From contig JAQXPK010000082.1 in the NCBI GenBank assembly GCA_029100605.1, positions 1-40,609 of the forward strand: a DNA stretch of 40,609 bases, written 5' to 3'. Both the position numbers and the translations under genes were made by a program. The DNA is from Bacillota bacterium (GTDB lineage Bacteria; Bacillota; Clostridia; Oscillospirales; Oscillospiraceae). The notes beneath the pieces are model-generated. The model worked only from the letters and a program-made list of their open reading frames with translations. It did no database searches and was not told where the DNA came from. Shown here piece by piece: positions 1-40,609 of this stretch. The number at the start of each line of letters is the position of its first letter. The stretch's first letter is position 1.

Positions 1-48
1 CTTTAATTCTTTCCGGCCTGAATTGCGCCAGAATGCGTTATCTTCCTT

Positions 49-122
49 GCTGGGCGGAAAGCCCAGCGGCGTCATCTGCCTTTTCTGGCACAATTCATTC
101 TCGGAAAGCTTTTAAAGCTTTC
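49..122. other. Non-coding window edge with two short palindromes
   Basis: I see no gene in bases 1-211. There is a 7-bp hairpin (GCTGGGC at 49-55, loop 56-60, GCCCAGC at 61-67) and an A/T-rich palindrome, GAAAGCTTT at 104-112 and AAAGCTTTC at 114-122 around one central base. Neither is followed by a clear T-tract on either strand, so I do not call a terminator. They may belong to the end of an upstream transcript cut by the window edge. Confidence 0.3.
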
Positions 123-211
123 AATCAAGAATTAGTATGAATCAATCGGCTTCGGCTGCGCATCGGATCTTTTACTGTCAGCTCGCCGATGGAATCCGAG
201 CTTTTAGAAAG

Positions 212-232
212 GCCGGGACGAATCGTCCCGGC
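212..232 (-). terminator. Probable terminator of the ZIP transporter gene
   Basis: GCCGGGACG and CGTCCCGGC form a perfect 9-bp stem with a 3-base loop, lying 24 bases beyond the stop codon of the minus-strand ZIP gene. Read on the minus strand it is followed by CTTTCT, a weak T-tract, so termination may be incomplete. Confidence 0.6.
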
Positions 233-256
233 ATCCAGGCGTTCCCGCAGGCGTGC

Positions 257-1105
257 TCACATATAAATAATCAGCAGGCCGGTCAGAAGACCGATGATCA
301 CGGCGGTAGCCGGGAGCTTGGAGCGCCACATGAGGATGGACTCCGGCAGCAGTTCGCCGAATACCACATACAGCATGGCGCCGGAGGCGAAGCTCAGCGA
401 CAGCGCCAGGGCAATGGGTCCCATGGCTCCCACGGTGAAGCCGAGCAGCGCGCCCAGAATGGTGGGAAAGCCTGTCAGCGCCGTGACGATCACGGCACGC
501 CATTTCGGCATTCCCCCGGAGATCAGCGGCACGGCGACCGCCATCCCCTCCGGAATGTTGTGCAGGCCAATGACGATTGCCATGGTCAGCCCGCCCCGGT
601 TCAAAAGGGTCTGCTTGGCGGTGCGGGCGAAGGACGCGCCGATGACCATGCCCTCCGGCACATTGTGCAGCGCAATGGCGGCTGCCATCACCAGCCCCGC
701 CAGGAACAATCCGCTGCGGGGCTGGCGGCCCTCCCGGTGCTCCTGCAAATGGTTCGCATGGGTCAACTCCTCCAGGGAGTCGGCGGTGCGGGGATGGTTC
801 TCGTCGATATGGGCCACCTCGTGGTTGGTATTGCGGTCAATCCAGGCGTTCAGCAAAGCGATCACCACATAGCCAACCAGAATTCCCGCCACAACCAGCC
901 AAACGTTGGTACTCATTTGATTCGGGTGCAGCGCCTCCGTCAGCAGGTCAAAACACACCACAGCGGTCATGACCCCCGCGGCAAAGGACAGAAGCAGGCT
1001 GACAGTCTTGCTGGAATCCTTGCGGAACAGGCAGGAGACCAGTCCACCCATCCCCGTTCCACCCATGCCGGCAAGGGCCGTTATCCCGATGATACTCCAT
1101 ATCAT
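257..1105 (-). CDS. ZIP family divalent metal transporter
   Basis: Predicted inner-membrane carrier that brings zinc or a related divalent metal (Mn, Fe) into the cytoplasm. About 282 residues with several hydrophobic helices. The two family hallmarks are present as LHNVPEGM and LHNIPEGM; in ZIP proteins these His, Asn, Pro-Glu-Gly residues of helices 4 and 5 form the binuclear metal site. A hydrophilic loop of about 50 residues, rich in His, Asp and Glu, precedes helix 4. I chose ATG at 1105, 12 bases after AAGGAGG; a TTG at 1114 in the same frame is only 3 bases from that site. The gene stands alone with its own promoter (1154-1182), a leader palindrome and a terminator. Family call is firm; the metal is not determined. 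Confidence 0.9.
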   Translation of the reverse strand: MIWSIIGITALAGMGGTGMGGLVSCLFRKDSSKTVSLLLSFAAGVMTAVVCFDLLTEALHPNQMSTNVWLVVAGILVGYVVIALLNAWIDRNTNHEVAHIDENHPRTADSLEELTHANHLQEHREGRQPRSGLFLAGLVMAAAIALHNVPEGMVIGASFARTAKQTLLNRGGLTMAIVIGLHNIPEGMAVAVPLISGGMPKWRAVIVTALTGFPTILGALLGFTVGAMGPIALALSLSFASGAMLYVVFGELLPESILMWRSKLPATAVIIGLLTGLLIIYM

Positions 1106-1126
1106 GTTTTCCAAATGCCTCCTTGT

Positions 1127-1142
1127 GTGAGACCGGTCTCAC
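1127..1142. promoter_or_regulatory. Perfect 16-bp palindrome at the ZIP transcription start
   Basis: GTGAGACCGGTCTCAC is a perfect palindrome lying between the predicted -10 box of the ZIP gene (1154-1159) and its ribosome binding site. It should begin about 5 bases into the transcript. The position fits an operator for a repressor, plausibly a metal sensor; no regulator is identified. Confidence 0.5.
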
Positions 1143-1153
1143 GTTTCCCGCAT

Positions 1154-1182
1154 ATCCTAGCACATTCCCCCTGATCTGTCAA
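1154..1182 (-). promoter_or_regulatory. Promoter of the ZIP gene
   Basis: On the minus strand TTGACA (1182-1177), a 17-base spacer and TAGGAT (1159-1154) make a good sigma-A type promoter, about 50 bases before the ZIP start codon. Confidence 0.75.
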
Positions 1183-1715
1183 TTTACGTTTTCCTTCGAC
1201 GTTCCCTTCGGGCAGCGGGAATCCACAGCCGCGGCAGCCGGAAGCTGACGGAACGCAATTCCGTGCCTGCAAGCTGCCGCCTCCGCGCCGGGCGCAAGCC
1301 TCGGATTCAGTCATCTCGCTGTCCCATTGGGGAAACCGGAGGCTGCCAAAAAACATGCCGGAGAACGCCCTGGAAGGACGTTTGCTTTCGCCTCATAAAC
1401 AAATTTTTTATCTCTCTCACAAATTTTTTGCAATATATCGGCGCATATCATGAAATCTGCCACTTTACTTGAGGGCTAAAATGTGTTAGACTATTAGCAT
1501 TCTTCCACTTTTTGAATTTTTTCCTTTCGGAAAATTCATTCCGATGTGTCCCTTCCCTCATCTGTAATTTGGCGTCCGCCATTTTATAGGCTGTCCGCCA
1601 GTTCCGCTCCGCAGCCGCCGCATGGAAGAAGCGTCCGGCAGAGAAGAACTGCGCGGGCGCTCATACCGGCCCTTTTCCAGGCCGGCTCCCTTATCAACCG
1701 GAGAACAAGAAAGGA
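1183..1715. other. Long intergenic leader region upstream of the peptide importer operon
   Basis: No gene is supported here. From 1183 to 1390 I see nothing recognisable. The later part is A/T-rich and carries two copies of ACAAATTTTTT (1399-1409 and 1419-1429, exactly 20 bases apart), a candidate promoter at 1469-1497, an interrupted inverted repeat GAATTTT (1514-1520) / AAAATTC (1531-1537), and a CCGGCC (1666-1671) / GGCCGG (1680-1685) hairpin just before the ribosome binding site. This looks like a regulated promoter with a structured leader of about 220 bases. Confidence 0.5.
1469..1497 (+). promoter_or_regulatory. Candidate promoter of the peptide importer operon
   Basis: TTGAGG (1469-1474), 17-base spacer, TATTAG (1492-1497). 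It is a moderate match, and the best I find upstream of the operon. The two ACAAATTTTTT direct repeats lie 40-70 bases upstream. Confidence 0.5.
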
Positions 1716-1724
1716 ATGATCACG

Positions 1725-3746
1725 ATGCAAACAATGAAACGACTGCTCGCCGCCGTGCTGACCCTGACCATGGTTTTCGCGCTGGCTGCCTGCGGCGGAA
1801 ACTCCGGCGCGGCTGACAGTGCCACCACAGGTGCCGCCGCTCCTGCGGAGACCGCCGCTCCTGTGACCGAGAACGCGGTGTACAGAACCCTGTATGCCTC
1901 CGAGGTCACCACCCTGAACTACCTGATCACCGGTCGGACCAACGAGCTGACCATCGCCGCCAACGTGGTAGACTGCCTGGTGGAGTATGACTCCTACGGC
2001 AACGTTCAGGCTGCTCTGGCAACCGACTGGGAGCAGAATGAGGACGCCACCGTCTGGACCTTCCACATCCGTGAGGGTGTGAACTGGGTCGACAAGGACG
2101 GCAACGTTGTCGCTCCCGTCACCGCCAACGACTGGGTCTCTTCCGCCCGGTATGTCTGTGACGCCGCCAACGATTCCGACACCTTCTACCTGATGGGCGA
2201 CGTTGTCGCCGGCGCCAACGCGTACTACGACTGGACCGCCTACCAGATGGCTCTGCCTACCGCCACCGACGGCACCGATGAAAACGGCAACCCCGTGAAG
2301 ATCATCACCGACGAGGACGGTGAAGAGTCTGTCCTGGAGGAGGTTCCCGAAGCCTCCGTTGAAGACATCGGCGTCAAGGCGCTGGATGACTACACCCTGG
2401 AATTCACCCTGGAGTCTCCCCGCCCTTACTTCCTGTCCATGGTCTCCTTCGGCCCCTACATGCCTGTGTACGGCCCCTTCCTGGAGCAGTGCGGCAGCAA
2501 GTTCGGCACGGATAACAGCAACCTTCTGTACAACGGTGCGTTCGTTCTGTCCACCTATCAGCCCCAGCAGCAGCGTGTCCTGACCAAGAACGCCTCCTAC
2601 TGGGATAAGGACAATGTGTTCCTGGACGCCATCCAGATGACCTACAACGCCGAGGCCTCCTCTATCTCCACCACCATGTACCAGTCCGGTGAAGTGGATC
2701 AGGCGGACGTTTCCTCCAACCTGCTGTCTGCCATGATGGCTGATCCCGCCACCAAGGATCTGATCCATCCCACCCGTTCCGATACTTCCTACGCCTACTG
2801 GTATCTGTTCAACTTCGATCCCAACTTTGACGAAGAGTATGAGCCGGAGAACTGGAACCTCGCCGTGAACAACGAGAACTTCCGCAAGTCCATCGTTCAC
2901 GCCTTCAACCGGATGCCTGCTCTGGCGACCAACGACCGCATCGATCCCGAATCCTTGAAGTGCAACACCATCACCCCCTCCGGCTTTGCCTCCGCCTCCA
3001 AGGATTACGCCTACTACGGCGACCTTGCCAAGTACACCGAGGGCGACAACTTTGACGCCGATCTGGCGCTGGAGTATAAGGAAAAGGCCGTTGAGGAGCT
3101 GACCGCCGCCGGTGCCACTTTCCCCGTGAAGATGCTCATGTGCTTCAACCCCACCTCCCCCAACTGGGCAGAGGAGTGCCAGGTTGTAGAGCAGACCATT
3201 GAGAACATTCTGGGCAGCGACTATGTGGACATCATCGTCCAGGCCGGCCCCGAAACCGGTTTCCTGAGCGCCATCCGCCGCAGCGGCAAGTATGCCTTCA
3301 TGAAGTGCAACTGGGGCGCTGACTACGCTGATCCCGAGACCTGGACCGATCCCTTCATCAGCTGGACGGACAGCAACGGTGAAGTGGACAGCAACAGCTA
3401 CAGCTTCATCTGCAACAGCACCGATCCCACGACCCAGGCTCTGTACGCGGAGTATATGGATCTGGTGAACGCCGCCAAGGCCATCACCGACCCCAACGAG
3501 ATGGATGCCCGGTATGAAGCCTTCGCCAAGGCCGAGGCTTTCCTGCTGGATCACGCCTTCGCCATTCCCTTCTCCATCAGCAACCGCAGCTATCAGATGT
3601 GCAACCTGAACACCTTCGAGGGTCAGTACGCCTCCTTCGGTATGGCGAACCTGCGCTACAAGGGTGAGCATCTGTATTCCACCTCCATGAGCCTGGAGCA
3701 GTACCAGCAGGCCTACGCCGATTGGCAGGCCAAGATGGCTGGCTGA
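1725..3746 (+). CDS. Peptide ABC transporter substrate-binding lipoprotein (OppA/DppA-binding-protein family)
   Basis: Solute-binding protein of the SBP_bac_5 family, anchored outside the membrane, that delivers peptides to the permease encoded next. About 673 residues, longer than the usual 530-550. It begins with a type II signal peptide ending in LAAC, so Cys23 would be lipidated. An acidic insert (about residues 185-210, many Asp and Glu) accounts for part of the extra length. ATG at 1725 is preferred because AAAGGA lies 9 bases before it; the in-frame ATG at 1716 touches that site. It is the first gene of the operon and is separated from the permeases by hairpins that may favour its mRNA. 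Substrate is inferred from the downstream murein-peptide enzymes: D-amino-acid-containing cell-wall peptides. Sequence alone does not prove this. Confidence 0.9.
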   Translation: MQTMKRLLAAVLTLTMVFALAACGGNSGAADSATTGAAAPAETAAPVTENAVYRTLYASEVTTLNYLITGRTNELTIAANVVDCLVEYDSYGNVQAALATDWEQNEDATVWTFHIREGVNWVDKDGNVVAPVTANDWVSSARYVCDAANDSDTFYLMGDVVAGANAYYDWTAYQMALPTATDGTDENGNPVKIITDEDGEESVLEEVPEASVEDIGVKALDDYTLEFTLESPRPYFLSMVSFGPYMPVYGPFLEQCGSKFGTDNSNLLYNGAFVLSTYQPQQQRVLTKNASYWDKDNVFLDAIQMTYNAEASSISTTMYQSGEVDQADVSSNLLSAMMADPATKDLIHPTRSDTSYAYWYLFNFDPNFDEEYEPENWNLAVNNENFRKSIVHAFNRMPALATNDRIDPESLKCNTITPSGFASASKDYAYYGDLAKYTEGDNFDADLALEYKEKAVEELTAAGATFPVKMLMCFNPTSPNWAEECQVVEQTIENILGSDYVDIIVQAGPETGFLSAIRRSGKYAFMKCNWGADYADPETWTDPFISWTDSNGEVDSNSYSFICNSTDPTTQALYAEYMDLVNAAKAITDPNEMDARYEAFAKAEAFLLDHAFAIPFSISNRSYQMCNLNTFEGQYASFGMANLRYKGEHLYSTSMSLEQYQQAYADWQAKMAG

Positions 3747-3770
3747 TTTCCGGCACACAACGCAAATTAC

Positions 3771-3802
3771 GAGAGAAGCCCTCGCCTTCGGGGGCTTCTC
3801 TC
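3771..3802 (+). other. Intercistronic hairpin between the binding protein and permease genes
   Basis: GAGAGAAGCCC (3771-3781) and GGGCTTCTCTC (3792-3802) pair perfectly over 11 bp around a 10-base loop. No T-run follows, so it is not a classic terminator. Such hairpins after binding-protein genes are known to protect the upstream mRNA and raise its yield relative to the permease genes. A second imperfect hairpin lies at 3838-3871. Confidence 0.6.
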
Positions 3803-3908
3803 AAAGCCGTATTATTTGGTTTCGTTTTCGGAGCCTGTACCGGTGCCGCTCCCAGGGAAACGGCAGCGGTATTGGCTCTGAGCCGCGCACAACCCAGGAG
3901 GACTTCAT

Positions 3909-4877
3909 ATGGCAAAATACATAACAAAACGCGTCCTGCGATCTCTCGTCACCATGTTCATCATCATCACGGTTCTCTTTGCCCTTCTGCGGCTGATGCC
4001 TATCGAGGGATACTTTGAAAACTACGACAAGATGAGCGCCACCCAGGTGCAGGTCAAACTTCAATCCCTCGGCCTGACCGATTCGCTGCCCAAGCAGCTT
4101 CTGCGGTTTTACAAGCAGATTTTCCACGGCGATCTGGGGGAATCCAACGTCTACCGCAAGGGCGTTGCCATCACGGAGATCATCGCGGAGAAAATTCCCA
4201 TTTCCCTGAAGCTGGGGCTGATCTCCCTGGCCATCGCTCTGGCGGTGGGACTTCCCCTGGGCGTGCTGATGGCCCGGAGCACCCGGACGCGGTTCAAAAT
4301 TGGAGACCGGCTGGGCACGGTGTTCATCGTGCTGGTGCAGGCCATGCCCTCGGCTGTGTATCACATTCTGATCCAGTTTGCCGGTTCCCAGACCTACATC
4401 GGCAAGGAAATTCTGGGTCTGCCCATGCTGTTCGACGCGTCCAACCCCAAAAGCTACATTCTTCCCGTGATTTCTCTGTCCATCGGCAACATTGCCTACT
4501 ACGCCATGTGGCTGCGGCGGTACATGGTGGACGAGTCCAACAAGGACTATATCCGCCTGGCCCGGGCCAAGGGCGTTCCGAACAGCAAAATTTCCTTCCG
4601 CCACGTGTTCCGCAACGCCTTTGTCCCTCTGGTGCAGTACATCCCCAACTCCATCCTGTTTACCCTGATGGGCTCGCTGTACGTGGAATCTCTGTACTCC
4701 GTGCCCGGTATGGGCGGCCTGCTGGTCACCGCCATCAAGCGCCAGGACAACACCCTGGTGCAGGCGCTGGTGCTGATTTACGCCGTGATTTCCATTCTGG
4801 GTCTGCTCTTCGGCGACATTCTCATGGGCATCGTCGATCCCCGGATCAGTTTCGCAAAGAAGGAGGGCTCCCGCTGA
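3909..4877 (+). CDS. Peptide ABC transporter permease, DppB/OppB type
   Basis: First membrane subunit of the importer, 322 residues. It has an N-terminal helix, a periplasmic stretch, then a core of about five more helices. The cytoplasmic coupling loop (EAA motif) reads DYIRLARAKGV and docks on the ATPases. AGGAGG precedes ATG at 3909. The stop codon overlaps the start of the next permease gene (TGATG), which indicates translational coupling. Together with the next three genes it forms a typical five-part peptide importer. Confidence 0.92.
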   Translation: MAKYITKRVLRSLVTMFIIITVLFALLRLMPIEGYFENYDKMSATQVQVKLQSLGLTDSLPKQLLRFYKQIFHGDLGESNVYRKGVAITEIIAEKIPISLKLGLISLAIALAVGLPLGVLMARSTRTRFKIGDRLGTVFIVLVQAMPSAVYHILIQFAGSQTYIGKEILGLPMLFDASNPKSYILPVISLSIGNIAYYAMWLRRYMVDESNKDYIRLARAKGVPNSKISFRHVFRNAFVPLVQYIPNSILFTLMGSLYVESLYSVPGMGGLLVTAIKRQDNTLVQALVLIYAVISILGLLFGDILMGIVDPRISFAKKEGSR

Positions 4878-5908
4878 TGAAACGTTCTTCCTTCCGTCCC
4901 ATCCGCCGCCAGATGACCGAAGCTCTGGAGGACAAGCTCACCGAGCAGCTGAAGCAGGAGGTGCACCCCCCGATGTCCGACGAGGAGGCCTTCTCCTTCG
5001 CCGAATTCAACGCCGAGGACGCGGAGCGGGGCGGCTATTCCGATTATTCCTACTGGAAGTCCACCCTCCGGGCTTTTTTCCAGAACAAAATCGCTGTGTT
5101 TTTCCTCATCGTCATGGTGACGGTGCTGTTGTTCACCTTCATCCAGCCCTATCTGCCCGGTCAGAAGGATCCCCTGCTGATTCACAATGACGAATGGGGT
5201 CTGCCCCTGAACAACATTCCACCCAACAAGGAATTCTGGTTCGGCACCAACGCCATCGGTCAGGATCTCTGGGCGAGAATCTGGTCCGGCACCCGCACTT
5301 CTTTGTTCATCGGCTTCACCGTAGCTCTGGTGGAAGCCGTAGTCGGCATCTTCGTGGGAATTCTGTGGGGCTATGTCCGCAAGCTGGATTTCTTCTTTAC
5401 GGAGCTGTATAACATTCTGGACAACATTCCCCAGACATTGCTTCTGATCCTGATCTCCTACGTGCTGAAGCCCGGCGTATCCACCATCATCTTTGCCCTG
5501 TCCCTGACCGGCTGGCTGGATATGGCTCGGTTCATCCGCAATCAGATCATCATTATCCGGGATCGGGACTACAACCTGGCCTCCCGGTGCCTGGGCATCT
5601 CCACCGGGCGGATTATGGTCAAGAATCTGCTGCCCTACCTGGTATCCGTGATTACCATGCGCATGGCGCTGGCAATCCCCTCCGCCATCGGCAACGAGGT
5701 GTTTGTCACCTATATTGGCATCGGCCTGCCGGTGGACATTCCCTCTCTGGGCAACCTGATTCAGACCGGACGCTCCCTGATGACCGTAGCGTCTCTGCGC
5801 TACCAGCTGTTCTTCCCCGTAGCCGTGCTGGTGGTCATTACTGTCTCTTTCTACATCATCGGCAACGCCTTCGCCGACGCCGCCGATCCCAAAAACCACG
5901 TCAAATAA
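4877..5908 (+). CDS. Peptide ABC transporter permease, DppC/OppC type
   Basis: Second membrane subunit, 343 residues. It has an unusually long, charged N-terminal segment of about 65 residues before the first helix (FFLIVMVTVLLFTF), then the OppC_N and BPD_transp_1 core. The EAA-like loop reads RDYNLASRCLGIS. ATG at 4877 overlaps the previous stop codon and is preceded by AGGAGGG. It pairs with the DppB-like subunit to form the channel. Confidence 0.92.
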   Translation: MKRSSFRPIRRQMTEALEDKLTEQLKQEVHPPMSDEEAFSFAEFNAEDAERGGYSDYSYWKSTLRAFFQNKIAVFFLIVMVTVLLFTFIQPYLPGQKDPLLIHNDEWGLPLNNIPPNKEFWFGTNAIGQDLWARIWSGTRTSLFIGFTVALVEAVVGIFVGILWGYVRKLDFFFTELYNILDNIPQTLLLILISYVLKPGVSTIIFALSLTGWLDMARFIRNQIIIIRDRDYNLASRCLGISTGRIMVKNLLPYLVSVITMRMALAIPSAIGNEVFVTYIGIGLPVDIPSLGNLIQTGRSLMTVASLRYQLFFPVAVLVVITVSFYIIGNAFADAADPKNHVK

Positions 5909-5921
5909 GGAGGGAAATGCT

Positions 5922-6968
5922 GTGGACGATCAAAATGTCATTCTCTCCATCCGGGATTTGAACGTGAAATTCACCCTTCGCGGTCAGGTTCTCCACGCCA
6001 TCCGCGGCGTGTCCCTGGACGTGTATCAGGGCGAAAGCCTCGCCATCGTAGGCGAATCCGGCTCCGGTAAATCCGTGTTCGTCAAGTGCACCATGGGTCT
6101 GCTGGACGCCAACGGCTTTATCGACAGCGGCTCTATCCTCTACAACGGCATGGATCTGACCAAGTTCAAAACCGACAAGGACTGGCTGAAAATCCGGGGT
6201 CGGGAAATCGCCATGGTGTTCCAGGATCCCATGACCTCCCTCAACCCCCTGAAAACCATCGGCAAGCAGATCCAGGAAGCCGTGGAGCTGCACCAGGGGC
6301 TCAGGGGCAAGGCGGCCTATGACGCCGTTCTGGAGGTGCTCTCCGACGTGGGCATCGACGATCCCCCGCGGCGCTACGGGCAGTACCCCCACGAATTTTC
6401 CGGCGGTATGCGCCAACGGGTGGTCATCGCCATCGCCGTGGCCTGCCGTCCCAAAATTCTGATCTGTGACGAGCCCACCACCGCCCTGGACGTGACCATT
6501 CAGGCGCAGATTCTGGAGCTTATCAAGGCCATGCAGAAAAAGTACAACCTGACCACCATCTACATCACCCATGATCTGGGCGTGGTCGCCAACGTGGCTG
6601 ACCGGATCGCCGTTATGTACGCGGGGGATATTGTGGAGCTAGGTAAGTGCGACGAGGTGTTCTACGACCCCCGGCACCCCTACACCTGGGCGCTGCTGTC
6701 CTCCCTGCCCCAGCTGGGCGTCAAGGACGAGCCACTGTACTCCATTCAGGGTACGCCGCCCAACCTTTTCCACGAGGTGAAGGGCGATGCCTTTGCCCCC
6801 CGGAACCCCAAAGCACTGAAAATCGACTTTGTAGAGCGGCCTCCCTTCTTTGAGGTGACGCCTACCCACTATGCCCGCACCTGGCTGCTGGATCCCCGGG
6901 CTCCCAAGGTGGAGCCGCCGGAGCACGTCCGCGTTCTGCGGGAGAAGGGAGTGAACCGCGTTGGCTGA
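5922..6968 (+). CDS. Peptide ABC transporter ATPase, DppD/OppD type
   Basis: Cytoplasmic ATPase driving peptide import, 348 residues. Motifs in order: Walker A GESGSGKS (Lys50), Q-loop [11 protein letters not shown], signature FSGGMRQRV, Walker [12 protein letters not shown], switch histidine in YITHDLGVV, and the C-terminal oligopeptide-ABC extension beginning [12 protein letters not shown]. The start is GTG at 5922, directed by AAGGAGGG that overlaps the previous stop codon; the nearby ATG at 5917 is out of frame. It works as a heterodimer with the next gene product. Confidence 0.93.
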
Positions 6969-7896
6969 AGACAGAAAGAAGCTGGTGGAAGTCCAGGATC
7001 TCACCGTGCAGTTCGGCTCCCGGCGGCATCCCTTTACCGCGGTGGACAAGGTTTCCTTCCACATTTATCAGGGCGAGACCTTCGGCCTGGTGGGCGAGTC
7101 CGGCTCCGGCAAGACCACTATCGGCCGCGCCATCATCCGCATTCACCCCACCGCAGGCGGTAAGATCCTATTCGACGGGAAACAGATCAATGGACGGATT
7201 TCCCGATCCCTGGATCGGGAGGTCACCCGGCGGATTCAGATGATCTTCCAGGATCCTATGTCCTCCCTGAACGAACGAGCCAAGGTGGACTATATTGTCA
7301 GTGAGGGACTGTACGCCGGTGGACACCACACTCCGGAAGAAGAGCGCAAGGCGAAGGTCGCCAAAGCCCTGTCCGATGTGGGTCTGCTGCCCGAATTTGC
7401 CAGCCGGTTTCCCCACGAGTTCTCCGGCGGTCAGCGCCAGCGTATCGGCATTGCCCGGGCGCTGATTATGGAGCCGGACTTCATCATCGCCGACGAGCCC
7501 ATTTCCGCCCTGGACGTATCCATCCGGGCTCAGGTGCTGAATCTGCTGTCCAAGCTCCAGAAGGAGCGGAACCTCACCTATTTGTTCATTGCCCACGATC
7601 TGTCGGTGGTTCGCTTCATCTGCGACCGCATCGCCGTCATCCACAAGGGCAAGATCGTGGAGCTGGCGGAAAGCGAGGAGCTGTTCGCCCATCCCCTGCA
7701 CCCCTACACCCGGGCGCTGCTGTCCGCCATTCCCCAGCCCGACCCCATCGCGGAGCGGCAGAAGAAGCTCCTTGTCTACGACCCCAGCTGCCACCACTAC
7801 AGCGAAACCAACCAGCCCGCCTGGACCGAGATCGTTCCCGGTCACTTTGTCCTCGCCAGCGAGGAAGAGCTGGAAGCCTACAGAAAACAGTTTTGA
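6961..7896 (+). CDS. Peptide ABC transporter ATPase, DppF/OppF type
   Basis: Second ATPase of the importer, 311 residues. Walker [10 protein letters not shown] (Lys51), Q-loop [11 protein letters not shown], signature [15 protein letters not shown], Walker [13 protein letters not shown], switch histidine in FIAHDLSVV, and the family tail [16 protein letters not shown]. Start is TTG at 6961, which overlaps the end of the previous gene by 8 bases; GGGAG lies upstream. A strong hairpin with a T-tract follows this gene and separates the transporter genes from the enzyme genes. Confidence 0.93.
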
Positions 7897-7903
7897 TTTT
7901 CTT

Positions 7904-7954
7904 TTGCAAGCAGAACACAGGCGCGTGTTCTGCTTGCAACCATTTTCTTTTTTT
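7904..7954 (+). terminator. Terminator-like hairpin inside the operon (possible attenuator)
   Basis: Perfect 15-bp stem: TTGCAAGCAGAACAC (7904-7918), 6-base loop, GTGTTCTGCTTGCAA (7925-7939). CCATTTTCTTTTTTT follows after the stem. The ldcA-like gene starts at 7967, so this must be a partial or regulated terminator if the enzymes are expressed from the operon promoter. Confidence 0.75.
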
Positions 7955-7966
7955 GAGGTATCTGCC

Positions 7967-8884
7967 ATGATCGAACCCAAGCCTCTGTTTCCCGGCGCCC
8001 GGGTGGCGCTGGTGGGCCCCGCCTCCGCCGTGCCGGAGGAAAAGCTTCAGCCTGCCCTTGACCTGGTTCGGCAGCTGGGCATGGAGCCAGTGCCGTACCC
8101 CTCCTGCTATTTTGCCAACCGGGACGGCTACTTTGCCGCCTCCGACACCCAGCGGGGGGCGGACATCAACCGTGCCTTTGCCGATCAAACCATCGACGGC
8201 ATCTGGTGTATCCGGGGCGGCTACGGCGCTCACCGGATTCTGCCCCTGCTGGACGCCGAGCTCATCCGCCGCAATCCCAAGTGGTTCGGCGGTTACTCCG
8301 ATGTCACCGCCCTGCACACCTTCCTGAATCAGGTCTGCGGTCTCGTCACCTACCACTGCACCATGCCCTCCACGGAGCCGCACCCGGACGATTACACCCT
8401 GGGGTATCTGAAAAAGGCTCTGTTTGGCGGTCTTACCGGCTCCCTTTCCAATCCAGAGGGGCAAGGCATCCGCACGCTGGTGCCGGGACAGGCGGAGGGC
8501 GTCCTCTGCGGCGGCAATCTTTCTCTGCTGGCAGCTTCCTTGGGCACGCCCTGGGAAATCGAGACAAAGGGCAAGCTGCTCTTTCTGGAGGACATCGGAG
8601 AAAAGACCTACCGCATTGACAGTATGCTCACCCAGCTGCGCAACGCCGGGAAATTTCGGGACTGCGCCGGCATCCTTCTGGGTGCCTGGACGGACTGCGT
8701 GCCGGAAATGCCGGAGCGCACGCTGACCCTGGACGAGATCTTTGCCCAGCTCATTGTCCCCACAGGGAAGCCCGCCGTTATGAACGTTGCCTGCGGCCAC
8801 TGTGCCACGACGATGGCTCTGCCCATGGGCGGAAATTGCCGTCTGGACGCGGATAAGCGCGAAATCACGCTGGAAGGGGTGTAA
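7967..8884 (+). CDS. ldcA: LD-carboxypeptidase, S66 family (LdcA/YkfA-like)
   Basis: Predicted cytoplasmic serine peptidase that removes the terminal D-Ala from murein tetrapeptides. About 305 residues, normal for the family, and no signal peptide. Features: N-terminal GPASA, IRGGYGAHRILPLLD, nucleophile Ser111 in GYSDVTALH, GGNLSLLAASLGTP, the acidic member in LEDIGEKTYRID (Glu208 or Glu212), and His278 in CGHCATT. The Ser-to-His spacing of 167 is close to that of characterised LdcA enzymes. ATG at 7967 has GAGG 9 bases upstream. First of four tightly packed hydrolase genes (gaps of 2, 1 and 15 bases). The S66 family also includes the microcin C immunity enzyme MccF, so a different amide substrate is possible, but the context favours murein peptides. 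Confidence 0.87.
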   Translation: MIEPKPLFPGARVALVGPASAVPEEKLQPALDLVRQLGMEPVPYPSCYFANRDGYFAASDTQRGADINRAFADQTIDGIWCIRGGYGAHRILPLLDAELIRRNPKWFGGYSDVTALHTFLNQVCGLVTYHCTMPSTEPHPDDYTLGYLKKALFGGLTGSLSNPEGQGIRTLVPGQAEGVLCGGNLSLLAASLGTPWEIETKGKLLFLEDIGEKTYRIDSMLTQLRNAGKFRDCAGILLGAWTDCVPEMPERTLTLDEIFAQLIVPTGKPAVMNVACGHCATTMALPMGGNCRLDADKREITLEGV

Positions 8885-8886
8885 AC

Positions 8887-9684
8887 ATGGACACGCTCAC
8901 AAAAAAACTGGAGGCGGTCATGGATGCCTTTCCCGCCAAATCCGCGCTGTACTGCGTCGATCTCACCACGCAGACACCCATCGCCGCCATCCGGGAAACC
9001 ACCCGGGTCGTTTCCGCCTCCACCATCAAGGTGCCCATTTTGTGCTGCGCCCTACAGGATGTGATGGAGGGGAGACTATCGCTTCAGCAGAGTCTGGCAA
9101 TCACGCCAGACAATTTCTGTGATGACACGGAGGTCTTTGAGCCTGGCTACCGCCGCGACGGCGCGACCCTCTGGGAGATGCTGTACTGGATGATCGTCTC
9201 CAGCGACAACACCGCCACCAACACGGTGATCTCTCTGCTGGGCTACGACCACGTCAACCGTTACTGCGAAGCAATCGGCCTGTCCCAGACCTCTCTTCAG
9301 CGGAAAATGCTGGACTACCAGGCCATTGCGGAGGGGCGGAACAACTACACCTCACCCCTTGATCTGTACCGGGTGTTCTCCCTGCTGTACCGGGGGGAAA
9401 TCCTGACCCAGAGCCTCCGGGACGTGGCCTTTGACTTTCTCTCCCGCTGCCGCAGCACCGACGCGCTGCAGCGCTACATTCCCGACCCCGTCCCTGTACT
9501 CCATAAGCCCGGCGGGCTGGATCACCTGAACCACGACGCGGGCATTTTCCTGCTGAAAGACCGCCCCTACTATCTGGGCGTCTTTACCTGGGACGGCCCC
9601 GCGCTGGACGGACAGCCCCAGCAGAACCGGCTCATCGGGCAGCTGTCCCGGATGGTTTATGACGCCATGAAAGGAGAATGCTGA
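8887..9684 (+). CDS. Class A beta-lactamase-fold serine hydrolase, probably not a beta-lactamase
   Basis: 265 residues, no signal peptide, so probably cytoplasmic. It has the acyl-serine motif S45-T-I-K48 and S106-D-N108 of the beta-lactamase/transpeptidase superfamily. The class A general-base Glu166 region is replaced: the stretch LQRKMLDYQ carries no Glu and no ExxLN motif. The third motif, normally K-T/S-G, is K207-P-G209. These changes argue against efficient beta-lactam hydrolysis and suggest a peptidase or esterase, or a binding role. The gene begins 2 bases after the ldcA-like gene and ends 1 base before the NlpC/P60 gene, so it must be co-translated with them. Its likely substrate is an imported cell-wall peptide, an inference from context only. 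Confidence 0.82.
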   Translation: MDTLTKKLEAVMDAFPAKSALYCVDLTTQTPIAAIRETTRVVSASTIKVPILCCALQDVMEGRLSLQQSLAITPDNFCDDTEVFEPGYRRDGATLWEMLYWMIVSSDNTATNTVISLLGYDHVNRYCEAIGLSQTSLQRKMLDYQAIAEGRNNYTSPLDLYRVFSLLYRGEILTQSLRDVAFDFLSRCRSTDALQRYIPDPVPVLHKPGGLDHLNHDAGIFLLKDRPYYLGVFTWDGPALDGQPQQNRLIGQLSRMVYDAMKGEC

Positions 9685-9685
9685 G

Positions 9686-10504
9686 ATGAAAGCCATTGTG
9701 AAGGTTCCCGTCTGCTCCCTGCTTGCCGCGCCCACCCGGGAAAGCACTCTGGAGGACGAGGTGCTTTACGGCATGGTGGTGGAGATCCTCGAAGCGCCGG
9801 CTCCCGGCTGGTATCGTATCCGCACCCACTACCGCTATGAGGGCATCGTCTCCGGGGAGGATCTGCTCGTGGACGACGAGGCCGCCGCCCGGTGGGAAGC
9901 ACTGCCCAAAAAGGTCATCCGCAACAAGAATTTCTGTGACGTGCTCTCTGAGCCAAAGGTGCAGGGCTGGATCCTCGCCGCCCTGCCCCGGGGCGGGGTC
10001 GTATCCCCCGTGGGGCAGCCGGAGAAAGGCTGGCGGAAGATTCTTCTGGTGGACGGAAGAACGGGGTTTCTACCGGAGAGTATCCTGTCCGACCTTCCCA
10101 CCGCGCCAGTGTCCCAGGACGAAAGCGTACTGCGTCAGGCGCTGGTGGATTCCGCCATGCTCTACCGGGGCACCCACTACCGCTGGGGCGGAAAATCCCC
10201 CATGGGCATCGACTGCTCCGGCCTTTGCTCCATGGCCTATCTGCTTTGCGGCATCCTCATCTACCGGGACGCTCATATCCGGGAGGACTTCCCCATTCAC
10301 GAAATCCCCATAGAAGCCATCAAGCCCGGGGACCTGCTGTTTTTCCCCGGTCACGTCGCCATGTACATCGGCTCCGGCCGCTACTGCCACAGCACCGGCA
10401 AGCACGGAGACAACGGCTTCACCGTCAATTCCCTGATCCCCAGTGACCCCGATTATCGGGCGGATCTGCGTGAGCATATCACCCAGGTCGGCTCCTATTT
10501 TTGA
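9686..10504 (+). CDS. SH3-NlpC/P60 endopeptidase, YkfC-like
   Basis: Predicted gamma-D-glutamyl-L-diamino-acid endopeptidase acting on free murein peptides. 272 residues: two SH3-like segments (about 1-65 and 75-135), then the NlpC/P60 domain. Catalytic residues appear as Cys177 in GIDCSG, His223 in FFPGHVAMY and His235 in RYCHST; the 12-residue His-His spacing is what I recall for Bacillus YkfC. There is no signal peptide, as in YkfC, which acts on imported peptides with a free N-terminal L-Ala. It starts 1 base after the preceding stop. In B. subtilis ykfC also sits in an operon with an S66 carboxypeptidase gene (ykfA) and a peptide transporter gene. The YkfB epimerase is absent here. Confidence 0.88.
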   Translation: MKAIVKVPVCSLLAAPTRESTLEDEVLYGMVVEILEAPAPGWYRIRTHYRYEGIVSGEDLLVDDEAAARWEALPKKVIRNKNFCDVLSEPKVQGWILAALPRGGVVSPVGQPEKGWRKILLVDGRTGFLPESILSDLPTAPVSQDESVLRQALVDSAMLYRGTHYRWGGKSPMGIDCSGLCSMAYLLCGILIYRDAHIREDFPIHEIPIEAIKPGDLLFFPGHVAMYIGSGRYCHSTGKHGDNGFTVNSLIPSDPDYRADLREHITQVGSYF

Positions 10505-10519
10505 GAAAGGAAGAATTCT

Positions 10520-11329
10520 ATGAAAGTTTTTTTGAGCGCGGATATGGAAGGCACCTGCGGCGTCGTCTCCTGGCCCGAGACGGAGCCTGCCACTCCCTTT
10601 GACTACGCCCCCATGCAGAAGCAGATGACCCGTGAGGTGGCAGCCGCCTGCCGGGGCGCTCTGGCCGCCGGTGCGGAAGAGGTTCTGGTGAAGGACGCCC
10701 ACGACTCCGCCCGGAACATTGACCCCACTGCCCTGCCCCGGAACATCCGCATGAACCGGAGCTGGTCCGGCGACCCCTTAAGCATGATGAGCGGCCTGAA
10801 TCAGGAGAAATTCGACGCCGTGTTCTTCACCGGCTACCACGCTTGGGCCGGCTGCCCCGGCAACCCCCTGAGCCACACCATGAACGGCAAAAACAACCAT
10901 GTTTTCCTCAACGGCACGCTGTGCAGCGAGTTTCTCCTCAATTCCTACACCGCCGGCTATTACGGCGTTCCCGTGGCTCTGCTCACCGGCGACAAGGCGC
11001 TGTGTGACTTTGCCAAAACGCTGATTCCCGCCATCACCACCGTCCCCGTCAATGTGGGCCGGGGCGGCAGCGTCACCTCATTGCATCCCGACGAGGCGGT
11101 GGAGCGCATTGAAGCGGCGGCGAAGGAGGCGGCGGCAAAGGCCGATCAGTGCGTCGTCCCCATGCCGGAACACTTCCACATGGAGATCGACTTTTTCAAG
11201 CACCATGTGGCCTACTCCAAGAGCTTCTACCCCGGCGCCGTGCTGAAGGACGACAAGATCGTCTGCTTCGACTCCGACGACTGGTTTGAAATGCTCCGCT
11301 TCTGCCACTTTGTCCTCAGCGACGGCTGA
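10520..11329 (+). CDS. dppA: D-aminopeptidase, M55 family (DppA-like)
   Basis: Zinc D-aminopeptidase that in B. subtilis splits D-Ala-D-Ala and related peptides. 269 residues, close to the 274 of DppA. It opens with MKVFLSADMEGTCGV; the metal ligands of the family can be placed at Asp8, Glu10, His61 (in KDAHDS), His107 (in TGYHAW) and Glu137 (in LCSEF), with the further conserved His119 in SHTMNG. No signal peptide. Last gene of the operon, with GAAAGGAAG before ATG and a strong terminator 15 bases after the stop. In Bacillus dppA lies directly before the dppBCDE importer, so the association is ancient although the order differs. Confidence 0.92.
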   Translation: MKVFLSADMEGTCGVVSWPETEPATPFDYAPMQKQMTREVAAACRGALAAGAEEVLVKDAHDSARNIDPTALPRNIRMNRSWSGDPLSMMSGLNQEKFDAVFFTGYHAWAGCPGNPLSHTMNGKNNHVFLNGTLCSEFLLNSYTAGYYGVPVALLTGDKALCDFAKTLIPAITTVPVNVGRGGSVTSLHPDEAVERIEAAAKEAAAKADQCVVPMPEHFHMEIDFFKHHVAYSKSFYPGAVLKDDKIVCFDSDDWFEMLRFCHFVLSDG

Positions 11330-11344
11330 GTTTTCCACAAACGC

Positions 11345-11382
11345 AAGGGTATGCGCCTTCCCGGCGCATACCCTTTTCTTTT
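11345..11382 (+). terminator. Strong intrinsic terminator of the peptide operon
   Basis: AAGGGTATGCGCC (11345-11357), 5-base loop, GGCGCATACCCTT (11363-11375): a perfect 13-bp stem followed by TTCTTTT. It closes the nine-gene unit. Confidence 0.92.
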
Positions 11383-11426
11383 ACCTGCCAAAAAATACGA
11401 AGAAAACAAGCTGAATTTTGGGCAGC

Positions 11427-11462
11427 ATTATTATTGACCATCTGGTCAATAATAATTATAAT
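11427..11462 (+). promoter_or_regulatory. Promoter overlapped by a perfect TetR-type operator
   Basis: The promoter is TTGACC (11435-11440), 16-base spacer, TATAAT (11457-11462). A perfect inverted repeat covers it: ATTATTATTGACCA (11427-11440), TC, TGGTCAATAATAAT (11443-11456), 14-bp arms. A repressor bound here would mask the -35 box and the whole spacer. The adjacent TetR gene starts 29 bases downstream, so autoregulation is the simple reading. Confidence 0.85.
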
Positions 11463-11490
11463 AGAAGCGATTTTTCAGCAGGAGGCCGTT

Positions 11491-12093
11491 ATGAAGAAGA
11501 GCGAAAGAACAGAACTCACCGTTTCCCGGATTGTGGACGCGGCAATGGAAGAGTTCGGGAAGAACGGATACGCCGGCGGAACCGTGAACAACATCTGCAA
11601 GACGGGAATCAACAAGGGGCTGCTCTACCACAATTTCTCCGGAAAGGACGCCCTCTACCTTGCCTGTCTCAGGCGTAGCTGCGAAAAACTGACGGCGTAC
11701 CTTCGGGAGCGGGACGCCGGGTCGGACTTGAAGCGGTACATGGAAGCCCGTATGGCTTTTTTCGACACCTTCCCCAATGAAGCCCATATTTTCTTTGAGG
11801 CGCTGCTCAATCCCCCCGCGGGTCTTTCCGCTGAAGTTGCCGACGCATTGTCGGACTTTACCGTGCTGAATGAGGAAGTCTTTCAAAAATTCATGAACAC
11901 CCTCCGGCTTCGCGATGGCGTAACCAGGGAGAACGCCCTTTCCTATTGTCACCTGATACAGACCATGTTCAACGGCTACTTCAGCAGCCCGGCCTTTCAG
12001 AGCATCCCACTGACGGAAAAGGCAAAAATCCACGAAGAAGCCACTTCCAGACTGTTGGATTACATGATTTACGGAATTGCAAAGGGAGAATAA
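11491..12093 (+). CDS. TetR/AcrR family transcriptional repressor
   Basis: 200 residues. The N-terminal three-helix DNA-binding domain (about residues 8-58) contains IVDAAMEEFGKNGYAGGTVNNICKTG in two parts, followed by the family-typical GLLYHNFSGKDALYLACL. The C-terminal ligand domain shows no recognisable specificity. ATG at 11491 is chosen because GGAGG lies 5 bases upstream; an upstream in-frame ATG at 11434 falls inside the operator and has no ribosome binding site. It is 3 bases from the antiporter gene, so both are on one transcript controlled by the palindromic operator. Confidence 0.9.
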   Translation: MKKSERTELTVSRIVDAAMEEFGKNGYAGGTVNNICKTGINKGLLYHNFSGKDALYLACLRRSCEKLTAYLRERDAGSDLKRYMEARMAFFDTFPNEAHIFFEALLNPPAGLSAEVADALSDFTVLNEEVFQKFMNTLRLRDGVTRENALSYCHLIQTMFNGYFSSPAFQSIPLTEKAKIHEEATSRLLDYMIYGIAKGE

Positions 12094-12096
12094 AAT

Positions 12097-13326
12097 ATGG
12101 TTGGTTATTTGCTGCGTTGGTTGCTAACCCTCGCCGCTGCTTTCCTCGCCGGGAAGCTGATGGCGAAAATCAAAATGCCCTCGATCTTGGGATGGTTGAT
12201 TGCGGGTATGCTCCTTGGCCCCCATGCGGTGGGGCTGATGCCTCAGACGATCTTGGACGCCGGGTGGTATCGCCTGATTATCATGTGGATGCAGTGCGCT
12301 TTCGGCGTTATGCTGGGAGCTGAGTTGATCTGGAAGAAGCTCAAAAGCTACGGAAAGGCGCTGGTCATCACAACTCTGACCCAATCCCTTGGCACGTTTG
12401 CCTTGGTCAGTCTTGCCTTTGGAATCATATTTGCGGTAACCGAGGTACCGATCTACCTGGCGTTTGTCTTCGGCGGAATCGCCCTCGCCACAGCGCCTGC
12501 GCCGGCACTGTCGATCGTCAACGAGTTCCACGCGAAAGGGCCGGTGACCGACACGCTTCTGCCCATGACAGTACTGGACGATGTTGTGGGAATCGCGGTT
12601 TTCTTTACCGTCAATTCCCTGGTGGCACGGGCGGTTTCCGGCGGTGCCGTTCCCCTGGTCATGATTCCCGTCATGATCTTTCTTCCCATTGTTGTGGGTG
12701 GCGTCGTTGGGCTTCCCACCGGCCTGCTGCTGAAACGATGCCGGAAAAAGGCACCCACGCTGGCTGTGCTGCTCCTGGGCATTACCGTCACCATGGGAAT
12801 CGGCTGGACGCTCAATACCTTCCTGCTCACCGGAATTACCCTGAACTATATGCTGATGGGCGTCTCCTTCGCCGCCGTTTTTTCCAATCTCGTACCGGAG
12901 GCACGGTTAAACGAGATTTCCGCTGACTTCTCCCCCGTACTGGGTGTTTCCCTGCTGGCAGCAATCGTCGATCTGGGCGCGCCCCTGAATTATCACCTGA
13001 TCCTGGGGGCGGGACTGTATACCTTCGTCTACATTCTCTCCCGCGCCTGCGGCAAGTATTTCGGCGCAAGATTCGGTGCCAGAATCACGGGTATGCCGGG
13101 CACGGTGCGGAAGTACCTCGGTTTGACCCTGCTCCCCCATTCCGGCGTATCCCTGGTGTTTACGGGAATCATATGTTCCACCCTTGCCTCTGTGCCGCAG
13201 CTTGTGCAGATCGTCCAGGGCACAATCGCTGCCGCTGCCGTTATCAACGAGTTTATTGCGGTAATCGCCGCGAAAAAGGGCTTTGAATTGGCAAAGGAAA
13301 TTCCAAAGGCACCAAAAACAGCATGA
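12097..13326 (+). CDS. CPA2 family cation:proton antiporter (Kef/NapA type membrane domain)
   Basis: 409 residues, almost entirely hydrophobic, about 12 helices, Na_H_Exchanger domain. The sequence opens with the typical PSILGWLIAGMLLGP. The double aspartate of the ion path is Asp161-Asp162 in VLDDVVGI. There is no C-terminal TrkA nucleotide-binding domain as in Kef channels, so it is probably a Na+/H+ or K+/H+ exchanger, or an unknown monovalent ion exporter. It is co-transcribed with the TetR gene (3-base gap), which implies induction by a small molecule rather than by pH alone. The substrate cannot be read from sequence. Confidence 0.87.
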   Translation: MVGYLLRWLLTLAAAFLAGKLMAKIKMPSILGWLIAGMLLGPHAVGLMPQTILDAGWYRLIIMWMQCAFGVMLGAELIWKKLKSYGKALVITTLTQSLGTFALVSLAFGIIFAVTEVPIYLAFVFGGIALATAPAPALSIVNEFHAKGPVTDTLLPMTVLDDVVGIAVFFTVNSLVARAVSGGAVPLVMIPVMIFLPIVVGGVVGLPTGLLLKRCRKKAPTLAVLLLGITVTMGIGWTLNTFLLTGITLNYMLMGVSFAAVFSNLVPEARLNEISADFSPVLGVSLLAAIVDLGAPLNYHLILGAGLYTFVYILSRACGKYFGARFGARITGMPGTVRKYLGLTLLPHSGVSLVFTGIICSTLASVPQLVQIVQGTIAAAAVINEFIAVIAAKKGFELAKEIPKAPKTA

Positions 13327-13333
13327 TTCTCTA

Positions 13334-13368
13334 CCCGCTGCTGAAGCCCGGCAGCGGGCGTGCTTTTC
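13334..13368 (+). terminator. Terminator of the TetR-antiporter unit
   Basis: CCCGCTGC (13334-13341), 9-base loop, GCAGCGGG (13351-13358), then CGTGCTTTTCTCTT. The 8-bp GC stem starts 7 bases after the stop codon; the T-tract is slightly displaced. Confidence 0.7.
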
Positions 13369-13370
13369 TC

Positions 13371-13398
13371 TTGCAAATCGGCTGATTTGTGCTATAGT
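13371..13398 (+). promoter_or_regulatory. Promoter of the M42 peptidase gene
   Basis: TTGCAA (13371-13376), 16-base spacer, TATAGT (13393-13398), about 25 bases before ATG with AAAAAAGGAG between. Confidence 0.65.
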
Positions 13399-13422
13399 AA
13401 AAGGAAAAAAGGAGACAGACAG

Positions 13423-14460
13423 ATGAACAAGGAATTCCTCTACACCCTGCTTGACAGTATGTCCGTATCCGGGCATGAGATTCCCCTGCAGAAAAAGGTC
13501 ATCGCGGAAATGGCCCCCCACTGCGACAAAATCCTTACGGATTACACCGGCAACGTGGTGTGTGTGCTGAACCCGGACGCCCCCTTCAAGGTGATGCTTG
13601 CCGCCCACATTGACGAAATCGGCCTCATCGTCACCCACATCCAGCCCGACGGCCTGCTGCGGGTGGCAAAATCCGGCGGCATTTTCCCCGGCACCTATCC
13701 CGGGCATCAGGTCGCCGTCCACGGCTACGCCGGGACGGTATACGGCGCGGTGGTTCGCTCCAAGGCCATGGACAAAGCCGACCTGAAGGTGGACGAGCTG
13801 TACATCGACATCGGCGCGAAGGACGCTGCCGACGCCCGGAAATACGTCCAGGAGGGCGACCCCGTCCACCTGAACACCTACCATCAGGAAATGCTCAACG
13901 GTTTCCTCTCCGCCCGGGCTGTGGATGACCGGGGCTGCGCCTTCATCATTCTGGAAGCCCTGAAACGGGCAAAAGCGCTGGGCTGCACCATCGGCGTCTA
14001 CACCGCCACCACCGTGGGCGAGGAGACCACCGGACGGGGTTCCCACTGGGTCGGCTCCCGAATTCAGCCGGATGTTGCCATCGTCACCGATGTCACCTAT
14101 GCCTCCGACTATCCCGGTGTGGATCCCAAGGAATCCGGGGAGGTCAAGCTGGGCGGCGGCGGTGTGATCTGCAACAGCTCCATCGCAAATCAGAAGCTCA
14201 ACGATCTGCTGAAGGCCGTGGCGAGGGAAAACGGCATCCCCTACCAGGTGGAATCCTACATGGGCAGAACCTACACCGACGCGGACAATCTTCACGTCAC
14301 GGGCACCGGTGTCGTCACCGCCCTATTGTCCCTGCCGCTTCGCTATATGCACTGCCCCTGCGAGGTCTGCCACATGGACGACATTGAAAATTCCATCGAA
14401 TTGCTGGCACGCTTCCTGTGCCGGATTGACGCGCATACCGACCTCGACCCCTTCCATTGA
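13423..14460 (+). CDS. M42 family metallo-aminopeptidase
   Basis: Cytoplasmic di-metal aminopeptidase of the glutamyl aminopeptidase/tetrahedral aminopeptidase group, which trims short peptides to amino acids. 345 residues, full length. The ligands are clear: His62 in AHIDE, bridging Asp168 in VDDRG, general base Glu200 and ligand Glu201 in VGEETTG, Asp223 in TDVTYASD, His317 in CHMDD. These spacings match known M42 enzymes. ATG at 13423 is preceded by AAGGAG; the frame stays open upstream without a better site. It has its own promoter and is 50 bases from the next gene. It could finish the degradation of peptides imported by the upstream operon, but it is not part of that transcript. Confidence 0.92.
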   Translation: MNKEFLYTLLDSMSVSGHEIPLQKKVIAEMAPHCDKILTDYTGNVVCVLNPDAPFKVMLAAHIDEIGLIVTHIQPDGLLRVAKSGGIFPGTYPGHQVAVHGYAGTVYGAVVRSKAMDKADLKVDELYIDIGAKDAADARKYVQEGDPVHLNTYHQEMLNGFLSARAVDDRGCAFIILEALKRAKALGCTIGVYTATTVGEETTGRGSHWVGSRIQPDVAIVTDVTYASDYPGVDPKESGEVKLGGGGVICNSSIANQKLNDLLKAVARENGIPYQVESYMGRTYTDADNLHVTGTGVVTALLSLPLRYMHCPCEVCHMDDIENSIELLARFLCRIDAHTDLDPFH

Positions 14461-14510
14461 TTTCCAAAACCGTTTATCCATAACCATTTACATATTGGGA
14501 GGAAACCATC

Positions 14511-15533
14511 ATGACCTATCAGGAAGTGCTCCAGAACGCGAGAGAAACCCTAAGCCCCAACTGCAAGGCCTGTCCCGTCTGCAACGGTAAGGCCTGCGGC
14601 AATCACATTCCCGGCCCCGGCGCCAAGGGTGTCGGCGACACCGCCATTCGCAACTATGAAAAATGGCAGGAAATCCGGATCAACATGGACACCATTCACC
14701 CCTTCGTCACCCCGGACACCTCGCTGGAGCTGTTCGGCAAGTCCTTCCGCTATCCCTTCTTCGCCGGCCCTGTAGGTGCCGTCACCACCCACTACAGCGA
14801 CAAGTATGACGACATGGCCTACAACAACATTCTGGTCAAGGCCTGCGCCGACAACGGCATTGCCGCCTTTACCGGCGACGGCCTCAACGCTGAGGTGATG
14901 AAGGTGGCCTGTCAGGCCATCGCCGCCGCGGGCGGCATGGGCATCCCCACGGTGAAGCCCTGGAATCAGGAGACCATCGAGGCGAAAATGGAGCTGTGCA
15001 AGCGCTCCGGCTGCTTTGCCGTGGCGATGGACATTGACGCGGCGGGTCTGCCCTTCCTGAAGAACATGAATCCCCCGGCTGGCAGCAAAACCGTGGAGCA
15101 GCTGGCGGAAATCGCCAAAACGGCGCTCAGACCCTTTATCGTCAAGGGTGTCATGACCGTCGCCGGTGCCCGGAAGGCTCAGCAGGCGGGGGCTTCCGCC
15201 ATCGTGGTCAGCAACCACGGCGGTCGGGTGCTGGATCAGTGCCCCGCCACGGCGGAGGTGCTGGCAGACATCGTGGACGCCCTGAAGGGCAGCGGCGTCA
15301 AAATCATCGTAGACGGCGGCATCCGCAGCGGCGTGGACGTGTTCAAGGCGCTGGCAATCGGTGCGGACGCGGTGATCATCTGCCGCCCCTTCGTTCCCAT
15401 GGTCTACGGCGGCGGAGAGGAGGGCGTGAAGCTCTTTATCGAAAAGATCGGCGCAGAGCTGAGCGACACCATGGCAATGTGCGGTGCCAAGGATCTGGCC
15501 TCCATCAACCGGGATATGCTCTTTTTGAAATAA
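14511..15533 (+). CDS. FMN-dependent alpha-hydroxy-acid dehydrogenase/oxidase
   Basis: 340 residues, TIM-barrel FMN enzyme of the lactate oxidase/glycolate oxidase family, expected to oxidise an L-2-hydroxy acid such as lactate. Active-site residues are visible: Lys212 in VKGV, His236 and Arg239 in SNHGGRVLD. The phosphate-binding part reads VDGGIRSGVDVFKALAIGADAV. The N-terminus carries C18-x2-C21-x2-C24-x4-C29, which is not part of the classical enzyme and could bind metal or an iron-sulfur cluster. In an anaerobe it is more likely a dehydrogenase than an oxygen-using oxidase. GGGAGG precedes ATG. Probably co-transcribed with the M42 gene, since no terminator lies in the 50-base gap. Confidence 0.88.
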   Translation: MTYQEVLQNARETLSPNCKACPVCNGKACGNHIPGPGAKGVGDTAIRNYEKWQEIRINMDTIHPFVTPDTSLELFGKSFRYPFFAGPVGAVTTHYSDKYDDMAYNNILVKACADNGIAAFTGDGLNAEVMKVACQAIAAAGGMGIPTVKPWNQETIEAKMELCKRSGCFAVAMDIDAAGLPFLKNMNPPAGSKTVEQLAEIAKTALRPFIVKGVMTVAGARKAQQAGASAIVVSNHGGRVLDQCPATAEVLADIVDALKGSGVKIIVDGGIRSGVDVFKALAIGADAVIICRPFVPMVYGGGEEGVKLFIEKIGAELSDTMAMCGAKDLASINRDMLFLK

Positions 15534-15583
15534 CCCGAAGTGCTTATCGATTTTACTCAGCTACCCGACACATAGAACTTTGA

Positions 15584-15730
15584 ATTGACAATTAACAATG
15601 GACAATTGACAATTAAGAAATCCCTTCGGGATATATTAAAATAAGAATAATTTTGACGAAAATACCCGCTATTATTTCAAAAAGCTTCCCGCAGGGGCAC
15701 AATAATAATTGTCAACTGTCAATTGTCAAT
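15584..15730. repeat. MITE-like A/T-rich palindromic element
   Basis: A stretch of about 147 bases with imperfect inverted ends. The left end starts ATTGACAATTAACAATG (15584) and contains the ACAATT unit three times; the right end is AATAATTGTCAACTG (15704) through GTCAATTGTCAAT at 15730. The middle holds a small TCCC-GGGA hairpin (15621-15631) and no ORF. Base composition is far more A/T-rich than the surrounding DNA. Similar elements are, as far as I recall, repeated in genomes of this bacterial group. Confidence 0.6.
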
Positions 15731-15805
15731 CCGGCGAGGCAGCTAAATTCCAATTTGCTGGTTTGCTGAGTTAAGCTGGTATGCATATCATCCAAACTCC
15801 CCACA

Positions 15806-15838
15806 GCGGCAGGCGCGAACGTGCGCCTGCCGCTTTTT
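15806..15838 (+). terminator. Strong intrinsic terminator after the repeat
   Basis: GCGGCAGGCGC (15806-15816), 6-base loop, GCGCCTGCCGC (15823-15833), TTTTT: a perfect 11-bp stem. It probably once sat close behind the alpha-hydroxy-acid enzyme gene, before the repeat was inserted between them. Confidence 0.88.
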
Positions 15839-15914
15839 GAGGGACTGCCCCATTCTCCCCCGGCAAAAGTTCAGAGCGGCATGGGGTGTCCTGGGCGAGA
15901 CTCCGCAAAATGCC

Positions 15915-16013
15915 CAAATGTGAACAGAGTATTACGCAAAATCTGTCAGATTTTACGAATTATTCAACTCAGCGACATTTGTGCTTCACAGATGAACAAA
16001 TGTGGTGTATAAT
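15915..16013 (+). promoter_or_regulatory. Promoter with flanking palindromes upstream of the unknown gene-cstA unit
   Basis: Promoter: TTCACA (15985-15990), 17-base spacer, TATAAT (16008-16013). ACATTTGT (15975-15982) and ACAAATGT (15996-16003) form a perfect inverted repeat that brackets the -35 box. CAAATGTG occurs again at 15915-15922 and 15997-16004. Further upstream AAAATCTG-T-CAGATTTT (15938-15954) is a perfect palindrome. These are good candidate regulator sites; the regulator is unknown. Confidence 0.65.
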
Positions 16014-16071
16014 CAGGTCGTTCTGCCAGCCAGCCGCCGCAGACGGCACACTCAACGGAAAGGATCCCCCT

Positions 16072-16608
16072 ATGGAACTGACACTGAAACAGAGACTTGA
16101 CAAGTTGCTGGAGGCCTATTCCCACTGCTACGATGTTTCCCGCAGCGAGCAATCCGGTGAAAGTCCTTTTCCCGCCACGGCTACCTATTATCTTCGGGAT
16201 GACAATTACCTGATTACCAAGCAGCACATTCTGTCCACAGTGGAACAGTACGAATATGTGTATTTCTTTCTGTGCGATCATCTGGATGTGCCTACCCTGC
16301 AAAAGCAGATTGAGCTGTCCAAGCAGCTGGGACTTGCCAGGATCAAGCCCTGCAAGACCCATATGTGCTCTTACGTGACGCTGGTGATACTGGCTGACAC
16401 CATCGACCCGGAGGCGGCGCGTCTGGTCAAGCGCACCCGCTACCGGAAGAACTACCTTCTGACGCTCCACGGCTGGATGGAGTATCACCTGGCAGCTATG
16501 GAATGCAGCAGCAACCGCTTTCTGTCCAATCCAGCCGGGAAGGAAGCACGGAAGAATCTGGAGCGCAATTTCGCGCCCCGGGAAAAGAAAAAGAAGGGAG
16601 AAAAATAA
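16072..16608 (+). CDS. Hypothetical protein co-transcribed with cstA
   Basis: 178 residues; I do not recognise the family. It has no signal peptide and no membrane helix, so it is probably cytoplasmic. Early on it contains a stretch of alternating aromatic and charged residues (ATYYLRDDNYLITKQH), then a middle part with two cysteines (KPCKTHMCSY), then an R/K-rich region, and it ends in a very basic tail, REKKKKGEK. ATG at 16072 is supported by GGAAAGGA 9 bases upstream. The stop codon is 4 bases from the cstA start, and a regulated promoter precedes it, so it is the first gene of a two-gene unit with the transporter. A role linked to CstA (regulator, assembly partner) is possible but unproven. 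Confidence 0.75.
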   Translation: MELTLKQRLDKLLEAYSHCYDVSRSEQSGESPFPATATYYLRDDNYLITKQHILSTVEQYEYVYFFLCDHLDVPTLQKQIELSKQLGLARIKPCKTHMCSYVTLVILADTIDPEAARLVKRTRYRKNYLLTLHGWMEYHLAAMECSSNRFLSNPAGKEARKNLERNFAPREKKKKGEK

Positions 16609-16612
16609 CCTT

Positions 16613-18337
16613 ATGAACGGACTCGTACTTCTCATCCTCAGCATCGCTGTCCTGCTCTGCGGCTACGTCTTTTACGGACGCTACCTGTGCAAGAAGTGGG
16701 GCGTCGGCGAAGCCAAGGAGCCTACCCCCGCTCATACCATGGAGGACGGCGTTGACTACGTCCCCGCAAAGGCCCCGGTTGTTATGGGCCATCACTTCTC
16801 ATCCATCGCCGGTGCCGGCCCCATTACCGGCCCCATCAGCGCAATCTCCATGGGCTTCGGCTGGGGTGCCTGTGCGCTGTGGATTCTCATCGGCGGTATT
16901 TTCTTCGGCGGCGTCCATGACTTTGGCGCTCTGTTCGCCTCTCTGCGGCACGGCGGCAGATCCATCGGCGAAATCATTTCCGTCAATATGTCCAAGCGCG
17001 CCAAGCGCCTGTTCATCATCTTCTCTTACCTGACCCTGATTCTGGTGGTTGCCGCCTTCTCCTCCATCGTCGCCGGTACCTTCGGTGCCACATTCGTCGA
17101 TGGCGTTGTGGACAAGGCCGCTTCCCTGAGCAACGCCCGGGTTGCCATGGTTTCCCTGCTGTTCATCGTCATCGCCATCGCGTTCGGCTTCTGCGTGTAC
17201 CGCCGCAACGTTCCCATGGGGGTGGCTTCCGTGATCGGCGTGCTGGCTATCGTCGGCATCATCGCCATCGGCATGAACTTCCATCCCATCTACCTGTCCG
17301 CCAACACCTGGATGTGGATCGTGGGCATTTACATTTTGATTGCTTCCGTCGCCCCCGTGTGGATTCTGTTGCAGCCCCGAGACTATCTGTCCTCCTTCCT
17401 GCTGTATGCCATGCTGGCTCTGGCGGTTGTGTCCGTGTTTGTGGGTCATCCCTCCATGGACAGCCTGCCCGTGCTGAACACCCCGGGCAACCCCACTCCT
17501 GTCTTCCCCGTTCTGTTCACCACCATCGCCTGCGGCGCTATTTCCGGTTTCCACTCTCTGGTCTCCTCCGGCACCACTGCCAAGCAGCTGGATAAGGAAA
17601 CCGACGCCAAGCCCATCGCCTACGGCGGTATGCTGCTGGAGTGCGTTCTGGCGATTCTGACCCTGGTTGCCACCGCCTATGCCTACAGCTGGAACCAGGC
17701 CAACCCCGATCTGGCTCTGAAGGGTGCCACTGCCATCTTTGGCGGCGGCATCGCCGGCATGATCGATCCCAGCCGGGGCACCGTTTACGAGATCCTGTAT
17801 ACCCTGCTGGTTCTGACCTACTCCGCCTTCTGCCTGACTTCTCTGGACACCGCCACCCGTCTGGCCCGGTTTATGTTCCAGGAGTTCTGGCTGGACGGCT
17901 CCAAGGGTGAGACCCCGGACAATGTCACCGGCTACAAGAAGGTTCTGTCCAACCCCTATGTCGCCACCGTCATCACCGTGGTTCTGGGCATCCTGCTGGG
18001 TCTGAACGGCTACGGCAAGATCTGGGCGCTGTTCGGCTCCGCTAACCAGCTTCTGGCGGCTCTGGGTCTGCTGGCGGTTGCCACCTGGCTGAGCAACATC
18101 GGCAAGGACAACAAGATGTTCCTGATTCCCATGGCGTTCATGCTCTGCGTGACCATCGCGTCCCTGTTCATCAACACCAAGACACAGATCGGCAACATCC
18201 TCAAGGGCGGCGCCGACTGGGGTCCCTGGGCACAGGTGATCCTGGGCGTCCTGCTCATCGTCCTGGCTCTGGTTCTCGCCGTGGAAGGCGTGACCACCAT
18301 CGTCAAGGATTACAAGAAGGCCAAGGCTCAGGCCTGA
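16613..18337 (+). CDS. cstA: CstA family carbon-starvation/pyruvate (peptide) transporter
   Basis: Inner-membrane transporter of the CstA/BtsT family; E. coli members take up pyruvate and peptides when carbon is short. 574 residues, about 14-16 helices, shorter than E. coli CstA (about 700) but usual for Firmicutes. The family core HHFSSIAGAGPITGPI is present, as are GGVHDFGALFASLRHGGRSI and the later GAISGFHSLVSSGTTAKQL. ATG lies 4 bases after the previous gene. No BtsSR/LytTR-type two-component genes are in the window, so regulation probably acts through the palindromes upstream of the unknown gene. A terminator follows directly. Confidence 0.93.
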   Translation: MNGLVLLILSIAVLLCGYVFYGRYLCKKWGVGEAKEPTPAHTMEDGVDYVPAKAPVVMGHHFSSIAGAGPITGPISAISMGFGWGACALWILIGGIFFGGVHDFGALFASLRHGGRSIGEIISVNMSKRAKRLFIIFSYLTLILVVAAFSSIVAGTFGATFVDGVVDKAASLSNARVAMVSLLFIVIAIAFGFCVYRRNVPMGVASVIGVLAIVGIIAIGMNFHPIYLSANTWMWIVGIYILIASVAPVWILLQPRDYLSSFLLYAMLALAVVSVFVGHPSMDSLPVLNTPGNPTPVFPVLFTTIACGAISGFHSLVSSGTTAKQLDKETDAKPIAYGGMLLECVLAILTLVATAYAYSWNQANPDLALKGATAIFGGGIAGMIDPSRGTVYEILYTLLVLTYSAFCLTSLDTATRLARFMFQEFWLDGSKGETPDNVTGYKKVLSNPYVATVITVVLGILLGLNGYGKIWALFGSANQLLAALGLLAVATWLSNIGKDNKMFLIPMAFMLCVTIASLFINTKTQIGNILKGGADWGPWAQVILGVLLIVLALVLAVEGVTTIVKDYKKAKAQA

Positions 18338-18353
18338 TTCCTCGATTTTTCCG

Positions 18354-18388
18354 CGCCCGGATACCGCTTTGCGGTGTCCGGGCGTTTT
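18354..18388 (+). terminator. Intrinsic terminator of the cstA unit
   Basis: CGCCCGGATACCGC (18354-18367), TTT loop, GCGGTGTCCGGGCG (18371-18384): 14 bp with one G-U pair, followed by TTTTCC. Confidence 0.9.
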
Positions 18389-18425
18389 CCTCGGCGTTTT
18401 CAGCCTTCCGGTTTGAAATTCCCCT

Positions 18426-18453
18426 TTGCTTTTTCCAAAACCTGTGATAGAAT
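18426..18453 (+). promoter_or_regulatory. Promoter of the CDF gene
   Basis: TTGCTT (18426-18431), 16-base spacer, TAGAAT (18448-18453). The spacer begins with TTTTCCAAAA (18431-18440), a block also present in the MATE gene promoter. Confidence 0.65.
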
Positions 18454-18480
18454 AACCAGATATAAAAAGGAGGTCATTTC

Positions 18481-19656
18481 ATGACACGGTTATTGCTGCG
18501 TCTGTTTGTCAAAAACGCTGACCAGGTCGAGGATCCCAAGGTGCGGGCAGCTTTCGGCACCCTTTCGGGAATCGTGGGAATCATCTGCAATTTTCTGCTG
18601 TTTCTGGGAAAGATCATCGTCGGCACCTTGTCCAGTTCGGTTTCCATCACCGCCGACGCTTTGAACAACCTCTCCGACGCCACCAGCTCCATTGTCACTC
18701 TGGTGGGCTTCAAGCTGGCGGAGCAGCCTGCCGACGCCAAGCATCCCTACGGACACGCCCGGTTTGAATACCTGTCCGGGCTGGTGGTGTCCGCCATGAT
18801 CATTATCATCGGCTTTGAGCTGGCGAAATCCTCTGTGGGTAAGATCATCTCCCCGGCTCCGGTGGAATTCTCCGCCGCCCTGGCGCTGGTTCTGATTCTG
18901 TCCATCGCCGTGAAGCTGTGGCTGTGCCTGTTCAACCGGGGACTTGGAAAGAAAATCAACTCCACCACCCTTATGGCCACCGCTACGGACAGCCGCAACG
19001 ATGTCATCACCACCTCCGCGGTGCTGCTGGCAGCCGTTGTCGAAGCCGTCTCCGGCGCTGCCATCGATGGGTTTATGGGTCTTGCCGTGTCTCTGTTCAT
19101 TCTCTACAGCGGCGGCAAGCTGGCGACGGAGACCATCAGTCCCCTTCTGGGCGAGGCCGCGTCCCCGGAGCTGCAGGCTCTGATTGTGGATTACATCAGC
19201 GCCCAGCCCAAGGTGCTGGGGTATCACGATCTGATGGTACATGACTACGGCCCCGGGCAGCGCTTCGCCTCTATTCACGTGGAAATGGATCGCAGCGAGG
19301 ATCCCCTCCAGTGCCATGAGCTGATCGACGACATGGAGCGGGAGTGCCTGGAAAGCCACAACATTCACCTGGTCATCCATTACGACCCGGTGGTCACCGA
19401 CGACCCGGAGCTGACCCGGCTCCACGGCCTGGTGGATGAAATCCTCACGGAAATGGACCCCCGGCTGAAAACCCACGATTTCCGCATGGTGCCCGGAGAC
19501 GGACATACAAACCTGATTTTTGACGTTGCCCTTCCGGCGGACATCAAGCTCCCGACCCAGGACATCCAGCGAAAACTGGACGAGGCGCTGTGCGCCCGGG
19601 AGTGCAAGACCTACCACACAGTCATCACCTTCGATCCCGTCGCCTTCAATAGCTGA
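18481..19656 (+). CDS. Cation diffusion facilitator, probably manganese exporter type
   Basis: Membrane metal/proton antiporter that lowers cytoplasmic metal, 391 residues with six helices and a long cytoplasmic C-terminal part (from about residue 215), which includes a second ferredoxin-like segment. The transport site can be read as Asn62-x3-Asp66 in helix 2 (ALNNLSD) and Asp170-x3-Asp174 in helix 5 (TDSRND). An Asn-Asp-Asp-Asp set is known from manganese exporters such as pneumococcal MntE, whereas zinc exporters usually carry a histidine in helix 5. AAGGAGGT lies 6 bases before ATG. Single gene with its own promoter and terminator. Metal assignment is an inference. Confidence 0.9.
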   Translation: MTRLLLRLFVKNADQVEDPKVRAAFGTLSGIVGIICNFLLFLGKIIVGTLSSSVSITADALNNLSDATSSIVTLVGFKLAEQPADAKHPYGHARFEYLSGLVVSAMIIIIGFELAKSSVGKIISPAPVEFSAALALVLILSIAVKLWLCLFNRGLGKKINSTTLMATATDSRNDVITTSAVLLAAVVEAVSGAAIDGFMGLAVSLFILYSGGKLATETISPLLGEAASPELQALIVDYISAQPKVLGYHDLMVHDYGPGQRFASIHVEMDRSEDPLQCHELIDDMERECLESHNIHLVIHYDPVVTDDPELTRLHGLVDEILTEMDPRLKTHDFRMVPGDGHTNLIFDVALPADIKLPTQDIQRKLDEALCARECKTYHTVITFDPVAFNS

Positions 19657-19661
19657 ACGTC

Positions 19662-19694
19662 CATTCCGACCGGTACCCCGGTCGGAATGTTTTT
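19662..19694 (+). terminator. Intrinsic terminator of the CDF gene
   Basis: CATTCCGACCGG (19662-19673), TACC loop, CCGGTCGGAATG (19678-19689), TTTTT: a perfect 12-bp stem and T-run, 5 bases after the stop codon. Confidence 0.92.
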
Positions 19695-19707
19695 GCGGAA
19701 ATAGCCC

Positions 19708-19735
19708 TTGCACTTTTCCAAAAATCGACTATAAT
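19708..19735 (+). promoter_or_regulatory. Promoter of the MATE gene
   Basis: TTGCAC (19708-19713), 16-base spacer starting with TTTTCCAAAA (19714-19723), TATAAT (19730-19735). Architecture is nearly the same as the CDF promoter. Confidence 0.75.
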
Positions 19736-19791
19736 AATGCCTGCTGAATCGTAGAAGCCATACCCGCAATGGGGAAAAGAAGGTGTTTTTT

Positions 19792-21141
19792 GTGAATCAG
19801 ATGGCCCAAAATATGCTGGAAGGCCGGCTGTTCCCGAATATTGTCCGATATACCGTGCCCATTATTCTAACCAGTCTGCTGCAGCTGCTGTTCAACGCGG
19901 CGGATCTGGTGGTGGTCGGACGCTTCTGCGGCAGCGTCTCCGTTGCCGCGGTGGGAGCCACCGGCGCCATTACCAATCTGATGATCAATTTCTTCATCGG
20001 CCTGTCCGTGGGCGCGGGTGTTGCTGTTGCCCACGGCCTTGGCAGCCGGGAGGAGAGGGTCGTCCACTGCACGGTACATACCGCCCTGCCCACCGCCATC
20101 CTCAGCGGACTGTTTTTAACGGTGTTCGGCATCTGCTTTTCCGAGACCTTCCTCACCTGGATGGGGACGCCGGAGAGCGTGCTGCCTCTGTCCGCCGTGT
20201 ATATGCGGATCATTTTCGCCGGCATCACCTTCAACATGGTGTACAATTTCTGCGCCGCCATCCTCCGGGCAGCCGGTGACACCAAAAGTCCCCTGATCTT
20301 TCTGCTGTTCGCGGGCACGCTGAACGTGATTCTGAATGTGGTTTTCGTGACAAAGTTCCACATGAATGTGGCGGGCGTGGCTCTGGCGACCATCCTGACC
20401 CAGGGGTTGTCCGCCGTGCTGGTGGTCATTGCCCTGATGCGGCGGAAGGATGCCTGCCATCTGGAGCTTCGGAAAATGCGGTTTTATAAGCCCCAGCTGG
20501 TGAAAATCCTCCGGATCGGCCTGCCCGCAGGCATCCAAAGTTCCCTGTTCTCCATCTCCAACGTGTTGATTCAGTCGTCGGTGAACTCCTTCGGCGACGT
20601 ATTCATGTCCGGCAACGCCGCTTCCGCCAACATTGAAGGCTTCGTTTACGTCTGTCTGAACGCTTTCCAGCAGACCGCTGTCAATTTTGCCGGTCAGAAT
20701 GCCGGTGCGCGGCGCTACCGGCGGGTTTACCGGACACTGTGGATCTGCCTGGGCTGCGTCACCGTGATCGGATTGACCCTCGGCTCGGTGGTATACCTGT
20801 TTGGCCCCAAGCTGCTGTCCATCTACATCACCGATTCCCCCGAAGCCATTGCCTATGGTATGGTTCGGATGGGTTATATCTGTCTGCCCTACTTCCTGTG
20901 CGGCCTGATGGACGTGACCACCGGCGTCCTGCGGGGCATGGGCGCTTCCTTCGTCCCCATGCTCATTTCCATCTTGGGCGTGTGCGGGCTTCGCATTTTC
21001 TGGATCTTCACCATTTTCCAGATTCCCCGGTTCCACACACCGCAGTGCCTCTTCTTCTCCTATACCGTCTCCTGGCTGGTGACGTTCCTGTTCCAGCTGG
21101 CGGCGTTTCTGATCGTATTCCGAAAGCAGGAAACGCAATGA
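19792..21141 (+). CDS. MATE family efflux transporter
   Basis: Multidrug and toxin extrusion family exporter, about 449 residues, 12 helices in two MatE repeats. Typical sequences are FPNIVRYTVPIILTSLLQ near the N-terminus, GRFCGSVSVAAVGA in the first repeat, ILRAAGDTKSPL, and AGIQSSLFSISN opening the second repeat. GTG at 19792 is preferred, about 8 bases after GAAAAGAAGG; an in-frame GTG at 19783 overlaps that site, and ATG at 19801 is possible. Own promoter and terminator. The substrate is unknown; many clostridial members of this subgroup are uncharacterised. Confidence 0.9.
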   Translation: MNQMAQNMLEGRLFPNIVRYTVPIILTSLLQLLFNAADLVVVGRFCGSVSVAAVGATGAITNLMINFFIGLSVGAGVAVAHGLGSREERVVHCTVHTALPTAILSGLFLTVFGICFSETFLTWMGTPESVLPLSAVYMRIIFAGITFNMVYNFCAAILRAAGDTKSPLIFLLFAGTLNVILNVVFVTKFHMNVAGVALATILTQGLSAVLVVIALMRRKDACHLELRKMRFYKPQLVKILRIGLPAGIQSSLFSISNVLIQSSVNSFGDVFMSGNAASANIEGFVYVCLNAFQQTAVNFAGQNAGARRYRRVYRTLWICLGCVTVIGLTLGSVVYLFGPKLLSIYITDSPEAIAYGMVRMGYICLPYFLCGLMDVTTGVLRGMGASFVPMLISILGVCGLRIFWIFTIFQIPRFHTPQCLFFSYTVSWLVTFLFQLAAFLIVFRKQETQ

Positions 21142-21148
21142 TCCATCC

Positions 21149-21185
21149 GCAATCTTCGGAGCCTCGGCTCCAAAGATTGCCCTTT
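21149..21185 (+). terminator. Probable terminator of the MATE gene
   Basis: GCAATCTT (21149-21156) pairs with AAGATTGC (21173-21180), and GGAGC (21158-21162) pairs with GCTCC (21167-21171) inside it. Only CCTTTC follows, so the T-tract is weak. Confidence 0.6.
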
Positions 21186-21219
21186 CGATGCCGTTCCCCT
21201 GTAATTTGTGTATCTAATT

Positions 21220-21267
21220 GTTGACATCTCAACGAATGTGTGGTATCCTTGTTGAGAAAGCAACAAG
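21220..21267 (+). promoter_or_regulatory. MarR promoter with two inverted repeats
   Basis: TTGACA (21221-21226), 17-base spacer, TATCCT (21244-21249) with an upstream TG extension. GTTGA-CATC-TCAAC (21220-21233) overlaps the -35 box. CTTGTTG (21248-21254) and CAACAAG (21261-21267) form a second perfect repeat just before the start codon, whose right arm includes the first bases of the ribosome binding site. Both are natural places for autoregulation by the MarR protein or for an RNA hairpin. Confidence 0.65.
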
Positions 21268-21278
21268 GAGGGATGGAT

Positions 21279-21749
21279 TTGCAAAGCCGATATGAATTGT
21301 TCGCCACCTCCATTTCCTGCATCTACCACGATATTCAGAAAATTGAGCGGGTGGAAATGGCAAAATACGGCCTCAAAGGCCCCCACGCCCACTGTCTGCT
21401 GACCATGAGCCGCTATCCCGGCGGCATCACCGCTGCCCGGCTGTGCGAGCTCTGCGAGAAGGACAAAGCTGCCATTTCCCGCACCCTTTCCGAGCTGAAG
21501 CAAGCCGGAATGGTGCAGCGGGATATGCCCGGGGGCGTTCGCTACCGCGCGGCACTGACTTTGACGTCCCGGGGGAAAGCCGCAGCTGACGCGGTCTGCC
21601 GCCGAGCTCAGCTGGCTGTGGAGCAGGCAGGCGCTGGGCTGGAGGACGACCGGCGGGAGGTTTTCTATCAGGTGCTTGGCCTCATTGCGGAGAATCTGCA
21701 CACCATCTGCAAAAACGGATTGAAAGAAGGAGAAAGCAATGCCTGTTAG
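21279..21749 (+). CDS. MarR family transcriptional regulator
   Basis: About 156 residues. The winged-helix domain covers roughly residues 30-100; the recognition region reads AARLCELCEKDKAAISRTLSELKQAGMV and the wing carries RYRAALTLTSRGKAAAD, as in MarR proteins. The start is uncertain: AAGGAGGG (21265-21272) directly abuts ATG at 21273, whereas the in-frame TTG at 21279 has correct spacing, so I chose TTG. The gene overlaps the following degV-like gene by 11 bases, so the two are translationally coupled. The signal it senses is unknown; a link to fatty acids or lipids is suggested only by the DegV partner. Confidence 0.87.
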   Translation: MQSRYELFATSISCIYHDIQKIERVEMAKYGLKGPHAHCLLTMSRYPGGITAARLCELCEKDKAAISRTLSELKQAGMVQRDMPGGVRYRAALTLTSRGKAAADAVCRRAQLAVEQAGAGLEDDRREVFYQVLGLIAENLHTICKNGLKEGESNAC

Positions 21750-22584
21750 AATCGTCGTAGACTCAACGGTGGATATGGCGCCCGGCCTGGAAAAACAGGT
21801 CACGGTGGTTCCGCTGACCATCCACTTCGGCGAGCAGGAATACGTTTCCGGGATCGACATTGACTCCCGGCGGTTTTATGAGATGCTGGTAGAAAGCGAC
21901 ACCCTGCCCACCACCAGCCAGCCAACCCCCTTTGCCTTTGAGCAGGTATTTGCCGAGGCCATCGAAGCCGGGGACAGCGTGGTGTGCGTCACCATCTCTT
22001 CCAAGCTCTCCGGCACCTGCCAGAGTGCTTCCATTGCCGCTCAGGCCTATCCCGGAAGGGTTTTTGTCGTGGACAGCCAAAGCGCCGCCATTGGCAGCGG
22101 AATTCTGGCTCAGTACGCCCTGGAACTGGCAGAGCAGGGCATGGGTGGAGAGGAAATCGCCCGGAATCTGGCGGAAAAGCGGGAGAAGGTACGGCTGCTT
22201 GCCATGGTGGACACTCTGGAGTATCTGAAAAAGGGCGGACGCATTTCCGCCACCGTGGCCTTTGCCGGAGGACTGCTGAACATCAAGCCCGTCATCACCG
22301 TAGCTGACGGGGAAGTGAAAATGCTGGGCAAGGCCCGAGGCTCCAAGCAGGCAAACAACCTGCTGGTACAGGAGATCCAGAAGTCCGGCGGCGTAGACTT
22401 TGGCATGCCTCTGCTGCTGGGCTACACCGGTCTCAGTGATGCCATGCTGCAAAAGTACATTACCGACAGCGCCGCGCTGTGGGAAGGCAGCCGGGACACG
22501 CTGCCCTGCACCATCGTGGGCAGCGTGGTCGGCACCCACGTCGGCCCCGGTGCCGTGGCTGTCGCCTTCTTCGCCGCAGAGTAA
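21739..22584 (+). CDS. DegV family fatty-acid-binding protein
   Basis: 281 residues, full length for the family. DegV/FakB proteins bind a fatty acid in a pocket between two domains; FakB members present it to the kinase FakA for phosphorylation. The opening IVVDSTVDM, then TTSQPTP and ISSKLSGTCQSA, DSQSAAIGSG, and LEYLKKGGRIS are all family hallmarks. ATG at 21739 follows GAAGGAG and overlaps the MarR gene. No fakA is in the window. Physiological role is therefore fatty-acid handling in general, without proof of the ligand. Confidence 0.92.
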   Translation: MPVRIVVDSTVDMAPGLEKQVTVVPLTIHFGEQEYVSGIDIDSRRFYEMLVESDTLPTTSQPTPFAFEQVFAEAIEAGDSVVCVTISSKLSGTCQSASIAAQAYPGRVFVVDSQSAAIGSGILAQYALELAEQGMGGEEIARNLAEKREKVRLLAMVDTLEYLKKGGRISATVAFAGGLLNIKPVITVADGEVKMLGKARGSKQANNLLVQEIQKSGGVDFGMPLLLGYTGLSDAMLQKYITDSAALWEGSRDTLPCTIVGSVVGTHVGPGAVAVAFFAAE

Positions 22585-22599
22585 GCGCATATCCCCTCA

Positions 22600-22634
22600 C
22601 CCGCAGGATGTCAATGGAACGTCCTGCGGGTTTT
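22600..22634 (+). terminator. Intrinsic terminator of the MarR-DegV unit
   Basis: CCCGCAGGA (22600-22608), 13-base loop, TCCTGCGGG (22622-22630), TTTTC. Perfect 9-bp GC-rich stem. Confidence 0.85.
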
Positions 22635-22698
22635 CTGTCCGACGACGAATTGGAATTTGGCGACTTCCCCGGTTATTGAATTTCTTTTTGAAAACCGC

Positions 22699-22752
22699 TT
22701 GACATTTCCTTTTTTCTGTGTTATTGTACTAATGCACTAATACAGTAGTACA
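22699..22752 (+). promoter_or_regulatory. Promoter and YtrA-type operator
   Basis: TTGACA (22699-22704), 17-base spacer, TATTGT (22722-22727). TGTACTA (22725-22731) and TAGTACA (22746-22752) form a perfect 7-bp inverted repeat with a 14-base gap, starting at the -10 box. This is close to the operator form described for YtrA-type GntR repressors, so the downstream regulator probably binds it. Confidence 0.75.
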
Positions 22753-22767
22753 AATCAGGAGGTGCCT

Positions 22768-23139
22768 ATGAACTGGAAATTTGCCGGTGACCGTCCGGTA
22801 TATCAGCAGATCATGGCGGCAATCCGCGGTGCGATCCTCAAAGGGGAGCTGCCCCCCGGCGGGAAGGTTCCCTCTGTCCGGGATCTGGCCGCCCAGGCTC
22901 AGGTGAACCCCAACACCATGCAGCGTGCCTTAACCGAGCTGGAGCGGGAGGGGCTGCTGGTCAGCGGTGGCACAAGCGGCCGCAGCGTCACAGAGGACGC
23001 GGACGTTCTCGCTGTCATGCGGGAACAGGCGCTGGAGGAGCTTGCCCGGGAATGCGCCGAAAAATTCATGGTCTTTGGTGTGACCCCAGACCAAGCGGCG
23101 CAGCTTCTGCTGCGGCTGCAAGACAAGAAGGAGGAGTAA
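22768..23139 (+). CDS. GntR family regulator, YtrA subfamily
   Basis: 123 residues: a winged-helix domain (about residues 8-75, with YQQIMAAIRGAILKGELPPGGKVPSVRDLA and NPNTMQRALTELEREGL in two parts) followed by a short C-terminal helix region of about 45 residues, which is the hallmark of the YtrA group. ATG at 22768 has AGGAGG 5 bases upstream; the GTG at 22762 overlaps it. Two bases separate its stop from the ABC ATPase start. In Bacillus, YtrA represses its own ABC operon and responds to lipid II-binding antibiotics; a cell-envelope stress role is a reasonable guess here. Confidence 0.92.
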   Translation: MNWKFAGDRPVYQQIMAAIRGAILKGELPPGGKVPSVRDLAAQAQVNPNTMQRALTELEREGLLVSGGTSGRSVTEDADVLAVMREQALEELARECAEKFMVFGVTPDQAAQLLLRLQDKKEE

Positions 23140-23141
23140 CA

Positions 23142-23855
23142 ATGGAACAACCAATTCTGAAAGCCAGTGGACTTACCATGCGCTACCACAGCGTCCTGGC
23201 TTTGGACAATCTGGATCTGGAACTGCCCCAGGGAAAGATCGTGGGTCTGCTCGGCCCCAACGGCAGCGGGAAAACCACCTTTATCAAGCTGGCGGCGGGG
23301 CTGCTGACCCCCACCGGCGGGGATTTGACCATCTGCGGCGAGAAAATCGGCACAGCGACCAAGGCGGTGGTCTCGTACCTGCCTGACCGCCCCTACTTCA
23401 GCCGTCAGGTGCGGGTGGAGCAGCAGCTTTCCTTTTTCCAGGACTTTTACGCGGATTTTGACCGCGCCCGGGCGGAGGAGATGCTCACTGCGCTGCATAT
23501 CCCGCTGAATGCGAAATTCAAAGCCCTCTCCAAGGGCAATCAGGAGAAGGTACAGCTGGTGCTGGTGATGTCCCGCCGGGCAAAGCTGTACCTACTGGAT
23601 GAACCCATCGGCGGTGTAGACCCCGCCGCCCGGGATTACATTCTGAACACCATCATCACCAATTATGACCCCAGCGCCACGGTGCTGATCTCCACCCATC
23701 TCATTGCCGACGTGGAGCGGGTGCTGGACGAATATCTGTTTTTGTATCAGGGGCGCATCGTGCAGGGCGGCAACGTGGATACGGTGCGGGAGGAAACCGG
23801 CAAGTCGCTGGATGAACTGTTCCGGGAGGTATTCAAATGTTTGCCAAATTGCTGA
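23142..23855 (+). CDS. ABC transporter ATP-binding protein (YtrB-like)
   Basis: 237 residues, cytoplasmic ATPase. Walker A GPNGSGKTT (Lys44), a degenerate signature LSKGNQEKV in place of LSGGQ, Walker B LYLLDEPIGGVD, switch histidine in STHLI. The LSKGN signature is common in ATPases of the YtrB/antibiotic-exporter type. AAGGAGGAG lies 5 bases before ATG. It overlaps the membrane-protein gene by 19 bases. Probably exports or senses a membrane-active compound; substrate unknown. Confidence 0.92.
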   Translation: MEQPILKASGLTMRYHSVLALDNLDLELPQGKIVGLLGPNGSGKTTFIKLAAGLLTPTGGDLTICGEKIGTATKAVVSYLPDRPYFSRQVRVEQQLSFFQDFYADFDRARAEEMLTALHIPLNAKFKALSKGNQEKVQLVLVMSRRAKLYLLDEPIGGVDPAARDYILNTIITNYDPSATVLISTHLIADVERVLDEYLFLYQGRIVQGGNVDTVREETGKSLDELFREVFKCLPNC

Positions 23856-24619
23856 AAATGGAGTTTCGCTCCACTTGGAATATTCTAGGAATTCTGTGCC
23901 TGAGCCTGGTGGGTGCGGGGCTGCTGGGCGGCCTTGCCACCCGGTATCTGGTGAACGCGGACGCCGTGGAGGGCTGGCCAGGGGTGCTCTGCATTCTGAC
24001 AGTCGTCGCCGTGGTTCTCTTCTTTGCCGTCTGCGCGGCGGCAGCGCTGATTCTTCAGATTGTGCGGTTTTACCGCAGTCGCTTCACCGACGAGGGGTAT
24101 CTGACCTTTACCCTGCCCGTGGGCACCCATCAGATTCTGCTGTCCAGTCTGGTCAGCAGCGCGGTGAATCTGATTGCCGTCGCCGCCGTCGCCCTTGTCA
24201 GTCTGGCGCTGATGGGGCTGTGTGCGATTCCCAGTATGGAAATCCTGAAGCAAGGACTGAGCTTGATCCGGCAATCCCTTCCCGCGATCTGGGAGCGGGT
24301 GCTTCAGACGGAGTTTCTTCAGGCGCTGGGGCTGTTTTTGGCGAATGCCGTCGCCAATTATGCCAGTGAGCTGGTGCTGGTCATGCTGGCTGTGACCATC
24401 GGCTCCCTCGTCGCGAAAAAGCACAAGATTCTCGCTGCCGTGGCCTTTTACTACATCCTGCATATCGCTATGTACACCGTCTCCGGCATTGCGCTGGCGC
24501 ACCTGGCGGATACGCCGGAAGGGGTATTTGGTTTCTGGACGGTTGCCAATCTGGTAATTGCGGTTGTCGGATATTTTGCGGCATACTGGCTGGTGGACAG
24601 AAAGCTGAATTTGAACTGA
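23837..24619 (+). CDS. ABC-2 type membrane protein, partner of the YtrB-like ATPase
   Basis: 260 residues with about six hydrophobic segments (for example IVGLC-type first helix near residues 15-40, VVAVVLFFAVCAAAALIL, and a last helix ending AAYWLVDRKLNLN). No named motif, as is usual for ABC-2 permeases. The sequence YRSRFTDEGYLTFTLPV after the second helix is often seen in clostridial members of this group. It begins within the ATPase gene, which shows coupling. Last gene of the three-gene unit, followed by a shared terminator. Confidence 0.85.
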   Translation: MFAKLLKMEFRSTWNILGILCLSLVGAGLLGGLATRYLVNADAVEGWPGVLCILTVVAVVLFFAVCAAAALILQIVRFYRSRFTDEGYLTFTLPVGTHQILLSSLVSSAVNLIAVAAVALVSLALMGLCAIPSMEILKQGLSLIRQSLPAIWERVLQTEFLQALGLFLANAVANYASELVLVMLAVTIGSLVAKKHKILAAVAFYYILHIAMYTVSGIALAHLADTPEGVFGFWTVANLVIAVVGYFAAYWLVDRKLNLN

Positions 24620-24624
24620 CAAAA

Positions 24625-24655
24625 CATCCGGGCCTGCGAAACGCAGACCCGGATG
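24625..24655. terminator. Hairpin between convergent ABC and HIT genes
   Basis: CATCCGGG (24625-24632) / CCCGGATG (24648-24655) with an inner CTGCG / CGCAG pairing and an AAA loop. The hairpin lies in the 41-base gap between two converging genes, CCGTTTTA follows on the plus strand and TGTTTTGTC on the minus strand, so it can serve both. Confidence 0.8.
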
Positions 24656-24660
24656 CCGTT

Positions 24661-25080
24661 TTACAGTGCCGCTTTGATCTTTTCGATCATTTCGTCGTAT
24701 TCCGACTCGGTGAGATAGGTTCTGCCCGGGTTCATGGCGAAGGGCGTTCCCCACTCAAACCCGTCCTTGTACTTGGGCACCAGATGGAAATGGAGGTGGC
24801 AGCCGCCGTCGCCATAGGCACCGTAGTTGATCTTGTCCGGGTGGAAGGCCTTGTGCAGGGCGTTGGCCGCCTGGGCAATGTCGGCGAAAAACAGGTTCCG
24901 CTTCTCGTCGCTGATGTCCACCAGTTCGCTGACGTGATCCTTGTAGGCCACAATCACCCGCCCGGGATGGCTCTGCTCCTTGAAAAGGATCAACTGGCTC
25001 ACCTGAAGGTCGCAGATCTTAATGCCGAAGCCCGCCAGGATGTCGCCGCCCATGCAGTAGCCGCAGTTGCAGTCTTTCAC
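24661..25080 (-). CDS. HIT family protein (histidine-triad nucleotide hydrolase)
   Basis: 139 residues, cytoplasmic. The histidine triad is His95-x-His97-x-His99 in CHLHFHLVP; the middle His is the catalytic one in HINT-type nucleotidyl hydrolases. The N-terminus has Cys4, Cys6 and Cys9 (CNCGYC) and could bind zinc with the upstream-facing histidines, as in zinc-carrying HIT proteins. The start is GTG at 25080, with GAGAGGTGA overlapping the stop of the GH2 gene, so the two genes are coupled (11-base gap). Likely activity: hydrolysis of purine nucleoside phosphoramidates or dinucleotides. Link to the GH2 gene is not obvious. Confidence 0.9.
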   Translation of the reverse strand: MKDCNCGYCMGGDILAGFGIKICDLQVSQLILFKEQSHPGRVIVAYKDHVSELVDISDEKRNLFFADIAQAANALHKAFHPDKINYGAYGDGGCHLHFHLVPKYKDGFEWGTPFAMNPGRTYLTESEYDEMIEKIKAAL

Positions 25081-25091
25081 AGCGTCACCTC

Positions 25092-27323
25092 TCAGGGCTT
25101 CTTGATCTTGGTGAGGGCCTCGTTCAGCTTCAGCTTCACGTCGGCGGGAATCTTGTCGCCGCCCATCTTCAGCATATCGGACAGGCGCATCATATTGAAG
25201 AATTCCGCCATGTCGCCGCCCATGGTGGCGTCACCCAGCAAGCCGCCGGCGCTGCCCATGGCAGCGGAAAGCACGCCGTCCAGAATCTTGGCAGTCTCGG
25301 GATTGGCCTTCAGCACGCTGATCTTATCCTTGATGGAGTAGTAGCCCTTGGGGAACTTCAGCGCTTTACGGGCGGCCACAGCAGCAGGATCGTCGAACCA
25401 GTTAGCACCCTGGTTGCCCTCGGGCAGATCGTAGGCGTAGTTGTGCTCGGCAACGCCGTTCAGGGTGATCTCGTTGCCCTTGACCTCGCCACTGAAGGCG
25501 GTGACGGTGTTGGCGCCGTCCTTCAGCGCCACGTTCTCGAAGGTAATCATGTGATCGACCGTCTTCTTGGTCTCCACCTGCGCACCGTTGACCACCAGGG
25601 TCACCTCGTCGCAGTTGGTATAGACGATGACATTGCGTTCCTCCGGGGCGCGGTCAACAAACCGACCGCCGGAGACATAAACCATGGGTTCGGGATTCCA
25701 CCAGGCCTTGTAGATGTAGAAGGCGTCCTTCTTGGTCTTGCGGTCGTAGGTGATCAGACCCTTGTTGTTCATGCCCTGGACGCCGCCCTCATTCCGAGAG
25801 TCGGCGGCAAAGTCGAAGCAGTTCCACACATGGGTGCTCCACAGGTAGGGGCGGGCAGCAAAGGTCTTGAGCATCTCCTGATGGTAGTGGTTGGCGTACT
25901 CCTCGGTGTAGTCGTGGTTGTCCGGGTCGGCGGTGTGCCACTTGAGGATGTTCTCCGCGCCGTACTCGGAGATGCCCAGGCAGCGATCGGGATTCGTGGC
26001 GTGGAACTTGTCCAGCCAGGGGCCGTTGTCCTCCACGTCCCCCACATACCAGCCAAAGTAGTGGTTGTAGGACAGCACATCGGTAATGGCAACGTGCTCG
26101 GAGTTCATGGGCACCATGGAAACCTCCGCCATGGTGGTCAGACGGCTGGGATCCAGCTTCTTGCACAGGGCGTTCAGATCGCACAGGTTGCGATACAGCC
26201 CCTCGCTCTCGCCGGTGATGGTGATCTCATTGGAGATGCCCCAGAAGCAGATGGCGGGGTGGTTGTAGTTCTGGGAGATTAGCTCGGTCATCTGAGAAAT
26301 GGTGTTGTCATAGGCTTCCTGGGTGGGAATGTACTGGGAGATGAAGGGAATCTCCGCCCACAGAACAAAACCGGTGTGGTCGCACAGATCGTAGAAATAC
26401 TGGTCGTGCTGGTAGTGGGCCAGACGGATGGTGTTGGCACCCAGTTCCTTGATGAGGGCAACATCCTCCTCATGGTCGGCCTTGGAGATGGCCCAGCCCT
26501 TGTCCTTGCGATCCTGATGGCGGGAGACGCCGTGGAGGGGCACATTCTTACCGTTGAGCCAGAAGCCGGTGTTGGGATCCACGTGGAAGGAACGGTAGCC
26601 GTAGGTCACGGTAACGGCATCCACCACCTCGCCGCCTTTGACAAGCTCGGCCTCGCAGGTGTAGCAGTAGGGATCCGCCATGCCGTTCCACAGATGGGGC
26701 GCATCCACATCCAGCTTGACCACGGCGTGCTCCTCAGCCTCGGTCTCGGCGGCACCGACTGCCTTGCCCTCGGCGTCCTTCAGGGTTACCTTCACGGTGC
26801 AGCCGTCGGCGTTGACGGGGAACAGGTCAACCCGGGTCTTGCCGTTGCCCCGGGGGGTGACAAAGACGGCGTTGGTACCGGTTTTCAGCAGATCAAAGTG
26901 GCTCTCGTCCACCTCAATGAAGTTCACGTCCCGGTACAGGCCGCCATAGAAGGTAAAGTCGGCGTTCTGGGGATAGATGTCGCTTTTCGCGTTGGAAACC
27001 GCCACGGTCAGGACGTTGCCGCTCTGCTTCATTGCGGGGGTCAGGTCAAAACGGAAGGTGGAGAAGCCGCCCTTGTGGGTGCCCAGCTCCCGTCCATTGC
27101 AGTAAACGGTGGCTACATGGTTGGCGCCCTGAATCTCGATGTACTGCTTTTTGCCGGGGGTGGGGTCGGGCAGGTCGATCTCGTAGGTGCCGATGCCCCG
27201 CCAGTAATCGTTGCCGCCGTCCTGACCGTCGAAGGCGTTCCAGGTGTGGGGCAGCGCCACCGTGGTCATCGTCTCGCCCTGCTTGGCGAAGCGCGCCTGG
27301 GTCAAAAGTGTTACATTCCGCAT
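25092..27323 (-). CDS. Glycoside hydrolase family 2 enzyme, beta-galactosidase-like
   Basis: 743 residues, no signal peptide, so cytoplasmic; substrates must be imported as oligosaccharides or glycosides. Domain order: GH2 sugar-binding domain (about 10-160), immunoglobulin-like domain (160-270), TIM barrel (270-560, opening with GVSRHQDR and NTIRLAHYQHD), and a C-terminal tail of Ig-like (about 590-660) plus helical parts. Acid/base Glu366 is in WGISNEI and the nucleophile Glu453 in LGISEYGAE. The site does not look like the bacterial beta-glucuronidase pattern (NEP and NxKG motifs are not seen), so beta-galactosidase or another GH2 activity is more likely. ATG at 27323 follows AAAGGAGA; the open frame upstream lacks a site. 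Co-transcribed with the HIT gene. Confidence 0.88.
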   Translation of the reverse strand: MRNVTLLTQARFAKQGETMTTVALPHTWNAFDGQDGGNDYWRGIGTYEIDLPDPTPGKKQYIEIQGANHVATVYCNGRELGTHKGGFSTFRFDLTPAMKQSGNVLTVAVSNAKSDIYPQNADFTFYGGLYRDVNFIEVDESHFDLLKTGTNAVFVTPRGNGKTRVDLFPVNADGCTVKVTLKDAEGKAVGAAETEAEEHAVVKLDVDAPHLWNGMADPYCYTCEAELVKGGEVVDAVTVTYGYRSFHVDPNTGFWLNGKNVPLHGVSRHQDRKDKGWAISKADHEEDVALIKELGANTIRLAHYQHDQYFYDLCDHTGFVLWAEIPFISQYIPTQEAYDNTISQMTELISQNYNHPAICFWGISNEITITGESEGLYRNLCDLNALCKKLDPSRLTTMAEVSMVPMNSEHVAITDVLSYNHYFGWYVGDVEDNGPWLDKFHATNPDRCLGISEYGAENILKWHTADPDNHDYTEEYANHYHQEMLKTFAARPYLWSTHVWNCFDFAADSRNEGGVQGMNNKGLITYDRKTKKDAFYIYKAWWNPEPMVYVSGGRFVDRAPEERNVIVYTNCDEVTLVVNGAQVETKKTVDHMITFENVALKDGANTVTAFSGEVKGNEITLNGVAEHNYAYDLPEGNQGANWFDDPAAVAARKALKFPKGYYSIKDKISVLKANPETAKILDGVLSAAMGSAGGLLGDATMGGDMAEFFNMMRLSDMLKMGGDKIPADVKLKLNEALTKIKKP

Positions 27324-27378
27324 ACGTGTTTGTCTCCTTTCAGATGCAAGCAATTTCTTGTGAAAATTGTCTAAAATG

Positions 27379-27407
27379 ATTTTAACATAGATTATTTTGC
27401 TGGTCAA
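27379..27407 (-). promoter_or_regulatory. Promoter of the GH2-HIT unit
   Basis: On the minus strand TTGACC (27407-27402), 17-base spacer ending in TGT, TAAAAT (27384-27379), about 56 bases before the GH2 start codon. Confidence 0.7.
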
Positions 27408-27679
27408 GATGACGGCGAAAAAACTTTTTCCTCTTTTGTGACACAGATTTGCGGTTGTGCCGCACTTTCACGCCCGTCTCCCCTCTGCTGTTGTTCCCCC
27501 GGTGCTTTTTCCCGGGAAATCCCCGGGCTGTGCCAATTTGCCCACGAATTTGGGGAAATAAGGTCACATTTTCTGGTATTATTTCATATTGTATTCCCAG
27601 CGGTTCCATGATACCATAATGGTTACACACATTTGTCTTTATCGCGTGGACGATTCTGCTTTTTCAAAGGAGAGAGGTT
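27408..27679. other. Divergent intergenic region between GH2 and the phosphoglycerate mutase gene
   Basis: No gene is supported in the 356-base gap (27324-27679). Two CCCGGG palindromes at 27511-27516 and 27522-27527 can pair as a hairpin. TGGTATTAT (27574-27582) is an extended -10 type box that could drive the plus-strand gene, but no good -35 box precedes it; ACCAT-A-ATGGT (27613-27623) is a short inverted repeat. No riboswitch class was recognised. Confidence 0.35.
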
Positions 27680-28876
27680 ATGAAGTATATTGTGATCCTG
27701 GGGGACGGCATGGCGGATGAGCCGATTGCCGCGTTGGACGGTGAAACCCCTCTTGCCAGAGCCGCTACGCCTGTCATGGATGAGCTTGCCGCCAAGGGCG
27801 AGCTGGGCATGGTTCAGAACGTTCCCGCCGGAATGGCCCCCGGCAGCGACGTTGCCAATCTGTCCGTTCTGGGCTACAACCCCGCAGTGTTCTACTCCGG
27901 ACGATCTCCCCTGGAGGCGCTGAGCGTGGGCGTTGACATGGAGCCGACGGACATCGTGCTGCGGTGCAACCTTGTCACCCTGACGGAGCCGGAGCCTTAC
28001 GCCGAAAAGACCATTCTGGATCACAGCTCCGGAGAGATCTCCACCGCCGATGCCAACGTGCTCATGGACGCCATCCGGAAGGAATTCAACAATTCGGAAT
28101 TTCAGTATTACACCGGCACCAGCTACCGCCACATCACCATTTGGAAAAACGGTGCCATGCCCCAGCTGGAGCCGCCCCATGACCACCTGACCCAGGTCAT
28201 CGGCCCCTACCTGCCCCAGGAGCCGAAGCTCCGGGCGATGATGGAAAAGAGCTTTACCATTCTCAACAACCACCCGCTGAACCTGGAGCGGGCGGCAAAG
28301 GGCAAAAACAAGGCCAACTCCCTGTGGTTCTGGGGCGCTGGCACCAAGCCCAGCCTCGCCAGCTTCACGGAAAAGACGGGTCTGAAAGGCGCCATGGTCT
28401 CCGCCGTGGATCTGCTCAAGGGCATCGCCGTAGGGGCAGGGATGCGGGTCTACAAGGTGCCGGGAGCCACCGGCTCTCTGGACACCAACTTTGAGGGCAA
28501 GGCTCAGGCCGCCATCGACGCCCTGCTCCGGGACGGCTGCGACTTTGTGTATGTCCATGTGGAAGCCCCCGATGAAATGGGGCACCAGGGTCTGCTGAAG
28601 GAGAAGATCCAGTCCATCGAGTACCTGGATCGCCGCCTCATCGCTCCGGTGAAGCAGGCCATGGAGGAGGCGGGCGAGGACTTCCGGATGCTGGTGCTGC
28701 CCGACCATCCCACCCCCATCCGGGTTCGCACCCACACCGGCGGCGCAGTGCCCTACGTGCTCTACGACAGCACCCGCCAGCGCAAAACCACCCAGAAATA
28801 CACCGAGGCCGAGGCTCAGGCCAGCGGCAACTACGAGCCGGACGGCTACAAGCTCATCGACCGGCTGTTGAAATAA
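27680..28876 (+). CDS. apgM: 2,3-bisphosphoglycerate-independent phosphoglycerate mutase, archaeal type (ApgM)
   Basis: Glycolytic/gluconeogenic enzyme that interconverts 3- and 2-phosphoglycerate, alkaline-phosphatase superfamily. 398 residues, as usual for the archaeal-type enzyme and shorter than GpmI (about 510). Metal ligand Asp9 in ILGDGMAD and the nucleophile Ser56 in GSDVANLSVLGYNP are clear; later VHVEAPDEMGHQG and LVLPDHPTPI supply further metal ligands. GGAGAGAGG lies before ATG. Single gene, followed by a repeat region. This family is common in clostridia, either alone or beside GpmI; which one is the main enzyme in this organism cannot be seen here. Confidence 0.92.
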   Translation: MKYIVILGDGMADEPIAALDGETPLARAATPVMDELAAKGELGMVQNVPAGMAPGSDVANLSVLGYNPAVFYSGRSPLEALSVGVDMEPTDIVLRCNLVTLTEPEPYAEKTILDHSSGEISTADANVLMDAIRKEFNNSEFQYYTGTSYRHITIWKNGAMPQLEPPHDHLTQVIGPYLPQEPKLRAMMEKSFTILNNHPLNLERAAKGKNKANSLWFWGAGTKPSLASFTEKTGLKGAMVSAVDLLKGIAVGAGMRVYKVPGATGSLDTNFEGKAQAAIDALLRDGCDFVYVHVEAPDEMGHQGLLKEKIQSIEYLDRRLIAPVKQAMEEAGEDFRMLVLPDHPTPIRVRTHTGGAVPYVLYDSTRQRKTTQKYTEAEAQASGNYEPDGYKLIDRLLK

Positions 28877-29011
28877 GCGTAATAGCCGATAAATTGAATT
28901 TGTGGGGATGCCCCCGCGGGCAATGCGTGACGGGGACAGGGCGGAATCTTTGCCCCTCCTGGGTACCGCTTGGTTCGTTACAGAGCAGAAAATGCAATTT
29001 ACCGTACTGGT

Positions 29012-29155
29012 GCGGCAGCATCCTTGGCTCTCCCTTTGGGAGAGCTGTCACCGCAGGTGACTGAGAGGGTATCTCGGTACAGCGTACCCTCTCCGTCAAA
29101 AATCGAAGATTTTTGCCACCTCTCCCATAGGGAGAGGCAAGGCGGCTGCGCCGCG
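29012..29155. repeat. Hairpin-rich palindromic repeat (MITE-like)
   Basis: Core at 29022-29142 with inverted ends of 23 bases that match at 21 positions: the left starts CCTTGGCTCTCCC and the right, reversed, starts CCTTGCCTCTCCC. Similarity of the ends continues loosely outward to about 29012 and 29155 (GCGGC-AGC). Inside are nested hairpins: TCACC-GCA-GGTGA (29048-29060), GAGGGTA (29065-29071)/TACCCTC (29085-29091), and CAAAAATC-GAA-GATTTTTG (29097-29115). It has no ORF of its own and no transposase. I recall near-identical sequences as a common dispersed repeat in gut Ruminococcaceae, which needs a database check. Confidence 0.75.
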
Positions 29156-29317
29156 AAACTGCAGATTGCAAGGAAAGAGACTGCCGAAACCCTGTACTGG
29201 CTGGAACTCCTCCACGAATGTGCCTACCTGCCAGATAAGCCCTATTCATCAACCTATGCCGACTGTGAGGAAATACAAGCATTGCTGACAGCCGCCATAA
29301 AAACCTGCGAAGAATAA
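29156..29317 (+). pseudogene. Remnant of a four-helix-bundle (23S rRNA intervening-sequence type) protein gene
   Basis: The last 53 codons before TAA read as the C-terminal helices of the small four-helix-bundle family often annotated as S23 ribosomal/IVS protein: KETAETLYWLELLHEC, then YADCEEIQALLTAAIKT. The N-terminal two-thirds of this family (with the RSGTSIGAN-type helix) is missing upstream. Instead the frame runs straight into the palindromic repeat, which supplies an artificial start region back to an ATG at 28970. I read this as a gene truncated at its 5' side by the repeat or by a deletion at the repeat boundary. The short ATCTCCTATCT direct repeats at 29325-29358 follow. Confidence 0.75.
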
Positions 29318-29377
29318 CCAACCATATCTCCTATCTTCTATCTTGTATCTCCTATCTAAATGAAAGAGGTGCTTACC

Positions 29378-30643
<1,266 letters not shown>

Positions 30644-30680
30644 AGCCAAACCGCCCCAGGATATAGAGGAGGTACATCCC

Positions 30681-33600
30681 ATGGTATACCGCGTATTTGT
30701 AGAAAAAAAGGAAGGCCTGGACAACGAGGCCCGAGGCCTGCTGAACGAGGCGAGAACGCTTCTCGGCATGGAGCGCCTGGAAAAGGTTCGACTGATCAAC
30801 CGCTATGACGCGGAGAACATTCCGGAAGAACTGTTCCGCTATGCCGTGAAAACCGTTTTCTCCGAGCCGCAGCTGGACATCGTCTCGGCGTCCATAGCGC
30901 TGCCTGGCGCGGCTGTTTTCGCCGTGGAGGCGCTGCCGGGGCAGTTCGACCAGCGGGCGGATTCCGCCGCCCAGTGCATTCAGATCATCTCCCAGGGAGA
31001 GCGCCCCCTGATCCGCACCGCTAAGGTCTACGCCCTGTACGGCGAATTGACGGAAGCGGACATCGCGGAATTCAAGAAATATGTCATCAACCCGGTGGAG
31101 TGCCGGGAGGCGTCTTTGGAAGTGCCCGAGACCCTGGAAGCCCACTATGCCGCTCCGGAGACTGTGGCAACCGTCACCGGCTTTACCGGCATGGACGAAG
31201 CAGCTCTGTCCGGGCTGCTGAACAGTCTGGGTCTTGCCATGGACTTGGATGATCTGAAGTTCCTCCAGACCTATTTCCGGGAGGAAGAGCACCGGGATCC
31301 CACCATCACCGAAATTCGGGTAGTGGACACCTACTGGTCTGATCACTGTCGGCACACCACCTTCTCCACCCACCTGGACAAGATCAAAATCGACGATCCC
31401 GCCGTTCAGGCTGGCTACGAGGATTACCTTGCCGCCCGGGTGGCGGTCTATGGTGAGGAAAAGGCCGCGATGCGCCCCCAGACCCTGATGGACATTGCCA
31501 CCATCGGCGCCAAGTACCTGAAAAAGCAGGGCGCGCTGCCTGAGCTGGACGAGAGCGAGGAGATCAACGCCTGCTCGATCCATGTGGACGCCCAGGTCAA
31601 CGGCGAAAAACAGGATTGGCTGTTGATGTTCAAGAACGAGACCCACAACCACCCCACCGAGATTGAGCCTTTCGGCGGCGCTGCCACCTGTATCGGCGGC
31701 TGCATCCGCGACCCTCTGTCCGGTCGTGCCTACGTCCATCAGGCCATGCGGGTCACCGGCGCGGGCGACCCCCGGAAGTCCCTGAAGGACACGCTGCCCG
31801 GCAAGCTGCCTCAGCGGAAGCTGTGCCAGACCGCCGCCGCCGGTTACTCCTCCTACGGCAACCAAATTGGCCTTGCCACAGGCCATGTGGCGGAGCTGTA
31901 CCACGAAGGCTATGTCGCCAAGCGTTTGGAGTGCGGCGCGGTGGTTGCCGCCGCGCCTGCGGAAAATGTCCGGCGGGAATGCCCCGCCCCTGGGGACGTG
32001 GTCATCCTGCTGGGGGGACGCACCGGTCGTGACGGCATCGGCGGCGCTACCGGCTCCTCCAAGAGCCACAACCTGAAATCCCTGACCACCATGGCCTCCG
32101 AGGTGCAGAAGGGCAACGCGCCCGAGGAGCGGAAGATCCAGCGGCTGTTCCGCCGCAGCGAGGTCACCCGCCTCATCAAGCGCTGCAACGACTTCGGCGC
32201 CGGCGGCGTGTCCGTTGCCATCGGCGAGCTGGCGGACGGCCTGCGGATTGATCTGGATGCCGTGCGGAAGAAGTACGAGGGTCTGGACGGCACTGAGCTT
32301 GCCATTTCCGAATCCCAGGAGCGGATGGCTGTCGTCGTGGCTCCTGAGGACGCGGATGCCTTCATTGCCGCGGCGGAGTCTGAGAACCTGGAGGCCTACC
32401 GGGTGGCCGTGGTCACGGAAGAGCCCCGGATGGTCATGACCTGGAAGGGCAATACCATTGCCGACCTGTCCCGGGATTTCCTGAACACCAACGGCGCGGT
32501 GAAGCACACCGCCGTGCAGGTGGACAAATGCGACCGCCCCATGGTTATCGTGGAATCCAGCCTGAAGGAGATTGCCTCCAACCTGAAATTTGCCTCCCAG
32601 CGGGGTCTTGTAGAGCGGTTCGATTCCACCATCGGCGCCGGTTCTCTGCTGATGCCCTTCGGCGGCAAAAATCAGTCCACCCCCGCCCAGGCCATGGCGG
32701 CGCTGCTGCCGGTGCTGCCGGGACAGTCCACCGATCAGGGCAGCGTGATGGCCTGGGGCTGCGACCCCGACTGGCTCAGCGCCGACCCCTATACCGGCGC
32801 AAAAGCCAGTGTCATTTCCTCCATGGCGAAAATTGTAGCTGCCGGCGCGGACTACAAAAAGGCTTACCTGACGCTCCAGGAGTTCTTTGAAAAGCTCCGG
32901 GACGACCCGAAACGCTGGGGTAAGCCCTTCCAGGCGCTGCTGGGGGCGCTGAATGCCCAGCTGGGCTTGAACGCGGCTGCCATCGGCGGCAAGGATTCCA
33001 TGTCCGGCTCCTTCATGGATAAAGACGTGCCGCCCACGCTTGTTTCCTTCGCCATCGCCCCCATCAAGGCCGGGGAAGTGATTTCCACCGAATTCAAGGA
33101 GCCGGGGCACCCGGTCTACCGCTTCGGCGGCTACAGCCTGTCCAATTACGCCGGCTGGAAACAATGCTGGGAGACGTTCCACACACTTTGCCAGGCAGGT
33201 AAGGTCAAAGCCGCCTGGGCGGAGGAGGGCGGCGGCACCGCTGAAGCCGTCATGAAAATGGCCTTTGGCAACGACATCGGCTTTGCCTCCGCCGCCAATG
33301 CGGGGTTGAACTACGGCCCCGGCTACGGCTGCATCGTCGCCGAGCTGACGGAGGAGTGCGCCGCTGGCTGCGCCGAGCTGATCGGCTACACCACTGCCGA
33401 GAAGAGCATTACCTTCGGTCATGAAACCGTCTCCATCCAGGAACTGTATCGGCTGAACACGGCGGTTCTGGAGGACGTATATCCCACCGAGGCAGCCGCC
33501 CCCGCCGGGGAGATGCCCGCCTTCTCCGGCGAATACACCGACCGGGTGGCTCCTGCCGTAAAAACGGCAAAGCCCCGGGTACTGATTCCCGTGTTCCCCG

Positions 33601-34367
33601 GCACCAACTGTGAGTATGATTCCGCCCGGGCTGTGATGGCAGCCGGTGGGGAGGCCGATATTGCCGTGATCCGGAACCTGACCGCCGACGACGTGGCACG
33701 AAGCGTGGAGGAAGTGGCGAAGAAAATTCGGAACAGCCAGATGATCTTCCTCCCCGGCGGCTTCTCCGGCGGCGACGAACCGGACGGCTCCGCGAAATTC
33801 ATTACCGCCTTCTTCCGCAATCCCGCAGTGAAGGAGCAGGTGATGAAGCTGCTGCAGGAGCGGGACGGCCTGATGTGCGGCATCTGCAACGGGTTCCAGG
33901 CGCTTATCAAGCTGGGTCTGGTACCATACGGCGAGATCCGGGACACGGACGAAAACTGCCCCACTCTGACCTTTAACACCATCGCCCGGCATCAGAGCCG
34001 CATCGTCCACACCCGGATCGCCTCCAACAAGTCTCCCTGGCTGAGCCTCACCAACGTGGGCGATGTGTACAATGTGCCCATTTCCCACGGCGAGGGGCGG
34101 TTCTACGCCAGTGAGGAACTGGCGATGCAGCTTGCCGCCAACGGGCAGATTGCCACGCAGTATGTGGATCTGGAAGGAAAGCCAACCATGGACACCGCTT
34201 TCAACCCCAACGGCTCCCTGTTCGCCATCGAGGGCATCACCTCTCCTGACGGACGTGTCTTTGGCAAGATGGGTCACAGCGAGCGTGTGGGCAAAAACCT
34301 GTACCGGAACGTCCCCGGTGAATACAACATCCGTATGTTCGAGGCAGCGGTAAAGTATTTCCAGTAA
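30681..34367 (+). CDS. purL: Phosphoribosylformylglycinamidine synthase, single-chain type
   Basis: Fourth step of purine synthesis (FGAR + glutamine + ATP to FGAM). 1228 residues, fusing the PurS-like N-terminal part (1-150), linker, two AIRS-type synthase halves, and a C-terminal class I glutaminase (from about 970). It contains TYWSDHCRHTTF, MFKNETHNHPTEIEPFGGAATCIGG, and FGAGGVSVAIGEL. The glutaminase triad is visible as Cys1069 in CGICNGFQ, His1136 and Glu1138 in SHGEGR. GAGGAGG lies 8 bases before ATG; the frame is open into purD but without another ribosome site. Ends in a hairpin shared with the converging jag gene. Confidence 0.96.
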   Translation: MVYRVFVEKKEGLDNEARGLLNEARTLLGMERLEKVRLINRYDAENIPEELFRYAVKTVFSEPQLDIVSASIALPGAAVFAVEALPGQFDQRADSAAQCIQIISQGERPLIRTAKVYALYGELTEADIAEFKKYVINPVECREASLEVPETLEAHYAAPETVATVTGFTGMDEAALSGLLNSLGLAMDLDDLKFLQTYFREEEHRDPTITEIRVVDTYWSDHCRHTTFSTHLDKIKIDDPAVQAGYEDYLAARVAVYGEEKAAMRPQTLMDIATIGAKYLKKQGALPELDESEEINACSIHVDAQVNGEKQDWLLMFKNETHNHPTEIEPFGGAATCIGGCIRDPLSGRAYVHQAMRVTGAGDPRKSLKDTLPGKLPQRKLCQTAAAGYSSYGNQIGLATGHVAELYHEGYVAKRLECGAVVAAAPAENVRRECPAPGDVVILLGGRTGRDGIGGATGSSKSHNLKSLTTMASEVQKGNAPEERKIQRLFRRSEVTRLIKRCNDFGAGGVSVAIGELADGLRIDLDAVRKKYEGLDGTELAISESQERMAVVVAPEDADAFIAAAESENLEAYRVAVVTEEPRMVMTWKGNTIADLSRDFLNTNGAVKHTAVQVDKCDRPMVIVESSLKEIASNLKFASQRGLVERFDSTIGAGSLLMPFGGKNQSTPAQAMAALLPVLPGQSTDQGSVMAWGCDPDWLSADPYTGAKASVISSMAKIVAAGADYKKAYLTLQEFFEKLRDDPKRWGKPFQALLGALNAQLGLNAAAIGGKDSMSGSFMDKDVPPTLVSFAIAPIKAGEVISTEFKEPGHPVYRFGGYSLSNYAGWKQCWETFHTLCQAGKVKAAWAEEGGGTAEAVMKMAFGNDIGFASAANAGLNYGPGYGCIVAELTEECAAGCAELIGYTTAEKSITFGHETVSIQELYRLNTAVLEDVYPTEAAAPAGEMPAFSGEYTDRVAPAVKTAKPRVLIPVFPGTNCEYDSARAVMAAGGEADIAVIRNLTADDVARSVEEVAKKIRNSQMIFLPGGFSGGDEPDGSAKFITAFFRNPAVKEQVMKLLQERDGLMCGICNGFQALIKLGLVPYGEIRDTDENCPTLTFNTIARHQSRIVHTRIASNKSPWLSLTNVGDVYNVPISHGEGRFYASEELAMQLAANGQIATQYVDLEGKPTMDTAFNPNGSLFAIEGITSPDGRVFGKMGHSERVGKNLYRNVPGEYNIRMFEAAVKYFQ

Positions 34368-34376
34368 TATTCGACA

Positions 34377-34411
34377 AAAGAGTCCCCCAACCGGTGGTTG
34401 GGGGACTCTTT
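34377..34411. terminator. Bidirectional terminator between purL and jag
   Basis: AAAGAGTCCCCCAACC (34377-34392), GGT loop, GGTTGGGGGACTCTTT (34396-34411): a perfect 16-bp stem, ending with TTT on one strand and TTTTG on the other, between two converging genes. Confidence 0.92.
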
Positions 34412-34417
34412 GTAACT

Positions 34418-35323
34418 TCATTTTACGTACTCAATGACCACGCGGCGGTTGGGTTCAACGCCGGTGGAATGGGTGGTGATGTTGTCCATGTCCTGCAGAG
34501 CGGCGTGGATGACGTGGCGCTCGTAGGCGTTCATGGGCTCCAGAGTGGTGCGGCGGCGAGCCTTGAGTACCTGCTGTGCCTTCTTCCGGGCGTAGCGGCG
34601 CAGGCTCTCCTCCCGCTTTTCCCGGTAGCACTCAGCGTCCACATTGATGCGGATGTGACCATCCACACCCCGGTTCACGGTGTAGTTCGCCAGGTGCTGG
34701 ATGGCGTCCAGGGTGTCTCCCCTGCGGCCGATCAGGTAGCCCAGGTCATCGCCTACCAGGTCAACCTTGTATGTACCGTCCGCCTCCTTCCAGCAGTGGG
34801 GGACGGCATCGGAATTCATGTGTTCCAGCAGACCCTTGATAAAGACCTCGATTTTTTCCTCCACGGAGCCGGGCTCTGCGGGAACATAGGTCTTGGGGAC
34901 GGCAGGGGCCTTGGGCGCTTCTGGCTTCGGCTCTCTGGGAACCTTGGGAGCGGGAGCGCGGGGCACCTTGACTTCCGCCTTGGGAGCGGCGGGCTTTTCC
35001 GGCGCGGCCTTGGGCGCTTCCTGCTTGGGCTCCTCAGGCTTGGGAGCCTCCGGCTTCTTCACCGGCGCGGCGGGCACCTTGGGCTTGGAACGGGAGGCGC
35101 TGCCCAGAGCGCTCTTGGGGGCTTCCGGCTTCTCAGGAACCGGATCGGGGGCTTCGTAGGTTACCTGCACCTTGGCGGGCTGGGCGCCGAAGCCCAGGAA
35201 CCCGGACTTGGCCTGCTGCAGCACCATAACGGACACGCTGTCCCGATCCAGACCCAGCTGGTTCAGCGCGGCTTCAATGGCAAGATCAATGGTCTTGCCG
35301 GTGGTAACAATCGACTTTTCCAT
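34418..35323 (-). CDS. jag: Jag/KhpB RNA-binding protein
   Basis: Cytoplasmic RNA-binding protein linked with YidC (SpoIIIJ) and cell elongation in Firmicutes. 301 residues: Jag-N domain (1-55, with SGFLGFGAQPAKVQV), a linker of about 95 residues made mostly of Pro, Ala, Lys and Glu (APKPEEPKQEAPK and similar), a KH domain (about 155-225, with YLIGRRGDTLDAIQ), and an R3H domain (about 230-300, LEPMNAYERHVIHAAL and NRRVVIEY). The linker is longer than in B. subtilis Jag (208 residues overall). GGAGGAA before ATG; only 3 bases from the yidC stop. Last gene of the rpmH unit. Confidence 0.94.
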   Translation of the reverse strand: MEKSIVTTGKTIDLAIEAALNQLGLDRDSVSVMVLQQAKSGFLGFGAQPAKVQVTYEAPDPVPEKPEAPKSALGSASRSKPKVPAAPVKKPEAPKPEEPKQEAPKAAPEKPAAPKAEVKVPRAPAPKVPREPKPEAPKAPAVPKTYVPAEPGSVEEKIEVFIKGLLEHMNSDAVPHCWKEADGTYKVDLVGDDLGYLIGRRGDTLDAIQHLANYTVNRGVDGHIRINVDAECYREKREESLRRYARKKAQQVLKARRRTTLEPMNAYERHVIHAALQDMDNITTHSTGVEPNRRVVIEYVK

Positions 35324-35326
35324 GGC

Positions 35327-36574
35327 TTATTCCTCCGTTGACTTGGGCGCGTAGCGGTTGGGGTCGTAGTTGCGTCCCTTGCAATAAGGCCGATCGGCAA
35401 TGCCGGACAGGGGTGCGTCTTCCTCGGCAGGCTCTTCTGCCTGGATGCCTTTGCGGGCGGCGTATTCCTTTGCGGCGGCGGCTTTCGCGGCCTGGGTCTG
35501 ATCCCGCTGCTGCTTTTCCAGCTTCTTCTTGCTGGTGTTGGTGGTGATGCCGTCGGGGTTGGCGGCACGGCGCTCGGCGCGGATGCGCTCCTTCTCGGCC
35601 TCAATGCGATCCTGCTCCATGGCCTTTTGCAGACGCACGGCATCCTCCGCGTCATAGATCTTGCGATAGTGGTTGGTCATGATGGGATCGGAAATCATTC
35701 TCACCACGCCGCCGACAAACCAGTACAGGGACAGTCCGGCGGCAACCGTGAAGCCGATCCACAGAGACATCAGCGGCCCCATGACCATCATGATCTTCAT
35801 GGACTGGTTCTGCTGGGAATTCTTTGCGGTTTCCTTGTCCTGAACGCCGTTCTGGTCAGTGATGACGGAATCATTGGCTTTCTGGGAGATGACCATCTGG
35901 AGTACCTGGGAACCGGCGGAGAGCACCGGAATCAGGAACGCGCCGATGTGCGCCCAGTCCACAACGTCCCATTTCCAGAAGGCAAACTGGGGAACGGCCC
36001 CGAAGTTGATGCCCAGGAAGTCGAAGTTAATACCGGCGAGGACGGTCTGGCTGATGCCGGGGATGGCTGCCTTCAATTCCTCCGTAAACTGGGGAATCAG
36101 CTGTGCCGCGACCACCTGTTCATAGGCGGCGTTGGAATTGAACATTTCGGGGGCGGCTGCCTTGATGACATCCACAATCTGCTGAGCCGTCTCTGCGGAC
36201 TCCATCAAAATGTAGGTAATGGGCTGCCGGATGACGGCGAACAGAGGAAACAGAATCAGCATGGGGATCAAGCTCCACAGGCAGCCTCCGCCCATGGAGA
36301 CGCCCTCCTTCTGATACAGTTCCTGCAGCGCCTGGTTCTGGCGCTGGGGGTCGTCCGCGTATTTGCTTTGAATAACCTGCACCTGGGGTGTCAGGCGGGA
36401 CATCTTCATCATGCTTTTCTTGGACTTGGCATTGATGGGCGTCAGCACCAGCTGAACCGCGATGGCGAAGAGGATCATGGCGATGCCGTAGTTATCCGTC
36501 AGATGATACAGCACCGACAAAAGCCAGCCGAAGGGCACGGTAACGATGTCGGATAAATGGAATGCGAGAAACAT
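35327..36574 (-). CDS. yidC: Membrane protein insertase YidC/Oxa1
   Basis: Inserts and folds inner-membrane proteins with or without SecYEG. 415 residues; no large periplasmic P1 domain and no lipoprotein signal: the first helix (FGWLLSVLYHLT) follows directly. The conserved insertase core has YGIAMILFAIAVQLVLTPI, the cytoplasmic helical hairpin (SKKSMMKMSRLTPQVQVIQSKY in two parts), and GCLWSLIPMLILFPLF. A loop of about 90 residues between helices 2 and 3 (SAETAQQIVDV to WDVVDWAH) is longer than in many relatives. The C-terminal tail of about 100 residues is rich in Arg, Lys, Ala and Glu and probably touches the ribosome. AAGGAGG before ATG. Confidence 0.95.
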   Translation of the reverse strand: MFLAFHLSDIVTVPFGWLLSVLYHLTDNYGIAMILFAIAVQLVLTPINAKSKKSMMKMSRLTPQVQVIQSKYADDPQRQNQALQELYQKEGVSMGGGCLWSLIPMLILFPLFAVIRQPITYILMESAETAQQIVDVIKAAAPEMFNSNAAYEQVVAAQLIPQFTEELKAAIPGISQTVLAGINFDFLGINFGAVPQFAFWKWDVVDWAHIGAFLIPVLSAGSQVLQMVISQKANDSVITDQNGVQDKETAKNSQQNQSMKIMMVMGPLMSLWIGFTVAAGLSLYWFVGGVVRMISDPIMTNHYRKIYDAEDAVRLQKAMEQDRIEAEKERIRAERRAANPDGITTNTSKKKLEKQQRDQTQAAKAAAAKEYAARKGIQAEEPAEEDAPLSGIADRPYCKGRNYDPNRYAPKSTEE

Positions 36575-36604
36575 TGCCTTTCCTCCTTAGAGTGGTCGGG
36601 TCGG

Positions 36605-36625
36605 CTCAAAGACCAAGGCTTTGAG
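36605..36625 (-). other. Hairpin between yidD and yidC
   Basis: CTCAAAG (36605-36611) and CTTTGAG (36619-36625) pair over 7 bp in the 61-base gap between yidD and yidC. No T-run follows in the minus direction; a mRNA processing or stability role is possible. Confidence 0.3.
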
Positions 36626-36635
36626 TCCCCATCGG

Positions 36636-36848
36636 TCATGGTACGGGGTCATAAATATCCCCATGATAGAAGGGGTTGCATTTGACAAACCGCTTCAGGG
36701 CGAGCCAGCCGCCCTTGCAGATCCCGTATTTGCGGATGGCTTCATAGGCATAAGCGGAGCAGGTGGGGCGAAACCGGCATCGCGCCGGGAACGCCGGGGA
36801 GATATAGCGCTGATAGAAGCGAATCAGGGCAAGCAAAACCGTCTTCAT
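36636..36848 (-). CDS. yidD: Membrane protein insertion efficiency factor YidD
   Basis: Small membrane-associated helper of YidC, 70 residues. Family signature RFYQRYISPAFPARCRFRPTCSAY is present in two adjoining parts, with the two conserved cysteines, and the C-terminal part GGWLALKRFVKCNPF with a third. It starts 3 bases after the rnpA stop; the usual rnpA-yidD-yidC order is kept. Confidence 0.95.
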   Translation of the reverse strand: MKTVLLALIRFYQRYISPAFPARCRFRPTCSAYAYEAIRKYGICKGGWLALKRFVKCNPFYHGDIYDPVP

Positions 36849-36851
36849 AGC

Positions 36852-37211
36852 TCATTCTTTCAGGGCTGGGGCGTTTTGAACCCGAAGCAGCCCGGCCTTT
36901 CTCGCGAGATTCAGGTAGCTGGCCGTCAGCTTATCAAAGGGTGCGTCCACGGCCTTGGAACGTGCCACCACCACAATGTCCCAGCCGGGCTGAAACGCCG
37001 CCTCGTTCAGGCGGTATACCTCCCGGATGCGGCGGCGGATCCGGTTGCGCACATGGGCTTTTCCCAGCTTCTTACTGACGGTGATGCCCACCCGGTTGGT
37101 ATCCGTCCGGTTTTTCCGGGCGTAAAGCACCAGCAGACCATCGGCAAAGCCGGAGGTGTGGTACAGACGCCGGAAGATGTGGTTGAGCTTCAAACTCGTT
37201 GAGAATTTCAT
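36852..37211 (-). CDS. rnpA: Ribonuclease P protein component
   Basis: Protein subunit of RNase P, which matures the 5' ends of tRNAs. 119 residues. The RNA-binding signature is VSKKLGKAHVRNRIRRRIRE, and the central cleft is formed by SLKLNHIFRRLYHTS and LLVLYARKN. GAGGAAAC precedes ATG. A terminator-like hairpin lies between rpmH and this gene, which would lower its expression relative to ribosomal protein L34. Confidence 0.95.
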   Translation of the reverse strand: MKFSTSLKLNHIFRRLYHTSGFADGLLVLYARKNRTDTNRVGITVSKKLGKAHVRNRIRRRIREVYRLNEAAFQPGWDIVVVARSKAVDAPFDKLTASYLNLARKAGLLRVQNAPALKE

Positions 37212-37225
37212 AGTGTTTCCTCGCT

Positions 37226-37271
37226 AAAAAGGGAGCGGGGCGAATGTTCCATTCACCCCGCTGTAGCTCCC
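37226..37271 (-). terminator. Attenuator-like terminator between rpmH and rnpA
   Basis: On the minus strand GCGGGG-T-GAATG, loop GAA, CATTC-G-CCCCGC (plus-strand 37261-37235) forms an 11-bp stem with one mismatch; GGGAG at the outside (37271-37267) can pair with CTCCC (37235-37231). TTTTT (37230-37226) follows. It sits 51 bases after the L34 stop and before rnpA, so it probably ends most L34 transcripts and lets some through. Confidence 0.8.
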
Positions 37272-37320
37272 GTTTCGCTTATAAGCGCTTATACGCCGCT
37301 TTGTCAGCCACGGACGCGCA

Positions 37321-37455
37321 TCAGGCGGACAGAACCTTGCGGCCCTTCGCACGACGGCGGGCCAGAACCTTGCGACCGTTGGAAGTTGCCATTCTCTGAC
37401 GGAAACCATGCACCATGGAACGATGACGCTTACTGGGCTGGTAGGTACGCTTCAT
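37321..37455 (-). CDS. rpmH: Ribosomal protein bL34
   Basis: 44-residue, very basic protein of the large ribosomal subunit. It reads [20 protein letters not shown] at the start and [18 protein letters not shown] at the end, the classical L34 sequence. GGAGGTG precedes ATG at 37455 and a near-consensus promoter lies about 100 bases upstream. First gene of the rpmH-rnpA-yidD-yidC-jag unit. Confidence 0.97.
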
Positions 37456-37550
37456 TACAAATACACCTCCTGTCGAAATTCAATATGCTCAACAGCCATT
37501 TCTGACCGCAGCAACACAAAATTTGACCGATACCACGGTCATACCCGTAC

Positions 37551-37579
37551 ATTATAACCGAAGAAACCGGTTTGGTCAA
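37551..37579 (-). promoter_or_regulatory. Strong promoter of the rpmH unit
   Basis: On the minus strand TTGACC (37579-37574), 17-base spacer, TATAAT (37556-37551). The leader to L34 is about 90 bases. The -35 box lies only 20 bases beyond the CapA-family stop codon. Confidence 0.88.
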
Positions 37580-37598
37580 TCTTTTTTTCACCGTTTGC

Positions 37599-38705
37599 CT
37601 ACCCGATTTTCAAATTTTGCCCGGTAAATGTACCGTCCAGCTTGGACATGGTTCGGTCGTATTCCGGGGATCCGGGTTCGTATGGGGTGGGCTGGTAGTT
37701 GTTCCGGTCGACAATGGAACTGACGCAGGCGGGGATCACAGTCAGCTGCCCCAGGGTCACGTTCCCAGAGGCGTCCCGGATGACCTCCTGCTGTACCAGA
37801 GCCGTGTCGTAGTCCTGAGGATATCCGTTACCTCCGAAGCTGAAGTTACCCAGGGAGTAAAGAATGACACCGCCGTTGTAGCTTTCAATGGGCTGCAGAA
37901 CATGGGGGTGTGTGCCGAACACGATGTCCGCGCCGGCGTCGATGGCGGCATGGGCAAAGTCCTGCTGCACATCCGTGGGGTGGTATGTACCCTCCACGCC
38001 CCAGTGGGGCGCTACGACAATCAGATCCACGCCCTGATTGCGCATGGCTGCGACCTCGGACGCCATATCCGCCGTGTCCAGATCGTAATACGCCGCTCCG
38101 TACAGGCCGATGGTCAGGCCGTTTTGGGTGGTGACCACGGTGGAACTGTCCCGTTCCACATAGGGAACGCCCGCCGCGTCCAGAGCGGCCTTGGTGGAGT
38201 TGTAGCCGCTCTGACCGTAGTCCATGGCGTGGTTATTGGCGAGCGTCACGGCCTCCACGGAGTTTTCCGTGAGGATGCTCACATAAGCGGTTGGGCCGCG
38301 GAAAACGTGGCGCTTCTGCATGGGGTTTCCCTGGTCGCACAGGGCACCTTCCAGATTCACCATGGTGAACTCGTCGTTTTTAAAAAACTCGATGACATTG
38401 GCAAAGGGGTAGGCATAGTCCTCGCCCACGGTTTGGATGAAGCCGTAACCCGCGTAATAGTTGACAGGATTGCTGCCAAAGGTACAGTCCCCGGCGAAGG
38501 TCAACAGAAAATGCTCCTCGGGGGGATTGGTTTCGGGGGGCTGGGTTTCGGCGGCGAGAGATTCCGTCTGCGCTGAAAGGGATGGAACTGCCGTCGGTTC
38601 CGGAACCGGTTCGGTTTCGGGGGCGGCTGCGCTTTTTCCACAGCCCGCCAGAAGGAACCCTGCCGCCAGCAGAACCGGCAGGACTTTTCGATTGATTTGT
38701 TTCAT
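37599..38705 (-). CDS. CapA/PgsA-family metallophosphatase-like lipoprotein
   Basis: 368 residues with a lipoprotein signal ending LLAGC (Cys22), so it is anchored outside the membrane. A spacer of about 45 residues rich in Pro, Thr and Glu precedes the catalytic domain. CapA-family metal-site motifs follow: LTFAGDCTFG, MVNLEGALC, TLANNHAMDYG, VVAPHWGVE and FGTHPHVLQPIE. Members are tied to poly-gamma-glutamate capsule synthesis in Bacillus (PgsA/CapA), but many stand-alone clostridial homologues have no known role, and no capB/capC is nearby. It begins 22 bases after typA and was probably co-transcribed with it. I see no clear terminator before the rpmH promoter. Confidence 0.88.
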   Translation of the reverse strand: MKQINRKVLPVLLAAGFLLAGCGKSAAAPETEPVPEPTAVPSLSAQTESLAAETQPPETNPPEEHFLLTFAGDCTFGSNPVNYYAGYGFIQTVGEDYAYPFANVIEFFKNDEFTMVNLEGALCDQGNPMQKRHVFRGPTAYVSILTENSVEAVTLANNHAMDYGQSGYNSTKAALDAAGVPYVERDSSTVVTTQNGLTIGLYGAAYYDLDTADMASEVAAMRNQGVDLIVVAPHWGVEGTYHPTDVQQDFAHAAIDAGADIVFGTHPHVLQPIESYNGGVILYSLGNFSFGGNGYPQDYDTALVQQEVIRDASGNVTLGQLTVIPACVSSIVDRNNYQPTPYEPGSPEYDRTMSKLDGTFTGQNLKIG

Positions 38706-38727
38706 AAAATCCTGCCCTCTTCAGAAA

Positions 38728-40563
38728 TCAGCCGTTATCCTGAGCCCGTTTTTTCATCAGATTGCGCATACGGGCGGCGTGATCCAGCTCCCGCTTGCGG
38801 ATGCGCAGGCTCTTGGGGGTGCATTCCAGCAGCTCATCGTCCGCCAGGAACTCCAGGCATTGCTCCAGAGACATCACCCGGGGCGGGGTCAGGCGGAGGG
38901 CTTCGTCGGAACCGGCGGCGCGCATATTGGTCAGCTGCTTGCGCTTGCAGACGTTGACGGTCATATCCTCGTTGCGGCTGCACACGCCAACCACCATGCC
39001 GGCGTACACGCTCACGCCGGGGCCGATGAACAGGCTGCCCCGCTCCTGAGCGGCTGCCAGGCCGTAGGCCACGGACTCGCCGGTTTCAAAGGCGACAAGG
39101 GAGCCAACCTGACGGCGTTCGATTTCGCCCTTCATGGGAGCATAGGAATCCAGCACGGAGGACATTACGCCCTCGCCCCGGGTGTCGGTGAGAAATTCGT
39201 TGCGGTAGCCGAAAAGTCCCCGGGAGGGAACCAGAAACTCCAGACGGTAACGGCTGCCCATGGGGGTCATGCTCAGCAGATCGCCCTTCCGCTTACCCAT
39301 TTTCTCAATGACCGCGCCCATGCACTCCTCAGGCACGTCGGCGACCATCCGCTCGATGGGCTCGCAAACCTTGCCGTCGATGACCTTGGTCAGCACCCGG
39401 GGGGTGGATACGGAAAACTCGTAGCCCTCCCGGCGCATGGTCTCCATGAGGATGGACAGATGCATTTCGCCCCGTCCGGCTACGTTGAAGGAATCGGTGC
39501 CCTGCTCGGTGACGTGGAGGGAAACATCTTTCAAAAGCTCCTTCTCCAGCCGATCCCGCAGATTCCGGGAGGTGACGAACTTGCCCTCCTTGCCGGCGAA
39601 GGGAGAATCGTTGACGGCGAAGGTCATCTCAATGGTGGGGTCGGAGATCTTCACAAAGGGTAGCGGCTCCACGCACTCCGGGGCGCACAGAGTACGTCCG
39701 ATGGTGATGTCCGACATACCGGACAGCGCCACGATTTCCCCGGCGTGGGCTTCGGGAATGGGGTTCTTGCTGAGGCCGTCAAACTCGTAAAGCGCTACCA
39801 CCTTGCCCTTGGCTTTCACCTCAGGGTCGTGGAAGTCGCAGATGGTGACCTCCTGGTTGACCTTGATGGTGCCCCGCTCCACACGGCCCACGGCGATGCG
39901 CCCGACGTAATCATTGTAGTCGATGGAGGAGACCAGCAGCTGCAGCGGCGCGGTGTCGTCGCCCCCGGGGGCGGGAATATAGTTGATAATGGTTTCAAAC
40001 AGAGGCTTGAGGTCGGTGCCCGCTTCGTCGGGGCTGTAGGAGGCGGTGCCCTGACGGCCGGAGCAGAACACGGTGGGACTGTTGAACTGCTCGTCGGTGG
40101 CGTTTAAGTCCAGCAGCAGCTCCAGCACCTCATCCATGACCTCATGGACACGGGCATCAGGCTTGTCGATTTTGTTGACGGCTACAATGACCTTGTGACC
40201 CAGCTCCAGAGCCTTCTGGAGGACGAACCGGGTCTGGGGCATGGGGCCTTCGGCGGCGTCCACCAGCAGAATGACGCCGTTGACCATTTTCAGGATGCGC
40301 TCCACCTCGCCGCTGAAATCGGCGTGGCCCGGGGTGTCCACAATGTTGATTTTGTAGTCCTTATAGTGCACGGAGGTGTTCTTCGCCAGAATGGTGATGC
40401 CCCGCTCCCGCTCCAGGTCGCCGGAGTCCATCACCCGCTCCACGGTGGCCTGATTTTCCCGGTAAATACCGCCCTGCTTCAGCATTTCGTCAACCAATGT
40501 GGTCTTACCGTGGTCAACGTGGGCGATGATGGCAATGTTGCGAATCTTGTCCTGAGATACCAT
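38728..40563 (-). CDS. typA: Translational GTPase TypA/BipA
   Basis: Ribosome-binding GTPase of the EF-G family, involved in ribosome assembly and stress growth. 611 residues, full length. G-domain motifs: G1 AHVDHGKTT (14-22), G2 RGITI, G3 DTPGHADF, G4 NKID. EF-G-like domains II, III and V follow, and the TypA-specific C-terminal domain ends in [17 protein letters not shown] at 40563 has AAAGGAGA about 10 bases upstream; an upstream in-frame ATG lacks a site. The window ends 46 bases before the start; AGTTGA (40585-40590) and TCAACT (40604-40609) form an inverted repeat there. Confidence 0.96.
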
Positions 40564-40609
40564 ATAAAATAATCTCCTTTTTGAAGTTGAATCACACAAA
40601 CTCTCAACT

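What the first reader, a model, noticed from the sequence alone, without database searches (positions are those of the whole stretch)
1725..11329. Nine-gene operon that seems to import and fully dismantle cell-wall peptides
The sequence shows a lipoprotein, two permeases and two ATPases of the peptide ABC family followed, almost without gaps, by S66 carboxypeptidase, beta-lactamase-fold protein, SH3-NlpC/P60 endopeptidase and M55 D-aminopeptidase, closed by a strong terminator. In B. subtilis the corresponding functions are divided between dppABCDE (M55 enzyme with importer) and ykfABCD (S66, epimerase, NlpC/P60, ATPase). All four hydrolases lack signal peptides, so they must act on imported material. 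Inference: the organism feeds on murein peptides (its own turnover or that of neighbours) in the gut. The L-Ala-D/L-Glu epimerase is absent, so the dipeptide product must be handled elsewhere.
Basis: partly seen in the sequence, partly recalled or inferred. Interest (0 to 1): 0.72.

Follow-up and report, generated by a model that had tools for sequence, protein, structure and literature searches.

The report
Cell-wall-peptide import and breakdown operon
This bacterial genome carries nine adjacent genes, for a peptide importer and four enzymes of peptide-cutting families, that are predicted to take up cell-wall peptides and break them down, and a gene for the likely missing enzyme (an epimerase) lies elsewhere in the same genome and heads the same gene block in a relative.

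Summary
Nine same-strand genes at 1725-11329 encode a lipoprotein SBP, OppB, OppC, OppD, OppF, an S66 LD-carboxypeptidase, a class-A-beta-lactamase-fold protein (BLF), a YkfC-type NlpC/P60 endopeptidase and an M55 D-aminopeptidase, followed by a terminator-like hairpin. Six other genome records show the same nine-gene order. The murein-peptide reading gains independent support. The "missing" L-Ala-D/L-Glu epimerase (AEE) is on another contig of the same genome, beside a PepV dipeptidase. It heads the nine-gene order in Pullichristensenella and sits with the homologous importer in other loci. Within the genus, 6 of 6 operon-bearing genomes have AEE, against 2 of 43 others. The novel element is BLF. 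Its closest solved relative is PBP-A, a DD-peptidase. It keeps SxxK, SDN and KxG, has no glutamate at the beta-lactamase deacylation position, has no signal peptide, and its near relatives lie within 10 kb of AEE in 8 of 12 other genomes. I infer a cytosolic DD-carboxypeptidase that trims pentapeptides for S66. One genome has the operon without BLF, so BLF is an accessory. A covarying RNA hairpin lies between SBP and OppB. Ligand specificity, feeding versus recycling, and gut habitat are untested.

The parts
1725..3746 (+). SBP: lipoprotein substrate-binding protein, SBP_bac_5, closest solved relatives pneumococcal AliC/AliB/AmiA
   Evidence: LAAC lipobox in the sequence
3771..3802 (+). 14-pair stem-loop shortly after the SBP stop; stem-loops of like kind are folded at this place in several operon loci
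3828..3882 (+). covarying RNA hairpin between SBP and OppB (model R1), found once (+ strand) in each of 7 operon-bearing genomes of the genus
3909..4877 (+). OppB-type permease
4877..5908 (+). OppC-type permease
5922..6968 (+). OppD-type ATPase
6961..7896 (+). OppF-type ATPase
7904..7939 (+). 15-pair hairpin followed by a T-rich stretch between importer and hydrolase genes (possible attenuator); hairpins here differ among relatives or are absent
7967..8884 (+). S66 LD-carboxypeptidase, Ser111-Glu208-His278 conserved in 17 of 17 sequences aligned
8887..9684 (+). BLF: class-A-beta-lactamase-fold serine hydrolase without signal peptide, SxxK/SDN/KxG kept, no Glu at the Glu166 position; predicted cytosolic DD-carboxypeptidase
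9686..10504 (+). YkfC-type NlpC/P60 gamma-D-Glu-diamino-acid endopeptidase with SH3, Tyr51/Asp195 specificity pair and Cys177-His223-His235
10520..11329 (+). M55 D-aminopeptidase, the six residues aligned with the B. subtilis DppA zinc and catalytic positions are kept
11345..11375 (+). terminator-like hairpin closing the operon

Best explanation
The nine genes encode a lipoprotein-dependent Opp-type peptide importer and four hydrolases of murein-peptide-cutting families, which are predicted to take up free murein stem peptides and dismantle them in the cytosol. Proposed steps (all inferred from family, residues and gene neighbourhood): (1) the SBP and OppBCDF import L-Ala-gamma-D-Glu-mDAP(-D-Ala(-D-Ala)). 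(2) BLF, a PBP-A-like penicillin-recognising enzyme without a beta-lactamase's deacylating glutamate, removes the terminal D-Ala of pentapeptides. (3) S66 removes the next D-Ala. (4) The YkfC-type NlpC/P60 enzyme, which by its Tyr/Asp pair requires a free N-terminal L-Ala, releases the diamino acid and L-Ala-D-Glu. (5) M55 cleaves D-Ala-D-Ala and other D-aminoacyl peptides. (6) L-Ala-D-Glu is converted to L-Ala-L-Glu by the AEE encoded on contig C120, and split by the PepV dipeptidase encoded next to it. Shown: gene content, order, residue conservation, conservation of the order in other genomes, and association of the operon with AEE in cis and in trans.
For: Family matches and closest solved structures: S66 with muramoyltetrapeptide carboxypeptidase 6uuk and PA5198, NlpC as an alignment profile with dipeptidyl-peptidase VI 3npf/3pvq over positions 4-259 of 272 (as a single sequence 2hbw comes first), M55 with B. 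subtilis DppA 1hi9, BLF with TLL2115/PBP-A 2j7v, SBP with AliC/AliB/AmiA. The YkfC-subfamily residues defined in PMC2954226 (Tyr118 and Asp256 of BcYkfC) align with Tyr51 and Asp195, kept in 20 of 20 sequences. AEE on C120: best solved match B. subtilis AEE 1jpm, E 1.4e-105; eight residues checked (KxK, D, E, D, K and DxD) kept in 14 of 14 copies; the adjacent gene passes the PepV cut-off, 467.7 vs 435 bits. AEE in cis with this importer: L015 = AEE plus all nine genes in the same order; L016 = AEE-SBP-OppBCDF-S66-BLF-NlpC; L053 = S66-AEE-SBP-OppBCDF-BLF-NlpC; L046 = BLF-AEE-SBP-OppBCDF. In trans: of 49 same-genus genomes, the 6 with the operon all have AEE, and 2 of the other 43 do (Fisher p 2e-6, not corrected for kinship). 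BLF near relatives (E <= 1e-30) in a 391-genome class sample: 8 of 12 other genomes have AEE within 10 kb, 6 of them within 105 nt; AEE occurs in 12 of 13 such genomes (own included) and in 21 of 378 others.
Against: No ligand or activity was measured. In the NCBIfam lists shown (best 25 where more matched) none of the nine proteins reaches an equivalog cut-off (for example S66 126 of 378 bits, M55/DppA 147.5 of 430). G504 carries the operon without BLF, so BLF is not needed for the rest. PepV is not beside AEE in G532, G498 and G504. Of the seven loci whose upstream side is held, five (L006, L007, L008, L010, L013) have no AEE match there; whether those genomes carry it elsewhere was not searched. 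In L057 and L059 the BLF-AEE-NlpC-M55 set sits with an importer whose SBP and permeases are only 24-34% identical, so the enzymes are not tied to one transporter lineage. L016 has no M55 match. Of the 12 strong BLF genomes, 3 have AEE on another contig and 1 has none; six of the 12 are of one family. PBP-A showed no activity on non-amidated peptide at neutral pH, so D-Ala removal by BLF may need amidated substrates.
Confidence: 0.8

Rival explanations
1. A general nutritional oligopeptide importer that happens to be followed by peptidases; murein peptides are only a minor substrate.
For: The closest solved SBP relatives are pneumococcal oligopeptide-binding proteins AliC/AliB/AmiA, and specificity cannot be read from the sequence.
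Against: The gene order is conserved over large divergence; all four enzymes are of murein or D-amino-acid peptide families; the same importer lineage lies beside the dipeptide epimerase in L015, L016, L053 and L046; the own genome has six SBP_bac_5 matches on five contigs, so other importers may serve ordinary peptides.
Confidence: 0.12
2. BLF is a beta-lactamase (drug resistance) carried in the operon, linking muropeptide sensing to resistance.
For: NCBIfam's best match is the class A beta-lactamase model (95.8 bits, 200 needed), and one database name reads 'class A beta-lactamase-related serine hydrolase'.
Against: Below the cut-off of each of the 25 families shown, of 45 matched; no Glu in any of 19 aligned sequences at the position where chain 2j9o carries Glu; no signal-like N-terminus; beside AEE in loci with no importer match in the fetched stretch, such as L047, L058 and L052.
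Confidence: 0.05
3. BLF has another murein-peptide activity than DD-carboxypeptidase, such as DD-endopeptidase on imported cross-linked peptides, or an amidase or peptidase acting close to the L-Ala-D-Glu step, which would explain its adjacency to AEE.
For: PBP-A has both DD-carboxypeptidase and DD-endopeptidase activity (PMC11189452). BLF is directly beside AEE in loci whose fetched stretch has no S66 match (L055, L056, L057, L059).
Against: PBP-A assays showed D-Ala release from (amidated) pentapeptides; nothing here distinguishes the options.
Confidence: 0.4
4. The operon serves recycling of the cell's own wall turnover, not feeding on neighbours.
For: In B. licheniformis/subtilis YkfABCD are placed in turnover catabolism (PMC3305447).
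Against: Found in only 6 of 49 same-genus genomes (many of them incomplete drafts), so hardly a housekeeping recycling function; but gain and loss cannot be tied to diet here.
Confidence: 0.4

Closest known systems
B. subtilis ykfABCD next to the dpp operon
   Same: S66, AEE, NlpC/P60 and an ATPase beside a dipeptide ABC transporter (passages of PMC2954226 and PMC3305447); the M55 enzyme DppA there is from the finding and from recall
   Different: Here one operon with a complete importer of another lineage; AEE is on another contig in the window's genome; an extra BLF gene is present
YkfC / dipeptidyl-peptidase VI subfamily of NlpC/P60
   Same: SH3 plus NlpC/P60, the Asp and Tyr that bind the free L-Ala amine, the catalytic triad, and no signal peptide, as in B. 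subtilis YkfC
   Different: Ala in place of BcYkfC Ser257, as in DPP VI; only one SH3 region is reported by Pfam
PBP-A of Thermosynechococcus (TLL2115)
   Same: Closest solved relative of BLF; SxxK, SDN, KxG; no Glu at the deacylation position
   Different: PBP-A has a predicted N-terminal membrane anchor (PMC11189452); BLF has neither anchor nor signal peptide and lies in an importer operon
B. subtilis L-Ala-D/L-Glu epimerase YkfB (1jpm/1tkk)
   Same: C120 gene matches over nearly its whole length with catalytic and DxD residues kept
   Different: Encoded away from the operon in this genome, beside PepV and a HAD phosphatase

Membership tests
YkfC subfamily of NlpC/P60 | Asp equivalent to BcYkfC Asp256 and Tyr equivalent to Tyr118 in the SH3 domain (definition in PMC2954226) | tested here: met
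   Asp195 and Tyr51 align with the Asp and Tyr of 3npf/3pvq and are kept in 20 of 20 sequences; the alignment to BcYkfC 3h41 itself was not printed
YkfC subfamily of NlpC/P60 | catalytic Cys-His-His | tested here: met
   Cys177, His223, His235 in 20 of 20 sequences
YkfC subfamily of NlpC/P60 | two N-terminal SH3b domains (non-cyanobacterial members) | tested here: inconclusive
   Pfam reports one SH3 region at 12-60; near full-length alignment to 3npf/3pvq is compatible with a second
S66 LD-carboxypeptidase | N and C domains plus Ser-Glu-His | tested here: met
   Ser111/Glu208/His278 in 17 of 17 sequences; triad identity recalled from the family
S66 muramoyltetrapeptide carboxypeptidase equivalog NF008424 | score over 378 bits | tested here: not met
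   126.2 bits
M55 D-aminopeptidase | family match and metal/catalytic residues | tested here: met
   292.5 bits; D8, E10, H61, H107, H119, E137 kept in each locus as far as its match covers them (L012 and L053 partial); residue roles recalled
DppA equivalog NF058634 | score over 430 bits | tested here: not met
   147.5 bits: filed as M55, not as DppA
class A beta-lactamase | Glu166 that deacylates the enzyme | tested here: not met
   Met141 at the aligned position, no Glu in any of 19 aligned sequences; by sequence alignment only
class A beta-lactamase | export signal | tested here: not met
   hydropathy of the N-terminus
PBP-A-like DD-peptidase | SxxK, SDN, KxG, no Glu166 | tested here: met
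PBP-A-like DD-peptidase | D-Ala release from pentapeptide | not testable with these tools
   needs enzyme assay
L-Ala-D/L-Glu epimerase (C120 gene) | KxK, D-E-D, K and the DxD motif for the dipeptide | tested here: met
   14 of 14 copies; 1jpm E 1.4e-105; motif roles recalled
L-Ala-D/L-Glu epimerase (C120 gene) | NCBIfam equivalog cut-offs NF041118 and NF011708 | tested here: not met
   257.9 of 500 and 133.8 of 343
Opp/Dpp-type peptide importer | SBP_bac_5 plus two permeases plus two ATPases with oligo_HPY | tested here: met

The most novel reading that the evidence does not exclude
BLF defines an intracellular family of penicillin-binding-protein-like DD-peptidases devoted to eating or recycling cell-wall peptides: a class-A-beta-lactamase relative that works on imported pentapeptides in the cytosol, coupled genetically to the dipeptide epimerase across clostridial families.
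Probability: 0.45. Interest if true: 0.68.

Novelty: new variant of a known kind. Interest (0 to 1): 0.5.

Why it matters
If right, some uncultured Clostridia can take murein stem peptides to amino acids with one importer operon plus an epimerase-dipeptidase pair. Wall recycling in monoderm bacteria is described as less studied (PMC11382707, passages). By my own inference the YkfC step would destroy gamma-D-Glu-mDAP, a ligand of the host receptor NOD1 (recalled). Genes automatically named 'class A beta-lactamase-related' in these genomes would be murein enzymes and not resistance genes, which matters for resistance surveys. BLF offers a beta-lactamase relative whose physiological substrate can be tested directly.

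Tried and rejected
Beta-lactamase reading of BLF: rejected on residues, missing export signal and neighbourhood. Rfam search of the whole window at gathering thresholds: no match. PHROGs with BLF: one weak family of unknown function, not followed. BLF relatives in lactobacilli (L017-L024, 8 of 22 loci, 26-31% identical) have no S66, NlpC or M55 match nearby; L020 and L024 have importer-like matches some kb away; left aside. L004 carries BLF and NlpC only, between an amidohydrolase and, by eye, a prolyl-tRNA-synthetase-like gene; it was not explained. A structure model of BLF was wanted to confirm the active-site superposition and was not available. The idea that the hairpin between OppF and S66 is a conserved attenuator was dropped: L011, L012, L014 and L015 have only 16-17 nt there.

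Literature: search listings; passages read in PMC2954226, PMC11189452, PMC3305447 and PMC11382707; no paper was read whole. None of these listings showed, by title or start of abstract, a paper on a BLF-AEE link or on this nine-gene operon; the library lacks most subscription papers and all bioRxiv preprints, so this is weak.


Full report
What is there. The window (contig C82 of a 2.01-Mb, 143-contig draft genome, 84% complete) holds nine + strand genes between 1725 and 11329 as described. Each protein matches its Pfam family well above cut-off. A 13-pair terminator-like hairpin follows at 11345-11375, and the next gene is a TetR-type regulator at 11491-12093 with a promoter-like site before it.

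Is it more than chance? A scan of genome contigs with BLF returned 22 loci. In 13 of 22, BLF lies between S66 and NlpC. Six of these (L006, L007, L008, L010, L013, L015) show all nine genes in the same order, L016 (BLF 45% identical) shows eight of the nine plus AEE but no M55, and the other six are cut by a contig end. L004 has only BLF and NlpC. Eight lactobacillus loci have a BLF of 26-31% identity and no S66, NlpC or M55 match. Further full copies are L075, L076 and L083. The operon is patchy: in an order sample of 117 genomes only the own has a BLF match below 1e-30.

The epimerase. The own genome has one MR_MLE_C match, on contig C120. It is a protein of about 365 residues whose best solved relative is B. 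subtilis L-Ala-D/L-Glu epimerase (1jpm, E 1.4e-105). Eight positions (KxK, D, E, D, K, DxD) are kept in 14 of 14 copies examined. It follows a gene that passes the PepV dipeptidase cut-off (467.7 against 435 bits) and a HAD phosphatase.

Cis evidence. L015 (Candidatus Pullichristensenella) has AEE followed by SBP, OppB, OppC, OppD, OppF, S66, BLF, NlpC, M55. L016 has AEE then SBP to NlpC without M55. L053 has S66-AEE-SBP-OppBCDF-BLF-NlpC. L046 has BLF-AEE-SBP-OppBCDF. L056 has BLF-AEE-NlpC-M55, an amidohydrolase, then SBP-OppB-OppC 45-61% identical to ours, where the fetched stretch ends. L055, L057, L059 and L060 also have BLF-AEE-NlpC-M55; in L057 and L059 this lies near an importer whose SBP and permeases are 24-34% and OppD 52-53% identical, and in L055 near an SBP of 25%. 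Of the seven loci whose upstream side is held, two (L015, L016) have AEE there and five do not.

Trans evidence. Of 80 relatives searched, 49 are of the window's genus, own genome included. BLF is in 5 of the 49 and AEE (E <= 1e-60) in 8; all 5 have AEE (p 2.9e-5). The RNA model below revealed a sixth operon, G504, which lacks BLF but has AEE, giving 6 of 6 against 2 of 43 (p 2.0e-6). In G527 and G532 the operon is seen in two contig pieces. These p values ignore kinship, and many of the 49 are incomplete drafts. PepV is beside AEE in G000, G527, G506 and G520, but not in G532, G498 or G504; G500 is cut by a contig end.

BLF. In a class sample of 391 genomes, 104 have some BLF match; 12 besides the own reach E <= 1e-30. 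Eight of these 12 have AEE (E <= 1e-30) within 10 kb on the same contig: gaps 18, 21, 27, 30, 33, 103, 1311 and 6353 nt. Three have AEE on another contig and one has none. AEE is in 12 of the 13 genomes with a strong BLF (own included) and in 21 of the other 378. Among the 91 genomes with only weaker BLF matches, read by hand from the tables, six have AEE and two (G078, G466) have it next to BLF; this serves as an internal control. In the order sample, G041 and G116 (weak BLF matches) also show BLF next to AEE. Six of the 12 strong genomes belong to one family (f46), so the events are fewer than the counts.

BLF residues. In 19 aligned sequences SxxK, SDN and KxG are kept in all. In the 21-sequence alignment A1 Ser45, Lys48, Ser106, Asp107, Asn108, Lys207 and Gly209 are invariant. 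The closest solved chains are 2j7v and 2j9o, TLL2115; these differ in the printed alignments at chain position 158 (Leu and Glu). BLF has Met141 there; 18 of the 19 sequences have Met, one (L046) Leu, none Glu. That 2j9o is an L158E variant made to mimic Glu166, and that TLL2115 is PBP-A, are recalled. PBP-A is a DD-carboxypeptidase and DD-endopeptidase with high specificity for amidated substrates (PMC11189452, passages). Among 20 BLF relatives the most hydrophobic N-terminus is L049 at 1.75, against 2.53 for the SBP. From this I infer a cytosolic DD-carboxypeptidase. The weakest link is the exact reaction, and G504, with the operon but no BLF, shows the step is dispensable.

The other enzymes. 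NlpC keeps the YkfC-subfamily Asp and Tyr and the triad in 20 of 20 sequences; two of them have Gly and not Ala at the BcYkfC Ser257 position. S66 keeps Ser-Glu-His in 17 of 17, and M55 keeps six aligned metal/catalytic positions as far as each match covers them. In the NCBIfam lists shown, none reaches an equivalog cut-off, so I file them by family and not as LdcA or DppA.

RNA hairpin. Between SBP and OppB (3828-3882) lies a 21-pair hairpin. In seven loci 9 of the 21 pairs have changes on both sides that keep pairing; 0 of 500 shuffles reach this, and slid versions give at most 2. The structure was derived from the same sequences, so the slid control favours it somewhat. A model of it searched in 61 same-genus genomes gave strong + strand matches in 7 (E 3.1e-12 or better), each between SBP and OppB, three of them (G504, G527, G532) not used to build the model. 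Weaker - strand matches fall on six of the same places, as expected of a hairpin, and one weak match lies elsewhere (G512, E 0.0046). It has no Rfam match. A role in setting SBP/importer expression ratios or in transcript processing is a guess.

Verdict. Compared with B. subtilis, the parts are known (S66, YkfC type, M55, AEE, importer). The single-operon layout, the epimerase in trans, and the BLF component are the new points. I found no report of the BLF-AEE link in the search listings named under Tried and rejected, in a library that lacks most subscription papers.

Noticed in passing
window 3828-3882; G504, G527, G532, G506, G498, G542: Covarying RNA hairpin between SBP and OppB that marks this operon in the genus; no Rfam family.
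   Followed up: yes
L082 (G504:C57) about 8755-8766: Natural version of the operon with BLF absent: S66 followed about 10 nt later by NlpC.
   Followed up: partly
L054 7801-8982, L067 7320-8480 (also by eye L064 10378-11538, L066 5140-6333): DUF819 permease genes beside AEE and/or PepV or NlpC in other clostridial genomes: a candidate transporter for murein-derived dipeptides or D-Glu. Pfam run on the first two only.
   Followed up: partly
L063 8305-9600, L064 7588-8883, L065 5681-6976: A 431-aa ion-transporter-superfamily permease (CitMHS/GntP/Na-H antiporter matches; Pfam run on the first only) directly beside BLF in three genomes.
   Followed up: partly
L016 3-1427, L056 10579-11934 (by eye also L057, L059): About 450-aa amidohydrolase (Amidohydro_3) near AEE or BLF; perhaps an N-acyl-D-Glu type hydrolase acting on L-Ala-D-Glu.
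   Followed up: partly
L025 9797-12937 (G000:C120): HAD phosphatase - PepV - AEE cassette of the own genome; the phosphatase's role is unknown.
   Followed up: partly
L005 669-1015: 346-nt hairpin-rich stretch between OppF and S66, possibly a small mobile or repeat element.
   Followed up: no
window 257-1114 (-) and 11491-13326 (+): Flanking genes: a membrane protein on the other strand that resembles ZIP-type metal transporters by eye (also one in L025 14303-15097), and a TetR regulator followed by a membrane protein that resembles cation/proton antiporters by eye.
   Followed up: no
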